Shown here one piece after another: positions 1 to 64,000 of a DNA stretch of 64,000 nt. The DNA is from an uncultured Mucilaginibacter sp. (GTDB lineage Bacteria > Bacteroidota > Bacteroidia > Sphingobacteriales > Sphingobacteriaceae). The stretch covers positions 1-64,000 of the forward strand of contig CAJYJH010000033.1 in NCBI GenBank assembly GCA_913775265.1, read 5' to 3'. Each line of letters begins with the position of its first letter. Position 1 is the stretch's first letter. Position numbers and translations under genes: made by a program. The notes under the pieces were generated by a model that did no database searches, was not told the DNA's origin, and worked only from the letters and a program-made list of their open reading frames with translations.

Positions 1-263
1 ACTGAAAAACGAAAATAAAAGTAACATCTACCTATGTTACAACATTAGTTAAAAAGAGAATTCTCAGGCACCCAAGTTGAGATGATTTTGTTCTTTGTTT
101 TGGGTTTAATCAATAGTTTAAATTAATGAGGGGAAAGGGAGCTTCGCAAGTAGCTCTCTTTTTTTGTGCCTTAATTTTTGCAATCTCTCTTTAACGTCAA
201 AATCTATAGAAATTGTAGACTTTTTAATTCCTTTTACTTTATTTTGCCGGCATTGTAAACATA
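1..263. other. Non-coding leader stretch with two hairpins
   Basis: No convincing coding region is seen in the first 263 bases. Positions 21-40 form a 7-bp hairpin (GTAACAT/ATGTTAC, 6-nt loop). Positions 137-165 form a terminator-like hairpin with a T run. The stretch may be the 3' end of a gene or RNA that lies left of the window; nothing here identifies it. Confidence 0.5.
137..165 (+). terminator. Rho-independent terminator
   Basis: GAGCT (139-143) pairs with AGCTC (152-156), extended by a G-T and a G-C pair, and is followed by a run of T. It reads rightwards, so it would end a transcript entering from left of the window. Confidence 0.6.
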
Positions 264-1481
264 ATGTCGTTCATGAAAAAATACTTCGTCTTTCTATTAA
301 TCAGTATATATAGTGTTGGTGCATTTGCGCAAGGCAAGCTTAAAGCCGGCGTTTGGAGGGGGGTACTAAGACCTGCTGCAGGCGAATTGCCCTTTAATTT
401 TGAAGTAAAAGATACTACTGGCAGGCAACAACTGACTATATTTAACGCGGGTGAGCGTTTTAAAGTAAAAGATATCAGAGTAAAAGATGATTCGGTTTTT
501 ATCCGTATGCCTTTGTTCGATTCGGAGTTTAAGCTACAGCAAAAAGGTAATATTTTAACCGGCAACTGGATCAAGCACTCAGGCAGTCGCGATGCTGTAA
601 CTCCTTTCACAGCACAATACAACGTTAAGTGGCGATTTTTTGAAAAGCCTGAGGCTCCTGCTTATCAAATTACCGGCAGATGGTCTGCCATTTTTGGCGA
701 GGGTGCTGATCGCGATACAACCGTAGGCGAATTTGTGCAAAAAGGCAGCCGTGTAACCGGGACCTTTTTAACCACCACTGGCGATTACCGTTACCTGGAA
801 GGCACCGTAAGCGGTAAAAAACTTTATTTATCTTGTTTTGACGGCGGCCATGCATTTTTGTTTACCGCGAACATTCAAAACCCGAAAACTATAACCAACG
901 GTTTGTTCGGTACCACATCATGGACAGCAATTAAAAACCCTAATGCTAAATTGCCCGATGCTTATTCGTTAACCGTTTTAAAACCGGGCTATAAAAAAAT
1001 CGAATTTTCATTCCCGGACTTAAACGGGCAAAAGGTCAGCCTTAATGATGCGCGTTTCAAAAATAAGGTAGTGATAATACAAATTATGGGTTCGTGGTGC
1101 CCTAATTGTATGGACGAAACAGGCTACTTGGTGAACTACTACAAAAAGTATCATAAAAAAGGGGTTGAAGTATTAGGCTTGGCTTACGAACGCAGCGCCG
1201 AGTTTGAGCAGGCCCGCAAAGCTGTATTACAGGAGAAAGAGCATTTCAACGTACTTTATCCGCTATTGCTCACCGGATATACTAACAACAAAAAGGAAAC
1301 AGCTAAAAGTCTGCCCATGCTGAGCAATTTTCTGGCATTCCCGACCACCATCATCATCGACAAAAAAGGCGATGTGCGTAAAATTTATACCGGCTTTAGC
1401 GGACCGGGAACGGGTGACCACTACACAGAGTTTGTAAACGGCTTTGAAAGATTAACAGATAATCTGTTAGCTGAGAAATAG
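264..1481 (+). CDS. Secreted TlpA-like thioredoxin-fold protein
   Basis: A 405-residue exported protein. An N-terminal signal peptide (MKKYFVFLLISIYSVGAFAQ) is followed by about 250 residues with no recognised fold, then a C-terminal thioredoxin/AhpC-TSA-like domain with the redox motif GSWCPNC. Family members are periplasmic disulfide reductases or oxidases anchored to or exported across the inner membrane in Bacteroidota. The ATG at 264 and the one at 273 are both possible; the latter begins directly with the signal peptide. A partial -7 element (TATTTTG, 240-246) lies just upstream. Its stop faces the DUF1456 gene across a shared terminator. The substrate is unknown. Confidence 0.85.
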   Translation: MSFMKKYFVFLLISIYSVGAFAQGKLKAGVWRGVLRPAAGELPFNFEVKDTTGRQQLTIFNAGERFKVKDIRVKDDSVFIRMPLFDSEFKLQQKGNILTGNWIKHSGSRDAVTPFTAQYNVKWRFFEKPEAPAYQITGRWSAIFGEGADRDTTVGEFVQKGSRVTGTFLTTTGDYRYLEGTVSGKKLYLSCFDGGHAFLFTANIQNPKTITNGLFGTTSWTAIKNPNAKLPDAYSLTVLKPGYKKIEFSFPDLNGQKVSLNDARFKNKVVIIQIMGSWCPNCMDETGYLVNYYKKYHKKGVEVLGLAYERSAEFEQARKAVLQEKEHFNVLYPLLLTGYTNNKKETAKSLPMLSNFLAFPTTIIIDKKGDVRKIYTGFSGPGTGDHYTEFVNGFERLTDNLLAEK

Positions 1482-1502
1482 CCTTTAAATTTGAATACTA
1501 AA

Positions 1503-1533
1503 AACAAAGGACACTTATTTAGTGTCCTTTGTT
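1503..1533. terminator. Bidirectional terminator, overlaps DUF1456 stop
   Basis: A perfect 13-bp inverted repeat (AACAAAGGACACT / AGTGTCCTTTGTT) with a 5-nt loop serves both the thioredoxin gene and the convergent DUF1456 gene. Its right arm encodes the last residues of the DUF1456 protein, and the stop codon sits at the edge of the loop. Confidence 0.8.
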
Positions 1534-1760
1534 GATTTCTTTTCTCTGGGGCCACGTTTATAAATAATCAGCCCGTTTAAAAAATTACGTAATATCTGAT
1601 CGCCGCAAGGTTTAAAATTTGGATGATCTTCGGCACGGAAAATAGCGCTTAGTTCGGTTTTACTAACATTGAAGTCGGCCAGTTTTAAAACGGCTACAAT
1701 ATCGTCGTCGGTAAACTTCATGGCTACCCGAAGTTTTTTCATAATATCATTATTGCTCAT
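1515..1760 (-). CDS. DUF1456 family protein (single repeat)
   Basis: An 81-residue cytosolic protein that matches DUF1456 (YehS-like) from memory: an MSNNDIMKKLRVA start, the FTDDDIVAVL segment, and a conserved RNFLNGLIIYKRG close. Enterobacterial YehS carries two copies of this unit; here only one is present, so the protein is about half length. The last residues are charged and encoded within the terminator stem. It lies 50 bp downstream of the DbpA-like helicase on the same strand and may be co-transcribed, though a TAAGTTTG element (1790-1797) could give it its own promoter. Function is unknown. Confidence 0.8.
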   Translation of the reverse strand: MSNNDIMKKLRVAMKFTDDDIVAVLKLADFNVSKTELSAIFRAEDHPNFKPCGDQILRNFLNGLIIYKRGPREKKSTKDTK

Positions 1761-1789
1761 AACACTGTTTTGCCTTTATATTGAAATTT

Positions 1790-1797
1790 CAAACTTA
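1790..1797 (-). promoter_or_regulatory. Candidate -7 element for the DUF1456 gene
   Basis: TAAGTTTG on the minus strand matches the Bacteroidota -7 consensus TAnnTTTG, about 30 bp before the start codon. No clear -33 TTTG is seen. A 12-bp palindrome TTGAAATTTCAA (1781-1792) overlaps it. Confidence 0.4.
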
Positions 1798-1810
1798 ACT
1801 TTTTTGTTTT

Positions 1811-3076
1811 TTACTTTCTCGCCTTTAAGGGAGTCCACCAACTGTTCATCTTATTGCGTTTTACGGCGGCGTACGATGAGTAATCCAGCACTTCAATCAA
1901 CCCAAGTTCGTCTTTATCGAGGCCGCCTTTTTTAAGCAGCAGACCAACAATATCAACTTTATTTACCTTGTCTTTTTTACCGGCAGCAATATATAGCGTA
2001 CTCCAAGGTGACGGTTTTGGTGGTTTGGGGTTTTCGGGCAGTGTTTCTTGTTCCGGCATTTCGGTTAGGTAAACCGGTTTTTCGTCCGGCGCTAACATCA
2101 GGTAAGCCGTACCTTTAGCATGCATCCTGGCCGTGCGTCCGTTGCGGTGCAGAAAGGCCTCTTCGTTATGCGGCATTTGGTAATGCACCACGTGTTCAAT
2201 CTCTGGAATGTCTAACCCGCGCGATGCCATGTCGGTAGTAATGAGTATTCGATGACTGCCATTACGAAATTTTAACAACGCCCGTTCGCGGTCCTCCTGT
2301 TCCATGCCGCCATGAAAAATGTCATTCGGCAGGCCTTTGATCCAAAGTAGTTCGCTGATGCGTTCAACCGCATCGCGGTGGTTGCAAAAAATGAGTGTCG
2401 CGTTTGAGCCAATCTTACAAACCAAAGCAAACAGCGCATTCAGTTTGTCTGCAGCTTCGCTAATGACCACTTTGTATTTCAAATCGGGTGCTATCGCCGC
2501 ATTTGACAGAAAGTCGACCTGTACAGGCTTAACCAGACCTGTAAACGAGGGGATTTCTTCCATTTGGGTAGCCGAAATAAGCATACGCTTTTTTAAAGCA
2601 GGCAATTGCTTAATAATATATTCCATGTCATCCTGAAAGCCAAACTCTAAAGATTTATCAAACTCATCAAGAATCAAAGTATGTATAGTTTTGGTACTAA
2701 AACTCTCCCGACGTAAATGATGGCTGATGCGGCCCGGAGTGCCAATTAATACAGCCGGTGGTTCCGATAAATTATTACGCTCAACTTTTACCGGATGACC
2801 ACCGTAGCAACAGTTTACTTTAAACCCGCTTCCCATAGCACGAAAAACCTGCTCAATCTGCAAAGCCAGCTCACGCGATGGTACCAGGATAAGCGTCTGC
2901 ACTGTAGGAATACTCTTATTAAGCAAGCCCAGCAGGGGCAACAAAAAGCCAAGCGTTTTGCCAGATCCTGTTGGCGAAAGCAGTATGACATCGCTTTTTT
3001 TAATAGCGCTCATCGCGGCTTCCTGCATAGGATTAAGGGCAGTAATTTTTAAATTACTAAGAGTTTGTGCAATCAT
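1811..3076 (-). CDS. DEAD-box ATP-dependent RNA helicase, DbpA-like
   Basis: A 421-residue helicase. The Q-motif region (LNPMQ, near 14-18) precedes Walker A SPTGSGKT (34-41); motif II is DEFD at 137-140 instead of DEAD; motif III SAT and motif VI HRNGRTAR are present. The C-terminal region (LYIAAGKKDKVNK onward, ending SSYAAVKR) resembles the DbpA RNA-binding domain that docks on 23S rRNA hairpin 92, so a role in large-subunit assembly is the best inference. A -7 element TACCTTTG (3099-3106) lies just before the chosen ATG. The DUF1456 gene follows on the same strand. Confidence 0.9.
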   Translation of the reverse strand: MIAQTLSNLKITALNPMQEAAMSAIKKSDVILLSPTGSGKTLGFLLPLLGLLNKSIPTVQTLILVPSRELALQIEQVFRAMGSGFKVNCCYGGHPVKVERNNLSEPPAVLIGTPGRISHHLRRESFSTKTIHTLILDEFDKSLEFGFQDDMEYIIKQLPALKKRMLISATQMEEIPSFTGLVKPVQVDFLSNAAIAPDLKYKVVISEAADKLNALFALVCKIGSNATLIFCNHRDAVERISELLWIKGLPNDIFHGGMEQEDRERALLKFRNGSHRILITTDMASRGLDIPEIEHVVHYQMPHNEEAFLHRNGRTARMHAKGTAYLMLAPDEKPVYLTEMPEQETLPENPKPPKPSPWSTLYIAAGKKDKVNKVDIVGLLLKKGGLDKDELGLIEVLDYSSYAAVKRNKMNSWWTPLKARK

Positions 3077-3098
3077 TTATTGGGTGCTGTAATGCACT

Positions 3099-3106
3099 CA
3101 AAGGTA
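3099..3106 (-). promoter_or_regulatory. Candidate -7 element for the helicase gene
   Basis: TACCTTTG on the minus strand fits TAnnTTTG and predicts a transcript start roughly 15-20 bases before the ATG at 3076. No -33 element was found. Confidence 0.45.
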
Positions 3107-3189
3107 GGTATAATAGTAGGCGTTAGCGATTGTGTTATTTTTTAAGCGCGTGCATAAGTGCATAGTTCTGCAGAGGGTGTAATTGCTGT

Positions 3190-3567
3190 TTAGTGACGAT
3201 TAGGTTGGGTATGAAGTAAGTTTTCCACAATCGCAATAGTTAGGATTCCTACGGTATAGGCTATCAAATCGCTCCACAAAAAGCCTTGTCCTAAAATCAA
3301 GTGGCCTATCAAAGTCGACCGAATATGGTTGATCCAGGGTGCCTGGTAAACCTGGCTGATTTCAATGGCAAAGCAAAAAGTCAGGCTCCATGCAGCAATT
3401 TTAATAATACAAGTATGAATGAAGATCATTCTCATCAGCAAGTAAATCATTACTGCCCATAATGCATCGCCAAGCCATAAGGGGATAAAAGCCATTTTAC
3501 GAGATACTAGACCCGCGGCAATCACGGCGACAACGCAGAGTAAATGTTTGAGCCTAAGCTTGTTCAT
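3190..3567 (-). CDS. DUF2809 family membrane protein
   Basis: About 125 residues with four hydrophobic segments. The family-typical pieces GLVSRK and LGDALWAVMIYLL near the N-terminus, and a conserved acidic EISQ segment, match DUF2809. An upstream ATG at 3606 would add a Tyr-rich, non-hydrophobic leader; the ATG at 3567 (MNKLRLKH) directly precedes the first membrane segment and is preferred. It is divergent from aspS and not obviously in an operon. Function is unknown. Confidence 0.75.
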   Translation of the reverse strand: MNKLRLKHLLCVVAVIAAGLVSRKMAFIPLWLGDALWAVMIYLLMRMIFIHTCIIKIAAWSLTFCFAIEISQVYQAPWINHIRSTLIGHLILGQGFLWSDLIAYTVGILTIAIVENLLHTQPNRH

Positions 3568-3680
3568 GCAAGGGTGTAAGCGGTAATAATAATAGTTTTT
3601 TGCCAATGTTATAATTTAACACATAGTTTTCTGCTATTGCGGAAATGGGAAAAAACAAGAAAAAATCAAAATGTAAAAAG

Positions 3681-3688
3681 TACTTTTG
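3681..3688 (+). promoter_or_regulatory. -7 promoter element of aspS
   Basis: TACTTTTG is an exact TAnnTTTG match. It predicts a start of transcription near 3694, which places the upstream in-frame ATG at 3645 outside the message and supports translation from 3711. Confidence 0.6.
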
Positions 3689-3710
3689 CAAACTTTATAT
3701 ATTTGGTGAT

Positions 3711-5456
3711 ATGCTTAGAACTCATACTTGTGGCGAGTTAAATCTCAATGATTTAGGTAAAACAGTAACCCTTTGCGGATGGGTACAAAAATCGCGTGAT
3801 TTGGGTGGTACTACATTTATTGATGTACGCGACCGCTACGGAATTACCCAGTTGGTACTAAACACTGATACCGATGCAACTTTGCGCGAAGCCGGGCGTA
3901 ACCTTGGTCGCGAATTTGTAATTAAAGTAAGCGGTAAAGTACTGGAGCGTACCAGCAAAAACCTTAAGATCCCGACCGGCGAAATCGAAATTGCTGTGGA
4001 AGGATTGGAAGTGCTGAACGAAGCTAAAATACCACCATTTATTATTGAGGACGTTACCGACGGCGGCGAGGAGCTTCGCGCTAAATACCGTTACCTGGAT
4101 TTACGCCGTAATCCGATACGCAAAAACCTGATGCTGCGGCATAAAATGGCTCAGGAAATCCGCCGTTACTTAGATGGGTTGGATTTTATGGAGGTAGAAA
4201 CACCGGTGCTGATTAAATCTACACCTGAAGGTGCACGCGATTTTGTGGTGCCCAGCCGCATGAATCCGGGTGAGTTTTATGCCCTCCCACAATCTCCGCA
4301 AACCTTTAAGCAATTATTGATGGTAAGCGGTTTCGACCGTTATTTCCAAATTGTAAAATGTTTCAGGGATGAAGATTTACGTGCCGACCGCCAGCCGGAG
4401 TTTACGCAGATCGACTGTGAAATGTCGTTTATCGAGCAGGAAGATATCCTGAATATCTTCGAAGGCCTGGCCCGTCATCTGTTTAAAAACATAAAAGACA
4501 TTGAGTTGGACGCTTTTCCGCGTATGCAATATGCTGATGCTATGCGTTTATATGGTTCAGACAAACCTGATATCCGTTTCGGGATGCAGTTTGTAGAACT
4601 GAACGACATTGTAAAGGGCAAAAACTTTGGAGTATTTGATAACGCCGAACTGGTAGTTGGTATCAATGCCAAAGGTGCTGCCAGCTATACCCGTAAGCAA
4701 TTAGACGAATTAACTGATTGGTTAAAGCGCCCGCAGATTGGTGCTACTGGTTTAATTTACATGCGTCATAACGATGATGGCAGCCTGAAATCATCGGTTG
4801 ATAAGTTTTATAACGAAGAAGAACTGCAAAAATGGTCGGCTGTGTTTAAAACCCAGCCCGGCGATTTAGTGTTGATCCTGGCTGGTAGTACCGATAAGGT
4901 ACGTAAGCAACTGAATGAGTTACGTTTAGAGATGGGCAGCCGTTTAGGATTGCGTAATAAAGATGTTTTTGCACCGCTATGGGTGCTCGATTTTCCGCTG
5001 CTGGAGTTTGATGAAGAGTCGGGCCGCTGGCATGCCATGCACCACCCATTCACCTCGCCTAAACCTGAGGATATTGCTCAATTAGATAACGATCCGGGAG
5101 CGGTACGCGCTAATGCGTATGATATGGTAATTAACGGTATCGAAGTAGGTGGTGGTTCTATCCGTATATACGACCGTAACCTGCAAGCTTTAATGTTTAA
5201 ACATTTAGGCTTCAGCGCTGAGGAAGCACAAAAGCAATTTGGCTTTTTAATGGATGCCTTTGAGTTTGGTGCACCTCCGCATGGTGGTATTGCCTTAGGT
5301 TTCGACAGGCTTTGCTCTATTTTTGCCGGCCTGGATTCGATCCGTGATGTGATCGCTTTCCCTAAAAATAATTCGGGGCGCGATGTGATGATTGATTCGC
5401 CTTCGGTGATCGCCGATGCGCAGATGAAAGAGCTGAATATTAAAACAACCGTATAG
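3711..5456 (+). CDS. aspS: Aspartate--tRNA ligase
   Basis: A 581-residue class II aminoacyl-tRNA synthetase that charges tRNA-Asp. An N-terminal OB-fold anticodon-binding domain starts at [11 protein letters not shown]; the catalytic core shows motif 2 ([18 protein letters not shown]), the bacterial GAD insertion in the middle third, and motif 3 ([10 protein letters not shown]). Length is normal for bacterial AspRS. An in-frame ATG at 3645 would add 22 Lys-rich residues, but a perfect -7 element lies between it and 3711, so 3711 is chosen. The FKBP lipoprotein gene starts 7 bases after its stop, suggesting an operon. Confidence 0.97.
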
Positions 5457-5463
5457 ATAGTTC

Positions 5464-5925
5464 ATGAAAAGATTAATGTTATTGTGCAGTATGCTTATTT
5501 TGTGGGGCACGGCATGCAAAAAAGATAGTTCGGACAATGTTAGTGCTGCCGAACAAGCGGCCGCTGATGATGCTAAAATACAAGCTTACATAAAGGCTAA
5601 TGGTATTACTGCTACCAAGGATCCGTCTGGGTTATATTATCAAGTTATCACACCAGGTACCGGAGCTTATCCTACCTCGTCTTCAGCCGTTAATGTAAAC
5701 TATAACGGTAAGTTTCTGGATGGAACTTCATTTGATAGTGGAAATTATAGCAATAGCTTAAGCGGTGTTATTCAGGGCTGGCAGATAGGAGTACCTAAAA
5801 TAAATACTGGAGGTCGTATTTTGTTGCTTATACCTTCCGCTTTGGCTTATGGCCCATCAGGTCGCGATAGAATACCAGGGAATACAGTTTTAATGTTTAC
5901 AGTTGATTTGTTAAGCTTTAGATAG
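5464..5925 (+). CDS. FKBP-type peptidyl-prolyl isomerase lipoprotein
   Basis: A 153-residue exported protein with a lipoprotein signal peptide whose lipobox is LWGTAC (Cys at 18), then an Ala/Asp-rich linker and one FKBP domain (VNVNYNGKFLDGTSFDS, VIQGWQIGVPKINTGG, IPSALAYGPSGRD). The enzyme isomerises Xaa-Pro bonds and should act at the outer or inner membrane facing the periplasm. It is tightly linked to aspS. The strong palindromic terminator at 5940-5987 follows. Confidence 0.9.
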   Translation: MKRLMLLCSMLILWGTACKKDSSDNVSAAEQAAADDAKIQAYIKANGITATKDPSGLYYQVITPGTGAYPTSSSAVNVNYNGKFLDGTSFDSGNYSNSLSGVIQGWQIGVPKINTGGRILLLIPSALAYGPSGRDRIPGNTVLMFTVDLLSFR

Positions 5926-5939
5926 TATTTATTATTTTT

Positions 5940-5987
5940 AAAAAACAAAAAGCGAGGCTTCATATGAAGCCTCGCTTTTTGTTTTTT
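5940..5987. terminator. Symmetrical bidirectional terminator
   Basis: A perfect 48-base palindrome: A-run, GCGAGGCTTCAT, its complement, and a T-run. It lies between the convergent FKBP gene and the 6060 gene and serves both. Confidence 0.85.
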
Positions 5988-6059
5988 AAAGATACACTCT
6001 TGATTGGATTGTCCTAATACAGTTCAGGAGCCAATATCAGTTTGTCGTTTCACTAGTCA

Positions 6060-6701
6060 TTAATTGCTACTCCTGCTTTTATCGCCATCTGCAATCTGCT
6101 TTATCAGCGTTCCCCATGCAATAGGATTAAGCAACGGATTAGGAATGAGTGAGTGCGAATTCTGAATGCGGTTGTGCATATCCTGTGCCACTGCCGATTG
6201 TATTTCGTTAGCATCGCGCGGCAACGTACTGCCCAACGCAGCTAATGAGCTTCTGCTCAAATTCTTCCTCGCATTTTCCAAGTCATCATCGGCTAACTTC
6301 ATCGTCAAAAAATCTTTCTTGAATTCATCAGTCGTAGCCCACGGGAACATGTGGAAGGCGGGTAAATTAATGACCTGCGGTTTCATTGCAACTTGTACAG
6401 TATAACTTTTATTAGTTACGTTAGCCGGTATTACCAGTTCTTGCGGAGCAAAACCTACTGCGGTAAATCGCAAAGTATCCTGCTCGTGGGCAACAAAAGA
6501 AAAGTAGCCTTTATAGTTGGCAATAAAAACTGTTTTATTGTTTGAAAGATTGGTAATAGAAACGTACGGAACAATCACCTTCGAGCTATCAGCATTATAG
6601 GTAATCCCTGTAAACTGCACTAATGGTTTATCTGCAACCTGCGCATGGGCTGCAACTCCTGCAAGCAGGCAAACTATCCATATCAGTAAACACTTCTTCA
6701 T
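6060..6701 (-). CDS. Secreted carboxypeptidase-regulatory-like domain protein
   Basis: A 213-residue exported protein. A signal peptide (ending VAAHAQ) precedes a beta-sandwich of the CarboxypepD_reg-like type at about 25-115 (PYVSITNLSNNKTV, YKGYFSF, FTAVGFAPQEL are the usual repeat signatures). The C-terminal 100 residues are helical, charged and not recognised. Such domains are common in Bacteroidota periplasmic and outer-membrane proteins. It faces the FKBP gene. A specific function cannot be assigned. Confidence 0.75.
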   Translation of the reverse strand: MKKCLLIWIVCLLAGVAAHAQVADKPLVQFTGITYNADSSKVIVPYVSITNLSNNKTVFIANYKGYFSFVAHEQDTLRFTAVGFAPQELVIPANVTNKSYTVQVAMKPQVINLPAFHMFPWATTDEFKKDFLTMKLADDDLENARKNLSRSSLAALGSTLPRDANEIQSAVAQDMHNRIQNSHSLIPNPLLNPIAWGTLIKQIADGDKSRSSN

Positions 6702-6760
6702 CTAACACTTATAAACCGTTGTATTATTTACGCCGGTTATGCGCAAATAGTTCAGGTTTG

Positions 6761-6768
6761 CAAAAATA
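6761..6768 (-). promoter_or_regulatory. Candidate -7 element for the 6060-6701 gene
   Basis: TATTTTTG on the minus strand fits TAnnTTTG, 60 bases before the start codon; a -33 element is not evident. Confidence 0.35.
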
Positions 6769-6811
6769 ATATTTTAGGTTAGGTTGTCAGCGGGTTTAAC
6801 ATTACTTAACA

Positions 6812-7090
6812 CTAACGCATGTTAGCGGGCAAAACCGCATTCGGGTCGTCAATGTCGGTTAAATTGATAGCTTCAACTCCGGTCACTTCTGGCACAGCTT
6901 TCATAATAGCCTGCTCAATACCAGCCTTTAAAGTCATGATACTCATGGGGCATGAGCCGCATGAACCCAATAACTTAAGTTTTACTACATTATCAGGAGT
7001 AATCTCTTCCACCGAAACATTCCCACCGTCAGCCTCTAAATAAGGTCTTATCGTATCTAAGGCTGCTTCTACCTGATCAACTAAACTCAT
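6812..7090 (-). CDS. NifU-like Fe-S cluster scaffold protein
   Basis: A 92-residue NifU C-terminal domain protein. It begins with the conserved IRPYLEADGGNV segment and has the cluster-binding motif CGSC at 44-47. It assembles or carries [4Fe-4S] clusters in the cytosol. It is 40 bases downstream of the Mrp ATPase gene on the same strand; this pairing fits a cluster-delivery role. Confidence 0.92.
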   Translation of the reverse strand: MSLVDQVEAALDTIRPYLEADGGNVSVEEITPDNVVKLKLLGSCGSCPMSIMTLKAGIEQAIMKAVPEVTGVEAINLTDIDDPNAVLPANMR

Positions 7091-7130
7091 CTTTATTAAT
7101 TTATTTTAGGTAAGTAAAGATATTAAATTT

Positions 7131-8219
7131 TTAACGATTAATGACATCGGCATAGTTGGTAGCCTCAGCATTGTTAATCGCTATTTGCTGTGCAACGCGT
7201 TCGGCAATGTGCTTAAAGGCTTTATCCATAATGCCATCTTCGGCTAATACTACCGGTTTACCTGCATCGCCCGATTCACTGATACTTTTCACCAATGGGA
7301 TTTCACCTAAAAACGGTGCATTAACCAATTGAGACAGCTTCAAACCACCGCCTTGTCCAAAAACATAATATTTATTTTCAGGTAACTCAGCAGGAGTAAA
7401 GTACGACATGTTTTCGACGATGCCCAAGATAGGCACATTGATGGATTCCATCATCAGCATACCCACGCCTTTTTTTGCGTCGGCTAAGGCAACATCCTGC
7501 GGTGTGGTTACAATAACAGCACCGGTTAAAGGGAAGCTCTGGGTAACCGTAATATGAATATCGCCGGTACCAGGCGGCAAGTCAACCACCAGGTAATCCA
7601 ACTCGCCCCAATCAGCATCATTAAACAACTGTTTTACTGCGGTAGATACCATTGGGCCGCGCCATGGCACGGGTTGGTTAGGGTCGGTAAAAAAGCCTAT
7701 AGATAATAACTTAATACCATATTTTTCAATAGGCTCAATACGTGTTTTGCCATTTTGCTGGCTTGCCTTAGGGCGGGCACTTTCCAGCCCAAACATAATA
7801 GGCACCGATGGGCCGTAAATATCAGCATCAATCAGTCCCACTTTAGCACCCGATGCCGCCAAGCTCAAGGCCAGGTTAGCCGCCACGGTTGATTTACCTA
7901 CACCACCTTTGCCCGATGCTACTGCGATGATATTTTTTACACCCGGTACACCAGTGTTTTTCTGTGTGGTAACGCGCGAGGTCATGTTGATGCTCACCTC
8001 AATATCAGGGCTGATGAAATGGCTGATGGCATTACGACAGGCATTTTCTATCAATCCCTTTAAAGGGCAGGCAGGGGTAGTTAAGATTACCGAAAAGCCG
8101 AGTTTATTGCCATCAATATGTATATCCTGAATCATGTTCAGTGTAACCAGGTCTTTTTTTAAATCCGGTTCTTCAACATTGCTCAGGGCTTGTAAAACTT
8201 GTTCTGTGGTTAATTGCAT
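7131..8219 (-). CDS. Mrp/NBP35-family Fe-S carrier ATPase
   Basis: A 362-residue deviant-Walker P-loop ATPase. The N-terminal MIP18/DUF59 domain (about 1-85, with CPLKGLIENAC) is followed by the ATPase with GKGGVGKS at 103-110 and the usual DADIYGPSVP and DLPPGTGD motifs. Proteins of this family bind and transfer [4Fe-4S] clusters. The C-terminal CxxC that usually follows VENMS in ApbC is absent (the segment reads YFTPAELPENKYYVFG). It lies upstream of the NifU-like gene in one unit. A -7 element (8235-8242) precedes it. Confidence 0.92.
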   Translation of the reverse strand: MQLTTEQVLQALSNVEEPDLKKDLVTLNMIQDIHIDGNKLGFSVILTTPACPLKGLIENACRNAISHFISPDIEVSINMTSRVTTQKNTGVPGVKNIIAVASGKGGVGKSTVAANLALSLAASGAKVGLIDADIYGPSVPIMFGLESARPKASQQNGKTRIEPIEKYGIKLLSIGFFTDPNQPVPWRGPMVSTAVKQLFNDADWGELDYLVVDLPPGTGDIHITVTQSFPLTGAVIVTTPQDVALADAKKGVGMLMMESINVPILGIVENMSYFTPAELPENKYYVFGQGGGLKLSQLVNAPFLGEIPLVKSISESGDAGKPVVLAEDGIMDKAFKHIAERVAQQIAINNAEATNYADVINR

Positions 8220-8234
8220 GATATGTTACTGGTG

Positions 8235-8242
8235 CAAAAATA
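8235..8242 (-). promoter_or_regulatory. Candidate -7 element for mrp-nifU
   Basis: TATTTTTG on the minus strand fits TAnnTTTG and predicts a leader of about 10 bases. Confidence 0.45.
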
Positions 8243-8314
8243 CTAAAACCGCCACTAATACTTTTTGTTACAGAAATATTTGAAGTTCAAAATCGTTTTA
8301 TAGCCGATAAGAAT

Positions 8315-8322
8315 TAGTTTTG
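8315..8322 (+). promoter_or_regulatory. Candidate -7 element for the GT51 gene
   Basis: TAGTTTTG fits TAnnTTTG and predicts a leader of about 8-10 bases before the ATG at 8337. Confidence 0.45.
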
Positions 8323-8336
8323 GATAAAATTTACTG

Positions 8337-10550
8337 ATGCATCGACCTACCGTTAAAAAGATTCTGCGCATTGCGGCCATTGTTGCCGGTATACTCTTCC
8401 TTGTTGCTTTAGTGGGTGGTTATGTGATGTATTCAAAGCGCGAAGCCTTGCTGCAAACAGCTATCGGCAAAGCTAAAGCAAAAGCCAAACGTGAGTATAA
8501 TTTAGATGTAAAAATAGGCAAGGCCAAGTTTATAGGTGCCACCACGGTGGTGTTTGATGGCATCAGCATTGTGCCCGATCAGCGCGACAGCTTATTGCGT
8601 ATTAACCATTTTGAAGTAAGCGTTAAGATTTGGCCACTGATTGCCGGTAACATTAAACTTTCGGACGTTACATTAAAGGACGGCTTTTTAAGCTTGGTAA
8701 GTAAGAATGGGCAACGTAATTTTGATTTCCTGTTTCGTAAGAAAAGAGACTCTACCACAAATAAAACCAAATCGGGTTTAAACGAACTTGCCGATAACCT
8801 GATTAACCAGGTTTTATATAAAATTCCGGATAATCTTAACCTGAGCAATTTCCGCATCACGTTCGCTGATGATAGCAACCAGGTAAAACTCTTGGCTAAA
8901 ACGGCCAAAATTGACGATGGCGATTTAACCTCTACTATTGATGTTAATGATCACGAATCGACCTGGCACTTTGCCGGTAAGCTGCACCCATCCGACAAAG
9001 AAATTGACGTAAAGCTTTACGCAGATGGCAAAAAGGTAGAATTGCCATTGATCGAAAAGAAATTTAAAGTCAAGCTTAATTTTGACACCCTTACCACCCG
9101 TTTAAATAAAGTTGAGCATGGTAATGATGAAACGCAAGTATATACCTATTGTGCCATTAAGAACCTGTTAATAAACCATCCGGCTTTATCAGCCAGTGAT
9201 GTGGTGATACCCAGCGGCTCTATAGATGCCAATGTATTTGTGGGTGATAAATATGTAGCTTTAGATAGTTCGTCGGTAATTCACCTCAGAAAGCTTAACA
9301 TCCATCCGTACATTAAGTACAAAATGCGTCCGGCCAAAATTTATACGGTGAAGATGCATACCGACTGGCAGGATGCGCAAGACTTTTTTGACTCGTTTCC
9401 GCAGGGATTGTTTGAAAACCTGGAAGGCATACAAGTAGCCGGAAAGCTACGCTATAATATGCACCTGTTTTTAGATATGTCTAACCCGGATGATGTACAG
9501 TTTGAGTCGGGTTTGGCTAAGCAGGATTTTAGAATACTGAAATTTGGCAAAACAGACTTAAGCCGCTTAAACCGCGAATTTGTATATACGCCTTATGAAA
9601 AAGGTAAACCCATGCCGCCGCGTACCATTGGCTCGAGCAATTCAAACTACACACCTTTATACAGCATAGCGCCCGATTTGCGCAACGCAGTAATGACGGC
9701 CGAAGACCCATCGTTTTACACCAATCATGGTTTTGTACAGGAGTCGTTACGAAAGTCGATAGCCGAGGATATTAAAACCAAACGTTTTAAGCGCGGCGGT
9801 AGCACGATATCTATGCAGCTTATTAAAAATGCGTTTTTGAGCCGCCAGAAAACTCTTACCCGTAAGGTGGAAGAAATACTGATTGTTTGGCTGATTGAGA
9901 ACGGTAACTTGATGACCAAGGACCGTATGCTCGAAGTATACTTTAACATTATTGAGTGGGGCCGCAACATATACGGTATAGGCGAAGCGTCAAGATATTA
10001 TTTTGGTAAGGCACCATCAGAGTTAACTTTAGGCGAAAGTATTTACCTGGCCAGCATTGTGCCTAATCCTAAAGCCGGTTTGTACGCTTTTGAACCTGAT
10101 GGCAGTTTACGCTACCGTCTGCACGGCTATTTCAGACTCATTGGTAATTTGATGGCCAAACGCGGCTGGACACAGCCTGATAGCAACGCCTACGGCTTTT
10201 ACAACGTGCGTTTGAAAGAATCGCTCCGCCAAAAAATTGCACCTATTGATACTGCGGTGGCCGATAGCTTAATGCAGCAGGACCCGGATGAAATGCCTGA
10301 TCCCGGTTTAATTTTACCAGGTGGTGCAGAGCAAGGCGTTAATGCTGCTCCTGTTGATGCAGAGCAGGATAAGAAACCAGGCTTATTCTCGCGGATATTT
10401 GGTAAGAAAGACAGTGCCGACCGCCGCAGAGAGGCTATTGCTGATTCGCTGGATGCTATCAAAAAACGAGAAAAAGAAGCCCGAAAAGAACAAAAGCGTT
10501 TGGAAAAACAGCGGCGTAAAGAGCTAAAACAACAAGGCTTACTCCCGTAG
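8337..10550 (+). CDS. AsmA-like / GT51 peptidoglycan glycosyltransferase fusion
   Basis: A 737-residue inner-membrane protein. One membrane segment (about 9-30) is followed by a long AsmA-like region (about 35-430) and a GT51 glycosyltransferase domain (about 440-610) with EDPSFYTNHG (catalytic Glu 456), RGGSTISMQLIKN (486-498) and MLEVYFN (Glu 533). There is no penicillin-binding transpeptidase domain; the last 100 residues are Lys/Arg/Glu-rich. It should polymerise lipid II on the periplasmic face. The AsmA-like N-terminus is unusual compared with standard monofunctional MtgA (about 240 residues). It stands alone between promoters. Confidence 0.85.
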   Translation: MHRPTVKKILRIAAIVAGILFLVALVGGYVMYSKREALLQTAIGKAKAKAKREYNLDVKIGKAKFIGATTVVFDGISIVPDQRDSLLRINHFEVSVKIWPLIAGNIKLSDVTLKDGFLSLVSKNGQRNFDFLFRKKRDSTTNKTKSGLNELADNLINQVLYKIPDNLNLSNFRITFADDSNQVKLLAKTAKIDDGDLTSTIDVNDHESTWHFAGKLHPSDKEIDVKLYADGKKVELPLIEKKFKVKLNFDTLTTRLNKVEHGNDETQVYTYCAIKNLLINHPALSASDVVIPSGSIDANVFVGDKYVALDSSSVIHLRKLNIHPYIKYKMRPAKIYTVKMHTDWQDAQDFFDSFPQGLFENLEGIQVAGKLRYNMHLFLDMSNPDDVQFESGLAKQDFRILKFGKTDLSRLNREFVYTPYEKGKPMPPRTIGSSNSNYTPLYSIAPDLRNAVMTAEDPSFYTNHGFVQESLRKSIAEDIKTKRFKRGGSTISMQLIKNAFLSRQKTLTRKVEEILIVWLIENGNLMTKDRMLEVYFNIIEWGRNIYGIGEASRYYFGKAPSELTLGESIYLASIVPNPKAGLYAFEPDGSLRYRLHGYFRLIGNLMAKRGWTQPDSNAYGFYNVRLKESLRQKIAPIDTAVADSLMQQDPDEMPDPGLILPGGAEQGVNAAPVDAEQDKKPGLFSRIFGKKDSADRRREAIADSLDAIKKREKEARKEQKRLEKQRRKELKQQGLLP

Positions 10551-10579
10551 TTTGTAACAGCAAACTAATTATATATTTG
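10551..10579 (+). promoter_or_regulatory. Promoter of the nitroreductase gene
   Basis: TTTG (10551-10554), a 17-base spacer, then TATATTTG (10572-10579): both elements of the Bacteroidota consensus. It excludes the in-frame GTG at 10581 and supports the ATG at 10617. Confidence 0.65.
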
Positions 10580-10616
10580 GGTGTTTAAACACAAATTAAA
10601 TCATAAGCCAAATACC

Positions 10617-11246
10617 ATGTCATTACAAGAATCGTTAGCGTGGCGCTATGCTACCAAGAAGTTTGATAGTAGCAAAAAAATTGACGCCGATAAATTAAAT
10701 AATTTATTACAAACTGTTAAGCTGGCGCCGTCATCATACGGGCTGCAGCACTATGAGATTGTAGTGGTAGAAGACGCCGCTGTTCGCGAGCGTTTAAAAG
10801 AAGCTGCTTATGGCCAGTCACAGTTAACCGATGCATCACAGGTAATTGTATTTGCTGCCGAAACAAAAATTGACGAAGAGTACGTTAAAAATTATATAAG
10901 CGAAACTGCCGCCATGCGCCAGATGGATCGTGAAAAGCTTGCTGATTTTGAAAAGACTATTTTAGGCGCTATCAGCCGCCAGTCGGATGAGCAAAAGTTA
11001 AACTGGTCGCACAAACAAGCTTATTTAGCACTGGGTGTATTGATTGGCGCAGCATCTGAGTTAGGCATTGACAACTGCCCGATGGAAGGCTATGACGGTG
11101 GTAAGTTTGATGAAATTTTAGGGTTAAAAGAAAAAGGATTAACCACCTCAGTAATTGTAACCATTGGCTACCGTGCGGAGGATGACCAATACGGTAAACT
11201 GGCTAAAGTGCGTAAAAAAGATGAAGACTTATTCATCAGGATATAA
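10617..11246 (+). CDS. Nitroreductase family NAD(P)H-dependent oxidoreductase
   Basis: A 209-residue FMN-dependent oxidoreductase. The N-terminal SLAWRYATKKFD carries the phosphate-binding Arg found in NfsB/NfnB-type enzymes; SSYGLQHYEIVVVED and the C-terminal TIGYRAEDDQYGKLAKVRK match the flavin-binding family ends. It should reduce nitroaromatics, quinones or related acceptors in the cytosol; the physiological substrate is unknown. A GTG 36 bases upstream is rejected because the promoter overlaps it. A hairpin terminator follows at 11280-11308. Confidence 0.92.
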   Translation: MSLQESLAWRYATKKFDSSKKIDADKLNNLLQTVKLAPSSYGLQHYEIVVVEDAAVRERLKEAAYGQSQLTDASQVIVFAAETKIDEEYVKNYISETAAMRQMDREKLADFEKTILGAISRQSDEQKLNWSHKQAYLALGVLIGAASELGIDNCPMEGYDGGKFDEILGLKEKGLTTSVIVTIGYRAEDDQYGKLAKVRKKDEDLFIRI

Positions 11247-11279
11247 TTGAAAATTAGTTATTAGTTTAATAAATAGCCG

Positions 11280-11308
11280 AAAGCAATCCATAATGGATTG
11301 CTTTTTTT
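11280..11308 (+). terminator. Rho-independent terminator of the nitroreductase gene
   Basis: AAAGCAATCCA and TGGATTGCTTT form an 11-bp stem with a 3-nt loop, followed by a T run to 11308. Confidence 0.85.
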
Positions 11309-11370
11309 GTTTTAGTTAAAACTGTGATTGGCGGCCGATGTTATCAATCAAAACGTTTATTAAACACACT

Positions 11371-11871
11371 ATGAAAAAGTTATTATTGATGCTGATGGTT
11401 GGAGGTTTTTTTAGCCAAGTATCCGTAGCACAAACTACCGATACGGTAACCACTAATTTTGTTAAAAATGCTACGATGGGCGGTATGATGGAAGTGAAAG
11501 CAGGGCAACTCGCCGTAAAAAAAGGTAAGAGCGCCAGTGTTAAAGCTTACGGTGCTAAAATGGTGGCCGATCACACCGTAGCTAATGCCCAGCTTAAAAA
11601 AATTGCTTTGTCCAAAGGATATTCAACTTCTGCGCCTGCTATGCCAGCCAGTCCACTGCTGGCCAATACCACAGGCACCGAGTTTGATAAGAACTATGTA
11701 GCTATGATGGTGGCTGACCATAAGAAAACAATTGCCATGTTCGAGAATGCATCAACCAATGCTAAAGATGCCGATGTAAAAGCTTTTGCCACTAAAACAC
11801 TGCCTAAGCTGCGCCAGCACTTAGCCACGGTAGAATCCATGGCTTCGAGCATGAATTTAGAAGTGAAGTAA
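11371..11871 (+). CDS. DUF4142 domain secreted protein
   Basis: A 166-residue exported protein. A signal peptide (ending SQVSVAQ) precedes a four-helix DUF4142 domain with the family pattern GGMMEVKAGQLAVKKGKS, VKAYGAKMVADHT and KTLPKLRQHLATVE. The fold resembles ferritin-like DUF305/DUF4142 proteins, but no metal site can be asserted here. Starting at the upstream ATG 11338 would place 11 extra residues before the signal peptide, so 11371 is chosen. Confidence 0.88.
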   Translation: MKKLLLMLMVGGFFSQVSVAQTTDTVTTNFVKNATMGGMMEVKAGQLAVKKGKSASVKAYGAKMVADHTVANAQLKKIALSKGYSTSAPAMPASPLLANTTGTEFDKNYVAMMVADHKKTIAMFENASTNAKDADVKAFATKTLPKLRQHLATVESMASSMNLEVK

Positions 11872-11885
11872 TTATTTGTACATTG

Positions 11886-11914
11886 AAGCAGAAAGACATT
11901 TAAACTTTTTGCTT
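11886..11914. terminator. Probable terminator between DUF4142 and pgpA
   Basis: AAGCA-g-AAAG and CTTT-t-TGCTT form a stem with one internal mismatch; T-rich sequence follows on the plus strand. It lies between two convergent genes. Confidence 0.45.
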
Positions 11915-11931
11915 TGATGTTTTTAAAGATT

Positions 11932-12393
11932 TTAGGCAAAGCGATTGATATAAAGAAGTATAACTTGCATTACAATATTGGCATAAACCCCTGCCAGTAC
12001 ATCATCCATCATTACTCCGGTGCCCGCCGGTAGTTTTTCCATCTTGCGGATGCCTAAAGGTTTTGCAATATCAAAAAAGCGGAACAAAATGAGCCCAATC
12101 AATAAGTTCATATTAGTTAGCGGAACAAATAATAAGGTAATCATCTGCCCGGCTACTTCGTCGATCACTACGCGCGAACTGTCTTTTCCCCAATCGGCCT
12201 CTACCTCGTTGCCGGTATAAACTCCGATAAGCGTAATGATGAGTGAAGCTACCGGCAATACCCATAGCTGCTCGAGCCAATGGGCGCTTTGTGCCCACAT
12301 TAATAGCAAGCAGGTAATAATGGCTGCTACCGTACCGCCGCCTTTAATGTGGCCTACGCCTAACCACGAGGCGATTATTTTATTCAGATTCAT
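11932..12393 (-). CDS. pgpA: Phosphatidylglycerophosphatase A
   Basis: A 153-residue membrane enzyme that removes phosphate from phosphatidylglycerol phosphate. It starts with the family-typical ASWLGVGHIKGGGTVA, has the acidic VVIDEVAGQMITL segment that carries the proposed metal/catalytic residues, and RFFDIAKPLGIRKMEKLPAG with GVMMDDVLAGVYANI near the end. Three or four hydrophobic segments are visible. A two-part promoter lies at 12420-12454. It is convergent with DUF4142. Confidence 0.93.
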   Translation of the reverse strand: MNLNKIIASWLGVGHIKGGGTVAAIITCLLLMWAQSAHWLEQLWVLPVASLIITLIGVYTGNEVEADWGKDSSRVVIDEVAGQMITLLFVPLTNMNLLIGLILFRFFDIAKPLGIRKMEKLPAGTGVMMDDVLAGVYANIVMQVILLYINRFA

Positions 12394-12419
12394 GTACTTG
12401 TAACTGCATCAAAGTTAAT

Positions 12420-12454
12420 AAAAAGTAAAACGTAGCATATCAAACTGCTTTTTG
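12420..12454 (-). promoter_or_regulatory. Promoter of pgpA
   Basis: On the minus strand TTTG (12454-12451) is separated by 23 bases from TAACTTTG (12427-12420). Both match the Bacteroidota consensus; spacing is at the long end. Confidence 0.5.
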
Positions 12455-12502
12455 CTGATATAATTTGGGCTGTGTAAGCAAATTTTGCTCTATTTGCAGC
12501 CT

Positions 12503-13171
12503 ATGACAGCATTACCGCACGCCCTGATTTTTGATATGAATGGTACCATGATTAACGATATGGACTATCATACCAAAGCATGGCAACGTATTTTTAATGA
12601 AGAGTTAGGCGGCAACTTTACCTGGAATGAGGTAAAAGCGCAAATGTATGGCAAGAACCCCGAAGTGCTGGAACGCGTATTCGGTCCGCTTAAATTTACG
12701 GAGGACGAGAAAACTGAATTGTCTTTTGCTAAAGAAAAACGCTACCAGGAAGAGTACCTGCCGCATTTAGCATTATTGCCTGGCTTAGCAGAGTTTTTAG
12801 AGCAGGCTCACCAGTTGCAAATACCTATGGCTATAGCCTCGGCCGCTATACCGTTTAATATTGATTTTGTGCTCGACAATCTAAACATCAGGCATTATTT
12901 TACAGCTCTTGTAAGTGCTGATGATGTGCTGTTGAGCAAACCGCATCCTGAAACATTTTTAAAAGCTGCCCAACTGTTACAAGTTGACCCGGTAAGTTGC
13001 CTGGTATTTGAGGATGTACCTAAAGGTGCCGAAGCTGCTTTGAATGCCAACATGCCTGCCGTGATATTGACTACAACTCATCAAAAAGATGAGTTTGAAC
13101 ATCTACCCCACATTTTGCACTTCAGCAATGATTTTACCGATCCTTATTTCAGTCAGTTGCTGAAGCAATAA
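12503..13171 (+). CDS. HAD-superfamily hydrolase, beta-phosphoglucomutase-like
   Basis: A 222-residue cytosolic HAD protein. Motif I is FDMNGT: the second catalytic Asp of the usual DxD is Asn. A helical cap follows (DYHTKAWQRIF), then motif II (IASAA), the Lys in SKPHPE, and motif IV VFEDVPKGAEAA. Sequence resembles the beta-phosphoglucomutase/sugar phosphatase subfamily. The Asn may alter or remove phosphatase turnover. An in-frame TTG at 12485 is less likely than the ATG at 12503. A terminator follows at 13188-13227. Confidence 0.85.
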   Translation: MTALPHALIFDMNGTMINDMDYHTKAWQRIFNEELGGNFTWNEVKAQMYGKNPEVLERVFGPLKFTEDEKTELSFAKEKRYQEEYLPHLALLPGLAEFLEQAHQLQIPMAIASAAIPFNIDFVLDNLNIRHYFTALVSADDVLLSKPHPETFLKAAQLLQVDPVSCLVFEDVPKGAEAALNANMPAVILTTTHQKDEFEHLPHILHFSNDFTDPYFSQLLKQ

Positions 13172-13187
13172 CAATCATATTAAAACA

Positions 13188-13227
13188 AAAAAGCGTTCAG
13201 TAATTATCAGGTTACTGAACGCTTTTT
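13188..13227. terminator. Symmetrical terminator between convergent genes
   Basis: 16-bp perfect arms (AAAAAGCGTTCAGTAA and its complement) with an 8-nt loop, ending in T or A runs on each side, between the HAD gene and the 13250 gene. Confidence 0.85.
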
Positions 13228-13249
13228 GCTTAGATGAGATCGCCTTCGA

Positions 13250-14134
13250 TCAATTTTCTTTCAAAATACGTTTTACTGCGGTCTTACCATTTTGCTTAAC
13301 CACTAAATAGTACACACCATTTAGTCCCCAGGTAAACGTTTTATTAAAGCTGCCGGTGGCTGCTTTGTCTTTCCATAAAGGTTTTCCTTCTGTGTCGGTT
13401 AATTGCACATCAGCAAGGCCTTTAGCTGGCAGGCTAAAACTCATCATAGTTTTCCCAGCGCTAAATTGTGGGGTTAGCGTCAGGTCGCTTAATTCCAAGT
13501 CGGTGGTGGTTACGCCTGCTATGGTTTTTAATATCGGCCCCATGGCATCACTTACATGGTAGCTTACATTGGTACTGATGCCGTCTTTATCAGTATGGTT
13601 GTAGTTAAAGTTTTGGGTGTTGCGGCGGTTAAAAGCCATTAGCCGTCTGCCGGGCGCTTCATCTCTAAACATTTCTATATCGCCCCTTCTTTTAAAAAAA
13701 AAGCCGTTGCTGTCATCATCTGGGGTATCCATTCTAAATTCAAACGAACGCGATAACGATTGCTCTTCCGGGCTGCGTCTGCGTAATGTTCTAACCCTCG
13801 GGGCCATGCGCGAAAATGTACGTACCGAATCAATCATAACTGTACTGTCAGCACCTTGACCGCGGCGTACCCTAATGTTCATAGCAATACGTCTGTCAGG
13901 GGCATCTTTACCCATTTTGTTAATCTCAGCCAGTGCTTCCTGCTTTTCATTGGATGGCAAATCTTTCAGGTTTTTGCCGTTGTAAGTGGTGTCGTTATCA
14001 CGAATAGTTATCCTGACATCTTTGTTTATTTTGCGTTCTTTTTGTGCAAATAATAATTGAGGCAATGCCAGTGCTGCTATAATGAGGGCCGAATAAATAA
14101 ATTCAAAGCCGGGTTTGAATACAACTTTTTTCAT
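13250..14134 (-). CDS. Secreted protein with T9SS-type C-terminal domain
   Basis: A 294-residue exported protein of unknown function. An N-terminal hydrophobic signal (about 14-30, ending LLFAQ) precedes a charged, Arg-rich and Asp-rich middle with no known domain. The last 80 residues (from LELSDLTLTPQFS, then FSLPAKGLADVQL, GVYYLVVKQNGKTAVKRILKEN in pieces) look like a type A sorting domain of the type IX secretion system. It is divergent from a histidine kinase/regulator operon with a tandem repeat in the shared region, so it may be a target or accessory of that system. Confidence 0.65.
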   Translation of the reverse strand: MKKVVFKPGFEFIYSALIIAALALPQLLFAQKERKINKDVRITIRDNDTTYNGKNLKDLPSNEKQEALAEINKMGKDAPDRRIAMNIRVRRGQGADSTVMIDSVRTFSRMAPRVRTLRRRSPEEQSLSRSFEFRMDTPDDDSNGFFFKRRGDIEMFRDEAPGRRLMAFNRRNTQNFNYNHTDKDGISTNVSYHVSDAMGPILKTIAGVTTTDLELSDLTLTPQFSAGKTMMSFSLPAKGLADVQLTDTEGKPLWKDKAATGSFNKTFTWGLNGVYYLVVKQNGKTAVKRILKEN

Positions 14135-14162
14135 GATTAAAGGAGGTTTTAGTGGAGTATTA

Positions 14163-14170
14163 CAAATCTA
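14163..14170 (-). promoter_or_regulatory. Candidate -7 element for the 13250-14134 gene
   Basis: TAGATTTG on the minus strand fits TAnnTTTG, about 30 bases before the ATG. Confidence 0.5.
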
Positions 14171-14200
14171 AAATTATTCATAATCAAATGCTTAACGTTG

Positions 14201-14220
14201 ATTGTTAAAAATTGTTAAAA
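14201..14220. repeat. Tandem 10-bp repeat, candidate regulator-binding site
   Basis: ATTGTTAAAA occurs twice head to tail, one helical turn apart, in the 127-base gap between a secreted-protein gene and the kinase/OmpR-type regulator operon. OmpR-family regulators bind direct repeats with 10-11 bp period, so this is a plausible operator; the assignment is inference. Confidence 0.5.
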
Positions 14221-14245
14221 TGAATAAGCACAGCCGTATTTAACT

Positions 14246-14253
14246 TATTTTTG
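14246..14253 (+). promoter_or_regulatory. Candidate -7 element for the kinase/regulator operon
   Basis: TATTTTTG fits TAnnTTTG. The tandem 10-bp repeat ends 25 bases upstream, where an activator would sit. Confidence 0.5.
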
Positions 14254-14261
14254 TTTTAGCA

Positions 14262-16070
14262 ATGAAGAAAAAGAATATAGGATTAATTATTGGCCTGATG
14301 GGTTTTGCCTTGTTGGGAGTAATGGCCATGCAATACTATTTTCTGCGTCAGTCATACGAGCTGCAATCCAAACTGTTTGACCGCGATGTGAGCGAGGCAC
14401 TCAGTACCGTAGTTTCTAAACTTACCCGGCAGGATGCTAATCAGTTTTTAAATAAAAAGGTAGATGGCATACGCCCGGGAGGGTTAAAACTCGTAAGCCG
14501 TAAACAGGCTGTTACATCGGTAGTAGTAAGTGCTACAGAGGCAGAAGCCAAAGAACGTGCCCGTCATGTGCGCCATATTGCTATGTTGCGCGATAGTTTA
14601 CAGCGCATATTGATGCGTAGTAAATTTGATGATGAACTGTTAGGACAGCCACAAGAAAGTATGGTTAATGTGCGCATCCGTGTAGAAGAATACATGGATG
14701 AGCAAGGCAATATTCATCAACGTCAGATACCGCTCGAGATCACTAATATTCCGGCAGGCAGCAAGCGCAGTAAAAAGGTACATAAATACGATACAACCTA
14801 TTTTTATTACAGCGACCCGCAGTTTGGCCGCCAAATGGTAGCGGTACCACGCCTAAATCCGATCTGGCAGCGGGAGCACAACCGCCAGCTTAAAGAAAAA
14901 CGCATCAACGAAATCAGGCAGTTACTGCGTGACGATTCGATAGCACAAATTAAAACCAGCAACGTAACGGTGATGCAGAACCTGGTGGAAGAGTATAAAA
15001 AAGTAGATCAGCCATTAAAAGACCGCATCAACCCGTTGTGGATAGATTCGCTGCTCAGGTTAGAAATGCGTAATAAGGGTATTAATCTGCCCTTTAGTTA
15101 TGAGGTGAGCACGGCCAGTAACGACTCGGTGATATTTTCGAAAGCATACGGGGTAATAGGCGAGAAGCCTGTTTTTAATGCGGATGACACCTACCAGACG
15201 CCCATTTTTGCTAAAGATGTGATTAATGATCCGGGTAAGATTATGCTGCTGTTTCCGGACAAAAACTCACATATCTTAAATACCATGACTTTCCTGTTGT
15301 TGATAAGCGGCGGGTTATTACTGGTATTAATTTTCTGTTTTGGTTATACCATCTTCACCATTCTTCGTCAGAAAAAGATTTCGGAAATGAAAACTGATTT
15401 TATCAACAACATGACACACGAGTTTAAAACGCCGGTATCAACCATCATGATTGCCAGCGAAGCACTCAAAGATCAGGAGATTGCTCAGGATAAAGCCCGT
15501 GTGGCCCGGCTGGCAGATATTATCTACGAGGAAAACGAACGTTTAGGCAGCCACATTGAGCGGGTGCTAAACATTGCCCGTATCGAAAAGAACGACTTTA
15601 AGCTGGATAAAAAGCCGGTTGAAGTAAACGAGTTGATTGCTGACGTATTGGACAGCATGCAGCTTAAACTGCAAAAGAATAACGCCATAGTTGATCTGCA
15701 CCTCGACGCCGAAGATTCGGTGATTGAGGCTGATGAACTACATTTTGCAAACGTTATTTACAACTTGGTTGATAACGCGATTAAGTATAGCCGCGACGAG
15801 CCGCAGTTAACCATCAGTACTTTAAACAAAGGCAATCAGTTAATTATTCGCGTAGCCGATAAAGGTATTGGCATGAGCCGTGATCAGCAAACCAAGATAT
15901 TTGAGCAGTTTTACCGTGTACCTACCGGCAACCTGCACGATGTTAAAGGCTTTGGCTTGGGGCTGAGCTACGTAAATACCATTGTGAAGCGCCTAGAAGG
16001 TATGATTAGTGTACGCTCGGAAAAAGAAAAGGGCTCAGAGTTTGAACTTAAATTTAATGTGACTGCATGA
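14262..16070 (+). CDS. Two-component sensor histidine kinase
   Basis: A 602-residue inner-membrane kinase. Membrane segment 1 (about 7-27) and segment 2 (about 345-370) bracket a 315-residue periplasmic sensor region that is charged and not recognised. The cytosolic part has HisKA with the phospho-acceptor His 386 in MTHEFKTP, N-box NLVDNAIKYS, G1 VADKGIGMS and G2 GFGLGLSYV. Its stop overlaps the start of the response regulator (ATGA), so the two are a cognate pair. The signal is unknown. Confidence 0.92.
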   Translation: MKKKNIGLIIGLMGFALLGVMAMQYYFLRQSYELQSKLFDRDVSEALSTVVSKLTRQDANQFLNKKVDGIRPGGLKLVSRKQAVTSVVVSATEAEAKERARHVRHIAMLRDSLQRILMRSKFDDELLGQPQESMVNVRIRVEEYMDEQGNIHQRQIPLEITNIPAGSKRSKKVHKYDTTYFYYSDPQFGRQMVAVPRLNPIWQREHNRQLKEKRINEIRQLLRDDSIAQIKTSNVTVMQNLVEEYKKVDQPLKDRINPLWIDSLLRLEMRNKGINLPFSYEVSTASNDSVIFSKAYGVIGEKPVFNADDTYQTPIFAKDVINDPGKIMLLFPDKNSHILNTMTFLLLISGGLLLVLIFCFGYTIFTILRQKKISEMKTDFINNMTHEFKTPVSTIMIASEALKDQEIAQDKARVARLADIIYEENERLGSHIERVLNIARIEKNDFKLDKKPVEVNELIADVLDSMQLKLQKNNAIVDLHLDAEDSVIEADELHFANVIYNLVDNAIKYSRDEPQLTISTLNKGNQLIIRVADKGIGMSRDQQTKIFEQFYRVPTGNLHDVKGFGLGLSYVNTIVKRLEGMISVRSEKEKGSEFELKFNVTA

Positions 16071-16759
16071 ATAGTATACTATTAGTAGAAGATGATACCA
16101 ACCTTGGCGCTTTATTGCAAGACTATTTGCAGTTAAAGGGCAAGTTTCATGTAGTGCTTTGTAAAGATGGTGATGCCGGGCTTAAAGAGTTTACCAAAGG
16201 GAATTTTGATTTGCTGATACTGGATGTAATGATGCCCAAAAAGGATGGTTTTACCTTAGGTAAGGAGATTCGTAAGATTAACGAGCATGTGCCTATTATT
16301 TTTGCTACCGCAAAGGGCATGATTGAGGATAAAACGCAGGCGTTCAACTTAGGTGGCGATGATTACATCACCAAGCCATTCCGCATCGAAGAGTTGTTGC
16401 TGCGCATTAATGCCTTACTTAAGCGTGCGGCAAACGATGCTCCTAAAGAAGAAGCAGTGCCTACCCATTTTAAAATTGGTAAATACGATTTTGATTTTAC
16501 TTCACAGATTATCCATTCCGAAGGCAGTCATCAAAAATTATCTACCAAAGAAGCTGCTTTGCTTCGACTGTTGTGCATTCACAAAAACCAGGTACTCACC
16601 CGCGAAGAAGCACTGCTGAACATCTGGAACGACGATAATTATTTTAATGGTCGGAGCATGGATGTGTTTTTAAGCAAAATCCGCAAGTATTTAAAAGATG
16701 ATCCGCATGTAGAGATTATCAATGTGCACGGCAGGGGTTATAAATTGTTGGTTAATTGA
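16067..16759 (+). CDS. OmpR/PhoB-family response regulator
   Basis: A 230-residue DNA-binding regulator. The receiver domain (1-120) has the acidic pair EDD at 8-10, phospho-acceptor Asp 53 in LLILDVMMP, and Lys in YITKPF; the C-terminal winged helix (about 135-230) includes LSTKEAALLRLL and GRSMDVFLSKIRKYL. Translationally coupled to the kinase. The tandem repeat upstream of the operon suggests autoregulation. Confidence 0.94.
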   Translation: MNSILLVEDDTNLGALLQDYLQLKGKFHVVLCKDGDAGLKEFTKGNFDLLILDVMMPKKDGFTLGKEIRKINEHVPIIFATAKGMIEDKTQAFNLGGDDYITKPFRIEELLLRINALLKRAANDAPKEEAVPTHFKIGKYDFDFTSQIIHSEGSHQKLSTKEAALLRLLCIHKNQVLTREEALLNIWNDDNYFNGRSMDVFLSKIRKYLKDDPHVEIINVHGRGYKLLVN

Positions 16760-16883
16760 TTAATAGCATTAATCCGTAGCAAAATCTCTAAAAACTTCTG
16801 TATTTATTATCCTAATTCGATTTTTGAGTAGATTGTAACAAAGATTTGGCTAATTGTTTCCTGTAATTTGCGGGCTGATTGAA

Positions 16884-16891
16884 TAGGTTTG
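16884..16891 (+). promoter_or_regulatory. Candidate -7 element for the M28 peptidase gene
   Basis: TAGGTTTG fits TAnnTTTG, 28 bases before the ATG at 16919. Confidence 0.45.
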
Positions 16892-16918
16892 TAATATTGA
16901 TTACAATTTATTCATGAT

Positions 16919-18487
16919 ATGAAAAAAACTTTACTTTTTTCGCTGTTAACAGCAGGTGTTAGTCTTGTAGCTAACGCTCAGGAAGCTGTTGATCAAGCCG
17001 CAACCCAAAAAATAAGGGAAGAAGGGCTCAACCATTCCCAGGTAATGAAAACGGCTTTCTATTTAACTGATGTAGCTGGTCCGCGTTTGTCCGGTTCGCC
17101 GGGTTTAAAAAAAGCACAAAACTGGGCCGTTAACGAGTTGAAAAGTTACGGTTTAGTAAATGCCAAACTGGAGCCTTGGGGTAAATTTGGTAAAGGCTGG
17201 CAGGTAAACAAAAATTATGCAGCCATTACAGTTCCGTATTACCATGCCATTATTGCCATCCCTAAAGCCTGGACCAGTAGTACTAAGGGCCTTATTAAGA
17301 GCGACGTGGTATTGGTAAAAGCCGATACCGTAACCGATTTTGGTAAATACAAAGGACAGCTGGCCGGTAAAATTGTGGTGATGGATGTGGCCAACCCGCT
17401 GGTTCGCAGCAAAAATCCTGATCTGTCGCGTTACACTGATGAAGAATTGGATAAGATGGCTAACGCCACTGCACAACCCGCTGGCGGTCGTGGTCGCCCT
17501 GACGCAACAGACCCTCGGTTTGCTGCTATGATGGCTGCACGCCGTAAAACGATGGCTATGCGTAGTGCACTAAACAACTTTATGCAGCAAGAAGGTGTTG
17601 CCTTAATATTAAGCCAAGGCCGCGGCACTGACGGTACCGTGTTTACTACCAACGGTGCATCATATGCGGATACGGCTAAAGCCGCTTTGCCTGAATTAGA
17701 AACCAGTGGTGAAGATTACTTACGTATTGTACGTTTATTACGTGCCGGCCAAAAGGTACAGATGGAAGCCGATGTGCAAACTCAGTTTTTTACCGATGAC
17801 CTGAAAGGCTATAATGTAATTGCCGAGCTACCGGGTACTGACAAAAAATTGAAAGATCAGGTAGTGATGATTGGCGGTCACTTTGACTCATGGCACGCAG
17901 CTACCGGTGCAACTGATAATGCTGCAGGCAGCGCGGTAATGATGGAGGCTATGCGTATTCTGAAAGCTATCGGGTTTAAACCAAAACGCACTATTCGTGT
18001 AGCTTTATGGAGTTCTGAAGAGCAGGGTTTATTTGGTTCGAGAGGATATGTAGCCCAGCACTTTGGCAAACGTGATAGCTTGAAAGCAGAGCAGGGTAAA
18101 ATATCAGCTTACTATAACCTGGATAACGGTACCGGTAAAATCCGTGGTGTGTATCAGCAGGGTAATGCTGGGGTAGGGCCTATATTTAAAAGCTGGTTAG
18201 AGCCTTTTAAAGATTTGGGTGCAACAACAGTTACCATCAGTAATACCGGCGGTACCGACCACCAATCGTTTGATGCAGTTAATATTCCGGGCTTCCAGTT
18301 TATACAGGATGGCATGGATTACAACACCCGTACGCACCACAGCAACCAGGATACTTACGATCGTTTGGTAGAGGATGACTTAAAACAAGCGGCAACCATC
18401 GTTGCATCGTTTGTATACAATACGGCTCAACGGGCAGAAATGCTGCCACGTAAAGAAGCACCTAAAACTACTGCCGGAACAAACTAA
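16919..18487 (+). CDS. Secreted M28 family zinc metallopeptidase
   Basis: A 522-residue exported peptidase, similar in plan to carboxypeptidase Q. A signal peptide (ending LVANAQ) precedes an N-terminal M28 part, a PA-type insert (about 110-300, KGQLAGKIVVMDV), and the metal-binding core: His 321 in GGHFDSWH, Asp 333 in TGATDNAAG, Glu-Glu in SSEEQGLFGS, and the late His in GGTDHQSFD. It should remove amino acids or short peptides in the periplasm. It is monocistronic and shares a terminator with kduI. Confidence 0.92.
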   Translation: MKKTLLFSLLTAGVSLVANAQEAVDQAATQKIREEGLNHSQVMKTAFYLTDVAGPRLSGSPGLKKAQNWAVNELKSYGLVNAKLEPWGKFGKGWQVNKNYAAITVPYYHAIIAIPKAWTSSTKGLIKSDVVLVKADTVTDFGKYKGQLAGKIVVMDVANPLVRSKNPDLSRYTDEELDKMANATAQPAGGRGRPDATDPRFAAMMAARRKTMAMRSALNNFMQQEGVALILSQGRGTDGTVFTTNGASYADTAKAALPELETSGEDYLRIVRLLRAGQKVQMEADVQTQFFTDDLKGYNVIAELPGTDKKLKDQVVMIGGHFDSWHAATGATDNAAGSAVMMEAMRILKAIGFKPKRTIRVALWSSEEQGLFGSRGYVAQHFGKRDSLKAEQGKISAYYNLDNGTGKIRGVYQQGNAGVGPIFKSWLEPFKDLGATTVTISNTGGTDHQSFDAVNIPGFQFIQDGMDYNTRTHHSNQDTYDRLVEDDLKQAATIVASFVYNTAQRAEMLPRKEAPKTTAGTN

Positions 18488-18506
18488 TTCTTCTGTTTAT
18501 TTGAAT

Positions 18507-18548
18507 AACAAAAAGGCGGATTTCCTTATCGGAATCCGCCTTTTTGTT
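18507..18548. terminator. Bidirectional terminator between M28 and kduI
   Basis: AACAAAAAGGCGGATT (18507-18522) pairs with its complement (18533-18548) around a short loop, with T or A runs inside the arms, between convergent genes. Confidence 0.85.
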
Positions 18549-18575
18549 GAGATATATCAGCAATACTTGGGTAAA

Positions 18576-19406
18576 CTATTTAACGTCAACTACAGCTAAT
18601 GGATCCATATCGGTATAAACCTGGTTCTCGCCGGCCATGCCCCATATAAAAGCATAATTGCTGGTACCGCAACCAAAATGTACCGACCAAGGCGGAGAGA
18701 TTACGGCATCATGGTTTTGCATCACAATACTTTTAGTAGCCTGTGGTTCGCCCATGAAGTGGAACAAGCGTTGTGTTTCGGGTAAGTCAAAGTAAAAGTA
18801 AACTTCTGTACGGCGGGTGTGGGTATGCGGTGGTATAGAGTTCCAGACGCTGCCACTTTCTAATACAGTTAAGCCCATTACCAGTTGGCAGCTGCGTATG
18901 CCTTCTAAATGAATATACTTATAAATAGTGCGTTTATTAGATGTTGTTGCATCGCCTAATTGTACTGGAGACGCTTCTTCCTTAGTCATTAAGCGGTTAG
19001 GATAGTTGGCATGTGCCGGATTGCTTAGCAGGTAATAAACTGCAGGATTTTCGGCATCAGTGCTTTTAAAGCTTACATCTTTAGTGCCTTTACCTAAGTA
19101 CAGGCAGCTTAATTTATCCAGTTCATAAGTCTGGCCATCGGCTACCACTACACCGTTACCGCCTACGTTGATGATGCCTATTTCGCGGCGCTCTAAAAAG
19201 TATTCGGCTCTTAACTCCGGGTGGTTATCAAGCGTAACCTCGCTGTTTACCGGTTTTACACCGCCTACGATAGTGCGGTCATAATGCGAGTAAACAGTGG
19301 TTAATTTATCAGCCTGCATCAGGTTTTCTACTAAAAAAGCTTCGCGAAGCTCTTCGGTCGTCATGCGGCTTACTTCTTTCTTACTATGTTCAAATCTTAT
19401 TTCCAT
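18576..19406 (-). CDS. kduI: 5-dehydro-4-deoxy-D-glucuronate isomerase
   Basis: A 276-residue cupin isomerase that converts 5-keto-4-deoxyuronate, released from pectin or glycosaminoglycan lyase products, to 2,5-diketo-3-deoxygluconate. Length equals the E. coli enzyme. The zinc ligands are visible in PPHTHTRRTEVYFYFDL (two His and Glu) and PPWSVHFGCGTSNYAFIWG (His). It follows kduD by 26 bases in an operon. No polysaccharide lyase or GH105 gene lies in the window, so the substrate source is encoded elsewhere. Confidence 0.96.
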   Translation of the reverse strand: MEIRFEHSKKEVSRMTTEELREAFLVENLMQADKLTTVYSHYDRTIVGGVKPVNSEVTLDNHPELRAEYFLERREIGIINVGGNGVVVADGQTYELDKLSCLYLGKGTKDVSFKSTDAENPAVYYLLSNPAHANYPNRLMTKEEASPVQLGDATTSNKRTIYKYIHLEGIRSCQLVMGLTVLESGSVWNSIPPHTHTRRTEVYFYFDLPETQRLFHFMGEPQATKSIVMQNHDAVISPPWSVHFGCGTSNYAFIWGMAGENQVYTDMDPLAVVDVK

Positions 19407-19432
19407 GTTGTAAAGTAGTTGTTGTGTTTAAC

Positions 19433-20206
19433 TTATCGGCCCATCCAGCCGCCATCAACGGTAAGTAAATGGCCGGTTACGTAATTACCTGCATCTGAAG
19501 ATAAAAATACTGCAGGACCTTTAAAATCTTCAGGTTCGCCCCAGCGCCCGGCTGGTATGCGATCTAAAATACTTTTGCTGCGGTCAGGATCGTTGCGTAA
19601 GGCCTCTGTATTGTCAGTAGCGATGTAGCCAGGTGCTATGCCATTAACCGTAACACCTTTACCGGCCCATTCGTTAGATAACGCTTTTACCAGACTGGCT
19701 AAAGCGCCCTTGCTGGCTGCATAGCCCGGTACGTTGATGCCGCCCTGAAAGCTTAACAGCGAACAAGTGAATATTACTTTGCCGCTGCCACGCTCAATCA
19801 TATGTTTGCCTAACTCACGCGCCAGTATAAAAGGTGCATCCAGGTTTAACGATAATACGCTGTCCCACCACTCATCCGGGTGTTCGGCAGCAGGTTTACG
19901 CATAATGGTTCCTGCGTTATTTACCAATATATCAATCTGTGGATTGTCGGCTAATAACTGGTTTACAAAGCTGTACAATCCTTCGCGATCGCCCAGGTTA
20001 GCCTGGTAGGCTTTAAAGTTGCAGCCCAGAGCTTTAACTTCTTTTTCTACATCACTGCCTTCGAGAGCTATAGAACCCGATACTACAATAATGTCTGCAC
20101 CAGCTTCGGCCAGGCCTAAAGCCATACCTTTGCCAATACCTTTGTTGCCGCCGGTTACCAGCGCCGTTTTGCCTGATAAATTGAACAGGTTAGATGGATT
20201 ACTCAT
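19433..20206 (-). CDS. kduD: 2-dehydro-3-deoxy-D-gluconate 5-dehydrogenase
   Basis: A 257-residue short-chain dehydrogenase that reduces the KduI product to 2-keto-3-deoxygluconate. The NAD(P)-binding motif TGGNKGIGKG is near 18-27, NNAG follows, the catalytic pair is YAASK with the Ser in TCSLLS, and the C-terminal HLLTVDGGWMGR is typical of KduD. It sits between an NTF2-like secreted protein gene and kduI. Confidence 0.93.
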   Translation of the reverse strand: MSNPSNLFNLSGKTALVTGGNKGIGKGMALGLAEAGADIIVVSGSIALEGSDVEKEVKALGCNFKAYQANLGDREGLYSFVNQLLADNPQIDILVNNAGTIMRKPAAEHPDEWWDSVLSLNLDAPFILARELGKHMIERGSGKVIFTCSLLSFQGGINVPGYAASKGALASLVKALSNEWAGKGVTVNGIAPGYIATDNTEALRNDPDRSKSILDRIPAGRWGEPEDFKGPAVFLSSDAGNYVTGHLLTVDGGWMGR

Positions 20207-20238
20207 TGGTTATAATGATAATTTGGTTGCGTTTTATA

Positions 20239-20703
20239 TTAAGCTGCCGGAAATTTAACTGCCTGACGGCCCAGCAATACCCATTCGCCTTTTACTTTTT
20301 GCCATACCAGCATAATTAATAATTTAGCGGTACCCGGTGCCTTTCCTTTGTCATTGGTACCACCGGTAAGCGTATGGCGCACAATAGCGGTACTGCCCGA
20401 AACTATAACAGTTTGGTCGGTAAACTCCAGGCTGGTAAAATCGGTTTCGCCGCTTAAAAATGAATGAAGGAATTCTTGCTTGTTTTGTACTTTTCCGGAA
20501 GAATGCCCGAATGTTAATTTAGGCGATGCCAATGCCGACATAGCAACACTGTCTGGATCGAGCATGAGCTTGCGCATTTTTTCAACCGTTTCTTCAATAG
20601 TTTTTTTAGCGTTTACTCTCGGTTGTTTTTGAGCTTTAACAGATAGTGTAGTAATAGTCATCAATAAAACTACTGCTAATTGGGTAAGCCTGATGTTTTT
20701 CAT
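20239..20703 (-). CDS. Secreted NTF2-like (SnoaL/DUF4440-type) protein
   Basis: A 154-residue protein with a signal peptide (MKNIRLTQLAVVLL..., ending SVKAQ) and one NTF2-like alpha+beta domain (KTIEETVEKMRKLMLDPD, ALASPKLTFGHSSGKVQNK, VLLGRQAVKF). Such domains bind or isomerise small molecules, but no catalytic residue can be named. It is the first gene of the operon with kduD and kduI, so a role in sugar processing is possible. A start at 20745 would prepend 14 residues before the signal peptide and is not preferred. Confidence 0.8.
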   Translation of the reverse strand: MKNIRLTQLAVVLLMTITTLSVKAQKQPRVNAKKTIEETVEKMRKLMLDPDSVAMSALASPKLTFGHSSGKVQNKQEFLHSFLSGETDFTSLEFTDQTVIVSGSTAIVRHTLTGGTNDKGKAPGTAKLLIMLVWQKVKGEWVLLGRQAVKFPAA

Positions 20704-20763
20704 TGTTAAATATAGCATTGATTTTTTTGCGATAAGTGATTGCATTAAGCAATGGTTGCTTTA

Positions 20764-20771
20764 CAAATGTA
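20764..20771 (-). promoter_or_regulatory. Candidate -7 element of the NTF2-kduD-kduI operon
   Basis: TACATTTG on the minus strand fits TAnnTTTG. A TTTG lies 25 bases further upstream (20797-20800), slightly beyond the normal spacing. Confidence 0.45.
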
Positions 20772-20858
20772 GCTTGTTATTGTGTAGATAAAACCACAAA
20801 CTTTATTTATTTGCTATTGTAAGGGAGATAGCCTAACGAAACTTATGATAAACAAAGT

Positions 20859-20889
20859 TTTGTAAACAAAGGTTAATCAACTACTTTTG
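20859..20889 (+). promoter_or_regulatory. Well-formed Bacteroidota promoter
   Basis: TTTG (20859-20862), a 19-base spacer and TACTTTTG (20882-20889): the best consensus promoter seen in the window. The ATG of the 61-residue gene follows 22 bases later. Confidence 0.7.
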
Positions 20890-20911
20890 CTTACAAGACA
20901 TTCAAAAAACT

Positions 20912-21097
20912 ATGGCACATCATACAAAAGAGGAAAACCACGATCGTTATTTTTACATTATTGGCTTATTGGCAGGTTTATTTATCGGCGCCATTGTTAA
21001 CCGTGGCTTTATTTATATCCCGGTAGGCGCTATATTAGGCTTATTAAGTGCTGCCTTGTTTTTAAAAGTATTGGTTAAAGGTCGTCAGAGCGCCTAA
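20912..21097 (+). CDS. Small two-helix membrane protein
   Basis: A 61-residue protein: a polar, His-rich N-terminus (MAHHTKEENHDR), two hydrophobic segments (about 13-31 and 34-54) separated by one charged residue patch, and a basic end (KGRQSA). It is not recognised. The start is fixed by the well-formed promoter 22 bases upstream. Its stop codon lies 7 bases before the left end of the IS element, which has separated it from its probable original terminator at 22437-22471. Confidence 0.75.
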   Translation: MAHHTKEENHDRYFYIIGLLAGLFIGAIVNRGFIYIPVGAILGLLSAALFLKVLVKGRQSA

Positions 21098-21104
21098 ATT
21101 TGGG

Positions 21105-21129
21105 TGAATCGTCCTAAAATAGGTTGACA
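21105..21129 (+). repeat. IS left terminal inverted repeat
   Basis: 25 bases starting TGAATCGTCCTAAAAT; it matches the complement of the right end except at positions 12, 17 and 18. Confidence 0.93.
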
Positions 21130-21140
21130 GATTTATAATG

Positions 21141-21173
21141 ATCCCGATAGCTGCGAAGTTATCGGGATTTTTT
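21141..21173 (+). terminator. Terminator inside the IS left end
   Basis: ATCCCGATA (21141-21149) and TATCGGGAT (21160-21168) form a 9-bp stem followed by six T on the plus strand. It reads inwards from the neighbouring gene and would stop outside transcripts from running antisense through the transposase. Confidence 0.75.
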
Positions 21174-21903
21174 ATTGATGCACCATGTTTGGTGTTTTCA
21201 TATAGAAAGATAAATGCGGCCGCCGGTTATTGTATAACTCAATAGCTTCCTGAACCAGTAACCCGGCATGAAGCTTTGATTGAAGAATCTTTCCGAGGCC
21301 GAACTCTTCTTTCAACGTCCGGTTCATCCGCTCAGCCAGTGCGTTCTCGTAAGGATCACCGTTTTCGGTCATGCTCATTTTGATCTGATGCTGATGGGCA
21401 ATACTGACATATTCAGCACTGCAATACTGTAATCCGCGGTCGGAGTGATGAATCAGCGGTAGCTGCTTGCTTAATCTGCCTTTGACAGCCATCTCAAAGG
21501 CCTGCTTCATTTGCCTTGTTTCCATGTTATCTGCTATAGCGTAACCCACTATTTTTCTACTATAAGCGTCAGTGACCAGGTTCAAATAGCAGTTTCCCTC
21601 ATCCGTTTTAAGATAAGTAATGTCACTCACCCAAACTTGATCAGCACGATCAGCAACCATATCTTTCACCAGATTAGGGTACTTTCTCAACCAATGCTTT
21701 GACATGGTAGTCTGCACATAGCGCCTTTGGGGCAAAATCAGCATGCCGTGCTTTCTGAGCAGCTCAAAGAGCTTATCGCGACCAAACTTGATCTCTCTGG
21801 CCTGCAAGCTATCACGGATTGGATGATGGAGCTTTCTGCCCCCTAAGCGGGAGAGTAGTTTGCGCTGCTGATCGACCAACCCTTTGACCTGTAGTTCCAC
21901 CAT
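21172..21903 (-). CDS. IS3-family transposase OrfB (DDE integrase)
   Basis: The first ATG gives 243 residues, but the frame stays open upstream and reads SVAHVLGYSRQYFYKHC, a typical OrfB start, so the protein is probably made as an OrfAB fusion by -1 frameshifting. The rve core has Asp in WVSDITYLKT, Asp in HHSDRGLQYCS and Glu in NALAERMNRTLKEEF. A candidate slippery heptamer A_AAG_GGC lies at 22002-21996 in the overlap with orfA. No disruption is seen. Confidence 0.93.
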   Translation of the reverse strand: MVELQVKGLVDQQRKLLSRLGGRKLHHPIRDSLQAREIKFGRDKLFELLRKHGMLILPQRRYVQTTMSKHWLRKYPNLVKDMVADRADQVWVSDITYLKTDEGNCYLNLVTDAYSRKIVGYAIADNMETRQMKQAFEMAVKGRLSKQLPLIHHSDRGLQYCSAEYVSIAHQHQIKMSMTENGDPYENALAERMNRTLKEEFGLGKILQSKLHAGLLVQEAIELYNNRRPHLSFYMKTPNMVHQ

Positions 21904-21968
21904 TGCTTTGTTTTGCTGCTGCCTGCAATGTTTATAAAAGTACTGGCGGCTGTAACCTAAAACATGAG

Positions 21969-22382
21969 CTACTGATCCAACGGCGATTCGTCGCTGCCCT
22001 TTGGAGCCTGCTCTCTGGTAGCTTCGGACAACAGGCTCAAATACTTTTTTCGGATATCGGTATCAAACTGGCTGTCGGCGATGTCTATCGCCCGGTTCAG
22101 TATCTCCTTTTCCTGCTCCAGGCGCTTTAGTTTCTTTTCCAATTCCCGTATCTTTTTATTGGGCGTATCGCGTTTCATGGTCTCCGATTCTTTCCAGTCT
22201 AATCTACCATGTTTTCTCAACCAAACCAAGACCGTGCTTTTACCCTGAATCCCGTAACGCAGCTGCGCCTGCTTAGAGGTAAGTTCCCCTTTTTCTACTG
22301 CGTCTACAATCTGCAGTTTGAACGCTAAACTGTAATCTTTCTGAGTCCTTCTTTGATAACCCTTAAATTCTTGTTCTTCCAT
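21969..22382 (-). CDS. IS3-family transposase OrfA
   Basis: 137 residues: a helix-turn-helix DNA-binding region (about 15-60: YSLAFKLQIVDAVEKGE, SKQAQLRYGIQGKSTVLVWL) and a leucine-zipper-like coiled coil (about 78-105, KKIRELEKKLKRLEQEKEIL). It binds the terminal repeats and supports multimerisation. Its end overlaps the upstream-extended orfB frame, as expected for programmed frameshifting. Confidence 0.92.
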   Translation of the reverse strand: MEEQEFKGYQRRTQKDYSLAFKLQIVDAVEKGELTSKQAQLRYGIQGKSTVLVWLRKHGRLDWKESETMKRDTPNKKIRELEKKLKRLEQEKEILNRAIDIADSQFDTDIRKKYLSLLSEATREQAPKGSDESPLDQ

Positions 22383-22398
22383 CTGTTAACACTTTTTG

Positions 22399-22423
22399 TG
22401 TCAACTCATTTCAGGACGATTCA
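22399..22423 (-). repeat. IS right terminal inverted repeat
   Basis: Its complement starts TGAATCGTCCTGAAAT; it pairs with the left end at 22 of 25 positions. Confidence 0.93.
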
Positions 22424-22436
22424 GCATATAAATTAC

Positions 22437-22471
22437 AAAAAGGGTCATGCAATAACTACATGACCCTTTTT
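22437..22471. terminator. Symmetrical terminator beside the IS right end
   Basis: 13-bp perfect arms (AAAAAGGGTCATG and its complement) with a 9-nt loop. It ends the DUF2911 gene on the minus strand; being symmetrical, it was probably shared with the convergent 61-residue gene before the IS inserted. Confidence 0.8.
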
Positions 22472-22496
22472 GCTTTATACACTTTGTGTAATGGGC

Positions 22497-23342
22497 TTAC
22501 TTTTTTGCCTGAGCTAAAACTGCTTCGTTCAATTTGATATACTCGTCGTTTTTTTGTTCTTTGGCTAAGTTAACACCTTCTTGTGCAGTAGCAGCCGCAG
22601 CTGTTTTATTGCCTATTTTTAATTGTATACGGGCTTTCCATAATTTGAAGTATGGTGCTTTTGGATTAGTCTTTTCAGCCTCGTTAATCCATTCCAATGC
22701 TTTGTTCAAATCTTTGCCATTTTCGTAGTAGTATTGAGCGGCAGCAAAGTATGGCTTTTTCTCGCCATTCATTGCCGTTTCAATATTTGCCATGATGCGA
22801 CTGTCGTTATCTGCAGTCAGGTGTAAATCCAAATCAGTGCGTTCCCACATCAGGTGCAAGTCGGCTGTTGATGGCATAACATTAGCAAACTGTATGGTAA
22901 AAGTTTCTACAGGTTGGGCGGTTTTACCTGGCTTTACTTTGAAACGTAAAAAGTCGTCGGCTTGTTTATATTCATAAGCGCCCCACTGTTTGGTAGCTTT
23001 GTTTAAAATGATAGTCCACTCTTTAGTGTCGGGAATGGTGAACAGTGCGTATTCGCCAGCAGGCACTTTGTTGCCTTCTAAAGTTACCTCGTCAGTAAAG
23101 GTAATCACGGTAGCCGAATTAGCTCCGGTACGCCAAACTTTGCCGTAAGGCTCTAAACCTCCAAAAATTTTGCGGCCCTTAGCATTAGGGCGGGAGTAGC
23201 TTACTGTAATTTTTCCTAAGCCAAACTCTTGGGTAATAGTTTGTGCTGAACTGGCCTGTGGCATTTTAAATCCTTGTGCCTGAGCATTTAAAGATAAGCC
23301 TGTAGCTAATGCAGCCACTAATAATGTGTATAGCTTTTTCAT
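22497..23342 (-). CDS. Secreted DUF2911 / TPR-like protein
   Basis: A 281-residue exported protein. A signal peptide (ending LNAQAQ) precedes a DUF2911 domain at about 25-170 with the family pattern VSYSRPNAKGRKIFGGL, YGKVWRTGANSATVITF and GEYALFTIP. The last 100 residues hold a tetratricopeptide-like helical pair (AAAQYYYENGKDLNKALEW, APYFKLWKARIQLKIG). Function is unknown; such proteins are frequent in Bacteroidota periplasm. A -7 element lies at 23367-23374. Confidence 0.9.
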   Translation of the reverse strand: MKKLYTLLVAALATGLSLNAQAQGFKMPQASSAQTITQEFGLGKITVSYSRPNAKGRKIFGGLEPYGKVWRTGANSATVITFTDEVTLEGNKVPAGEYALFTIPDTKEWTIILNKATKQWGAYEYKQADDFLRFKVKPGKTAQPVETFTIQFANVMPSTADLHLMWERTDLDLHLTADNDSRIMANIETAMNGEKKPYFAAAQYYYENGKDLNKALEWINEAEKTNPKAPYFKLWKARIQLKIGNKTAAAATAQEGVNLAKEQKNDEYIKLNEAVLAQAKK

Positions 23343-23366
23343 GTAACCTGATATAGTTTATGCAAG

Positions 23367-23374
23367 CAAAGTTA
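23367..23374 (-). promoter_or_regulatory. Candidate -7 element for the DUF2911 gene
   Basis: TAACTTTG on the minus strand fits TAnnTTTG, 25 bases before the ATG at 23342. Confidence 0.5.
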
Positions 23375-23455
23375 TAGTTTGTAGCGATAAGCTTGTACAG
23401 AAGATGCAAAAGATGAGAGAATTTATCTCTGAATGAAAACCGGATGAGTTATAAA

Positions 23456-23487
23456 ATAAAAAGCCCCCCAGTCTTGCACCGGGGGAC
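23456..23487 (-). terminator. Terminator of the sigma/anti-sigma operon
   Basis: On the minus strand GTCCCCC and GGGGGGC form a strong stem with an 11-12-nt loop, followed by a T-rich run. It lies about 200 bases after the anti-sigma stop codon. Confidence 0.65.
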
Positions 23488-23691
23488 TTTCAACCTAAAC
23501 CTTATCACAATTAAATTGGTAAGTTTACCAATTCGTGTATAACGTTACAATTGTTGTACCAAAATTTTTAAGTAGGGGTTAGTGATGAAAAATAGTTTAT
23601 TTTGCCTTAAATTAATTTCGAAATCTCCGTTAGTAATTACGTAACTGACATCTTTTCATATTTAGCTCAATCTTATACAATCTTGTCATGT

Positions 23692-24186
23692 TTATGATGC
23701 AAGTGTGTGTTTTTTACGCAAGTATCCGTCAAAAAGAAACAGTGCCAATACCACATCAAAAAATAGGAAACCTTTTAAAACGGGACCAGAGATATAATTT
23801 TTTAATGCAGGTATCTGAACTTTAACCGGTATTTGTACAGTTTCATGCACATCATTGGTATGGCTGTTAGCCAATGCAATCACCAATAAAACCGCGATAG
23901 TACCTATAAAAAATGCAGCTATGGCTTTAATAATCCGGTGGTCTATGCCAGCCTTAAGCGGTTTGCTTGCTTCTTCGGTACGAATGGTCTCCATCACATT
24001 ATAAGTGAATGCCATAGGCGGAGCATCCAGTTCCATGTTTTCGAGCTCCTGGTTAAAGGCCAGTAACTCCTGGTATTTTCGCTGGTACGTTTCATCAGTA
24101 GCGATTAACCGACTGATGGTCTCGTGCTCTTCTGGAGAACAGTTGCCGTCCAGATAATTCCACAATTTTTCCTCAATACTGTTCAT
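23692..24186 (-). CDS. Putative membrane anti-sigma factor
   Basis: A 164-residue protein translated from an ATGA overlap with the upstream ECF sigma gene. The N-terminal 50 residues (EEKLWNYLDGNCSPEEHETI) resemble the helical sigma-binding domain of FecR-like anti-sigma factors, but the HxxxCxxC zinc motif is absent. Membrane segments lie at about 86-106 and 138-155, the latter before a basic end (RKKH). It probably holds the sigma factor inactive at the inner membrane. The assignment rests on position and the N-terminal pattern. Confidence 0.75.
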   Translation of the reverse strand: MNSIEEKLWNYLDGNCSPEEHETISRLIATDETYQRKYQELLAFNQELENMELDAPPMAFTYNVMETIRTEEASKPLKAGIDHRIIKAIAAFFIGTIAVLLVIALANSHTNDVHETVQIPVKVQIPALKNYISGPVLKGFLFFDVVLALFLFDGYLRKKHTLAS

Positions 24187-24764
24187 ATCAATTCGCTCAC
24201 TTCGTGTTTTAAATTGCGCTCCAGCTTTTCTTTTAAACGCTGGCGCGCCCTAAATAGTTTAACCTTAACATTGTTGGGCTCTATGCCTAACGTAATGGCA
24301 ATCTCCTCCAAACTTTGCTCACCTTTGTAAAACAAGGTGATAATCATAGCATCGTCTGGCAGTAACTGCTCAATGGCTTGGTTTACGTAAAATGACCTCG
24401 ATTTATTTTCGGCCATATCATTCTTAAATCCACCCGACTGATTTTCGAGTTGTAAGTGATTGTTTTCGTCATCAATAGATGAGGTATCCAACCGGTGCTT
24501 CCGCAAAAAAGTCATCGAGGTAGTATACACAATGCTATACAGCCAGGTACTGAATTTACTTTGTCCCTGAAAGTTGTGCAAAGAACGGTATGCTTTAATA
24601 AAACTATCCTGCGCAACCTCCTCGGCATCTTCGCGCGTTTTGGTAAAACGCATAGCCAAAGTAAAAACAAAGCGTTGGTGACGTTTCACCAAATCGGCAT
24701 AGGCTGCCTGGTTACCCTGCAGTGTTTGCTCAATTAATTCAATATCCGAAAACTTGCTTTGCAT
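24183..24764 (-). CDS. ECF-type RNA polymerase sigma factor
   Basis: A 193-residue RpoE-like sigma factor. Region 2 (about 20-90) shows RFVFTLAMRFTKTREDAEEVAQDSFIKAYR in pieces and FSTWLYSIVYT; region 4 (about 130-185) shows YKGEQSLEEIAITLGI and NNVKVKLFRARQRLKEKL. It is coupled to an anti-sigma gene. Its own promoter (24775-24803) carries GTAACC-N17-GTCATA, the same as the divergent gene's, which argues for autoregulation. The predicted leader is only about 4-6 bases. Confidence 0.94.
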   Translation of the reverse strand: MQSKFSDIELIEQTLQGNQAAYADLVKRHQRFVFTLAMRFTKTREDAEEVAQDSFIKAYRSLHNFQGQSKFSTWLYSIVYTTSMTFLRKHRLDTSSIDDENNHLQLENQSGGFKNDMAENKSRSFYVNQAIEQLLPDDAMIITLFYKGEQSLEEIAITLGIEPNNVKVKLFRARQRLKEKLERNLKHEVSELI

Positions 24765-24774
24765 TATATACGGC

Positions 24775-24803
24775 TATGACCGCACGCCGCTGATTTAGGT
24801 TAC
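24775..24803 (-). promoter_or_regulatory. ECF-type promoter of the sigma operon
   Basis: Minus strand: GTAACC (24803-24798), 17-base spacer, GTCATA (24780-24775), then GC. It is identical in both hexamers and in spacing to the divergent promoter at 24860-24888. Confidence 0.75.
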
Positions 24804-24859
24804 ACTTAATTTGAAATAAATGTAGATAAAAATATTTTGTAAAAAATGCGGTAACCGAT

Positions 24860-24888
24860 GTAACCTGAATTAAATTGATGTAGTCATA
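24860..24888 (+). promoter_or_regulatory. ECF-type promoter of the DUF6249 gene
   Basis: GTAACC (24860-24865), 17-base spacer, GTCATA (24883-24888), then GC. A second GTAACC at 24851-24856 is out of register. The leader to the ATG at 24955 would be about 60 bases. Confidence 0.75.
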
Positions 24889-24954
24889 GCTTACAAATCA
24901 CCAAAATGGGTGACCAGAACAAAATAAATTATTCATTTTTAATACATCGATACA

Positions 24955-25341
24955 ATGGAAGTCTCTAAAGAACTCGTAGGCATTTTAGTACCAATCAGCA
25001 TGTTTGCTATGATTTTCGGTATAGTTTATTTGGCAAAACGTGAAAAAATGGCCATGATTGAACGTGGTATGGATCCACGTCGTTACAAGCCGCAATCAGC
25101 TCCTTTTCAAAATTTAAAATGGGGATTATTACTGATAGGTGCCGGCGTGGGGCTGTTTCTGGCATTTGTATTAGATAGAACAGTATTTAAAGAGTCAATG
25201 GACGATAATGGAGCTATCTACGCAAGTTTAATAGCCATTTTTGGTGGATTGGGTTTGTTTATCTCTTACTTGATTGAAAAAAAAGAAGTAATAGACAAAG
25301 AAAAGCCTGCAGCGTACATCGAAGAAAAAGATCTGGTTTAA
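24955..25341 (+). CDS. DUF6249-like membrane protein
   Basis: 128 residues with three hydrophobic segments (about 8-26, 53-72, 84-104). The loop KREKMAMIERGMDP after the first segment is characteristic of the family as I recall it. It is divergent from the ECF sigma operon and shares its promoter sequence, so it is the best candidate for a direct target of this sigma factor. Function is unknown. A hairpin terminator follows. Confidence 0.8.
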   Translation: MEVSKELVGILVPISMFAMIFGIVYLAKREKMAMIERGMDPRRYKPQSAPFQNLKWGLLLIGAGVGLFLAFVLDRTVFKESMDDNGAIYASLIAIFGGLGLFISYLIEKKEVIDKEKPAAYIEEKDLV

Positions 25342-25380
25342 CAACGGCGATCCACGTTTAACGACTATCATTAAAGCTTA

Positions 25381-25410
25381 AAGCAGCTTCTTAACAGGAA
25401 GAGGCTTTTT
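25381..25410 (+). terminator. Terminator of the DUF6249 gene
   Basis: AAGC-ag-CTTC and GAAG-ag-GCTT form a two-part stem with an internal loop, followed by T. Confidence 0.6.
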
Positions 25411-25415
25411 GCCGT

Positions 25416-25937
25416 TTATAAATAGCGCTCTTTTAAAATGTTTAAGTGGTGAAGTTCGTGCCCGGCAATAATGTATAATAAAGCTCTTACCGATACCTGC
25501 GAACCGCTGGCTGTGCCAATGAATAACGATTGTGTATCAGTAATCGAGTTATACAAATACAGATTGGCTTCGCGAATGGCTTTAAATTCTATAGCCAAGT
25601 CGGATAGGGTGCGGTTACTTAAATCTGTATTGTTTACGTATATATTCTCATCAAAGCCAGGTAATGGGGTTTGATCGCCGCGAAGCAAACGGAGAACGCG
25701 GTAGGCAAAAATGCGCTCGGCATCCACCATGTGGCTCAACAGTTGTTTAATCGTCCATTTACCATCGGCGTAAGCATAATCTTCTCTATCTGAGCTAATG
25801 CTTGAAAAGGTCTGATAGGTGCTCTGTTGAAGCGCTGCAAGCGTTTGTAAAATGCCGCCATGATTGTGCTGAGCTGCCAAAGCCACATAATTGGCGTAAA
25901 AAGGAGCGTATTCGTTAGGTTGTGGTTTCGTAATCAT
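25416..25937 (-). CDS. DinB superfamily protein
   Basis: A 173-residue four-helix DinB/DfsB-like protein. Putative metal-binding His residues are in KQLLSHMVDAERIF and in the C-terminal AGHELHHLNIL. Family members are often thiol-dependent S-transferases or stress proteins. Its start lies 23 bases inside the end of the upstream kinase gene, so the two are translationally linked, an unusual partnership. Confidence 0.88.
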   Translation of the reverse strand: MITKPQPNEYAPFYANYVALAAQHNHGGILQTLAALQQSTYQTFSSISSDREDYAYADGKWTIKQLLSHMVDAERIFAYRVLRLLRGDQTPLPGFDENIYVNNTDLSNRTLSDLAIEFKAIREANLYLYNSITDTQSLFIGTASGSQVSVRALLYIIAGHELHHLNILKERYL

Positions 25938-27153
25938 CTTGTGCGTTTCTGAGTACGATCCTGAATGTAGTACCCTTACCTAATTCAGAGTCTTTAACAA
26001 AGATATGTCCGTTGTGGTAGTTTTCAACCATTCGTTTAGTGAGCGATAACCCCAAACCCCAGCCACGCTTGCGGGTAGTGTAACCTGGCCTAAAAACCGT
26101 AGTGAATTTTGAACGTGGTATACCCTTGCCAGTATCGGTAACATCAATATAAACCTGGTTACGTGCTTTACTGGCCGTAATGTATACTTTGATACTGCCG
26201 GGTGCTTCAATCGCATTTACGGCATTTTTAAGCAGGTTTTCAATCACCCAATCAAATAGCGGAATATTGAGTTCGGCTTTTAAAAAGCGGTCGCCGTGTA
26301 GCTCAAAACTGATTTTATCACTAACCCTAACTTTAAAATAGTCCACAAAATCTTTTACTACATCGTAAACCGAATGTGATTCAAGTACCGGTTTTGACCC
26401 AATTTTTGAAAAACGGTCAGCTACTACTTCCAGTCGCTTTACGTCATTGGCCATTTCTACAATCAGCGGGTCATCATCAGCATCAAACTTATCTTTCAAT
26501 AATTCAATCCATGCCAATAACGATGATATGGGTGTGCCCAGTTGGTGAGCTGTTTCTTTAGCCAAACCTACCCAAACCTGGTTTTGCTCCGACTTACGCG
26601 ATGAACTGAACGCCGAGTAAGCCACAATTAAAAAGATGGCAATAATGGTAAGCTGTATATAGGGGAATACCCGCAATTGCGTAAGCAATTGCGAATCTTT
26701 ATAGTACACCAGCCAATAGCTGTTATCAAACCCCGATACTTTAACTTTAATGGGCTCGTGCTGGGCCTTCATGGTTTCAAGTTCCTGTTGAAAATACGGC
26801 AAGTCGTAAACCAGTGCTTTTTTAGGGTCAACACCTGGTTCGGGAGGGAGGTTGATGAAGGTTTTGGTAGAATCCAAGCCACGGGTAAACTTAAAGTCAC
26901 CTTTTTCGTCGGTTACAATAGCAGGTACTGTTAAGCTATCGCGCACCAAAAAAACGTAGTTTAATTGCTCTTCATCAACAGTAGTAAAAACCTGTTTCAT
27001 TGATAATGCCCAAACCTGTGCCCTGGTACGTTCTGATTTGGCAATGTTTTTAACCAGATATTTGGTGTACAGCAGGGAACTTGCCGCAATAAGTACGGCA
27101 AAAAACATCAACAGGTATTTCCAGCGCTTTTTTCGCAGGTATGGATTGCTCAT
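25915..27153 (-). CDS. Sensor histidine kinase
   Basis: A 412-residue kinase with membrane segments at about 12-30 and 163-182 around a 130-residue periplasmic domain. HisKA has His 203 in KETAHQLGTPISS; then N-box NLLKNAVNAIE, G1 DTGKGIPRS and G2 GWGLGLSLT. The H-box AHQLGTP resembles a Bacteroidota group often without a linked regulator; none is adjacent here. It overlaps the DinB gene by 23 bases. Confidence 0.9.
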   Translation of the reverse strand: MSNPYLRKKRWKYLLMFFAVLIAASSLLYTKYLVKNIAKSERTRAQVWALSMKQVFTTVDEEQLNYVFLVRDSLTVPAIVTDEKGDFKFTRGLDSTKTFINLPPEPGVDPKKALVYDLPYFQQELETMKAQHEPIKVKVSGFDNSYWLVYYKDSQLLTQLRVFPYIQLTIIAIFLIVAYSAFSSSRKSEQNQVWVGLAKETAHQLGTPISSLLAWIELLKDKFDADDDPLIVEMANDVKRLEVVADRFSKIGSKPVLESHSVYDVVKDFVDYFKVRVSDKISFELHGDRFLKAELNIPLFDWVIENLLKNAVNAIEAPGSIKVYITASKARNQVYIDVTDTGKGIPRSKFTTVFRPGYTTRKRGWGLGLSLTKRMVENYHNGHIFVKDSELGKGTTFRIVLRNAQDDYETTT

Positions 27154-27399
27154 AAACGACTTGAAGATAAAACGTTAATGAGTGAAACAGAAAATTGATT
27201 ATTGATAAAGGCCATTAATTTGTAATGCTGTAGGTAATAATGCCAAAAACGTGTTTTGGTTTCGGCAATAAGGCCTTTAACGTTTAAAGAGTGAAAATCT
27301 TTTACTAATCGTCTTGTAGATCAAACAATAATATTGAACTTATACATTTGCGACTATCTTATTTGGCGCCGAAAACAACAAACTAAAGTGCGCTACAAA
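27154..27399. other. Intergenic region with a nested inverted repeat
   Basis: No gene is supported. TAAAGGCC (27206-27213) pairs with GGCCTTTA (27272-27279), and the enclosed CCAAAAAC/GTGTTTTGG (27243-27259) forms an inner stem. It could be a structured RNA or a bidirectional terminator remnant; there is no clear T run. Confidence 0.35.
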
Positions 27400-28269
27400 T
27401 TAGTGCCTTGCCCGGCGTTTAAGCACACCGCCAGCCGCCTCTTTAATACTGCTGGTAAACACAAATGCCTTATCATCAATGTCATGTACCAGGTTACGTA
27501 GACGGCGAACCTCTAAACGAGTAACGACGGTAAACACAATATCAACCGGCTGACTTACATCAAAACTTTGCTTTAAAAAGCCACGCTCGCCTTTGTAAAC
27601 AGTAATACCACGGCCTAACTCCATCACCAAACGCTCTTTAATGATCTGGCTCTGGCCCGAAATAATAGTAACGCCTGTGTATTCTTCCAAACCTTCAATC
27701 ACAAAGTTAATGGTACGTGAAGCGGTGTAATAAGTAAGTATAGAGTATAAGGCAGTTGGTAAACCCAACTCAACCGCAGCAATTAAAAAGATGATAATAT
27801 TGATGCCTAAAATAATTTCGCTGATGGTGAAGCTGATGCGCTTACCGGTATACAGGGCCAGTACTTCAATGCCATCCAAAGCGCATCCGCCCCGCATGGC
27901 CAGGCCAACGCCTATACCCATAAAAACACCACCAAATATAGATACCAGTAACTTATCGCTGGTAATTTGCGGATAATGGATAAACTGCAAACATAGGCCT
28001 AATCCAATTACGGCAGCCAGCGTACGAAAAGCAAACCGCCGATTTACCTGAAAAGAACCCATGATAATGAAAGGGATGTTAACCAACACAATTACGTAGG
28101 CAATATTAAAATGGTAAAGCTCGTGCAACAGCAAAGAAATGCCTGTTACACCACCATCAAAAAACTTATTAGGGACCAAAAAGCCTTTAAGAGCGAAGCC
28201 GCAAAACAAAATGCCGGTTATGGTATAAAACGCATCAATAACCCATTGCGGCAAGTTTAAACCTTTCAT
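27400..28269 (-). CDS. YitT family membrane protein
   Basis: 289 residues: five or six membrane segments in the first 190 residues (YitT/DUF161, with GGVTGISLLLHELY and MRGGCALDGIEVLALY), then a cytosolic DUF2179 domain (ITVYKGERGFLKQS, RLEVRRLRNLV). Transport function is suspected for the family but not established. A TTG three codons upstream is less likely than the ATG at 28269. It follows the HD-domain gene by a short gap. Confidence 0.92.
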   Translation of the reverse strand: MKGLNLPQWVIDAFYTITGILFCGFALKGFLVPNKFFDGGVTGISLLLHELYHFNIAYVIVLVNIPFIIMGSFQVNRRFAFRTLAAVIGLGLCLQFIHYPQITSDKLLVSIFGGVFMGIGVGLAMRGGCALDGIEVLALYTGKRISFTISEIILGINIIIFLIAAVELGLPTALYSILTYYTASRTINFVIEGLEEYTGVTIISGQSQIIKERLVMELGRGITVYKGERGFLKQSFDVSQPVDIVFTVVTRLEVRRLRNLVHDIDDKAFVFTSSIKEAAGGVLKRRARH

Positions 28270-28280
28270 TACCCGCAAAC

Positions 28281-28859
28281 TTAATTAATTTTAGCCTTTA
28301 CCAACGCTAAATTTGCTTCTTTTTTAGCGTTACGCAAGCGTTGGGATGTAGCTGTAAAATAACGGTGTGCTTCCATAAATTTTATCTGCATTTGGTTCCA
28401 TTCCTGTTCCGTGTTGATTGTCCCAGCTGTTTTTAATTCGGTAAATAATTGGTCGCCGATGCTGAAAAAATCATCACGGCCTAAATAATCCAAATCAGCA
28501 TCAGCTAAAATTTCTTCAAGTAAATTATAGGGTGTTTGCGGTATCCGGGTGGCCATAATCATACCGCAAATCTGTTCTACATCATCGTTGCTATATTCAT
28601 AATTGGGCAGTGCAGTTCTGGCCATGCGGCATGATTCTTCTTCGTGCCCTTGAGAGTGCTTTAAAAAGCCTGCATCGTGGTAACTGGCAGCGGTAAGCAG
28701 TAATCGGGTTTCGTTTTCCGGCAATTTTTCCTGCTCGGCAATTGCTTTAGCGGTTTGATATACATCTTTAATGTGATAAATGCTATGATAGGTTAGCCGC
28801 TCGGGTAGTTGCCGGGTTAGTTGGTCAAGAATATCATTAACAGCTTCTTTAAAACGCAT
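28281..28859 (-). CDS. HD-domain phosphohydrolase
   Basis: A 192-residue cytosolic protein. Metal ligands of an HD domain are visible: His in TYHSIYHIKDV, the pair HD in AASYHDAGF, and a late Asp in LADADLDYLG. Such proteins hydrolyse nucleotides or second messengers; the substrate is unknown. A GTG at 28913 would add 18 residues; the ATG at 28859 (MRFKEAV) is preferred. Upstream of yitT in the same orientation. Confidence 0.85.
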   Translation of the reverse strand: MRFKEAVNDILDQLTRQLPERLTYHSIYHIKDVYQTAKAIAEQEKLPENETRLLLTAASYHDAGFLKHSQGHEEESCRMARTALPNYEYSNDDVEQICGMIMATRIPQTPYNLLEEILADADLDYLGRDDFFSIGDQLFTELKTAGTINTEQEWNQMQIKFMEAHRYFTATSQRLRNAKKEANLALVKAKIN

Positions 28860-29038
28860 CACATCTTGGTTTGGGGTGATAAATATATTTAATGATTTGT
28901 AATTTGGACACACATCCTGTATTTTGATGTCATTCGAAATGCGCTCTGCTGACGAAATTGCGGTTTGTTAGCTTGTTATGCCAATAAGTTGGTTTAAACT
29001 ATTACCTTTAGTATCCAAACTAACTGCGCTGTTATTAC

Positions 29039-30343
29039 ATGTACTTTTTTAGTTATCTGGCTGCATTTTTATTAATTAAAGATGTTCGTAAAGCTACCAA
29101 AACAACCAATCTGTATCTTAAATGGGGGAATTTTATCAATGTATCTAGTTGGGTTATTGTTGCCCTTTTTTTAATTACCAAACGTTATCTGGGCAACGGT
29201 TTTGACGAGATTGCTGGCGCGGCAGTGTTATTAGGTGTAGTTTATTACGTGCAAAACGAGCCCGACTTTGCAAAACTTAAACCCGTTATTAGTTTGCATT
29301 ACCCTCTAATTGTAATAACACTGGTTTACGGAATACTGCAGGTGTTTAGTAAAGATGGCGACGTGGCATGGGAAGAGTACATTCAGTTTGCCGTGCTGGC
29401 GGCTTTTGTGTGGATATTCGGACGGGCAGCTACCTTCAAAAAACAGCAGAAAGAAGTAGAGCAAATTAACGAGAAAAACGTTGAGCTGGAAACCATGGTG
29501 GCCCAGCGTACCGCCGAAATAACCCAACAAAAAGAAGCATTAGAACAAACGGTGCAAGAGCTGAAAGCCACTCAGGCGCAGTTGATACAACAAGAAAAAC
29601 TGGCATCACTTGGTGAGCTTACTGCCGGTATAGCTCACGAAATACAAAACCCACTCAATTTTGTCAATAACTTTTCGGAAGTGAGCATGGAACTGATTGA
29701 CGAAATGAACGAGGAGCTGGCTAAAGGTGATGCGGAAGAAGCGGCCGCGATAGCCGAAGATATTAAGCAGAATCTGGAAAAGATCCGTCATCATGGTAAA
29801 CGGGCCGACGGTATTGTTAAGGGAATGCTGCAGCATAGCCGAGCCAGCACAGGGCAAAAAGAACCTGCGGATGTTAATGTTTTGGCCGATGAGTACCTGC
29901 GTTTAGCTTACCATGGCTTACGTGCTAAAGATAAAATGTTTAATGCTGAGTTAATTACTAACCTGGATGCAGCCTTGCCTAAAGTAAATATTATTCCGCA
30001 GGATGTTGGCCGCGTGTTGTTAAACTTGTTTACCAATGCATTTTATGCCACCATGCAAAAAAAGAAGCTGAGTGGTAACGACTATAAACCTACTGTTTCG
30101 GTAAATACTCGTAAACACGAAGGCGAGGTGGTAATTACCGTAAGGGATAACGGCACCGGCATCCCCGAAGATGTAAAAGATAAAATTATGCAGCCCTTTT
30201 TTACCACCAAACCAACCGGCGAAGGGACCGGTTTAGGGCTGTCCCTGAGTTATGATATCATTGTGAAAGGGCATGGCGGAAAAATAAACGTAGACACCGC
30301 AGAAGGCGAATTTACCGAGTTTACAATTAGCCTACCGCTGTAA
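29039..30343 (+). CDS. Sensor histidine kinase with N-terminal membrane domain
   Basis: 434 residues: hydrophobic segments at about 4-14, 34-47, 58-71, 86-103 and 114-127, then a coiled coil (about 133-188) and a HisKA domain with His 200 in AGIAHEIQNPLN. The ATPase has G1 VRDNGTGIPED and G2 GTGLGLSLSYD. There is no periplasmic sensor domain, so sensing is likely in the membrane or via the coiled coil. It is followed by two response regulator genes and begins a three-gene signalling operon. Confidence 0.9.
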   Translation: MYFFSYLAAFLLIKDVRKATKTTNLYLKWGNFINVSSWVIVALFLITKRYLGNGFDEIAGAAVLLGVVYYVQNEPDFAKLKPVISLHYPLIVITLVYGILQVFSKDGDVAWEEYIQFAVLAAFVWIFGRAATFKKQQKEVEQINEKNVELETMVAQRTAEITQQKEALEQTVQELKATQAQLIQQEKLASLGELTAGIAHEIQNPLNFVNNFSEVSMELIDEMNEELAKGDAEEAAAIAEDIKQNLEKIRHHGKRADGIVKGMLQHSRASTGQKEPADVNVLADEYLRLAYHGLRAKDKMFNAELITNLDAALPKVNIIPQDVGRVLLNLFTNAFYATMQKKKLSGNDYKPTVSVNTRKHEGEVVITVRDNGTGIPEDVKDKIMQPFFTTKPTGEGTGLGLSLSYDIIVKGHGGKINVDTAEGEFTEFTISLPL

Positions 30344-30370
30344 TTAACTTATAATTATCTTAGCCGGGAT

Positions 30371-30751
30371 ATGAAAATATTGGTGGTAGACGATGAGGCT
30401 GATGTGCAGCCACTGTTTCAACAGCGCTTTCGTAAAGAGATACGCAACGGGGATATTTCCTTTGATTTTGCGCTTTCGGGAGAGCAGGCTCTTTCATACT
30501 TGGAAGAGCGGCATTCTGAAGTGGTGCTGATCTTATCGGACATTAATATGCCTGGCATGAGCGGATTGGAACTATTGAGCCGGATCCGCCACGATTACAA
30601 TGCACCGCCGCCACCCGTGGTAATGATGATTACTGCCTACGGCGATGATGAAAATTATCAGCAGGCCATGCAAAGCGGCGCCAACGATTTTTTAACCAAG
30701 CCGCTCGATTTTAACCTGCTCAAAGAAAAACTTAAAACACTTGCAGAATAA
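30371..30751 (+). CDS. Single-domain response regulator (CheY-like)
   Basis: 126 residues, receiver domain only: acidic residues DDE at 7-9, phospho-acceptor Asp 57 in LILSDINMPGMSG, Thr in MITAYGDD, Lys in FLTKPLD. No output domain. Its stop codon overlaps the start of the receiver-cyclase gene by one base. It probably relays or buffers phosphate from the upstream kinase. Confidence 0.93.
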   Translation: MKILVVDDEADVQPLFQQRFRKEIRNGDISFDFALSGEQALSYLEERHSEVVLILSDINMPGMSGLELLSRIRHDYNAPPPPVVMMITAYGDDENYQQAMQSGANDFLTKPLDFNLLKEKLKTLAE

Positions 30752-31794
30752 TGGCCAAAATACTGGTGGTAGATGACGAAGAAGACCTGGAAGTGCTGGT
30801 AAAGCAAAAATTCAGGCGAAAGATACGCGAGAATGTATACGAGTTTGTTTTTGCCCGCAATGGCGAAGAAGCCCTGCAAAAGGTAAAAGAACATCCTGAC
30901 CTGGATATTATCCTTTCTGATATTAATATGCCGGTGATGGATGGGCTTACATTGCTCGGCCATTTACCCGAAGCCAACCCAATGTTAAAGGCAGTTGTAG
31001 TATCAGCCTATGGCGATATGCAAAATATCCGCATGGCCATGAATCGGGGAGCGTTTGATTTTATATGTAAGCCGGTAGATTTCGAAGATCTGGAGGTAAC
31101 CATGCAGAAAACCATCGATCACGTAAGGCAACTGCAGGAAACCATCAAGGCTATTAAAGAGAATAATATCCTGAAGATGTACGTAGATGAAAATGTGCTG
31201 AATTTTATGACGCATAAGGAATTTGAAAGTAGTCTGCTGAAAAACGAGGTATTAAACGCTACGGTATTATTTGTTGATGTTTGTGGCTTTACCTCCATTA
31301 CAGAGCAAATACCAGCCAACACCGTAGTCACCATTCTAAATGAGTTATTTGATAAAATTGTAAAAGAAATAATAGCCCAGGGCGGCCATGTAGATAAATT
31401 TATGGGTGATGCTGTAATGGCAGTATTCCGCGGCGATTATCACTTAGACCGCGCTATTGATGCAGCGTTAACTATTAAAGATCAATTGGGCGACACAGTA
31501 GAGATTAACACCGGAACGCTCAATTATAAGCCGCAGGTATCCATAGGTATCAACACTGGCGAAATGGTATCAGGCAATATCGGGTCGGCATCACTAAAAC
31601 GTTTGGATTACACGGTAATCGGCGATGTAGTAAACCTGGCACAACGACTACAGTCGGCTGCTAAAGCGGGGCAGATATTGATCAACGACGATACCTACCA
31701 AAAAGCTAAAGCCTCTTTTAGCTGCCAAAAGATAGGAGAGGTATCTCTTAAAAATAAGGCGAACCCAGTTATGGTTTATGAAGTGCTTGAGTAG
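30751..31794 (+). CDS. Receiver-class III nucleotidyl cyclase
   Basis: 347 residues. Receiver domain 1-120 (phospho-acceptor Asp 57 in ILSDINMPVMDG), helical linker, then a cyclase homology domain from about 168. All catalytic positions are present: metal Asp 176 (FVDVCGFT) and Asp 220, Lys 216 in VDKFMGDAVMA, LDYTVIGD (286-292), Asn 295 and Arg 299. Lys with Thr/Asp at the base-recognition sites favours adenylate over guanylate cyclase. Product would be cAMP controlled by phosphorylation. A symmetrical terminator follows. Confidence 0.92.
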   Translation: MAKILVVDDEEDLEVLVKQKFRRKIRENVYEFVFARNGEEALQKVKEHPDLDIILSDINMPVMDGLTLLGHLPEANPMLKAVVVSAYGDMQNIRMAMNRGAFDFICKPVDFEDLEVTMQKTIDHVRQLQETIKAIKENNILKMYVDENVLNFMTHKEFESSLLKNEVLNATVLFVDVCGFTSITEQIPANTVVTILNELFDKIVKEIIAQGGHVDKFMGDAVMAVFRGDYHLDRAIDAALTIKDQLGDTVEINTGTLNYKPQVSIGINTGEMVSGNIGSASLKRLDYTVIGDVVNLAQRLQSAAKAGQILINDDTYQKAKASFSCQKIGEVSLKNKANPVMVYEVLE

Positions 31795-31828
31795 CATTAT
31801 AATTAAAAACTCTTTGCAATAATATAAT

Positions 31829-31868
31829 AAAAAGCGGCGTACATCTTTAAAAATGTACGCCGCTTTTT
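31829..31868. terminator. Terminator of the kinase-cyclase operon
   Basis: 16-bp perfect arms (AAAAAGCGGCGTACAT and complement) with an 8-nt loop; symmetrical, so it may also serve the convergent exosortase gene. Confidence 0.85.
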
Positions 31869-31951
31869 ATTGCAGGTGAATAGTAATTACAGCAACATTA
31901 TTCAAGTAACCTGCGCTTTGTTCTATTGGCATGTCATTAAATTACAATAAA

Positions 31952-32533
31952 TTAAATAGAACATCGGCTTTCAATCACTGCTTTACGGACATTACCCATG
32001 AGGTACCTATACCATAAGGTACAAATAAAGCTGTACACTATAATAGTAAATATGTAATGATGAATAATATTAAAGTAAGTTATTTCATGAAATTTAAGGT
32101 AAGACAGGATAGTGCATCGCAATAAGTTGATTGAAAAAATACTGAGCAATCCTAATGTAATAAATGCAAGCGTAGATTTGTTTTTAAACGGGAAGCACAA
32201 GACAAAGCCAACATATAAAACGTATAGTTCAAACCCATTACAACCATCTAAGATGAATATATTTAAGTCGCCATCTATAAACACCGAAGATGTTAGTGTA
32301 TCATGAACAGCTTTTACAGAATGACCTGGTAGTATAAACTGCACTAAGCTGGCAGTGAGCATTCCCAAATTACGTGTCAGGATGGCATCTATGATACGAT
32401 AGGGCTGCAATATAAAGGCATAAATTAAACTCCATAAACTGTAAAAAGCTGCAGCTTTGATCATAAACAACTTAATAGGTTTAGGAATGCCTTTAGTTTT
32501 TCTTCTGTCTCTGTGCGGGCTGGCAAATTCCAT
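31952..32533 (-). CDS. Exosortase/archaeosortase family protein
   Basis: A 193-residue membrane protein with about five hydrophobic segments. The three invariant exosortase residues are in place: Cys 98 in LDGCNGFELYVLY, Arg 139 in INLLRCTILSYL, and His 158/159 in NIIHHYIFTI. Exosortases are thought to cleave C-terminal CTERM tails and anchor or transfer the protein. This one is small, without an EpsI domain and without polysaccharide genes nearby. The small protein encoded upstream (32807-33094) has a matching C-terminal tail. The region is AT-rich compared with its neighbours. Confidence 0.85.
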   Translation of the reverse strand: MEFASPHRDRRKTKGIPKPIKLFMIKAAAFYSLWSLIYAFILQPYRIIDAILTRNLGMLTASLVQFILPGHSVKAVHDTLTSSVFIDGDLNIFILDGCNGFELYVLYVGFVLCFPFKNKSTLAFITLGLLSIFSINLLRCTILSYLKFHEITYFNIIHHYIFTIIVYSFICTLWYRYLMGNVRKAVIESRCSI

Positions 32534-32806
32534 ATACTATAGTTTTTAAGTGTTGCCGGTTGATCCGTAGAAAAAGTCTTAATGGAGAGAATTTGCTTTT
32601 GTTATTTGCTTGCTTACTCAGGTAAGTCCAAATAGCTAACATTGCAGTAATTAAAACAATTAGTTCTCCGTTATATCAGTATAAAACCGCAAAATTTTTA
32701 ATTAAGCTAATTAAGGTAAAAATAGACGAACGTGCCTCTTGTGCTTGTTTGCTTACTGAACTATTAAAAGATTTACTGCTTTAATATGTAAATAATATAA
32801 AATTAC

Positions 32807-33094
32807 TTAATTATAGGTGCTCACCTCATGATCATAAAAATGCCATCTCTTTAAGGTATATACACCCAAAATTAAGCCTGCAACTATTAAGGCTATAAGC
32901 CCTTTATTAATAGGCGTTCCACCACAAAATGTTTGGTTTTGAAGTTGAGTACCCAGGCAGCGACAGCAGTTAGCTTGTTGACCATGAGGGGCTTGAGAAC
33001 ATCTGGTGGCAGGAGGGAAGCTGCCGCAATTTTGTGCCTTGGTTGGAAAAATGGCAAGTAATACCAACAGCATCAATAAAAACGCTTTTTTCAT
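32807..33094 (-). CDS. Small Cys-rich protein with exosortase-type tail
   Basis: 95 residues: signal peptide 1-20 (ending FPTKA), a mature part of about 40 residues with six Cys (23, 32, 43, 44, 46, 57), then PINKGL at 61-66, a hydrophobic stretch with Ala-Gly (67-80) and the basic LKRW (81-84). This tripartite tail resembles the PID-CTERM type of Bacteroidota sorting signal, although 11 polar residues follow the basic patch. It lies 273 bases upstream of the exosortase gene on the same strand and is its likely substrate. A -7 element and a 12-bp dyad lie upstream. Confidence 0.75.
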   Translation of the reverse strand: MKKAFLLMLLVLLAIFPTKAQNCGSFPPATRCSQAPHGQQANCCRCLGTQLQNQTFCGGTPINKGLIALIVAGLILGVYTLKRWHFYDHEVSTYN

Positions 33095-33119
33095 ATCAAT
33101 TAGGGGTTGATTTGTAGCG

Positions 33120-33127
33120 CAAATCTA
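33120..33127 (-). promoter_or_regulatory. Candidate -7 element of the exosortase-substrate gene
   Basis: TAGATTTG on the minus strand fits TAnnTTTG, 25 bases before the ATG. The -33 position falls inside the dyad at 33143-33178. Confidence 0.5.
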
Positions 33128-33142
33128 CGATGCGACTATTTT

Positions 33143-33178
33143 ATTTAACGTTGACATTGTCAGATTTCAACGTTAAAT
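33143..33178. promoter_or_regulatory. 12-bp dyad, operator candidate
   Basis: ATTTAACGTTGA and TCAACGTTAAAT are perfect inverted repeats around a 12-base centre that itself contains GAC-att-GTC overlap. The left arm covers the -33 region of the adjacent promoter, a position typical of a repressor or activator site. Confidence 0.5.
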
Positions 33179-33632
33179 TACTATTTTTAATCTTTGGCAA
33201 AATGATCGATCAAAAGTCGTTTTAAGTTAAAAATATCTTAATAATTGAGATGTTTGTTTGATATTTTTTAATGTCTATTCCTTTTCTTTTGAAAAAGCGT
33301 AATGCTTTACATAAATTTTGTCTATATCGATGTTTTCTGTTTTAGAAACATCATGTATCGTTGAAGCTTAAATATGCCAGTGCTGAGTTAAAAATATTTA
33401 TGTTTTAGAATTTGCTTAATACAAATATTCGAAGGCAGAATATAGTTGAGTGATGGTTAACTGATAACTCATTCAATAATTAAACGAGTTATCAATTTTA
33501 AAACGCGTTTTTTAGCTAAAAGCATCTAGAACTAATTGAGTTTTTTGCGCATTACTACTGGTAAACATTTACTAAATAAACGGTTTTGAAATAGTTTTTT
33601 GTTATCCGTTGGGTCTGATACATAATTTAATA
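33179..33632. other. AT-rich intergenic region
   Basis: About 450 bases with no supported gene on either strand and many stops. A 9-bp inverted repeat TGATAACTC/GAGTTATCA (33462-33494, 15-nt loop) is the only structure seen; it lacks a T run. Together with the exosortase genes it makes the most AT-rich part of the window by eye. Confidence 0.5.
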
Positions 33633-34241
33633 TTATGTGATAGTTCTAAAGGTTAAGTTTACTCTTGGCGTCATGCTAGTTGCTGATTTGGCAATCCGGT
33701 GCTCCCAGTGTTGTTGAAGGTTGCCTTTCATCAATAATAATGACCCGCTTTCTAACCGGATACTATATTTATTTGCGTGATTTTGCTTGTGCCTGATATC
33801 GAAAGTACGCACTTGTCCGAGGCTTACCGACGCAATGACAGGGTATTGCCCCAATTCAGTTTCATTATCACTATGCCAGGCTACCGAGTCGTTACCATCA
33901 CGATAGTAATTGAGCAAAACACTGTTAAAGGTTACACCGGCTATAAGTTCAATACAGTTCTTAATTACTAACAGTTCCGGGGTCCACGGAAAAGGATTAA
34001 ATCTATTACCGGTGTAAGCATAGCTTTTGCCTGCGTCGCCGTACCAAGCTGTAAGCCGTGGTGTAAGCATACGCTTACCATAAATAGTGATGTAGCGTTG
34101 CTCCCAGACAATAGTAGATATAAACGTTTGCAATAAGATATTACTGTCTTCAGCAGTAAATATGGCAGCATGATAGTCAAGCAATTCCGTTGGTAAACCT
34201 TTGCTTTGTCCAGCATCCCCAAAAAAACTTAATTGTTCCAT
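33633..34241 (-). CDS. AlkB-like 2-oxoglutarate/Fe(II) dioxygenase
   Basis: A 202-residue enzyme of the AlkB family, which removes alkyl groups from DNA or RNA bases by oxidation. Iron ligands are His and Asp in VAWHSDNE and the late His in WEHRIAKS; the 2-oxoglutarate-binding Arg is in PRVNLTFRTI. The nucleotide-recognition part contains PRLTAWYGD and NPFPWTPEL, as in ALKBH2/3-like bacterial proteins. The DUF72 gene lies 13 bases upstream in the same orientation; both could be part of a DNA-damage or nucleic-acid unit. Confidence 0.93.
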   Translation of the reverse strand: MEQLSFFGDAGQSKGLPTELLDYHAAIFTAEDSNILLQTFISTIVWEQRYITIYGKRMLTPRLTAWYGDAGKSYAYTGNRFNPFPWTPELLVIKNCIELIAGVTFNSVLLNYYRDGNDSVAWHSDNETELGQYPVIASVSLGQVRTFDIRHKQNHANKYSIRLESGSLLLMKGNLQQHWEHRIAKSATSMTPRVNLTFRTIT

Positions 34242-34254
34242 CAGGCTACTGTGT

Positions 34255-35007
34255 TCAATTATTTAAAAACTTATTTAGCGTCATCAGGTTTTTTACAGCT
34301 GCGCCCATGGTGTTGTTAAAGTAGGCGTATACAGTTTTGCCATCGGCCAGCCAGTCAATTATGTATGTTGCATATTCACTTAAAAAATCATCAGTATAAC
34401 TGCCCCAGTAACCGCCTTCCGGACCGTGGAAGCGTAAGTAAACAAAATCAGCGTTACTTGCCTGCATTGGTGTTGCCGATGCTGGCAAATCATGCCAAAC
34501 CATAGCTGCCTGGTACTGATCAAGCAACTCGTAAGTAATATCTGTATACCATGATTTGTGCCTGAATTCAATCGCCACCGACCATATATTATCCGGTACA
34601 AGTAATTTGATCTCGATAAGTAAGCGGTTTAGTAATGTAGGGTTGAAACTTACGCTTGGCGGGAACTGAATCAGTAACGCTCCTTTTTTATGTTTAGCAT
34701 GATTAATAACGTGGAGAAAGCGCTCAAGGTCTTCAACTAAAAATGGATTGCCCTTGGTGTGGGTAATGCCTTGCCACAATTTAAAAGTAAATCTAAAGTT
34801 ACCCTCTGTTTCGTTTACCCACCGTTCAATAGTGCGAACTAGCGGAAGTTTATAAAAAGTGCTGTTAATCTCCACGCTATTAAACAACGAACTGTAATAG
34901 GTTAATCGGCTTTTATCCTTGAAAGTTTCCGGATATGCCTGTTTATTAGGCACTGGTACTACTACATTGCTGGTGCCTGCATAAAAATTATCTTTTTGAC
35001 TAGTCAT
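34255..35007 (-). CDS. DUF72 (YecE-like) protein
   Basis: A 250-residue TIM-barrel protein of the DUF72 family: FYAGTSN start, SSLFNSVEINSTFYKLP, FKLWQGITH, LIQFPPSVSFN, AIEFRHKSW and YLRFHGPEGGYWGSYTDD are the conserved strands. The activity is not established; roles in nucleic acid metabolism have been suggested for relatives. A TTG five codons upstream (35022) is less likely than the ATG at 35007. Co-oriented with the AlkB-like gene. Confidence 0.9.
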   Translation of the reverse strand: MTSQKDNFYAGTSNVVVPVPNKQAYPETFKDKSRLTYYSSLFNSVEINSTFYKLPLVRTIERWVNETEGNFRFTFKLWQGITHTKGNPFLVEDLERFLHVINHAKHKKGALLIQFPPSVSFNPTLLNRLLIEIKLLVPDNIWSVAIEFRHKSWYTDITYELLDQYQAAMVWHDLPASATPMQASNADFVYLRFHGPEGGYWGSYTDDFLSEYATYIIDWLADGKTVYAYFNNTMGAAVKNLMTLNKFLNN

Positions 35008-35152
35008 TACACTCTTTAGCAAGTTGTATTAATATAATTATAAAAGCTTACAGACGGTTTTGTTTGGTAGTTATTGCCTGGTTGATTTTGCCACGAAGCA
35101 GTAGCGTATTTTACTAAATTGCGGCGTTTATTTGAATATTCTGTTTAACTCG

Positions 35153-35902
35153 ATGTTTGTACTATCCAAACTTTTACTTATTGCCATTTTGCCGCTCACG
35201 TGGATTATCATATTTCTTGGTTGGGCATTAGTAACTAAAAGTGCTCGTTTGCGTGGTAAACTACTTTTGACCGGATTTATACTTTTGTACTTGTTTTCTG
35301 TTCCGCTGTTGTTAAACACTTACGCTAAATTATGGCGATATCCAGTAGCGCAATTACAGCCTAATGCTGTTTATAGTTGTGCTATCGTATTAGGTGGATT
35401 TGGATCAGAAAAAAAGGATGGTAGCGGTTATTTCAATGTAAACTCCGACCGGTTTATACAAGGGTTAAAATTAAAAACCACAAAAAAGGTCTCACATTTG
35501 CTGATAACCGGCGGTAATGCCAGTATAAACCCCGACAGTTTTAGCGAAGGACGATGGGTTGGAGGTGAATTATCAGCTTTTAATATGCCTGATAGCTGCA
35601 TATTGATTGAAGGGCGGTCACGTAATACTATTGAAAACGCGGCTTACACTAAGAAGTTATTGCTTGCCCGGCATTTACCACCTCCTTATTTGCTGGTAAC
35701 ATCTGATTTTCATATGAGGCGATCCATGCTTATTTTTAAAAAAAGCGGTTTGGATATAATTCCTTATCCGTGTAATTATGTTGCAGGTATAGAAAAACAA
35801 GGTTTATATTCACTGCTTCCTGACGCTAACACTTTGCGTTACTGGGATTACTATATCAAAGAATTGATTGGCTTTTTTGTGGCCATGCTACATCATTATT
35901 AG
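35153..35902 (+). CDS. YdcF/SanA-like DUF218 membrane protein
   Basis: 249 residues: two N-terminal hydrophobic segments (about 3-25 and 36-55) and a DUF218 domain with AIVLGGFG, LLITGGNAS, SRNTIENAAYTKKLL and LLVTSDFHMRRS. Relatives (SanA, ElyC, YdcF) act in envelope integrity or bind nucleotides/SAM. A TTG at 35132 adds seven residues but the ATG at 35153 precedes the first membrane segment directly. Confidence 0.9.
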   Translation: MFVLSKLLLIAILPLTWIIIFLGWALVTKSARLRGKLLLTGFILLYLFSVPLLLNTYAKLWRYPVAQLQPNAVYSCAIVLGGFGSEKKDGSGYFNVNSDRFIQGLKLKTTKKVSHLLITGGNASINPDSFSEGRWVGGELSAFNMPDSCILIEGRSRNTIENAAYTKKLLLARHLPPPYLLVTSDFHMRRSMLIFKKSGLDIIPYPCNYVAGIEKQGLYSLLPDANTLRYWDYYIKELIGFFVAMLHHY

Positions 35903-35967
35903 TTGTTACAATTCCTTGCTTAGTGCTGCCATTTTTAAAAAACGATTTTAAACATTTTGGTTTTATC

Positions 35968-35975
35968 TATATTTG
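35968..35975 (+). promoter_or_regulatory. Candidate -7 element for the PAS kinase gene
   Basis: TATATTTG fits TAnnTTTG, 25 bases before the ATG at 36000. Confidence 0.45.
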
Positions 35976-35999
35976 ATGATTTAGCATTTATAAAGTCAG

Positions 36000-37649
36000 A
36001 TGGATACAACGGAATCTCAAATGTTTAAGGCTTTGTTTCATCAATCGGCCAGTCCGGTTTCTGTAGTAAAAGCTAACTCGCCAGAGTTTACGGTGGTTGC
36101 GGTAAATAATATTTATAAAAGCACTACGAAGATACCAGTTGAAGAAATTATAGGCAGACCTGCATTTGAAGTTTATAAGTCTTGGGACGAGGCTAGCACC
36201 GAACAGTTTTTAAGATTAAGAAATGGGATGGAAGAAGCTGTGGCAAAACATACAGCAATTGAGTTACCCATCTTGGTTTTTGACTCGCCGGGCAGTGACG
36301 GTAAACCATCTGAAAGGTCGTGGTGGCAAGTCACTATCGCGCCCATTGCCGACAGTAACGGGTGTCTCCAGTTTTTAAAATGCATGACACTTAATGTGTC
36401 TGAGCGCGAAAGGGTAAAACTAGAAATAGTTGAAGCAAAGGAGAAGGAGCATCAGCTCAATGAGGAGATGCAATCCATTAACGAAGAACTGGCCTCTACA
36501 AACGAGGAGTTGCTGGCAACTATTGAAGAATTAAAAGTTTCACAGGAAAAACTGGCGCAGCTTAATAACGAACTGGAAGAACGCGTAACTGCACGGACAG
36601 CCCAGTTGGCTGCCAGCGAACGGCGTTACCGCAACATGCTTAACGCCCTGCCGCAAATTGCCTGGACCACCAACGCCAAGCCCGAAGTTACATTTTACAA
36701 TGAACGCTGGTACGAATACACCGGCTTGACTATACACGAAACGCAAACCTTGGGTTGGAAGGAAGTGATTCATCCCGAGGATTGGCAATATTGTGTTGAC
36801 AGTTACAGGTCAATTATAGGCAGTAATCTGCCCGGCGAGTTTGAGGTGCGCGAAAGAGGTGCCGATGGAATATATCGCTGGCATTTACTGCGTATACAGC
36901 CAGTGCGAAATGAGTTTGGTGTGATTGATTTATGGGTGGGCACAGCTACCGATATTGACGATATCAAGCGGTTACAGCAACAAAAAGATGATTTTATCAG
37001 TATTGCCAGCCACGAACTTAAAACGCCGATAACCAGTCTTAAGGCGTCGTTGCAACTGATGGATAAGATGAAAGATGATCCGTCAAAAATGATGATGCCT
37101 AAATTGATTTTACAATCTCGCAAAAGTATACAGCGGGTAAGTACCCTCATTGAAGATTTACTTAACGTAAGCAGGCTACAGCAAACCGAGATTAATTTAA
37201 ATAAAACCGATTTTATATTATCCCAATTATTAAGTGCCTGCGCAAACCCAATAGCTATTTTGGGCAAGCAAAAAATTAATATCACCGGTGACATCGAGTT
37301 GCAGATTTGTGCCGATGAGCATCGGATTGATCAGGTAGTAACCAACCTGGTGAACAATGCGGTAAAGTATGCTCCCGACTCAGAATGTATTACTTTACAT
37401 ATTGAAGTTTGTAATGGTGTGGTGAAGGTATCAGTTACCGATAAGGGGCCGGGTATACCTAAAGATAAAATTCCGCACTTGTTTAGCCGTTATTACAGAG
37501 TAGAGTCATCGACCTATCATATATCAGGTTTGGGTTTAGGCTTATACATCAGCGCCGAAATCATTAAACAACACGGCGGCGAGATAGGTGTTGACAGTGA
37601 GCCGGGCAAGGGCAGTGCTTTTTGGTTTACCTTGCCTATTTATAATTAA
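36000..37649 (+). CDS. Cytosolic PAS-PAS sensor histidine kinase
   Basis: 549 residues without membrane segments. An N-terminal PAS-like domain (about 5-130), a long coiled coil (about 138-208, with the repeated INEELASTNEELLATIEEL type sequence), a second PAS/PAC domain of the PAS_3 type (about 210-322, FYNERWYEYTG, HPEDW), then HisKA with His 338 in SIASHELKTPIT, N-box NLVNNAVKYAP, G1 VTDKGPGIPKD and G2 GLGLGLYIS. It is an orphan kinase here, with no regulator adjacent. Ligand unknown. Confidence 0.92.
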   Translation: MDTTESQMFKALFHQSASPVSVVKANSPEFTVVAVNNIYKSTTKIPVEEIIGRPAFEVYKSWDEASTEQFLRLRNGMEEAVAKHTAIELPILVFDSPGSDGKPSERSWWQVTIAPIADSNGCLQFLKCMTLNVSERERVKLEIVEAKEKEHQLNEEMQSINEELASTNEELLATIEELKVSQEKLAQLNNELEERVTARTAQLAASERRYRNMLNALPQIAWTTNAKPEVTFYNERWYEYTGLTIHETQTLGWKEVIHPEDWQYCVDSYRSIIGSNLPGEFEVRERGADGIYRWHLLRIQPVRNEFGVIDLWVGTATDIDDIKRLQQQKDDFISIASHELKTPITSLKASLQLMDKMKDDPSKMMMPKLILQSRKSIQRVSTLIEDLLNVSRLQQTEINLNKTDFILSQLLSACANPIAILGKQKINITGDIELQICADEHRIDQVVTNLVNNAVKYAPDSECITLHIEVCNGVVKVSVTDKGPGIPKDKIPHLFSRYYRVESSTYHISGLGLGLYISAEIIKQHGGEIGVDSEPGKGSAFWFTLPIYN

Positions 37650-37772
37650 GAATTGCTGTTGGAGAGTCTACTTTAATAAGGATATTATTGTTCTTTCAAT
37701 TAGTATAAAGTCTTGTAAGTTAAAAGTTTGTTGTGAAGGATTATTTAATTAGCTTCGGCTAACTAAAATCCT

Positions 37773-38963
37773 ATGAGCACAATTACTTACCCGGCTACCC
37801 CAGTCGAACTCAAAATATCGGCTGATAAAACCGGTACCTTGCCTTTTTATATCTATGCAGTCGTTTTTGCATCGTTCAGCATTGTGGTAGGTTTGGTATG
37901 GGATATTTCCTGGCACATGAGTATCGGTCGTGATGGTTTATTTTCGCCTCCCCATTTGGCTACTTACCTGGGGGCCGTTACTGCCGGCCTGTTTTCGGGT
38001 TACCACGTTTTGCGGCTCACTTTTGCCGGTCGCGCTGCTGAAAAGCAGGAGTCTGTACGTTTTTGGAAAGTTTTCTACGGTTCGTTAGGAGCGTTGTTTT
38101 GTATTTGGGGCGCCTTTACCATGATCACGTCTGCCCCCTTCGACGACTGGTGGCACAACACTTTTGGCCTGGATGTACAGATACTTTCACCGCCGCATAC
38201 GGTGCTATTATTGGGGATGATTACTATTCAGTTTGGTGCTATGGTGAGCGTAATGGCATTGCAAAACCGCATAGGTGGTTCTGCCAATTATAACAAGCAG
38301 GCACTGGCTTGGTGCTTTACTTTATCATCAGGGTTTTTACTGGTGATGCTATTTACCATCGCCTCCGAATATCTGGACCGCCATGATATGCACTTAAGCA
38401 GTTTTTATGTGGTTAGTGCAATGTTATTCCCTTTGTTTATGGTGCCGGTATCCAAAGCGTCTACTACACGCTGGGGAGCAACATATATGGCTTTGGTGTA
38501 TATGATTTTTATGGCCGTAATGGTTTGGATATTACCGCTGTTTCCGGCCGAACCTAAACTGGGGCCTGTACAAAACCACATCACACACTATCAGAGTTTT
38601 CATTTTCCATTATTACTGGTGTTTCCGGCATTGATTATAGATATCATCAATCAGCGTGTAAAAAGCTTTTCGTTACTGAGGGCTTTATTAATTAGTGTTG
38701 CCTTTGTATTAATCATGTTTGCTGTTCAGTGGCCATTTGGTAGTTTTTTGGCCACACCTTACGCCCGTAACTGGTTTTTCGGCACCACCTCCTGGTATTT
38801 TGGGGCTGATCCTAGCTATGAATACCGTTATGCATTCGCGCCTGATAAAGTTTCGAGCGTAGACAGTATGATTAAAGGCGTAGGTATGGCTGTTGTCATC
38901 GGTACTATTTCGTCATGGTTGGGCTTGGTTTGGGGCGGTTGGATGAAATCAGTTAAACGTTAA
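37773..38963 (+). CDS. Multi-pass membrane protein with duplicated His motif
   Basis: 396 residues, about ten hydrophobic segments, no family recognised. Two copies of a motif occur near segments 1-2 and 3-4: D44xxWH48, GxD54, SPPH61 and D124xxWH128, GxD134, SPPH142, which suggests internal duplication and a metal or haem site at the membrane surface. Further His occur in HITHYQSFHF. A 5-bp hairpin with a cTTCGg loop (37749-37762) precedes the start. It lies 15 bases upstream of another His-rich membrane protein gene, so the two likely form one system. Confidence 0.7.
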   Translation: MSTITYPATPVELKISADKTGTLPFYIYAVVFASFSIVVGLVWDISWHMSIGRDGLFSPPHLATYLGAVTAGLFSGYHVLRLTFAGRAAEKQESVRFWKVFYGSLGALFCIWGAFTMITSAPFDDWWHNTFGLDVQILSPPHTVLLLGMITIQFGAMVSVMALQNRIGGSANYNKQALAWCFTLSSGFLLVMLFTIASEYLDRHDMHLSSFYVVSAMLFPLFMVPVSKASTTRWGATYMALVYMIFMAVMVWILPLFPAEPKLGPVQNHITHYQSFHFPLLLVFPALIIDIINQRVKSFSLLRALLISVAFVLIMFAVQWPFGSFLATPYARNWFFGTTSWYFGADPSYEYRYAFAPDKVSSVDSMIKGVGMAVVIGTISSWLGLVWGGWMKSVKR

Positions 38964-38978
38964 GCCGCATCTCAGTGC

Positions 38979-40643
38979 ATGAAAAAGTTTTTAATTTCTA
39001 TTGGCTTATTAATTAGTCTTGCAGTAAATGTTTGGGCACACGTTGGTAGTCCGGGTGTAACTTTCGAAGGTGATGCCGGTCCGTACAAACTCATTGCCAA
39101 TATTAATCCGCCCGATGTTATACCGGGTACAGCTGCGGTAACAGTTTATTTAGAAGGTGCAGTTAGAGGCACGCAAGTAACTGCCCGACCAGTATATTGG
39201 TCTGTTGGAGCCGACGGTACGCCCAAAGCTGATGCGGCTGAGCCATCAGTTACCGAGCCAGGCCGTTTTGATGTAAAAGTATGGTTTATGAGTACCGGTA
39301 CATCCAGTATCGAGATCACCGTTAACGGACCGCAAGGTAAGGGTACGGTGGTGGTGCCGGTAATGGCTGTGTCAACCGCTAAAAGAACCATGCCTGCTGG
39401 TTTAGGCTGGGGGCTTTTTGTCATGGCCACTTTTTTGGTTATGCTGATGGTCTCCATTATCAGCTCGAGTGTGAGCGATAGCCAGCTAAACCCTGCCGAG
39501 TCTTTAACCAAGCGTTTACGCCGCCGCAGAGTAACAGGTGCTGTGGGTGCTTTGCTCGTTTTAGGATTGATTTTGTGGGGAGGCTATTCATGGTGGAACG
39601 CCGCTGCAGCAAGCTACAATAAATATTTGTACAGGCCATTGCAGGCTAACAACACTTTTAATTCCCAAAATGGCTTGCTCAAATTTACAATTGATACCGC
39701 ACAACTTAATGAATTAAGCCGTTCGCGCCGAGGTAATATTACCCGTAAAATGAATTATCTGGTGCCAGATCATGGTAAATTAATGCACATGTTTTTGGTG
39801 AAAGCCAATGCTCTGGATGTATTTGCCCATTTGCATCCGCGCCGTGCAGATTCTGTGACATTTGTAACGCAACTACCGGAGTTGCCTGCAGGTAAATATT
39901 GGATATATGCAGACATAACCCGTTTGAGCGGTTTTGCAGAAACCATTATTGATACGCTTAATATCCCGGAAACCATATATCGCCAAGCCAGCAATCCATC
40001 GGGCTTAAACAGGGTGGCAGATGAGGATGATACCTATTTCATCACTAACGCTGTTAATGGTAAAAACTTTACCCAACCCAGTGTTAATGCTATTATGTGC
40101 GGAGCCCCTGGTGTAGAAACTAAGTTAAAAGACGGTACCTCTGCCATATGGGTACAAAAGCCAGGGCAAGAACTTAAAGCAGGCGAATTAACTGAACTTA
40201 CCTTTGAAATGCTTGATGAAAACCGTAAACCAGCTAAACTCGAGCCTTATTTAGGCATGATGGCCCATGCAGTCATTTTAAAAGACGATGGCAGTGTCTA
40301 TATCCATTTACACCCATCGGGCAGTTACTCCATGGGGTCGCAAAAAGCCCTGCTTGATCGCATGGCTTTTCATCAACCATTAGATAAATATTTACCTGCC
40401 CCAGTAGCATTTGCCGACAGCGTTAACCGCATGGTTGCCCGCCTGGATGCTATGAGCGAAGGGGAGAGAAACCAATTATTAATGGCTGGTATGGAGCATG
40501 GTAACGCTGGTGGTAATGAGCACAATGCCCATCAAATTAGTTTCCCTTACACTTTTCCGCAATCGGGTAAGTATCGTATTTGGGTGCAAACAAAGCGTAA
40601 CGGTAAAATATTAAACAGTGCATTTGATGCGGAAGTAAAGTGA
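38979..40643 (+). CDS. His-rich exported membrane protein, possibly metal-binding
   Basis: 554 residues. A signal peptide (ending NVWA, then HVGSPGV), an immunoglobulin-like region (about 25-135), two membrane segments (about 141-164 and 186-206), and a large periplasmic part with two repeats of the type MxH-hydrophobic-HLHP: MHMFLVKANALDVFAHLHP (269-287) and MAHAVILK with YIHLHP (428-446). The repeats resemble heavy-metal-associated exported proteins, so copper or another metal is the leading guess. The end has HGNAGGNEHNAHQ. It forms a pair with the upstream membrane gene. Confidence 0.65.
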   Translation: MKKFLISIGLLISLAVNVWAHVGSPGVTFEGDAGPYKLIANINPPDVIPGTAAVTVYLEGAVRGTQVTARPVYWSVGADGTPKADAAEPSVTEPGRFDVKVWFMSTGTSSIEITVNGPQGKGTVVVPVMAVSTAKRTMPAGLGWGLFVMATFLVMLMVSIISSSVSDSQLNPAESLTKRLRRRRVTGAVGALLVLGLILWGGYSWWNAAAASYNKYLYRPLQANNTFNSQNGLLKFTIDTAQLNELSRSRRGNITRKMNYLVPDHGKLMHMFLVKANALDVFAHLHPRRADSVTFVTQLPELPAGKYWIYADITRLSGFAETIIDTLNIPETIYRQASNPSGLNRVADEDDTYFITNAVNGKNFTQPSVNAIMCGAPGVETKLKDGTSAIWVQKPGQELKAGELTELTFEMLDENRKPAKLEPYLGMMAHAVILKDDGSVYIHLHPSGSYSMGSQKALLDRMAFHQPLDKYLPAPVAFADSVNRMVARLDAMSEGERNQLLMAGMEHGNAGGNEHNAHQISFPYTFPQSGKYRIWVQTKRNGKILNSAFDAEVK

Positions 40644-40656
40644 TTGTTGGCAGTTT

Positions 40657-40664
40657 TACTTTTG
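40657..40664 (+). promoter_or_regulatory. -7 element supporting a GTG start
   Basis: TACTTTTG fits TAnnTTTG exactly. It lies 18 bases before the GTG at 40682, supporting that start for the GH25 gene. Confidence 0.5.
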
Positions 40665-40681
40665 GGTGCTAACTTTGTAAA

Positions 40682-41584
40682 GTGCCAGCCCCTAAAAGTT
40701 CCGACCCAGTTAAAAAGAAAATAACCCCGGCAAAACCGGTAGTTAAGACACCACGGCGGGCACCTGCTAAAGTTTCAAAAAAAGTAAACCAAACGCCTGT
40801 ATTTCCCTGGAAAACGGTGATTGCCGGACTATTGCTGATCTTATTATCGCCTTTTTATTACGGGTACGTGGTTGGCTTTTTTTCGTCTACCTGGCGGTGG
40901 ATGTTTAATGCTAGCGCCTCAACTCATTACCGAACCTACAAAAGCTTTCGTATACGTATCCCTACCCGTTACCATATTCATGGTATTGATGTATCCTATG
41001 CACAAGGTCGTATCGACTGGCGTAAAGTACGTGCTATGGAGGAGGATAGTGTACGTATCAGCTTTGCTTTTATCAAGGCAACCGAAGGTCTTTTAACAGT
41101 TGATCCGTATTTTAAGCGCAACTGGCGCGAGGCGGCTAAAACCGGTATCCGGTGTGGTGCTTATCATTACTTTCGCCCCAAAAAAAGTGGCTTATGGCAG
41201 GCGCGTTTTTTTCTGCAAAACGTGAAGCTTGAAAGTGGTGATATGCCTGCAGTGGTAGATATAGAAACGCTTGACGGTAAATCGCCGGCTGAAATGCGTA
41301 AGCAACTCACAGACTTTTTATTGCAGGTAGAGGCTAAAACACACGTAAAGCCAATCATCTATTCGGGATTGAGTTTTTACAAAGATTACCTGGAAGATTA
41401 TTTTGGTGATTATAAATTGTGGATAGCGCATTATAATAAAGCAGAGCTAAAAGCCGGTAAAGATACCAACTGGTGGTTTTGGCAACATTCAGAAACTGCG
41501 CGGGTGAACGGTATTAATCACGCAGTTGATTTTGATGCTTTTAAAGGTGATAGTGTGGCTTTCGAGCAATTTATGATACAATAA
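40682..41584 (+). CDS. Membrane-anchored GH25 lysozyme-like protein
   Basis: 300 residues starting with GTG; no ATG is available before the membrane segment. A Lys/Pro-rich cytosolic part (1-40) and one membrane segment (about 44-70) precede a GH25 muramidase domain (about 98-298): IHGIDVSYAQGRIDW, AFIKATEGL, AYHYFRP, VVDIETLDG (catalytic Asp/Glu), IIYSGLSFYK, WWFWQHS, VDFDAF. It should hydrolyse peptidoglycan from the periplasmic side. It is convergent with the sialidase-like gene, with only 3 bases between stops. Confidence 0.92.
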   Translation: MPAPKSSDPVKKKITPAKPVVKTPRRAPAKVSKKVNQTPVFPWKTVIAGLLLILLSPFYYGYVVGFFSSTWRWMFNASASTHYRTYKSFRIRIPTRYHIHGIDVSYAQGRIDWRKVRAMEEDSVRISFAFIKATEGLLTVDPYFKRNWREAAKTGIRCGAYHYFRPKKSGLWQARFFLQNVKLESGDMPAVVDIETLDGKSPAEMRKQLTDFLLQVEAKTHVKPIIYSGLSFYKDYLEDYFGDYKLWIAHYNKAELKAGKDTNWWFWQHSETARVNGINHAVDFDAFKGDSVAFEQFMIQ

Positions 41585-41587
41585 GCA

Positions 41588-42826
41588 CTATGGTATTTTT
41601 GCTAATACATTTTGCTTAGATGCACTGCGTTTAATATGTCCTTCTTTACACCAGATTTCGCTGTGCTTATCTTTAAAGTTGTAAGTACTCACTGCTAAAA
41701 CAGTGCTGTCATTTTTTAAAAATATCGAATTAAAATAAGCGCCTTCATTGTTGGGCAAATTGGGCCAGGGGCATGAGGTATTTGAAAAACTACGGGCCGA
41801 ACTATTGCCCACTAACACCAGCATAGTATTCTTTTTCCATTGCGTATACCGCTCTATGGGCCGGCCACCGGCATCCTGTACCGAAATCAGTATTTCGCCG
41901 GTAGGCAGTTGTAGCATGTAAGGGGCACCTCCCCAAACGTTGGCGGTGCCGCACCAGCGGCGGCCGTTGCCCTCTGATCCTAAATTTTGATAACCCCACT
42001 GAGCTTCAGTCGACGACCATATAAAGCAAGGCGATTTGTCGTGATAAACAGATTCAAAAGCAACCACAATGCCTTTCCCATCTTTTAAAACCAACGGTGT
42101 AGCCATGCCTTCCCTGCGTTTGCTGCCAAATGCAATATCAACGGGCGATTTCCAGCTTTCTCCATTGTCATCAGATGAGGCCATCGCAACTTTTTGCTCG
42201 TGCCTGCCCCTTGCATTTTTTGAGCTGGTTAGTTCTGCAGAGAAAAACATTTCTACCGTGCCATCGGGCAACTGAATCATGGCAGGTTCCCAGGAGCGGC
42301 CGGTAGCAACAACTTGCGGCTTACTCCAGTTTGTACCGGCATTTTTGCTTATGGTGACCTGTATGTTGTTATGTGTACTGTCGTCTGGCTTTCCGCGGCC
42401 TGTGTACGCCAATAAAAGCCATCCATTTTTTAACGTAATAAGTTCAGGGGTAGAGAAGCCGTAATAGCGGTTAGCGTTATTGTCGGGCACAATTATTTTA
42501 GGCGGTTGCCAGTTATTACCGTTGTCATAACTCTGGCGCATCACAATGTTGTCCCATTCGTTGCCCGGCCCGCCTGCATGGTAGGTAAGTATCAGAGTGT
42601 CCTTGTTATAACGGTGTATCCTGCCATATTCGGCAAAATAAATATTGTGCGAAATTTTACGGGCAGCGGTATCCCAAACGATTTTTATGTTCGGTGTGTC
42701 GTTATTTACAAGGGGATGCTCATCAGCAAATATCTTCGTCTGAGCTCTACGGCCGTTTTTACAGCATTGTGTGCACGACGCAATTCCCGATAAGAGTAAG
42801 AAAAGTATGCCCCACTTTATAATCAT
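41588..42826 (-). CDS. Sialidase-like BNR-repeat lipoprotein
   Basis: 412 residues. A lipoprotein signal with lipobox SGIASC (Cys 18) precedes a six-bladed propeller typical of sialidases and related exo-glycosidases. Asp-box repeats are visible: SYDNGNNWQPP, SKNAGTNWSKP, SDDNGESWKSP. The canonical sialidase Arg triad cannot be confirmed by eye, so the substrate may not be sialic acid. Cell-surface location is likely. Confidence 0.85.
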   Translation of the reverse strand: MIIKWGILFLLLSGIASCTQCCKNGRRAQTKIFADEHPLVNNDTPNIKIVWDTAARKISHNIYFAEYGRIHRYNKDTLILTYHAGGPGNEWDNIVMRQSYDNGNNWQPPKIIVPDNNANRYYGFSTPELITLKNGWLLLAYTGRGKPDDSTHNNIQVTISKNAGTNWSKPQVVATGRSWEPAMIQLPDGTVEMFFSAELTSSKNARGRHEQKVAMASSDDNGESWKSPVDIAFGSKRREGMATPLVLKDGKGIVVAFESVYHDKSPCFIWSSTEAQWGYQNLGSEGNGRRWCGTANVWGGAPYMLQLPTGEILISVQDAGGRPIERYTQWKKNTMLVLVGNSSARSFSNTSCPWPNLPNNEGAYFNSIFLKNDSTVLAVSTYNFKDKHSEIWCKEGHIKRSASKQNVLAKIP

Positions 42827-42928
42827 CAGTCAGCTTGGTAAATGGCCTATTAGTAAAGGTTTATAGCTGTTATGTTTACGCTACCAAGCATTAACGCCAA
42901 ACCGGGGTGGGTGTTTGAGTTGGTTATG

Positions 42929-43948
42929 TTAGACTTCAGTGAGAGTTCCGCCGGTTTGAGTTACCCAGAGCGTATGTGTTACCCCACACTTAAGTGCAAA
43001 ATTATTTTTTTGATGCCCCACCGGAAAATCGAAGCATACAGGATATTGGTAATTTTTTACCCGGTCTAAAACTACTTCATACAAGGTTTTGCCAAATTCA
43101 TCATCCGGTTCGTCGGGCTTCACTTTAAAGCCGCCTATAATCAATCCCGCCAGTTTTCCTAATTTACCGCTGCGTTGGAGGTTGTAAAACATGCGGTCGA
43201 TATTGTAGAGGTACTCACCGGTATCTTCTAAAAAAAGAATTTTACCATCAGTATTAATATCTGACCGGGTTCCGGTTAACGTAGCTACTATGCTTAAATT
43301 ACCGCCAATTAGAGGCGCAGTAGCTGACCCAATGCGGTTGGCTGCATGCTCGGGTGAATTGTAGGTCAATTTCTGACCGGTTAATGCCTGCTTGATAGAC
43401 AAAATAGTTTCTATCTGTATAGGCTCAGCCAGGCTCCAGTTATCAGGGAAACTGTTACACATTTTGCTATGCAATGTGGCTACATGGCAATTAGTATGTA
43501 TGTGGTTATGTAGTACCGTTATATCGCTAAAACCAATTACCCATTTTGGGCTTGCTACAAAACGCTTAAAGTTTAATTGATCAATAATATGAACTGCACC
43601 GTAACCGCCGCGGGCGCACATTATAGCTTTAACATTTGGGTCGTCCAGCATCTGCTGCAAATCGGCCAGCCGTTCGGCATCTGTACCCCCCATGGTAAAA
43701 TCGCGCTTACCTACCGTTTGTCCTATTTTGACGATAAAGCCCCAGCTTTGCATGAGTTGTATTGCTGGTTGTATAGCTTCGGTTTTGATATAGCCAGCCG
43801 GGCAGGTAATGCCAATAGTATCGCCAGGTTTTAAATAAGGTGGTATGGCTATCTTTTTAACAGCAATGCCGGTGGCAGCCGATGCTTTTAATGAGGCGGC
43901 CGCAGCGGCAACTGGGATCAATGACGATAAGAAATGCTTACGGTTCAT
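42929..43948 (-). CDS. LD-carboxypeptidase (peptidase S66)
   Basis: 339 residues. The N-terminus MNRKHFLSSL followed by an Ala-rich stretch is a Tat-like or Sec signal. The S66 fold shows IGITCPAG, MCARGGYGA, nucleophile Ser in IGFSDITVLH, Glu in ILFLEDTGE, and His in FPVGHQKNN. It cleaves the LD bond of tetrapeptides in murein recycling, in this case probably in the periplasm, unlike the cytosolic LdcA of E. coli. It begins just after the terminator of the carotenoid operon. Confidence 0.9.
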   Translation of the reverse strand: MNRKHFLSSLIPVAAAAASLKASAATGIAVKKIAIPPYLKPGDTIGITCPAGYIKTEAIQPAIQLMQSWGFIVKIGQTVGKRDFTMGGTDAERLADLQQMLDDPNVKAIMCARGGYGAVHIIDQLNFKRFVASPKWVIGFSDITVLHNHIHTNCHVATLHSKMCNSFPDNWSLAEPIQIETILSIKQALTGQKLTYNSPEHAANRIGSATAPLIGGNLSIVATLTGTRSDINTDGKILFLEDTGEYLYNIDRMFYNLQRSGKLGKLAGLIIGGFKVKPDEPDDEFGKTLYEVVLDRVKNYQYPVCFDFPVGHQKNNFALKCGVTHTLWVTQTGGTLTEV

Positions 43949-43958
43949 GCAAAAGCAA

Positions 43959-44002
43959 ATAAGCTAAAAAAGCGCTGAATATTCAGCGCTTTTTTAGCTT
44001 AT
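43959..44002. terminator. Terminator of the ispH/carotenoid operon
   Basis: A perfect palindrome with 22-bp arms (ATAAGCTAAAAAAGCGCTGAA-type) that gives a T run on both strands. It separates ispH from the LD-carboxypeptidase gene. Confidence 0.85.
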
Positions 44003-44044
44003 AATGTTGTAACCCTTTTATAGTAATGTAGCTGGTGTCGGCAA

Positions 44045-44896
44045 TCAATACCTTTCCAGTTCGGCTTTTATTTGTTCCATCAGCCACATCGGGGTCGATG
44101 TAGCGCCGCTAATACCTATGGTATCACCCGGTGAGAACATTTCGGGACTCAGCTCTTCTACCGCCGAAACAAAGTAGGTGTTGGGGTTATGCTTACGGCA
44201 AACCTCAAATAGTACTTTTCCGTTAGATGACTTTTTGCCGGATACAAATACAATTTTATCGAACTGGGTAGCAAAAGCGTGCAAATCTTTATCGCGGTTA
44301 GATACCTGGCGACAAATAGTATCATTGGCTTTAACCTCATAACCGCGAGAGATTAGCTGATCTTTAATATGATAAAACTTGTCCGTGCTTTTTGTCGTTT
44401 GGCTATACAAGGTAATTTGCTGAGGCAACTCTACCGTGTCCAGTTCGGCTAAGTCCTGAAACACCAACGCTTCGTTATTAGTTTGTCCTTGCAAGCCAAT
44501 AACCTCAGCATGGCCATGCTTACCGAAAATAATGATATTCTCTTTATTATCGTGCGAGGTTTTGATGCGGTTTTGCAGCTTTAATACCACCGGGCACGAG
44601 GCATCAATTAAAGTAATGTTATGTTCGAGCGCTAACTGGTAGGTAGACGGTGCTTCGCCATGCGCACGAATAAGTACTTTCTCGTTGTAGAGGTTTTGCA
44701 GGTCAGCATGGTCAATAATACGCAGACCTTTAGCTTTCAGGCGTTCTACTTCCTCATCGTTGTGTACAATATCGCCTAAGCAATACAGGTAGCCGTCTTC
44801 GGCCAGTATCTCTTCGGCCATATCAATGGCATACACTACGCCAAAGCAAAAGCCCGCATCCTGATCTATCTGTACCTTTAACTGATATACTCCCAT
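44045..44896 (-). CDS. ispH: 4-hydroxy-3-methylbut-2-enyl diphosphate reductase
   Basis: A 283-residue [4Fe-4S] enzyme that makes IPP and DMAPP in the last step of the MEP pathway. The three cluster Cys are in GFCFGVV, DASCPVV and DTICRQVSN; IRAHGEAP, GKHGHAEVIG and SGKKSSNG are family motifs, and the end ISGATSTPMWLMEQI is conserved. It is the last gene of the operon with cruF, a glycosyltransferase and an acyltransferase, 57 bases after cruF, linking precursor supply to carotenoid synthesis. Confidence 0.95.
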   Translation of the reverse strand: MGVYQLKVQIDQDAGFCFGVVYAIDMAEEILAEDGYLYCLGDIVHNDEEVERLKAKGLRIIDHADLQNLYNEKVLIRAHGEAPSTYQLALEHNITLIDASCPVVLKLQNRIKTSHDNKENIIIFGKHGHAEVIGLQGQTNNEALVFQDLAELDTVELPQQITLYSQTTKSTDKFYHIKDQLISRGYEVKANDTICRQVSNRDKDLHAFATQFDKIVFVSGKKSSNGKVLFEVCRKHNPNTYFVSAVEELSPEMFSPGDTIGISGATSTPMWLMEQIKAELERY

Positions 44897-44953
44897 GATT
44901 CAAAATTACAACAAAATAATAACACTGTAGTTATTCAAAACAGTGCATGCAGC

Positions 44954-45592
44954 CTAAGCTTGAATTTGCAGCAAGGCGAAAAATATGAACTGTACTAATA
45001 ACAATATAGGTGCTACAATGCTTTGCGTCTTAAACTTAAAACTTTCAAAAACGAACAAAAAAGCAGCGCTGACACCGAACCAGCATAAGTAGTTTTTTAA
45101 CGGTACGGTATTATTAAACCAAGTCCAGTAATCAAATTTTACAGCCACTGGTTCAATCAGTGCATCCAGTAGTACTAATATGACAGCGCCGGTTAAGATG
45201 CGGGCCAGCATAGATTTTAGCCTGAACCTTTGCATTAAAACACCTGCTGCATAAACGAGCATTAACCAGTTAACGCCAATCATTAAAGGTATATCATCTA
45301 CTTTTATGCCGAGCGTAGCGCCGTAATGATAGCGGCCAAACAGCCAGTTTTTGTGCACACCAATCCATTCTGCAATAATACCCAGGCAAAATATAATTAA
45401 ACCAAATGTCCAAAAGCGGTTATTAAGCCGGTAATGATTGGCCAAAATTACCAATAGCATTAACAATAAATGGAAAGGCACCAGTTTTAAAAAAAGCGGG
45501 GTTAGTGCTGGGATAAAAAAACCAACCAACCCTACTACATGAAACAGGATAATGATAGCTACAGAAACAGCAATTTTGCGGGGCGGCATCAT
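44954..45592 (-). CDS. cruF: Carotenoid biosynthesis protein, CruF-like
   Basis: A 212-residue membrane protein with about seven hydrophobic segments. It matches the CruF/DUF422 family (carotenoid 1',2'-hydratase): conserved GIIAEWIGVHKNWLFGRYHYG, DDIPLMIGVNWLML, and DALIEPVAVKFDYWTW. It adds water to the end of an acyclic carotenoid to form the hydroxyl that is later glycosylated. Its start overlaps the stop of the glycosyltransferase gene (ATGA). Confidence 0.88.
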   Translation of the reverse strand: MMPPRKIAVSVAIIILFHVVGLVGFFIPALTPLFLKLVPFHLLLMLLVILANHYRLNNRFWTFGLIIFCLGIIAEWIGVHKNWLFGRYHYGATLGIKVDDIPLMIGVNWLMLVYAAGVLMQRFRLKSMLARILTGAVILVLLDALIEPVAVKFDYWTWFNNTVPLKNYLCWFGVSAAFLFVFESFKFKTQSIVAPILLLVQFIFFALLQIQA

Positions 45593-46677
45593 ACCCGGCG
45601 GCCTTTCCAGGTGTGATTATTGGTAAGCTGATTTTGAATAGCTACCAAACCTATAAGCATTAAGTTGAACATTTGAAACGGGTGCAAGATACTATTAAGC
45701 CAGGCATTTTGACCGGCTGTAAGCGAAATCATTACACGGCTCAAAACAATTAAGCCGCACATCATTAAAATAAGCGGCAGATTGAGCGTTGTAATCACCA
45801 GCAGTGGTCCGCCAATAACCAGCACCAGATAAAATAAAAAACCAATAATGCTGTAATTAAACGGAGCCAGAAAGTTTTTGCTGAAACCTTTAATGGCATC
45901 CTGGTAATTGGTATACATACGGCAGCTGATAAGCCCATTGGCTAACAGGCTTTCGGCCGGTAGTTTTTCTAATTTAACCTGTTTGATGATTTCAATATCT
46001 TCAACTACACGGTCTTTAGACAATAAGTGCCATTGATACTGCCGGTATACAGCTGCATTGAACAGCATAAACTGCCCGCTGGCCGCAGCAAATGCAGGAT
46101 TTTTAAGCAGGTAAATCAGCCTGACCGGCAACAAGTTAAGTAATATGTAATGCATCAGCGGAACTACGGCCTTTTCGCCAAATGAGCGCATGTCCTGATT
46201 GGTAAATAAGCTGAGTAGGGCCAATCCTTTAGCTTGCATACGGTGTACTGCACTGTTAATTAAGCCATCATAAACTTGCTCATCGGCATCTAAAAATAGC
46301 ATATAGATTCCTTTGGCATGTTGGGCCAGTTGATGGCAGGCATAAGGTTTACCTAACCAGCCTTCTTTAAGCGGCTCGCCTTTTACTACGCTGAAGCGTG
46401 AACGGGTGGCGGCAAAATCCTCGCAGATTGCATAAGTACGATCTGTTGAATCGTCGTCTAAGATAATGACTTCATAATCCTGATAATCTTGCGAATCAAT
46501 CGAGTGAAGCAGGGTTAATATGTTCTCTTCTTCGTTACGGGCAGGAATGAGTATAGATACTAAATCGTGGTAACGACGGTTAACCCGGCGCAGTTTAGGG
46601 TCTGATATAAAATTAAACAGCGTTACGGCAAAGCGCAGAATCAGGAAGATGAATACAGTGGCTAATGCAATAATCAC
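45589..46677 (-). CDS. Family 2 glycosyltransferase, CruG-like
   Basis: 362 residues starting at GTG. An N-terminal membrane anchor (about 2-25), a GT-A domain (ILIPARNEEENI, IILDDDSTDRT, FLDADEQV, EDIE for the catalytic region) and three C-terminal membrane segments (about 280-350). Placed directly before cruF with coupled translation, it is inferred to glycosylate the carotenoid hydroxyl, as CruG does in cyanobacteria; the donor sugar is unknown. Confidence 0.85.
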   Translation of the reverse strand: MIIALATVFIFLILRFAVTLFNFISDPKLRRVNRRYHDLVSILIPARNEEENILTLLHSIDSQDYQDYEVIILDDDSTDRTYAICEDFAATRSRFSVVKGEPLKEGWLGKPYACHQLAQHAKGIYMLFLDADEQVYDGLINSAVHRMQAKGLALLSLFTNQDMRSFGEKAVVPLMHYILLNLLPVRLIYLLKNPAFAAASGQFMLFNAAVYRQYQWHLLSKDRVVEDIEIIKQVKLEKLPAESLLANGLISCRMYTNYQDAIKGFSKNFLAPFNYSIIGFLFYLVLVIGGPLLVITTLNLPLILMMCGLIVLSRVMISLTAGQNAWLNSILHPFQMFNLMLIGLVAIQNQLTNNHTWKGRRV

Positions 46678-46679
46678 GG

Positions 46680-47306
46680 TTATAATACAATTTGAGTTTG
46701 AAGCAGTTTGGCCGATTCATAATGCTGCTGAAACAAATCTTTCAATTCATCAATACTTTCGGCAGCTGTATCACCAGGGTGCTTTTGTACATAAACGTTG
46801 ATGGTAGGCTTTTTATGCTGAAAGTACTCAATAAAAGTAGCGGCAAATACATATTGGAACTTGCCTGCCGCCTGTTTAATGATTTTGAGCAAACCTCGTT
46901 CAAAATGAATATCATCAACAAAGTTAGAATACAGTCTGGCCTGCGGAAACACCAAAACCAGGTTTTGCGGGTCTTTTAACAATTCGGACGCATAATTCAA
47001 TGACTCGATCATCGATCGTGAATTTTTGACTACCGAAAATGCTCCCATGTATTTCAAGAAGAATACCCGCTTTGCGGTATCTTCCAGTATCATGATGTGG
47101 AACTTTTTTTTGAGCAGTTTATAATTGAGCCAGTACAACAAAAAACCATCCCACCAGCCAAAATGATTGGCCAGTAATAACACTGACTTATCCTCATCCA
47201 CTTCCAGCCCGTTAAAATTAAAAGCCTTGAAGTTGCTTTTAATCAAATGCCCGATGTAATGATGAAAAAAACGATGGATTAACGGATTGTTTTTAGGATA
47301 GATCAT
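46680..47306 (-). CDS. Lysophospholipid acyltransferase (PlsC) family protein
   Basis: A 208-residue acyltransferase. Motif I is NHFGWWDG (NHx4D type), motif III-like FPQARL follows. Because it heads the operon with a glycosyltransferase and cruF, it is inferred to acylate the carotenoid glycoside rather than a phospholipid. A TTG at 47357 would add 17 residues; the ATG at 47306 is preferred. Confidence 0.85.
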   Translation of the reverse strand: MIYPKNNPLIHRFFHHYIGHLIKSNFKAFNFNGLEVDEDKSVLLLANHFGWWDGFLLYWLNYKLLKKKFHIMILEDTAKRVFFLKYMGAFSVVKNSRSMIESLNYASELLKDPQNLVLVFPQARLYSNFVDDIHFERGLLKIIKQAAGKFQYVFAATFIEYFQHKKPTINVYVQKHPGDTAAESIDELKDLFQQHYESAKLLQTQIVL

Positions 47307-47402
47307 GTTCCGGACAAGATAAGCAGCCTGAGCAAATCTGCCACTACGGTAACACAAATTCTGTTAAGGTGTTCTGTTAGCTATCAGAAAATAGTATAAA
47401 AC

Positions 47403-47439
47403 TACAAAGCACAATAGCTATATACTATTGTGCTTTGTA
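47403..47439. terminator. Hairpin after the GH92 gene
   Basis: 15-bp perfect arms (TACAAAGCACAATAG and complement) with a 7-nt loop between the GH92 stop and the carotenoid operon. The T run is weak on both sides. Confidence 0.65.
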
Positions 47440-47465
47440 AGCTAAGTTTTGAAAGCGATGCTTAA

Positions 47466-49769
47466 CTATGAATGTTTGCTGCTCATATAAAAAGTAAGCT
47501 CTCCGCCGTTCATAATATCGGCATGTTTGATGGAAAGGCCGGTTAGTGGCTTGCCGTTCAGCAGCACTTTTTGTACGTAGACATTCTTGTCGCTCTGATT
47601 TTTTACCGTTACCGTAAACGTTTTACCGTTTTGCAAGCGTACTACTGCGCCATTTACAGCCGGGCTACCTAATGCATACTCGTCATTACCCGGTGATACC
47701 GGATAGAAGCCCAGGTTGGTAAAGATAAACCATGCACTCATCTGGCCGGTATCGTCGTTACCGCCTAAGCCGTCTGGGGTTGGTTTATACATTTTAGGTA
47801 AAATCATCCGTACCCGTTCCTGAGTTTTCCAGGGCTGGTTGGTCCAGTTATACAGGTAGGCTACGTGGTGTGATGGTTCGTTGCCATGTACGTAATTACC
47901 GATGATGCCGTCGCGGGTAATATCCTCTGTCTCCTCAAAAAACTTATCGGGCAAATGCATGGTAAATAATGAGTCAAGATAAGGCACAAACCGTTTGTTA
48001 CCTCCCATTATTTCAATCAGGCCCTTAGGGTCTTGCGGTGCAAACAGCGTATAGTTCCAGGCATTGCCTTCAATAAAACCTTGACCAATAGTAGTAAGCG
48101 GATCAAATTTAGCCCGGAAGGTGCCGTTTTCTAACCGTGGGCGCATAAAGCCTGATGCCTTGTCGTACACGTTACGATAATTTTGGGCACGTTTGCTAAA
48201 CTCCTGGTAAATATCCTGTCGGTTTAATTTTTTGGCTAATTGTGCAATACACCAGTCATCGTAAGCATACTCTAACGTACTCGAAACCGATACGCCGTTG
48301 CGCTCATCCGGAATGTAACCTTTGTCAATATAATAACCAATGCCTTCATAATCGCGCTTGCGGGCTGTAGTTACACATGCTTCCAATGCTTTATTTACAT
48401 CGATGCCGGCAGTGTTACCTTTTACAATAGCATCAGCAATAACCGACACGCTATGGTATCCCGACATACACCAGTTTTCATTACCCGAGTTTGACCATAC
48501 CGGCAGCATGTGTTCCGGGCTTTGCTCGTAATGTGCCAGCATTGATTTTACCATATTGTTATTACGCTCGGGCGCAATAATGTTAAATAACGGGTGTAAT
48601 GCACGGTAGGTATCCCACAACGAAAATGTAGTATAATTGGTAAAGCCTTTAGCCGTATGTACGTTTTGATCCACTCCTTTATATTGCCCGTCGGTATCCA
48701 TATAAATGGTAGGGTTGATTAACGTATGGTATACGGCAGTATAAAAGTTTTCTTTAGTGGTACGACTATTACTCTGTATCTCAATTTTGTGTAGTTCGTT
48801 TTCCCATTGCTGTTGTGCTGCGGCTTTGGTTTGTTCAAAGCTCCAGCCCGGTACTTCGGCTTGCATATTAGCCAGGGCTCCATCCATGCTAACCGGTGAT
48901 AGGGCCATCTTGATCTTCACCTTTTCGCCTTCGTTGGTTTTAAAATCAAAGTAGGCCTTAATGCGCTGTCCGGCAATCTCGGGGAAATTTCGGGTTTGAT
49001 TAAACTTGCCCCAAAAACCACGATAAACCTGGCGCGGCGACTCGTTACGGAAGCCATGGCTTACAAAAGGTTTAGAAAAACGCATGGCAAAATACAATAC
49101 CCGGTTTTTAGCCCAGCCGTTAGTTTGCCTGAAACCGGTAACCAGTGTATCATTTACTACATGGACGTAAGTCCATACGTTTTTGTCGGGATAATTATAA
49201 ATACCGGCGGTTAGATCTAAAACGATGTGTGCCTGGTCTGATTGCGGGAAAGTGTATTGATGGAAACCTACACGGGTGCTGGCCGTCATTTCAGCCTGTA
49301 CATTGTAATCATCCAGTTTAACTTTATAGTAGCCTGCCTGGCTTACCTCGTTTTGGTGCGAAAACCTGGAGCGATAACCACTACCCGGTTTGTCGGCCGT
49401 GCCAGGATTCAGTTTTACCGTACCTACCGTTGGCATCACTAAAAAATCGCCCAGATCGGAGTGGCCTGTACCACTAAAGTGAGTATGGCTAAAACCGGTA
49501 ATGGTTTTATCTTCATACTGATAACCGGCACAATACTCGTAAACCTTGGGGTTGTATTTGCCGTTCAGTTCATAACTTACGCTATCTGTTTCAGGGCTTA
49601 ATTGTACCATGCCAAACGGTACAGTAGCGCCCGGATAGGTATGCCCCATGCGTTCGGTGCCGATAATCGGTTTAACATAGGGTACCAGTTTTTCGGTATT
49701 TCTGCTTTGAGCAGTAGCCGTTAACCCCTGAGTTAACAATATAATTAGAGCGAGATTAATTTTGTTCAA
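47466..49769 (-). CDS. GH92 family alpha-mannosidase
   Basis: 767 residues starting with TTG; no in-frame ATG exists between the upstream stop and the signal peptide (ending LTATAQ). The N-terminal GH92 beta-sandwich begins PYVKPIIGTERMGHTYPGA; the (alpha/alpha)6 catalytic part contains YHTLINPTIYMD, SLWDTYRALHP, GNEPSHHVAYLYNW and GNDDTGQMSAWF, typical calcium-dependent exo-alpha-mannosidase motifs. It should trim alpha-mannosides from N-glycans or yeast mannan in the periplasm. It has no SusC/D partners here. Confidence 0.93.
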   Translation of the reverse strand: MNKINLALIILLTQGLTATAQSRNTEKLVPYVKPIIGTERMGHTYPGATVPFGMVQLSPETDSVSYELNGKYNPKVYEYCAGYQYEDKTITGFSHTHFSGTGHSDLGDFLVMPTVGTVKLNPGTADKPGSGYRSRFSHQNEVSQAGYYKVKLDDYNVQAEMTASTRVGFHQYTFPQSDQAHIVLDLTAGIYNYPDKNVWTYVHVVNDTLVTGFRQTNGWAKNRVLYFAMRFSKPFVSHGFRNESPRQVYRGFWGKFNQTRNFPEIAGQRIKAYFDFKTNEGEKVKIKMALSPVSMDGALANMQAEVPGWSFEQTKAAAQQQWENELHKIEIQSNSRTTKENFYTAVYHTLINPTIYMDTDGQYKGVDQNVHTAKGFTNYTTFSLWDTYRALHPLFNIIAPERNNNMVKSMLAHYEQSPEHMLPVWSNSGNENWCMSGYHSVSVIADAIVKGNTAGIDVNKALEACVTTARKRDYEGIGYYIDKGYIPDERNGVSVSSTLEYAYDDWCIAQLAKKLNRQDIYQEFSKRAQNYRNVYDKASGFMRPRLENGTFRAKFDPLTTIGQGFIEGNAWNYTLFAPQDPKGLIEIMGGNKRFVPYLDSLFTMHLPDKFFEETEDITRDGIIGNYVHGNEPSHHVAYLYNWTNQPWKTQERVRMILPKMYKPTPDGLGGNDDTGQMSAWFIFTNLGFYPVSPGNDEYALGSPAVNGAVVRLQNGKTFTVTVKNQSDKNVYVQKVLLNGKPLTGLSIKHADIMNGGELTFYMSSKHS

Positions 49770-49903
49770 TTTAATAGTATTAAGTATTTGATATAAAACA
49801 TAATTGCCATATTGGCATTATAGGTAAAAAATGTAACAACGGTACAGCATTTGTACTCTAAATACCAAATTTCAACTTTAATCTAAAAAACGAAGACAAA
49901 AAC

Positions 49904-50482
49904 ATGAAAAAATTATTTTCCGCAATCCTGTTCGTTATGGTAGCCATGTCATTCAGTTCATGTGGTTATAATAGTATTGTGCAATTAGACGAAGATACCA
50001 AAGCCAAGTGGGGAACGGTACAAAGCCAATACCAGCGCCGGGCCGATTTAATCCCAAACTTGGTAGCAACCGTGAAAGGTGTAGCCAACTTTGAAAAAAG
50101 CACATTGGTTGAAGTAACCGAGGCCCGCGCTAAAGCAACGTCTATCCAGGTAGATCCTAATAAATTAACTCCCGAAAATGTGCAGCAGTTTCAACAGGCA
50201 CAAGGCCAGCTAAGTACTGCTTTAGGTCGTTTATTGGTAGCTTCAGAAGCTTACCCAACCCTGCGTGCTAATGATAATTTTACAGCATTACAGGGCCAGT
50301 TAGAAGGTACCGAAAACCGTATCAGCGTAGCCCGTATGGATTTTAATAATTCGGTACAGGCTTACAACAGTAAAATTCGTACATTCCCTAATAACCTGAC
50401 CTCAAAAATGTTTGGCTTTTCGCCTAAAGGTTATTTCCAGGCAGAGGCGAACGCCCAAAATGCACCTAAAGTACAGTTTTAA
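49904..50482 (+). CDS. LemA family lipoprotein
   Basis: 192 residues: a lipoprotein signal with lipobox FSSC (Cys 20) and a long helical bundle: GYNSIVQLDEDTKAKWGTVQ, YQRRADLIPNLVATVKG and YNSKIRTFPNNL are the LemA signatures. LemA proteins commonly accompany TPM-domain proteins, as here. Function in the envelope is not established. The message continues towards two TPM genes through a 29-bp inverted repeat. Confidence 0.92.
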   Translation: MKKLFSAILFVMVAMSFSSCGYNSIVQLDEDTKAKWGTVQSQYQRRADLIPNLVATVKGVANFEKSTLVEVTEARAKATSIQVDPNKLTPENVQQFQQAQGQLSTALGRLLVASEAYPTLRANDNFTALQGQLEGTENRISVARMDFNNSVQAYNSKIRTFPNNLTSKMFGFSPKGYFQAEANAQNAPKVQF

Positions 50483-50491
50483 GCCAATGAT

Positions 50492-50573
50492 TGAATGAGT
50501 GAGTTTTGAATGAGTGAATGCTTTGTTCACCATTAATATAATAACATTCACTCATTCAAAACTCACTCATTCA
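50492..50573. repeat. Perfect 29-bp inverted repeat between lemA and TPM genes
   Basis: Arms 50492-50520 and 50545-50573 are perfect complements with a 24-base loop. Each arm itself holds two copies of GAATGAGTGA separated by GTTTT. There is no T run, so it is not a standard terminator; it ends 14 bases before the next start codon. Confidence 0.85.
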
Positions 50574-50587
50574 CTAATTGTACAACT

Positions 50588-51019
50588 ATGGCTTTTAACG
50601 AGGACGAACAGCAACGCATCAGGCAGGCTATTGAGCGGGCTGAGAAAAATACATCGGGCGAGATCAGGATTTGTGTAGAAAATAACTGCTCCGAAGAGCC
50701 AATTAACCGTGCTGCCGGTTATTTTAACAAGCTGGAGATGGATAAAACCAGGCACCGAAACGGCGTGCTGATTTATCTGGCCACTAAAGACCGGAAATTT
50801 GCCATCATTGGCGATTCGGGCATCAATCAGGTTGTTCCTGCCAATTTCTGGGATTCTACCAAAGATGCCATGCTTGAGTGTTTTAAACAGGGTGAGATTA
50901 CCCAAGGCATCATTGCGGGTGTTGAATTGGCCGGACGGCAGCTTAAACAATACTTTCCGTATCAAACGGGCGATACTAACGAACTGTCTGACGATATTGC
51001 CTTTATGGACGGTGACTAA
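50588..51019 (+). CDS. TPM-domain protein without signal peptide
   Basis: 143 residues with one TPM fold domain (IRQAIERAEKNTSGEIRICV, HRNGVLIYLATKDRKFAIIGD, ITQGIIAGVELAGRQLKQYF) and an acidic end. It has neither a signal peptide nor membrane segments, so it should be cytosolic, unlike the exported TPM protein that follows 15 bases later. Enzymatic activity is doubtful; thylakoid relatives act in photosystem repair. Confidence 0.88.
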   Translation: MAFNEDEQQRIRQAIERAEKNTSGEIRICVENNCSEEPINRAAGYFNKLEMDKTRHRNGVLIYLATKDRKFAIIGDSGINQVVPANFWDSTKDAMLECFKQGEITQGIIAGVELAGRQLKQYFPYQTGDTNELSDDIAFMDGD

Positions 51020-51034
51020 CTGAGGACTTATATT

Positions 51035-51865
51035 ATGCTGAAAAAGATACTGTTTCTGCTTACTATCGTATTTACCACACTGGTGAGTTTCGGGCAGAAA
51101 TTTCCGCCGCGTTCTAATACGCTCGTTACCGATTACACTAATAGCCTTTCGGCTGATGATAAGCAAAAACTGGAAAATAAACTGGTTGCGTTTAATGATT
51201 CTACATCAACGCAGGTAGCAGTAGTGCTTATCAAATCGGTAGGCGATTATGATATCAGCGAATATGGTGCTTTACTAATCCGCGATTGGGGTATTGGCCA
51301 AAAAGGTAAAAACAATGGTGTGCTGGTGCTGGCGGCTATTAACGACCGTAAAGTAACTATACAAACCGGTTACGGGATAGAGGGTAGCTTAACCGATGCG
51401 GCTACACAACAAATCATTCAGCAGGATATTAAGCCAAATTTTAGATCCGGCGATTACTACAAGGGACTTGATCTGGCTACTGATGATATCATCAAATATA
51501 CCAAAGGCGAATTTAAAGCTGATCCCGAAAAAGCTAACCAGCGTACCCGGCGAAAACGTGATGGCGGTGGAGGCAGCTCTGCTATAATTATCGTCATCAT
51601 TGTTATTGTGCTTATCATGATATTTAAAAATCGGGGCGGCGGCGGCGGTGGCCAGATTATTGGTGGCCGTGGTGGCGCGAGTCCGTTCTGGTGGTTTTTA
51701 GCCGGTAATCTTTTAGGTGGCGGTGGCCGACGCGGCGGTGATGACTGGGGAGGTGGTTTCGGTGGCGGAAGCTCCGGCGGAGGCTGGGGTGGTGGCGGAG
51801 GCGGTGGCTTCGGCGGTTTTGGCGGCGGTAGTTCAGGTGGTGGCGGTAGTTCAGGCAGTTGGTAA
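51035..51865 (+). CDS. YgcG-like TPM-domain membrane protein
   Basis: 276 residues: signal peptide (ending VSFGQ), TPM domain (about 28-155: NTLVTDYTNSLSADDKQKLE, STQVAVVLIKSV, GKNNGVLVLAAINDRKVTIQTGYG), one membrane segment (about 184-199, AIIIVIIVIVLIMIF) and a long Gly/Ser-rich tail with Trp and Phe. This matches the YgcG plan. It follows lemA and the cytosolic TPM gene. Confidence 0.92.
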   Translation: MLKKILFLLTIVFTTLVSFGQKFPPRSNTLVTDYTNSLSADDKQKLENKLVAFNDSTSTQVAVVLIKSVGDYDISEYGALLIRDWGIGQKGKNNGVLVLAAINDRKVTIQTGYGIEGSLTDAATQQIIQQDIKPNFRSGDYYKGLDLATDDIIKYTKGEFKADPEKANQRTRRKRDGGGGSSAIIIVIIVIVLIMIFKNRGGGGGGQIIGGRGGASPFWWFLAGNLLGGGGRRGGDDWGGGFGGGSSGGGWGGGGGGGFGGFGGGSSGGGGSSGSW

Positions 51866-51880
51866 ATAAAATATTTTACT

Positions 51881-52291
51881 ATGTACCGCAGAGATTATTT
51901 TTTGAACGAAACGCAACGCTTAGCGCAGGTAATTGCCAAAATGCTGGGCCTCAAAACAGCCGGTGATAAGCTCGAAGAAATACGGCAGGTTTATAACGAT
52001 GCCCTCAATAATGAATACGAAGTGAATGAGGATGAACTGCTGGCTTTTAATAACGATGATTTTGTAAACTGGCTGCACCAAAAACAATTTAGTGCAGCCA
52101 AAATAAATACGCTTGCTCAATTGCTGTATTATAGTGCAGAGCCTTTGGGTAATGATGATTTAACCCTGAACAAGCTGCAAAAAACAATAACTTTGCTCGA
52201 CCTGCTCGAACAGGAACATCATATGCAGTTGTTCGAAAACATCGGCAAGCGGCAGGTGATACAGCAATACCTTAAACAACATGGCGCCTGA
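51881..52291 (+). CDS. Hypothetical helical protein
   Basis: 136 residues, all helical by appearance and rather acidic; no signal or membrane segment. The start MYRRDYFLNETQRLAQVIAKML recalls small DUF6483-like proteins, but I cannot assign a family. It overlaps the NUDIX gene by 11 bases and lies 15 bases after the YgcG-like gene. Confidence 0.7.
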   Translation: MYRRDYFLNETQRLAQVIAKMLGLKTAGDKLEEIRQVYNDALNNEYEVNEDELLAFNNDDFVNWLHQKQFSAAKINTLAQLLYYSAEPLGNDDLTLNKLQKTITLLDLLEQEHHMQLFENIGKRQVIQQYLKQHGA

Positions 52292-52832
52292 TTTAAAGTG
52301 GAAAGTATTATCCTCTGAGTATATTCATAAAGGCCCTTGGGCTACTTTACGTACCGATAAATGCCAGATGCCTGATGGGCGCATTGTGCCTGCTTATTAT
52401 GTACTGGAATACCCTGATTGGGCCAATGCCGTAGCACTTACCGAAGGTAATAAGATAATCATGGTAAGGCAGTATCGCCACGCTGCGGGTGTTGTATCGC
52501 TCGAAATACCTGGCGGAGTAATTGAGGCCGGAGAAGAACCTGTAGCGGGCATGAAACGCGAACTGCTTGAAGAAACCGGCTATGAGTTTAATAATTTTGA
52601 GTTGCTGTGTAAGCTGCACGCTAACCCATCAACCGCAAATAACTTAACGCATTGCTACCTGGCTACAGGTGGTAAAAAAATACAAGGCCAGCACCTGGAC
52701 GAGCAGGAAGACATTGTGGTAGAAGAATACACCATTGATGAAGTAAAGCAACTGCTGGCCGAAAACAAAATTACCCAAGCCTTGCACTGCTCTACTTTAT
52801 TTTATGCCTTGCAGAAGTTAGGGGCGCTGTAA
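52281..52832 (+). CDS. NUDIX hydrolase, ADP-ribose pyrophosphatase type
   Basis: 183 residues. The Nudix box reads GGVIEAGEEPVAGMKRELLE with EETGYEF following, matching GX5EX7REUXEEXGU. The preceding strand RQYRHAAGVVSLEIPGG is as in ADP-sugar pyrophosphatases. It hydrolyses nucleotide diphosphate-linked compounds with Mg. The start overlaps the hypothetical gene; its stop abuts the stop of the convergent HAD gene with no gap. Confidence 0.9.
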   Translation: MAPDLKWKVLSSEYIHKGPWATLRTDKCQMPDGRIVPAYYVLEYPDWANAVALTEGNKIIMVRQYRHAAGVVSLEIPGGVIEAGEEPVAGMKRELLEETGYEFNNFELLCKLHANPSTANNLTHCYLATGGKKIQGQHLDEQEDIVVEEYTIDEVKQLLAENKITQALHCSTLFYALQKLGAL

Positions 52833-53459
52833 TCAACCCGCCTGAAACTTATCAATACGTATCCAGCGCATGCCGGCCGCTTCGGCAGCTTGTACACCGG
52901 CATTGCCATCTTCAAAAACCAGGCACTTTTCGGGAGCCACGCTCAATAACTCGGCTGCTTTTAAGAAAGGGTCGGGGTGAGGTTTGCCTTGTGGTGTTTC
53001 GCCTGCACATACCATCACTTCTACCAGGTGGTCTATACCTAAAATTTGCAGTGTTTTTTCGACCGCAATACGGCTGCTGCCCGATACTACCGCTATCCTT
53101 ACCAAGCCTGCGTGGCTTTTTAAGTGGTTGACTACATAGTCGATGGGTTGGGTATGCTCAATATACTGCTCTAAAAATAACTTGTATTTCTGTGCCTTAA
53201 ACTCTTCAGGGTCAAAGTTGCTTTGGTAGCGCTCGTTGATTTTTTCTACTACGTTTAAAATGGGTAACCCGGCAAATTCATCGATAATGGCACTATCAAT
53301 TACTACACCTTTTTCGGCCGCCACCTTAATGTAGGTTTCGGTATGAGCAGGCATATTGTCGGCCAACGTGCCGTCGCAGTCGTATAAAAAAGCTTCAAAA
53401 TCGCCCATGCTTAGTTTTACCAGGGCATCATATTTATCTTGAGAATTATTGGGATTCAT
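52833..53459 (-). CDS. HAD phosphatase, beta-phosphoglucomutase/YqaB-like
   Basis: 208 residues. Motif I is the canonical DCDGTL (Asp 24 and 26 region), cap helix MPAHTETYIKVAAEKG, motif II VVSGSS, the Lys in GKPHPDPF and motif IV VFEDGNAGVQAAEAAGM. It should dephosphorylate a sugar phosphate such as fructose-1-phosphate. Contrast with the HAD gene at 12503-13171, which has Asn at the second Asp. Confidence 0.9.
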   Translation of the reverse strand: MNPNNSQDKYDALVKLSMGDFEAFLYDCDGTLADNMPAHTETYIKVAAEKGVVIDSAIIDEFAGLPILNVVEKINERYQSNFDPEEFKAQKYKLFLEQYIEHTQPIDYVVNHLKSHAGLVRIAVVSGSSRIAVEKTLQILGIDHLVEVMVCAGETPQGKPHPDPFLKAAELLSVAPEKCLVFEDGNAGVQAAEAAGMRWIRIDKFQAG

Positions 53460-53591
53460 ATATGAAAACAGCGTTTAAATATCTGGTGTTAAAGCTAATT
53501 AAATGCACGTTAGGTGTGGAGTAGCAAAATTAACATTCTGTTAATTTTTAACATTTTGGGCTTTCTTCTTTTAATTGCTGCAAATTCTGCT

Positions 53592-53599
53592 TACGTTTG
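53592..53599 (+). promoter_or_regulatory. Candidate -7 element for the SNF2 helicase gene
   Basis: TACGTTTG fits TAnnTTTG, 43 bases before the ATG at 53643. Confidence 0.45.
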
Positions 53600-53642
53600 A
53601 AATTTTTGTTAATGTAGCTTCCCAAAATTTTTGACCGGATTT

Positions 53643-56537
53643 ATGCTACGTGTTGACAGCACCAAACCTTGCCAGCTTATTTATGCCCTTGCCCGCCACG
53701 AGTATTTGTCGTGGCTGATTGAGCCGCATATTGTACAGCTTAACCCCAACGGCGAGTTTTCGCTTACGCACCAGCGCCTGTTTACCAATACTGCCAAAGA
53801 GTTTAGTTCTTGCATAAGCGATACTGATTTAAAGTTGATTAAACTGTTAGAAGAGATTGAGCAGGGACAAATCATCAAAAAAAACTATAAGAAACCGGTA
53901 AGACCTTACGAGTTTTTTAGCAAGGTTTTTAACGAGCAATTGTTTGATGTCATCAGGCCTAAGATCGAAAAGAAAATGGCCGAGGCCTTGAGCCTGATGC
54001 ACGATAAAAAGTTGTTTTTAATGAGCAAGGAGGGCTATCCGGCCGAAAAGCAACTGCACATCGCTACCGAACCAGCCACCGTACTGTTCCACTTTAAACG
54101 CGACGATCAAGAAATTCGCTATTACCCTACCATCAAATACCAAGGGATGAAGATCGAGTTTATGTTTAAAGGTGCCGAAATTATATGTAACCATCCCGGC
54201 TGGATGATGCTGGACGATACCCTGTATTACTTTGATAAAGATGTAGAGGGAAAAAAGCTGCTTCCTTTTTTAAATAAACGCTATATAGCTATTCCGCGCA
54301 GTGCAGAGCAATCATACTTTGAGCGCTTTGTGGCACCGTTGATTGAAAAGCATCATGTACATGCCGAAGGCTTTACCATTAATACCAAAAAATATGATGC
54401 CAAGCCAATGGTTAAGCCCATTTATGTAGCCGGTGGGACATCACAAATACAACTATATTTTAAATACGCAGGGTATACTTTTCCGTATGGAGATGGCCGT
54501 CAAATCTCGGTTAAGATAGACCGCGATGGCGACAGCTACATCTTCCACCGCATTAAGCGTTCGGTAACCTGGGAAAAAAATAAACTGCAGCAACTGGAAA
54601 ACATGGGGCTGACCACCTCATCATCCCTGTTCCAAAACCTGGAAGTAAAGCAGGAGAATGAAGAGGCCGATCATTCTTTTTCGGTTTTTGAATGGCTGAA
54701 CCAACACCATGATCAACTGATTGCTGCCGGATATGGCATTGAGCAGCCCGAAGGGCAAAAGCGTTATTTGTTTGGCAGCAGTAAAATAGATTTACAGGTA
54801 AAAGAAAATAACGACTGGTTTGATATTCATGCCATTGTGCATTTTGGCCCATACCAGATTCCATTTTTAGACCTGCGTAATCATATACTCAACCATAAAA
54901 AAGAGTTTGTTTTACCATCGGGCGAAATTGCAGTGATTCCGCAGGAGTGGTTTGCGCAATACGGAAATCTACTCAGCTTTGCCGAGGGGAATAAAGATTT
55001 AAAACTGCGTAAGCACCACATCGGCCTTATTAATGATTTAGCCGAAGGCGAGCTGGCCAGTATCACCATTAACCGCAAGCTGCAAAAGCTGAGTGATTTT
55101 GAGGAATTGGAAGATGTAGCACCGCCGGTAAACTTTGCAGGCAGCCTTCGGCCGTACCAACAGGCTGGCTATAACTGGTTCCAGTTTTTAAAGGAGTATC
55201 ATTTTGGTGGCTGCCTAGCTGATGATATGGGATTAGGTAAAACCATACAAACTCTGGCCCTGCTGCAAAAAAATAAAGAAGATGCCCAGGCCATCGGCGC
55301 TACCAGCACCTCGTTACTGATTATGCCTACCTCGCTTATCTACAACTGGATGAACGAGGCCGCTAAGTTTACACCAACTTTGAGGCTGATGGTGCATACA
55401 GGCGCTTTTAGGTATAAATCGCCGGATGTATTTGGTAATTATGATGTAGTGGTAACTACGTATGGCATCAGCCGTATTGATGTGGATTTGTTTAAGGCTT
55501 TCTTTTTTGATTATGTTATTCTGGATGAAAGCCAGAACATTAAAAACCCGTCGTCAAAATCTTACCAGGCGGTAAAGCAGCTTAAATCGCGCCATAAACT
55601 CATATTGAGCGGTACGCCCGTCGAAAATACGGTGAACGATTTATGGACACAGATGTCATTCATCAATCCGGGATTATTGGGTAACCAGCAATTCTTTTTA
55701 AACGAATTTGTAACCCCTATCGAGAAAAAGAAAGACGAAGATAAAGCGCACCGCTTGCAGGCACTCATTAAACCTTTCGTGCTGCGTCGCACTAAAGAGC
55801 AGGTAGCTACAGAGTTGCCGCCAAAAACCGAGCAGCTGTTTTACTGTAAAATGAGCGACGAGCAAAGCGCTGTTTACGAAAAGGTAAAATCTGAGTACCG
55901 TAATGAGCTGTTGCAAAGTTTGGAAGATGGTACCTTTGCCCAAAGTCAGATCCAGGTGTTACAAGGGTTAATTAAACTGCGGCAAATAGCTAACCACCCA
56001 TCAATGATTGACGAAAGCTACGAAGGCGATTCGGGCAAGTTTGAAGACGTGGTACATACCTTAGCTAATGTGCTTGATGGCAACCACAAAGTGCTCATCT
56101 TTTCGCAATTTGTAAAGCAGCTTAATATCTACCGTCAGTATTTTGACAAGCAAAGCATTAAGTACACTTATCTGGATGGCAGCACGCAAAACAGGGGAGA
56201 GGTGGTTAAGCGTTTTCAGCAGGATGCCAAAACGCAGGTGTTTTTAATTTCGATTAAAGCCGGTGGTGTAGGCCTCAACCTAACAGAAGCTGATTACGTT
56301 TTCATCCTCGACCCATGGTGGAACCCGGCTGTGGAACAGCAAGCTATAGACCGTACGCACCGCATTGGGCAGACTAAAAATGTATTTATCTATAAGTTTA
56401 TTACTAAAGATACCGTTGAAGAAAAAATACTGGCTCTGCAGCAACGTAAGTTAAGTGTGGCCCGCTCGTTAATCACTACCGAAGAAAGCTTCATCAAATC
56501 GCTTTCGGCCGACGATATCCGGGAAATACTGGGTTAA
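53643..56537 (+). CDS. SNF2/RapA-family DEAD-box helicase
   Basis: 964 residues. The N-terminal 490 residues are the bacterial SNF2-associated region, beta-rich and not closely assigned; the motor follows: Walker A DDMGLGKTIQ (Lys 533), Walker B as DESQ (628-631), SGTPVEN, HKVLIFSQF, ISIKAGGVGLNLTEAD and DRTHRIGQ. It remodels nucleoprotein with ATP. An in-frame TTG at 53631 adds four residues; the ATG is preferred. It stands alone. Confidence 0.93.
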   Translation: MLRVDSTKPCQLIYALARHEYLSWLIEPHIVQLNPNGEFSLTHQRLFTNTAKEFSSCISDTDLKLIKLLEEIEQGQIIKKNYKKPVRPYEFFSKVFNEQLFDVIRPKIEKKMAEALSLMHDKKLFLMSKEGYPAEKQLHIATEPATVLFHFKRDDQEIRYYPTIKYQGMKIEFMFKGAEIICNHPGWMMLDDTLYYFDKDVEGKKLLPFLNKRYIAIPRSAEQSYFERFVAPLIEKHHVHAEGFTINTKKYDAKPMVKPIYVAGGTSQIQLYFKYAGYTFPYGDGRQISVKIDRDGDSYIFHRIKRSVTWEKNKLQQLENMGLTTSSSLFQNLEVKQENEEADHSFSVFEWLNQHHDQLIAAGYGIEQPEGQKRYLFGSSKIDLQVKENNDWFDIHAIVHFGPYQIPFLDLRNHILNHKKEFVLPSGEIAVIPQEWFAQYGNLLSFAEGNKDLKLRKHHIGLINDLAEGELASITINRKLQKLSDFEELEDVAPPVNFAGSLRPYQQAGYNWFQFLKEYHFGGCLADDMGLGKTIQTLALLQKNKEDAQAIGATSTSLLIMPTSLIYNWMNEAAKFTPTLRLMVHTGAFRYKSPDVFGNYDVVVTTYGISRIDVDLFKAFFFDYVILDESQNIKNPSSKSYQAVKQLKSRHKLILSGTPVENTVNDLWTQMSFINPGLLGNQQFFLNEFVTPIEKKKDEDKAHRLQALIKPFVLRRTKEQVATELPPKTEQLFYCKMSDEQSAVYEKVKSEYRNELLQSLEDGTFAQSQIQVLQGLIKLRQIANHPSMIDESYEGDSGKFEDVVHTLANVLDGNHKVLIFSQFVKQLNIYRQYFDKQSIKYTYLDGSTQNRGEVVKRFQQDAKTQVFLISIKAGGVGLNLTEADYVFILDPWWNPAVEQQAIDRTHRIGQTKNVFIYKFITKDTVEEKILALQQRKLSVARSLITTEESFIKSLSADDIREILG

Positions 56538-56670
56538 AACTGCAGGTTGTTAATATTTATAGTGGCTGTGTTTTAAGTAGTCACCACTTTTGGGAGATTA
56601 TTTAAAACTAATTATATTGCGTGTTGTGTAATAAGCGTTATTGCTTAACACATCGCCGTTATTTATAAAA

Positions 56671-57240
56671 ATGATCAGAACACGTACGCTGCCTAAACAA
56701 CCTTTATATGCCGTATCTTTTTGGAATGTAGGCTGCATGCTGTATTATTCATCGCTGCTGTTCGTTCTCGAGTCGCTGTTTTATTATTCAAAATTCAGGC
56801 AGAATTACGAAGCAGAATCTATCATTTTTAGTCTGTTTTGGTTTGGCAGTATGCTCTTTGCATTCAGCCATATCTTTCTGGTAATTATGGATGCCTGGTC
56901 GCGCTTTCAGAATTACAAGCGCATAAAAGATTATCTTTTTGTACATGGCTTTACGCCCAAAATTGCACAGCTATATCAGGGATCTAAATGCCAGCGTATT
57001 GCTTTTTTAGTAGCCGCACGTGAGTTGGGTATGGAACAAGAAGTACAAACCTACTACCGCCGTTTAGGTATTAAATGGTACCACTTTGTTCCGCACTTTA
57101 TGGTAAAAGATCCTTTGTTTTTATTCCGCAAATACTTCTGGTCGCGTACGTTTATGGAAAAATACTACGAACCCAAGTTTAACTACCGCGAACTTCAACT
57201 TCAAAATTCCTATAATGCTTACTGGAAACAACCTGAGTAA
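56671..57240 (+). CDS. Hypothetical two-pass membrane protein upstream of ABC genes
   Basis: 189 residues with membrane segments at about 12-35 and 48-76 and a basic, aromatic-rich C-terminal part (YKRIKDYLFVHGFTPKIAQLY, YYRRLGIKWYHFVPH). Not recognised. Its last 26 bases overlap the ABC ATPase gene, so it is probably translated with the transporter genes. A TTG at 56641 is an alternative start; the ATG at 56671 is preferred. Confidence 0.75.
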   Translation: MIRTRTLPKQPLYAVSFWNVGCMLYYSSLLFVLESLFYYSKFRQNYEAESIIFSLFWFGSMLFAFSHIFLVIMDAWSRFQNYKRIKDYLFVHGFTPKIAQLYQGSKCQRIAFLVAARELGMEQEVQTYYRRLGIKWYHFVPHFMVKDPLFLFRKYFWSRTFMEKYYEPKFNYRELQLQNSYNAYWKQPE

Positions 57241-58069
57241 ATCTTATACATCAGGCAAAGCATTAGATAACGTATCTATCCGGATGCAACCCGGTCAAAT
57301 CTGCGGACTGTTAGGGCATAACGGTGCCGGTAAAACAACCCTGTTCCGAATTTTGTGCGGACTGGTTAAACCCGATACCGGTATGGTTGAAGTGAGTTCG
57401 GGACGTAATAAACCTATTGGTGGCATCATCGAACGCCCGGGTCTGTATCCCTACTTAAGTGCTCACGACAACCTGAAAATATTTGCCGGCATACAGGGCG
57501 CTCCTGCTGATCTGACGTCGCTAAATCAGTACCTGACCAAAGTGGGATTGCCGCTCAATCGTAAAGATCCGGTGCGCAATTTTTCGATGGGGATGAAGCA
57601 GCGTTTAGGGATTGCTATCGCGTTGCTGAACGAGCCTGAATATCTGGTACTGGATGAACCCTTTTCGGGCCTCGACCCAACAGGAGTAGCCTCTTTGATT
57701 AGTTTAATTACCGATCTGGCCGAGAAAGATAATATAGCCATTTTGCTATCATCACACCTCATGGGTGAGCTGAGCAAATGCTGCCATTATTTATATGTGA
57801 TGGACGGCGGTAAAATTGTTAATGCCGGTACTACGGGGCAACTCATCAATAATCATATCCACAATTTCAGCATCACGGCGCAAAACATTGCCTCATCGGT
57901 AGTACTGCAAAAGTACCGTGCTAAAATGGGTATCAATGATGCTAAGGTAACCTGTAATGCAGGTGAGATACCTGTGTTGCTGAATGAACTGTTAGCAGAG
58001 GGCATCCAGGTTACATCGTGTACACCCGAGCTATCGTTAGAAGAGCTGGTTAAAACTCCTATTGCATGA
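57215..58069 (+). CDS. ABC transporter ATP-binding protein
   Basis: 284 residues. Walker A GHNGAGKTT, Q-loop region, signature FSMGMKQR, Walker B YLVLDEPFSGLDP and switch His in LLSSHLMGE. The C-terminal 80 residues form the usual regulatory tail of transporters in the NatA/CcmA-like group. It pairs with the permease translated from an ATGA overlap. Confidence 0.93.
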   Translation: MLTGNNLSKSYTSGKALDNVSIRMQPGQICGLLGHNGAGKTTLFRILCGLVKPDTGMVEVSSGRNKPIGGIIERPGLYPYLSAHDNLKIFAGIQGAPADLTSLNQYLTKVGLPLNRKDPVRNFSMGMKQRLGIAIALLNEPEYLVLDEPFSGLDPTGVASLISLITDLAEKDNIAILLSSHLMGELSKCCHYLYVMDGGKIVNAGTTGQLINNHIHNFSITAQNIASSVVLQKYRAKMGINDAKVTCNAGEIPVLLNELLAEGIQVTSCTPELSLEELVKTPIA

Positions 58070-58896
58070 GGCGACTACTACAAGCCGAGCTGTTAAAAAT
58101 ATTGAAGCAAAGCAAAACTTATTATGCTTTAGGAGCCATACTGCTCATTGAACTATTAATTTTCATCACGGCTTATTATCAGGGCAGTGCCATATTGGAC
58201 TTACTGCTTAATAATCTGCGGCAGTCGTTTTACTTTGAGGGTACTTTGCTTAATGGTAACCTTATCATGTACATTGTGCTAAACTCGTTATGGTTTAATG
58301 TGCCGCTCATACTCATGATTATTACCTCGGGCTTAATGACGGATGAGCACAAAGACGGCACGGTGCAGGCTGTTATGTTGCAGGCGGTAAAAAAGTGGCA
58401 GTTTATTGGGGCTAAATACATTACAGCAATTGCGTTTACGGTGTTTGTGATTGCCTTTATGATGCTGAGCACCTTTGCCCTGGCTTACACTGTATTTGGT
58501 ACGGGCGATTTGGTAGTATACATTGGTACGCTCAATTTTTTTGAGGCTAAAGAAGCTTTCAGGCGTATTTGTTGGGCATTTGCATCAGGTACAGTGGCCA
58601 TGGTGTTTTACAGTGTGGTAAGCATTACGCTGGCCGTATTTATTAAAGAGGCTGCCAAAACCTGGATTGCGGCCGCGTTGTTTTTGGTGGTGACCAACTT
58701 GCTGCTAAAGGCAGATTTTGGTTTGGCCGGGCTAAACCATGTGTTTTTTCCTAAACTGATTGATACCTGGCAGCAGCTATTTTATTACGAAACCGACTGG
58801 TTAAAAATTGGCGTTAATAACGCCATGTTAATGTTATACATTGTTGCGTTTGCAGCAATAGGGATTTTCACTTTTCAAAAAAAGGATATAGGATGA
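58066..58896 (+). CDS. ABC-2 type transporter permease
   Basis: 276 residues with six hydrophobic segments and a large loop; ABC-2/NatB-like plan (GLMTDEHKDGTVQAVMLQ after the second segment is the conserved cytosolic loop). It overlaps the ATPase gene and the LolA-like gene by 4 bases each. The substrate is unknown; the partner gene suggests an envelope function. Confidence 0.88.
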   Translation: MRRLLQAELLKILKQSKTYYALGAILLIELLIFITAYYQGSAILDLLLNNLRQSFYFEGTLLNGNLIMYIVLNSLWFNVPLILMIITSGLMTDEHKDGTVQAVMLQAVKKWQFIGAKYITAIAFTVFVIAFMMLSTFALAYTVFGTGDLVVYIGTLNFFEAKEAFRRICWAFASGTVAMVFYSVVSITLAVFIKEAAKTWIAAALFLVVTNLLLKADFGLAGLNHVFFPKLIDTWQQLFYYETDWLKIGVNNAMLMLYIVAFAAIGIFTFQKKDIG

Positions 58897-59546
58897 TGAG
58901 GCTGGCTTTGCTGTTGTTTTTTTTAAGTACCCAATTTGTACAGGCCCAAAAAGTGGATGCCGATTTGCTGCGTATCAAACAACGTATGGATTCGGTAAAA
59001 CAATTTTCGGCGGCGGTAACGTTGAACTTAGATGTGCCGTTTATTAAGATGCCGACTAAAAGAGCGCAAATTAAATATGTAAAAGGGAAGAAAATGGCTT
59101 TTTCGTCGGATGATTTTGTGATGTTGCCTAAGCGCGGATTAGACTTTTCGCTGAATGAAATATTTAAGCATCCCTTTATCACCGTTGACCGGGGTATGGA
59201 AAAACGCGATGGGAAAAACCTCAAGGTAATCAACGTGATACCAACAGATGGTAAGTCAGACCTGGTGTTGGTGACACTTTATATGGATACCAAGTCTGTT
59301 CGCATTATGCAATCAGAAGTGAATACTCGCAAAGACGGCTCGTATACTCTACTGATGCAGTATGCGAAGGCTGCTGATATTTTACCCGATTATATTGAAG
59401 CTGGCTTTGCTATTGAGCGATTGAAAATTCCGCTCAACTTTATGGGGAGGGATACTAAAATTGACCGCAAAAAAATGCGCAGTATGGACACCAAAACCGG
59501 CAAGATCAAGATGCAGTTAAGCGATTATCATATCGCTATGATATGA
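58893..59546 (+). CDS. LolA-like exported protein
   Basis: 217 residues: signal peptide (ending QFVQAQ) then an all-beta domain with KQRMDSVKQFSAAVTLNL, KRAQIKYVKGKKMAFSSDDF and a run of alternating beta strands, as in LolA/LolB-type outer-membrane lipoprotein carriers. The similarity is in pattern rather than in strong motifs. It is coupled to an ABC permease, so it may bind a lipid or lipoprotein handled by that transporter. Confidence 0.65.
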   Translation: MMRLALLLFFLSTQFVQAQKVDADLLRIKQRMDSVKQFSAAVTLNLDVPFIKMPTKRAQIKYVKGKKMAFSSDDFVMLPKRGLDFSLNEIFKHPFITVDRGMEKRDGKNLKVINVIPTDGKSDLVLVTLYMDTKSVRIMQSEVNTRKDGSYTLLMQYAKAADILPDYIEAGFAIERLKIPLNFMGRDTKIDRKKMRSMDTKTGKIKMQLSDYHIAMI

Positions 59547-59584
59547 TTTTTTTGATGTGTACATTGCAAATTTATTAGCAGTAT

Positions 59585-59806
59585 TTACTGCAATTCTTCA
59601 TCCGGCAAATGGTCATCGTCCCCTGGGGCTAACAGGTTATCATCATTGCGAGCTTCGTATAGGTCATCTTCGTCCTGCATCATATCGTCAAAGCTTTCGT
59701 CGTCATCGTCGGCCAGGCTTTCTTCCAGTGGCGAATGTGGGGTAGCCTGGGCATTCATCAATAAAATATCCTGCCATTCGGCGGCTTGTTGAGTGGTCAG
59801 CAACAT
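59585..59806 (-). CDS. Small highly acidic protein
   Basis: 73 residues, very acidic (SLADDDDESFDDMMQDEDDLYE in two parts, GDDDHLPDEEL near the end) with a short non-acidic N-terminus (MLLTTQQAAEWQDIL). Not recognised. It is preferred to an overlapping plus-strand frame, which is basic and without family features. Expression is uncertain. Confidence 0.5.
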   Translation of the reverse strand: MLLTTQQAAEWQDILLMNAQATPHSPLEESLADDDDESFDDMMQDEDDLYEARNDDNLLAPGDDDHLPDEELQ

Positions 59807-59992
59807 AGGGTGATTTTTATACAGGAACAGCTACTTTCAAAAAATTGTTTACTGATGATTTGACTAAGTTGTATGTAAACCAGTTGACAAAACTTATCAT
59901 CGTTTGTTTGCAAGCATTCAGCTCTCATAGTTTAATAATTACTGTACTTAGTCATGATGCTGCGCTGCTATAGAATGTATATAAGCCTTAAC

Positions 59993-61300
59993 TTACTTGC
60001 CTTTTCCGGCCATATAATCCAGCGTAAGGTTACATAACGCTTTTACACCTAAACTAAATCCACTTTCGTCTATATAAAAATCCGGCGTATGATGAGCTGC
60101 AGTTTTAGTAGGATCCTGACCTTTGGGCATACCGCCTAAGAAGATGAATAGACCCGGCACCTTCTCCTGAAAGAAGCTAAAATCTTCGGCACCGGTAACG
60201 GCCGGGCGCAATAAAACGTTAGCTGCCCCGGCTGTAGCTTGCAGCGTAGGCAGCATCTTTTCAGTCAGTTTTGGGTCGTTGTAAGTGACCGGGTAACGCA
60301 CGCTAAACGGAATTTTTACTTCGGCAGTAGCACCGGCGGCTTCTGCAGTTTTAGTAGCAATGGTTTTAACACGTTCAATCAGCATTTTTTCATCATCAGC
60401 ACTTAATGCCCGTAAAGTGCCCATCATGGTTACCTGCTCGGGGATAATGTTGGAGCGGTTGCCACCATTAATAGCCCCAATGGTGACCACGGCAGCATTT
60501 TCGGTAACGTTTAAATTGCGGCTCACAATGGTTTGTAAACTGTTGATGATTTGCGCTGATACCACTATTGGGTCAATACTACTCCAGGGATAAGCACTAT
60601 GGGCCTGACGGCCTTTAACCACAATCTGCATATCATTTACCGCAGCCATGGTACCGCCGGGGCGGTAAGTGATTTTGCCCACTTCGGTTTGGGCATTAAT
60701 GTGCAAACCAAATATGGCATCCACTTTAGGGTTTTGCAGCACACCTTCTTTAATCATCAATTCGGCGCCGCCCTCTTCGCCAAAGGGAGGTCCTTCTTCA
60801 GCCGGTTGGAAAATGAATTTAACAGTGCCGTGCAAATCATTTTTCATGGAACTTAGTACCTCAGCTACGCCCATCAAGATAGACATGTGGGTATCGTGTC
60901 CGCAGGCATGCATTACACCCACCTCGTTGTTGTTAAACGTAGTTTTAACTTTAGAGGCAAAGGGCACCGCGGTACGCTCAACCACGGGCAGGCCGTCCAT
61001 ATCGGCACGTAAAGCTACCACCGGTCCGGGTTTACTACCTTTAAGCAGGCCTACTACACCGGTTTTGGCTACGCCGGTTTTTATCTCAATGCCTAAGCTT
61101 TTAAGATGATCGGCAATAATACCTGCCGTCCGGGTTTCATGGTTGCCTAATTCCGGATGTTCGTGAAAATCGCGGCGCCAGGTGATCAGTTTGGCTTGCA
61201 TAGCATCAGCTTTTTTAGCCACCATGCCTTTAAGAGCATCAGTCTGCGCGACAGCAGCGGTGGTACATAGCGATAAAGCGAGTAGGTAAAGTTTTTTCAT
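59993..61300 (-). CDS. Exported M20 family amidohydrolase
   Basis: 435 residues: signal peptide (ending TAAVAQ) and an M20D amidohydrolase of the hippurate/indole-acetyl-amino-acid hydrolase type: FHEHPELGNHE, LRADMDGLPV, MHACGHDTHMSI, FQPAEEG, GLHIN, and the late GAEDFSFF. It hydrolyses N-acyl amino acids with two metals. The TTG at 61312 is excluded because it lies inside a 20-bp hairpin stem; ATG 61300 follows 8 bases after it. Confidence 0.93.
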   Translation of the reverse strand: MKKLYLLALSLCTTAAVAQTDALKGMVAKKADAMQAKLITWRRDFHEHPELGNHETRTAGIIADHLKSLGIEIKTGVAKTGVVGLLKGSKPGPVVALRADMDGLPVVERTAVPFASKVKTTFNNNEVGVMHACGHDTHMSILMGVAEVLSSMKNDLHGTVKFIFQPAEEGPPFGEEGGAELMIKEGVLQNPKVDAIFGLHINAQTEVGKITYRPGGTMAAVNDMQIVVKGRQAHSAYPWSSIDPIVVSAQIINSLQTIVSRNLNVTENAAVVTIGAINGGNRSNIIPEQVTMMGTLRALSADDEKMLIERVKTIATKTAEAAGATAEVKIPFSVRYPVTYNDPKLTEKMLPTLQATAGAANVLLRPAVTGAEDFSFFQEKVPGLFIFLGGMPKGQDPTKTAAHHTPDFYIDESGFSLGVKALCNLTLDYMAGKGK

Positions 61301-61308
61301 ATAACTAA

Positions 61309-61354
61309 TCAAGGCCTTTAAGATAATGATTTTGCATTATCTTAAAGGCCTTGA
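61309..61354. repeat. 20-bp perfect hairpin upstream of the M20 gene
   Basis: Arms 61309-61328 and 61335-61354 are exact complements around a 6-nt loop. There is no T run in the direction of the M20 gene, and the stem ends 8 bases from its ATG. It may be a leader structure, or a terminator for the upstream def gene. Confidence 0.75.
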
Positions 61355-61446
61355 CCTCAAGTATCAAATGCCCGTTTTGAGTATTCTGAGTGTCTTATTA
61401 TGGCTATGTAATAGTAAAGTGACGATTGCTACTACAACAAGTAAAC

Positions 61447-62019
61447 TTAACGGCCCTTTTTAGCAGCAGGAAACTTCATTTTGTAATCTACTTTAACCAC
61501 ACCTTTTGATATTTCGTTCAGGCGTTTTTCCAGCAGGCGTTTACGCAGAGGGCTTAGTTTGTCGGTAAATAGTTTACCTTCAATATGGTCATATTCGTGC
61601 TGAATAACCCGAGCCGCCAAACCTTTGTAAGTTTCTTCGTGCGGCTGCATGTTTTCGTCTAAGTAAGCAATGCGTACCACCGGTTGACGGTATACATCTT
61701 CTCGGATATCCGGAATGCTCAGGCAGCCTTCGTTAAAGGCCCACTCTTCGCCGGTTTCTTCCAGTATCTGTGGGTTAATGAAAGCTTTTTTAAAATCTTT
61801 TAGTTCAGGCTCCTCATCATCAAAAGGCGATGCATCAACTACAAACAAACGCTTAGAGATACCCACCTGCGGCGCTGCCAAACCTACGCCACGCGCTGCA
61901 TACATGGTTTCGTACATATCTGCAACCAGTTGTTTAAGGTCGGCTGTTTCTTCAGTTGCAAAATCAGTGGCTTTTTTTCTTAATACCGGGTCGCCGTAGG
62001 CTACAATAGGCAGTTTCAT
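61447..62019 (-). CDS. def: Peptide deformylase
   Basis: A 190-residue metalloenzyme that removes formyl groups from new proteins. Motif 1 GVGLAAPQVG, motif 2 EGCLSIP (Cys ligand) and motif 3 QHEYDHIEG (HExxH ligands) are all intact. The C-terminal tail is basic. A TAATTTTG element lies 5 bases before the start codon, implying a very short leader. Confidence 0.96.
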   Translation of the reverse strand: MKLPIVAYGDPVLRKKATDFATEETADLKQLVADMYETMYAARGVGLAAPQVGISKRLFVVDASPFDDEEPELKDFKKAFINPQILEETGEEWAFNEGCLSIPDIREDVYRQPVVRIAYLDENMQPHEETYKGLAARVIQHEYDHIEGKLFTDKLSPLRKRLLEKRLNEISKGVVKVDYKMKFPAAKKGR

Positions 62020-62023
62020 TCGG

Positions 62024-62031
62024 CAAAATTA
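62024..62031 (-). promoter_or_regulatory. Candidate -7 element for def
   Basis: TAATTTTG on the minus strand fits TAnnTTTG but is only 4 bases from the start codon, implying leaderless transcription if real. Confidence 0.35.
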
Positions 62032-62179
62032 CGGATTTCTGTAATGGATATAAAATGGTGCAGCAGCATAGTTATGGATGCCATGTCATATTGCAAATAC
62101 GTAGATAATTTTGCTTTAGTAAATTTGGCTACACTTGCTTAAGTGTCATTTGCTCATTAGCCGAATATCTTTTTGGTGA

Positions 62180-63412
62180 TTACTCTTTAGGCTCAAACAG
62201 CAACGTAATCAGGTTTTGCTGATCAAATATTTCGTTGCTGATCTCGAGTACTTGCTCGGCCGTTACGGCGTTAATTTTGTCAAATACTTGTTGCAGCGTA
62301 TCAATGCAATTAAAATCAATTAAGCTTTTAGCCATTGATATAATCAGACTCAATCGATTCTCTTCGGCCAAGGCTATCTGACCAATAAACTTTTGCTTGG
62401 CCTGCTGCAATTGCAAAGCTCCTAATTTATTATCGCGCAGCTTTTGCAGTTCTTTATGAATCAGTTTAATGGCTTTGGCCGATTTTTCTTCATCAGTACC
62501 AAAGTAAATAGAGAAAATACCTGTGTCGGTAAACGGTGTATAATTAGACTCGATGGTATAGGCAATACCATATTTTTCACGAATTTCGAGGTTTAAACGG
62601 CTGCTCATGCCCATGCCACCCAAAATGTTGTTCACCAGTAACAATCCGCTTTTATGTGCATGCGACGAATGGTAAGCCATACCGCCAATGACACCGTGCG
62701 TTTGCGAAATGGGTTTTTCGATAGCTATCATTTCGCCTGTTGCTTTACCTGGCTTTTGCCTGTTTTTGGTTGATACGTTTTCCGGCACCGGGCCTAAATA
62801 TTTTTCGGCCAGTTTTACCAACTTAGCAAAATCATAGTCGCCAATAACAGCAAACACCATTTCGTGGGTGTTGTAATTGACGGCAATAAAATTACTTATG
62901 TCGGCCTTACCCAGTTGGTTTACTGATTGCTCGGTGCCCAAAATGTTATTGCCTAAGGTATGTCCCTTAAATAACAAACCTTCAAAGTCGTCTTGTATAG
63001 CTTCTTCAGGCTGGTCTTGGTACGAAACAATCTCGTCCAGTATCACACTGCGCTCTTTGGTCAGTTCCTCTTCCGGAAAAGTAGAATGGAAGATGATATC
63101 CTCAAATAAATCCAGCGCACGTTCCAAGTGCTGTTTTAATAGAGACGCGTGTATGCAGGTGTATTCTTTAGTAGTATAAGCATTTAAATCGGCGCCTACC
63201 AACTCTAACCGGTTTAAAATCTGGTTGGTATTGCGGCGCTCGGTTTGCTTAAAAAGCAGGTGCTCAATAAAATGTGCCAGTCCGTCTTTTTGCGGAGCCT
63301 CGTCGCGGGCACCGGCATTAATCAGGAAGCAAGTATGGGTAATGTTAGTGGCGGCATGTTTGTATAATAAACGTATGCCATTGGGTAACGTATGTACCTG
63401 GTAATCTATCAT
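62180..63412 (-). CDS. M16 family zinc peptidase
   Basis: A 410-residue, pitrilysin-type peptidase with inverted zinc motif HFIEH (47-51) and the distal Glu region ERSVILDEI; the second half is the inactive domain. Length fits the bacterial processing peptidase-like group. No signal peptide is visible, so it is cytosolic. A TATCTTTG element (63421-63428) lies 8 bases upstream. Confidence 0.93.
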   Translation of the reverse strand: MIDYQVHTLPNGIRLLYKHAATNITHTCFLINAGARDEAPQKDGLAHFIEHLLFKQTERRNTNQILNRLELVGADLNAYTTKEYTCIHASLLKQHLERALDLFEDIIFHSTFPEEELTKERSVILDEIVSYQDQPEEAIQDDFEGLLFKGHTLGNNILGTEQSVNQLGKADISNFIAVNYNTHEMVFAVIGDYDFAKLVKLAEKYLGPVPENVSTKNRQKPGKATGEMIAIEKPISQTHGVIGGMAYHSSHAHKSGLLLVNNILGGMGMSSRLNLEIREKYGIAYTIESNYTPFTDTGIFSIYFGTDEEKSAKAIKLIHKELQKLRDNKLGALQLQQAKQKFIGQIALAEENRLSLIISMAKSLIDFNCIDTLQQVFDKINAVTAEQVLEISNEIFDQQNLITLLFEPKE

Positions 63413-63420
63413 GCGAAGTA

Positions 63421-63428
63421 CAAAGATA
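63421..63428 (-). promoter_or_regulatory. Candidate -7 element for the M16 gene
   Basis: TATCTTTG on the minus strand fits TAnnTTTG and implies a leader of only a few bases. Confidence 0.4.
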
Positions 63429-63565
63429 CAGTAAATTATATCGATTGAGTGGATGCGTTTACGTCAGTATTATGTATAATTGTATATATAATCAAGGCTA
63501 CAAAAGCTTAATTGATGCTTAATTGTTGCCAAACATTTTTAGCTTAAAAACTCAAATCAGCAGCC

Positions 63566-64000
63566 ATGAGAATAGATGATTTAACATTTGAGCCGTTAAT
63601 TGAAGCAGAGACTATTGCTAAACGCATTAACCTGCTGAGCAAAGAGTTGAATACTGATTATGAGGGCAAAACACCCATCTTTGTCGGTGTGTTGAATGGG
63701 AGCTTTTTGTTTGTAGCCGATCTGATCAAGCAAATTACCATTCCCTGCGAGGTGACTTTTACCAAGCTGGCTTCATACTACGGCGGCACATCAACCACCC
63801 GCCGCATACGCGAAGATATTGAGCTGACCGTCGACATCAGCGGCAGGCACATTGTGATTATTGAAGATATTGTTGATACCGGTAATACGTTGAGCTACCT
63901 GATCGAGAAGCTGAAACTGCAAACACCTGCATCAGTGCGCGTATGCTCATTATTGCTTAAACCCGGAAAACTCGAAGTGTCTATTGAAGAACTACGCTAT
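63566..64000 (+). CDS. hpt: Hypoxanthine phosphoribosyltransferase, 5' part
   Basis: The gene runs off the window after 145 codons. It starts MRIDDLTFEPLIEAETIAKRI in two parts and carries the PRPP-binding motif VIIEDIVDTGNTL, the flexible-loop sequence LASYYGGTSTT, and VGVLNGSFLFVADLIKQI. It salvages hypoxanthine or guanine to nucleotides in the cytosol. The ATG at 63566 is the only suitable start. Confidence 0.93.
   Translation, partial: MRIDDLTFEPLIEAETIAKRINLLSKELNTDYEGKTPIFVGVLNGSFLFVADLIKQITIPCEVTFTKLASYYGGTSTTRRIREDIELTVDISGRHIVIIEDIVDTGNTLSYLIEKLKLQTPASVRVCSLLLKPGKLEVSIEELRY

Follow-up and report, generated by a model that had tools for sequence, protein, structure and literature searches.

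An exosortase gene and its small upstream neighbor

The window, by which we mean the whole stretch of 64,000 nucleotides analyzed here from an uncultured Mucilaginibacter, contains two minus-strand genes that encode an exosortase (31952..32533, 193 aa) and, upstream across a gap of 273 bp, a six-cysteine precursor (32807..33094, 95 aa). The exosortase was identified from the open reading frame (ORF) list, family models, an alignment and an AlphaFold2 (AF2) model, and the precursor from the ORF list, alignments and the PID-CTERM model, with its limits placed by eye. Besides five long helices, the AF2 model of the enzyme (mean pLDDT 93) shows a segment of three strands. In an alignment of 49 proteins (48 of 80 fetched loci and the window), Cys98, Asn99, Asn136, Arg139 and His158 are invariant, and His159 is nearly so. 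The enzyme also exceeds the cut-off of the NCBIfam exosortase/archaeosortase signature TIGR04178 (32.2 bits against 23). Thus, the preliminary description was right in seeing an exosortase with a Cys-Arg-His triad (C98, R139, H158).

Against the more specific models, exosortase X, XrtF, PID-CTERM and Pfam EpsH, the two proteins scored below the cut-offs throughout. Exosortase X (NF046081) is the best-scoring model for the enzyme, with E=4.8e-36 and 124.2 bits against 170, followed by XrtF (TIGR04128), with E=2.1e-20 and 73.7 bits against 90. The Pfam Exosortase_EpsH score of 18.4 bits falls short of the gathering score of 25.7, and the gene is not listed by a search of the whole genome with this family at E up to 0.001; a tail-bearing relative, L047, likewise lies below the Pfam threshold (22.1). 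All eight other relatives scored with the exosortase X model also stay below 170 (114–141 bits), so this shortfall is not peculiar to the window locus. We file the enzyme as XrtX-like only, and its sequence suggests the short XrtX/XrtF-like kind of Bacteroidota. A fold search with the AF2 model gave no known-structure match at E <0.001 and, because a sequence search (E up to 1) likewise returned no solved relative, the mechanism discussed below rests on analogy.

The precursor consists of a Sec-type signal peptide (residues ~1–21), the six-Cys cargo (~22–59), a tail made of PINKGL, a hydrophobic stretch and LKRW (~60–84), and an 11-residue end. It therefore carries the general features of a sorting-signal protein (signal peptide, motif, hydrophobic stretch and basic end), the signal peptide and hydrophobic stretch being judged by eye. 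The sorting-signal-like tail, as delimited by models and our tail profile, comprises 28 residues from Thr60 (32834..32917, minus strand). The PID-CTERM model NF046080 matches residues 60–83 (E=0.0031) at 17.3 bits, and a six-frame search of the genome raises this to 19.5 bits, against a cut-off of 26. Three precursor homologues from two other species keep PINK and every one of the six Cys, and by eye the six Cys recur in a further protein of one of these species (G106). The exported 95-residue six-Cys protein was thus found in its place, with a sorting-signal-like tail whose motif is kept in homologues; LKRW is present but does not end the protein, since 11 more residues follow it. Comparison of the cargo with known structures gave nothing meaningful (best E 0.17), and its predicted structure is poor (pLDDT 60.6).

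Just upstream of the substrate gene lies a match (TAGATTTG, 33120..33127, minus strand) to the -7 element of Bacteroidota, which has the consensus TAnnTTTG. A second match on the same strand lies within the substrate gene at 32874, while sigma-70-type promoter matches occur at chance level. Downstream of the exosortase, a 20-pair stem-loop terminator (31826..31871) is listed for the minus strand; since the stem-loop is nearly symmetrical, it may also serve the convergent gene. Cargo and exosortase are likely to share one transcript, and a separate start for the exosortase from the match at 32874 is possible.

We used Pfam to scan 55 window ORFs and 121 ORFs flanking related loci, for which the 25 commonest families were listed, so that rarer families of polysaccharide genes may be present among them. 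None of the ten neighboring ORFs scanned matches a polysaccharide family, and two are without any match. The nearest glycosyltransferase-1 match on this contig, the one polysaccharide family searched genome-wide, is ~226 kb away. Among the surrounding genes, that at 30751-31794 joins a response regulator to an adenylate/guanylate cyclase domain. Beside it are a gene for a histidine kinase and an ORF that consists of a receiver alone and resembles the receiver domain of the fusion. Further off, two adjacent ORFs (37773-38963 and 38979-40643; 396 and 554 aa) have no Pfam match at E up to 1e-5.

Exosortases and tail proteins in the genome and among relatives

We compared the pair with the rest of its 4.9-Mb genome (G000). 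Searching with the window enzyme (E up to 0.001) returned three exosortases, namely itself, one on contig C45 (45% identical) and one on contig C8 (28%). Each has a tail protein directly upstream, and none has a glycosyltransferase-1 gene near it; contigs C45 and C8 have no match to that family in the whole-genome search. The NCBI PID-CTERM model finds four tails here, of which one, the C45 tail, is over the cut-off of 26 (26.8, and 29.9 in the six-frame search). A profile built from 21 Mucilaginibacter tails, among them those of this genome, recovers these four at E <1e-11, its next match having E=4.7. With four strong tails in 4.9 Mb, three of them adjoining exosortases, and the next match at E=4.7, the pairing is not due to chance.

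The scan for further tails thus ended with four, one of them an orphan. This fourth tail protein (106 aa, Cys-rich) is encoded on contig C29, which has no exosortase match in the search above. Proteins of this kind, 106 aa long, rich in Cys and with a PIN-type tail, are found in this genome (C29:24133-24453, spanned by L053:5633-5983) and in a second Mucilaginibacter species, G048 (L211:1276-1596), in neither case beside an exosortase. The protein is a conserved orphan substrate.

The tails fall into types. C8-type tails, with PINDH, share a mean identity of 0.26 with window-type tails (pooled over three species) and 0.26–0.29 with the window and C45 types, against 0.61–0.84 within types. The window and C45 tails are 0.53 identical, nearly as alike as window-type tails are among themselves (0.61), which disfavors a private signal for the window pair. 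The precursors of the C8-type cargo (L033:7828-8094, L036:4846-5400, L038:4885-5439), with their distinct PINDH-type tail, are 184 aa and Asn/Gly-rich in two species and 88 aa in the window's genome.

These comparisons raise a variant, compatible with the explanation we prefer, in which the four tail proteins are clients that the three exosortases have in common and the pair is not private. The similarity of the window and C45 tails (0.53), whose exosortases also group together (SH-aLRT 98), points this way, as does the C29 protein, which must use an enzyme encoded elsewhere. In addition, G106 has five strong tails and two exosortases were found in it, in a genome 84% complete. Against such sharing, the C8-type tail is clearly distinct and every enzyme retains a cargo directly upstream, and we rate it at just short of an even chance. 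The preliminary description had proposed a dedicated one-substrate system. An exosortase with an adjacent candidate substrate is indeed present, but exclusive one-target pairing is doubtful: the genome has four tails instead of a single target, one of them apart from any of its three exosortases, and a sister species has two tandem cargoes. A one-substrate system would thus be local at most.

We then asked how common the arrangement is, using 91 non-redundant loci (80 named loci, the best 80 of 104, the window and 17 Mucilaginibacter loci, less 7 duplicates). The 17 comprise every further locus, in 120 genomes of the genus, whose exosortase matches that of the window at E up to 2e-20; the next matches have E of 3e-8 and up. 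A tail protein lies near the enzyme on the same strand in 69 of the 91 loci, and 77 of 81 such tails are upstream. Within the genus, all 18 exosortases matching the window's at E up to 2e-20 adjoin a tail protein (120 genomes). The 22 loci with no tail match near the enzyme include none labeled Mucilaginibacter; in one of them (L108) the substrate is cut by the contig end with its tail visible, and in another (L132) the tail is 2.1 kb away. Strong tail matches among the 91 loci number 89, five on the other strand and three far from the enzyme. The search is partly circular and its scores are inflated, because the profile was built from tails of the same loci; in the window's genome, however, the PID-CTERM model of NCBI itself picks out the same four. 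Co-occurrence therefore held, and exosortase homologues that stand without such a small protein are confined to more distant relatives.

Across the 81 tail proteins, the median length of the mature cargo is ~40 aa, a crude estimate that takes 20 aa as signal and uses guessed starts, and 49 of the 81 have no Cys in the mature part. Glycosyltransferase-1 accounts for 5 of the 121 flanking ORFs of 36 tail-bearing loci (25 of 115 families listed). Given the median, the linkage and the flanking counts, small pairs of this kind, with a cargo of 40 aa and seldom any glycosyltransferase close by, are common. Two traits singled out in the preliminary description are accordingly real but ordinary: its estimate of a cargo of about 40 residues was right and equals the median, and the lack of polysaccharide genes holds for the ten neighbors and is shared with relatives.

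In 67 of the 91 loci (for example L032:6516-6905, L033:6853-7257 and L047:5900-6316), the gene that directly follows the exosortase downstream encodes a small hydrophobic membrane protein (~123–145 aa), the companion; eight copies scanned gave no NCBIfam family above cut-off. Some loci deserve separate mention. A second tail protein lies on the opposite strand ~1.5–1.7 kb downstream of the exosortase in L097, L106, L117, L118 and L119, which are all five loci of one clade. L041 (genome G030) has an internal TGA in the exosortase frame beside two open tail proteins, and is likely a pseudogene or else an assembly error. L087, labeled Verrucomicrobia, has the same kind of pair as Bacteroidota, by transfer or from a mis-binned contig.

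The six-Cys clade and a probably reduced locus

A quick exosortase tree (90 rows, the 91 loci less L041, with SH-aLRT support only) groups the window enzyme with enzymes of G106 and G048, two other Mucilaginibacter species (support 100), the next to join being the C45-type enzymes of G000 and G048 (98). This clade comprises five loci in three species. Its six cargoes all have six Cys, as does no other of the 81. Order-wide, in a draw of 400 genomes that lacked G106, with at most eight candidates scored per genome, clade members of G000 and G048 reach 311–342 bits and all others at most 127. In the collection scan (best 80 of 104), G106 is the only clade locus, at 70%, with the next at 36%. Of 149 genomes of the genus, three have the six-Cys cargo; the search returned five at E up to 0.01, but in two of these it hit nothing beyond weak matches in the tail region or chance matches. 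In the family, the cargo occurs in 2 of 301 genomes drawn. The orphan tail proteins on C29 and on contig C258 of G106 are also Cys-rich.

The site is shared by the three species, with DUF218, DUF72 and AlkB-like genes on one side and the response-regulator/cyclase gene on the other, of which G106 retains the last 20 residues at a contig end. Three genomes, among 99 with an AlkB match, have the next-closest AlkB genes; one of the three keeps the AlkB-DUF72 arrangement and none the response-regulator side. In G106 the locus has five genes, the companion (opposite strand), two tandem six-Cys cargoes, the exosortase and a MauE-type gene. G048 has one intact cargo and a second one broken by stops and a frame change (L034:4577-4830), and the MauE and companion genes are absent from both the window and G048 loci.

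The 273-bp gap in the window contains a possible relic of a second cargo tail (32610..32672, minus strand), which is suggestive only. It has the right place and strand for the tail of a lost cargo, in a weak match: with the G106 sub93 query, the DNA score is reached by 2 of 500 shuffles and the protein score by 9 of 500, while the other two DNA queries give 22/500 and 122/500, and the best DNA match lies outside the tail part. The simplest reading of these sequences would be that the lineages of the window and of G048 have lost a cargo and genes; alternatively, G106 may have gained them. Thus, the pair called minimal does have two genes, but probably represents a reduced, derived state, given the five genes of G106 and the decayed cargo of G048.

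Such loss could also mean that the locus as a whole is decaying, with the tail a mere membrane anchor and the adjacency to the exosortase historical. The second cargo has decayed in G048 and is absent from the window, and MauE and companion genes are missing from both. However, the cargo and enzyme frames are open in all three species and the tail motif is kept. Saturation of dS left dN/dS uncomputable in most comparisons; where it could be computed it is 0.07–0.24, and we consider general decay very unlikely.

MauE acts in disulfide formation. A 300-aa MauE/DoxX protein is encoded in three of the clade's five loci, the window locus being without it; its membrane part has a conserved CGC, its C-terminal part CFHC. 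It lies beside no other of the 91 loci at E up to 0.01, and its three loci all have a six-Cys cargo; as all cases fall in one clade, this association is suggestive but not phylogenetically independent. The C-terminal part gave no family or structure match, and may be thioredoxin-like, judging from CFHC only. The gene hints at oxidative folding before sorting. We tentatively put forward, as a doubtful rather than a favored idea, a clade cassette in which the MauE/DoxX CxxC protein would oxidize the six-Cys cargo before the exosortase attaches it, the window locus being a slimmed satellite that borrows a paralogous oxidase. Overall, the architecture of the pair is ordinary but its sub-branch unusual: the cargo is rich in cysteine, an oxidase may act as partner, and the locus has apparently been pared down to two genes.

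Proposed mechanism and comparison with known systems

We propose, with good though not full confidence, that the exosortase acts on its cognate cargo, which would be exported by Sec, cleaved near PINKGL and passed to an acceptor to reside at the surface, with helpers supplied in trans or dispensable. The 95-aa precursor would lose its signal peptide after export and be held in the inner membrane by its tail, and its six cysteines would pair in the periplasm. Cys98 might then attack at or near PINKGL to form a thioester, from which the ~40-aa peptide would pass to an acceptor and end at the cell surface; the acceptor may be a lipid amine, which has been proposed for archaeosortase A. The MauE/DoxX protein with CxxC and the small membrane companion might come from the paralogous C45 cassette or be dispensable. 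We infer cleavage and transfer by analogy with sortases and with archaeosortase A, for which there is a report of lipid attachment at the C terminus and a discussion of a thioester intermediate (PMC7157517).

The exosortase could instead only free the cargo, in the maturation of a secreted peptide (e.g., a signal or antimicrobial) with no anchoring. The cargo is tiny, Cys-rich and restricted to 3/149 genomes of the genus, as fast-changing peptides tend to be, and the ten neighbors scanned include no recognizable acceptor gene. The same neighbors, however, include no recognized immunity or exporter gene, and the transpeptidase-like residues, together with the lipid attachment described for archaeosortase A (PMC7157517), favor transfer. 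Release alone therefore seems unlikely.

The genome offers a compact setting in which to study pairing rules, with three enzymes and four short tails that fall into two or more distinguishable types. At 40 aa, the cargo is short enough for any C-terminal adduct and disulfides to be analyzed by intact mass spectrometry.

Finally, we compared the pair with known systems. Exosortase X (NF046081) and PID-CTERM (NF046080), which we take to be paired by NCBI, are the best models for enzyme and tail, and share with the window a short enzyme and a small tail protein. They differ in that the window proteins are below both cut-offs and the window cargo has six Cys. A literature search did not find the term 'PID-CTERM'. 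XrtF of Flavobacterium johnsoniae, a short exosortase, is the second-best model, and one tail-bearing relative (L060) passes TIGR04128 (94.8 against 90); XrtF has an associated protein, whereas the window locus is without a companion gene. In F. johnsoniae, a member of the same phylum, deletion of xrtF or of its neighbor Fjoh_1449 reduces sand colonization and biofilm, and that study did not identify the XrtF substrates but left them to future work (PMC10936215).

EpsH/PEP-CTERM (PMC1569441) shares the CxG and NxxR motifs and a His, and a tail made of a motif, a hydrophobic stretch and a basic end. Its third motif is HxxxG, whereas the window enzyme lacks the Gly, and EpsH has at least 8 transmembrane segments, compared with five long helices in the model of the 193-aa window enzyme. 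The window pair differs further in having no PEP motif, no glycosyltransferase-1 gene near and few targets, while 90% of EpsH are found near exopolysaccharide genes (PMC1569441). The dedicated rhombosortase/GlyGly-CTERM system likewise has enzyme and target side by side (PMC3237569) but one enzyme and one target per genome, compared with three enzymes and four tail proteins here.
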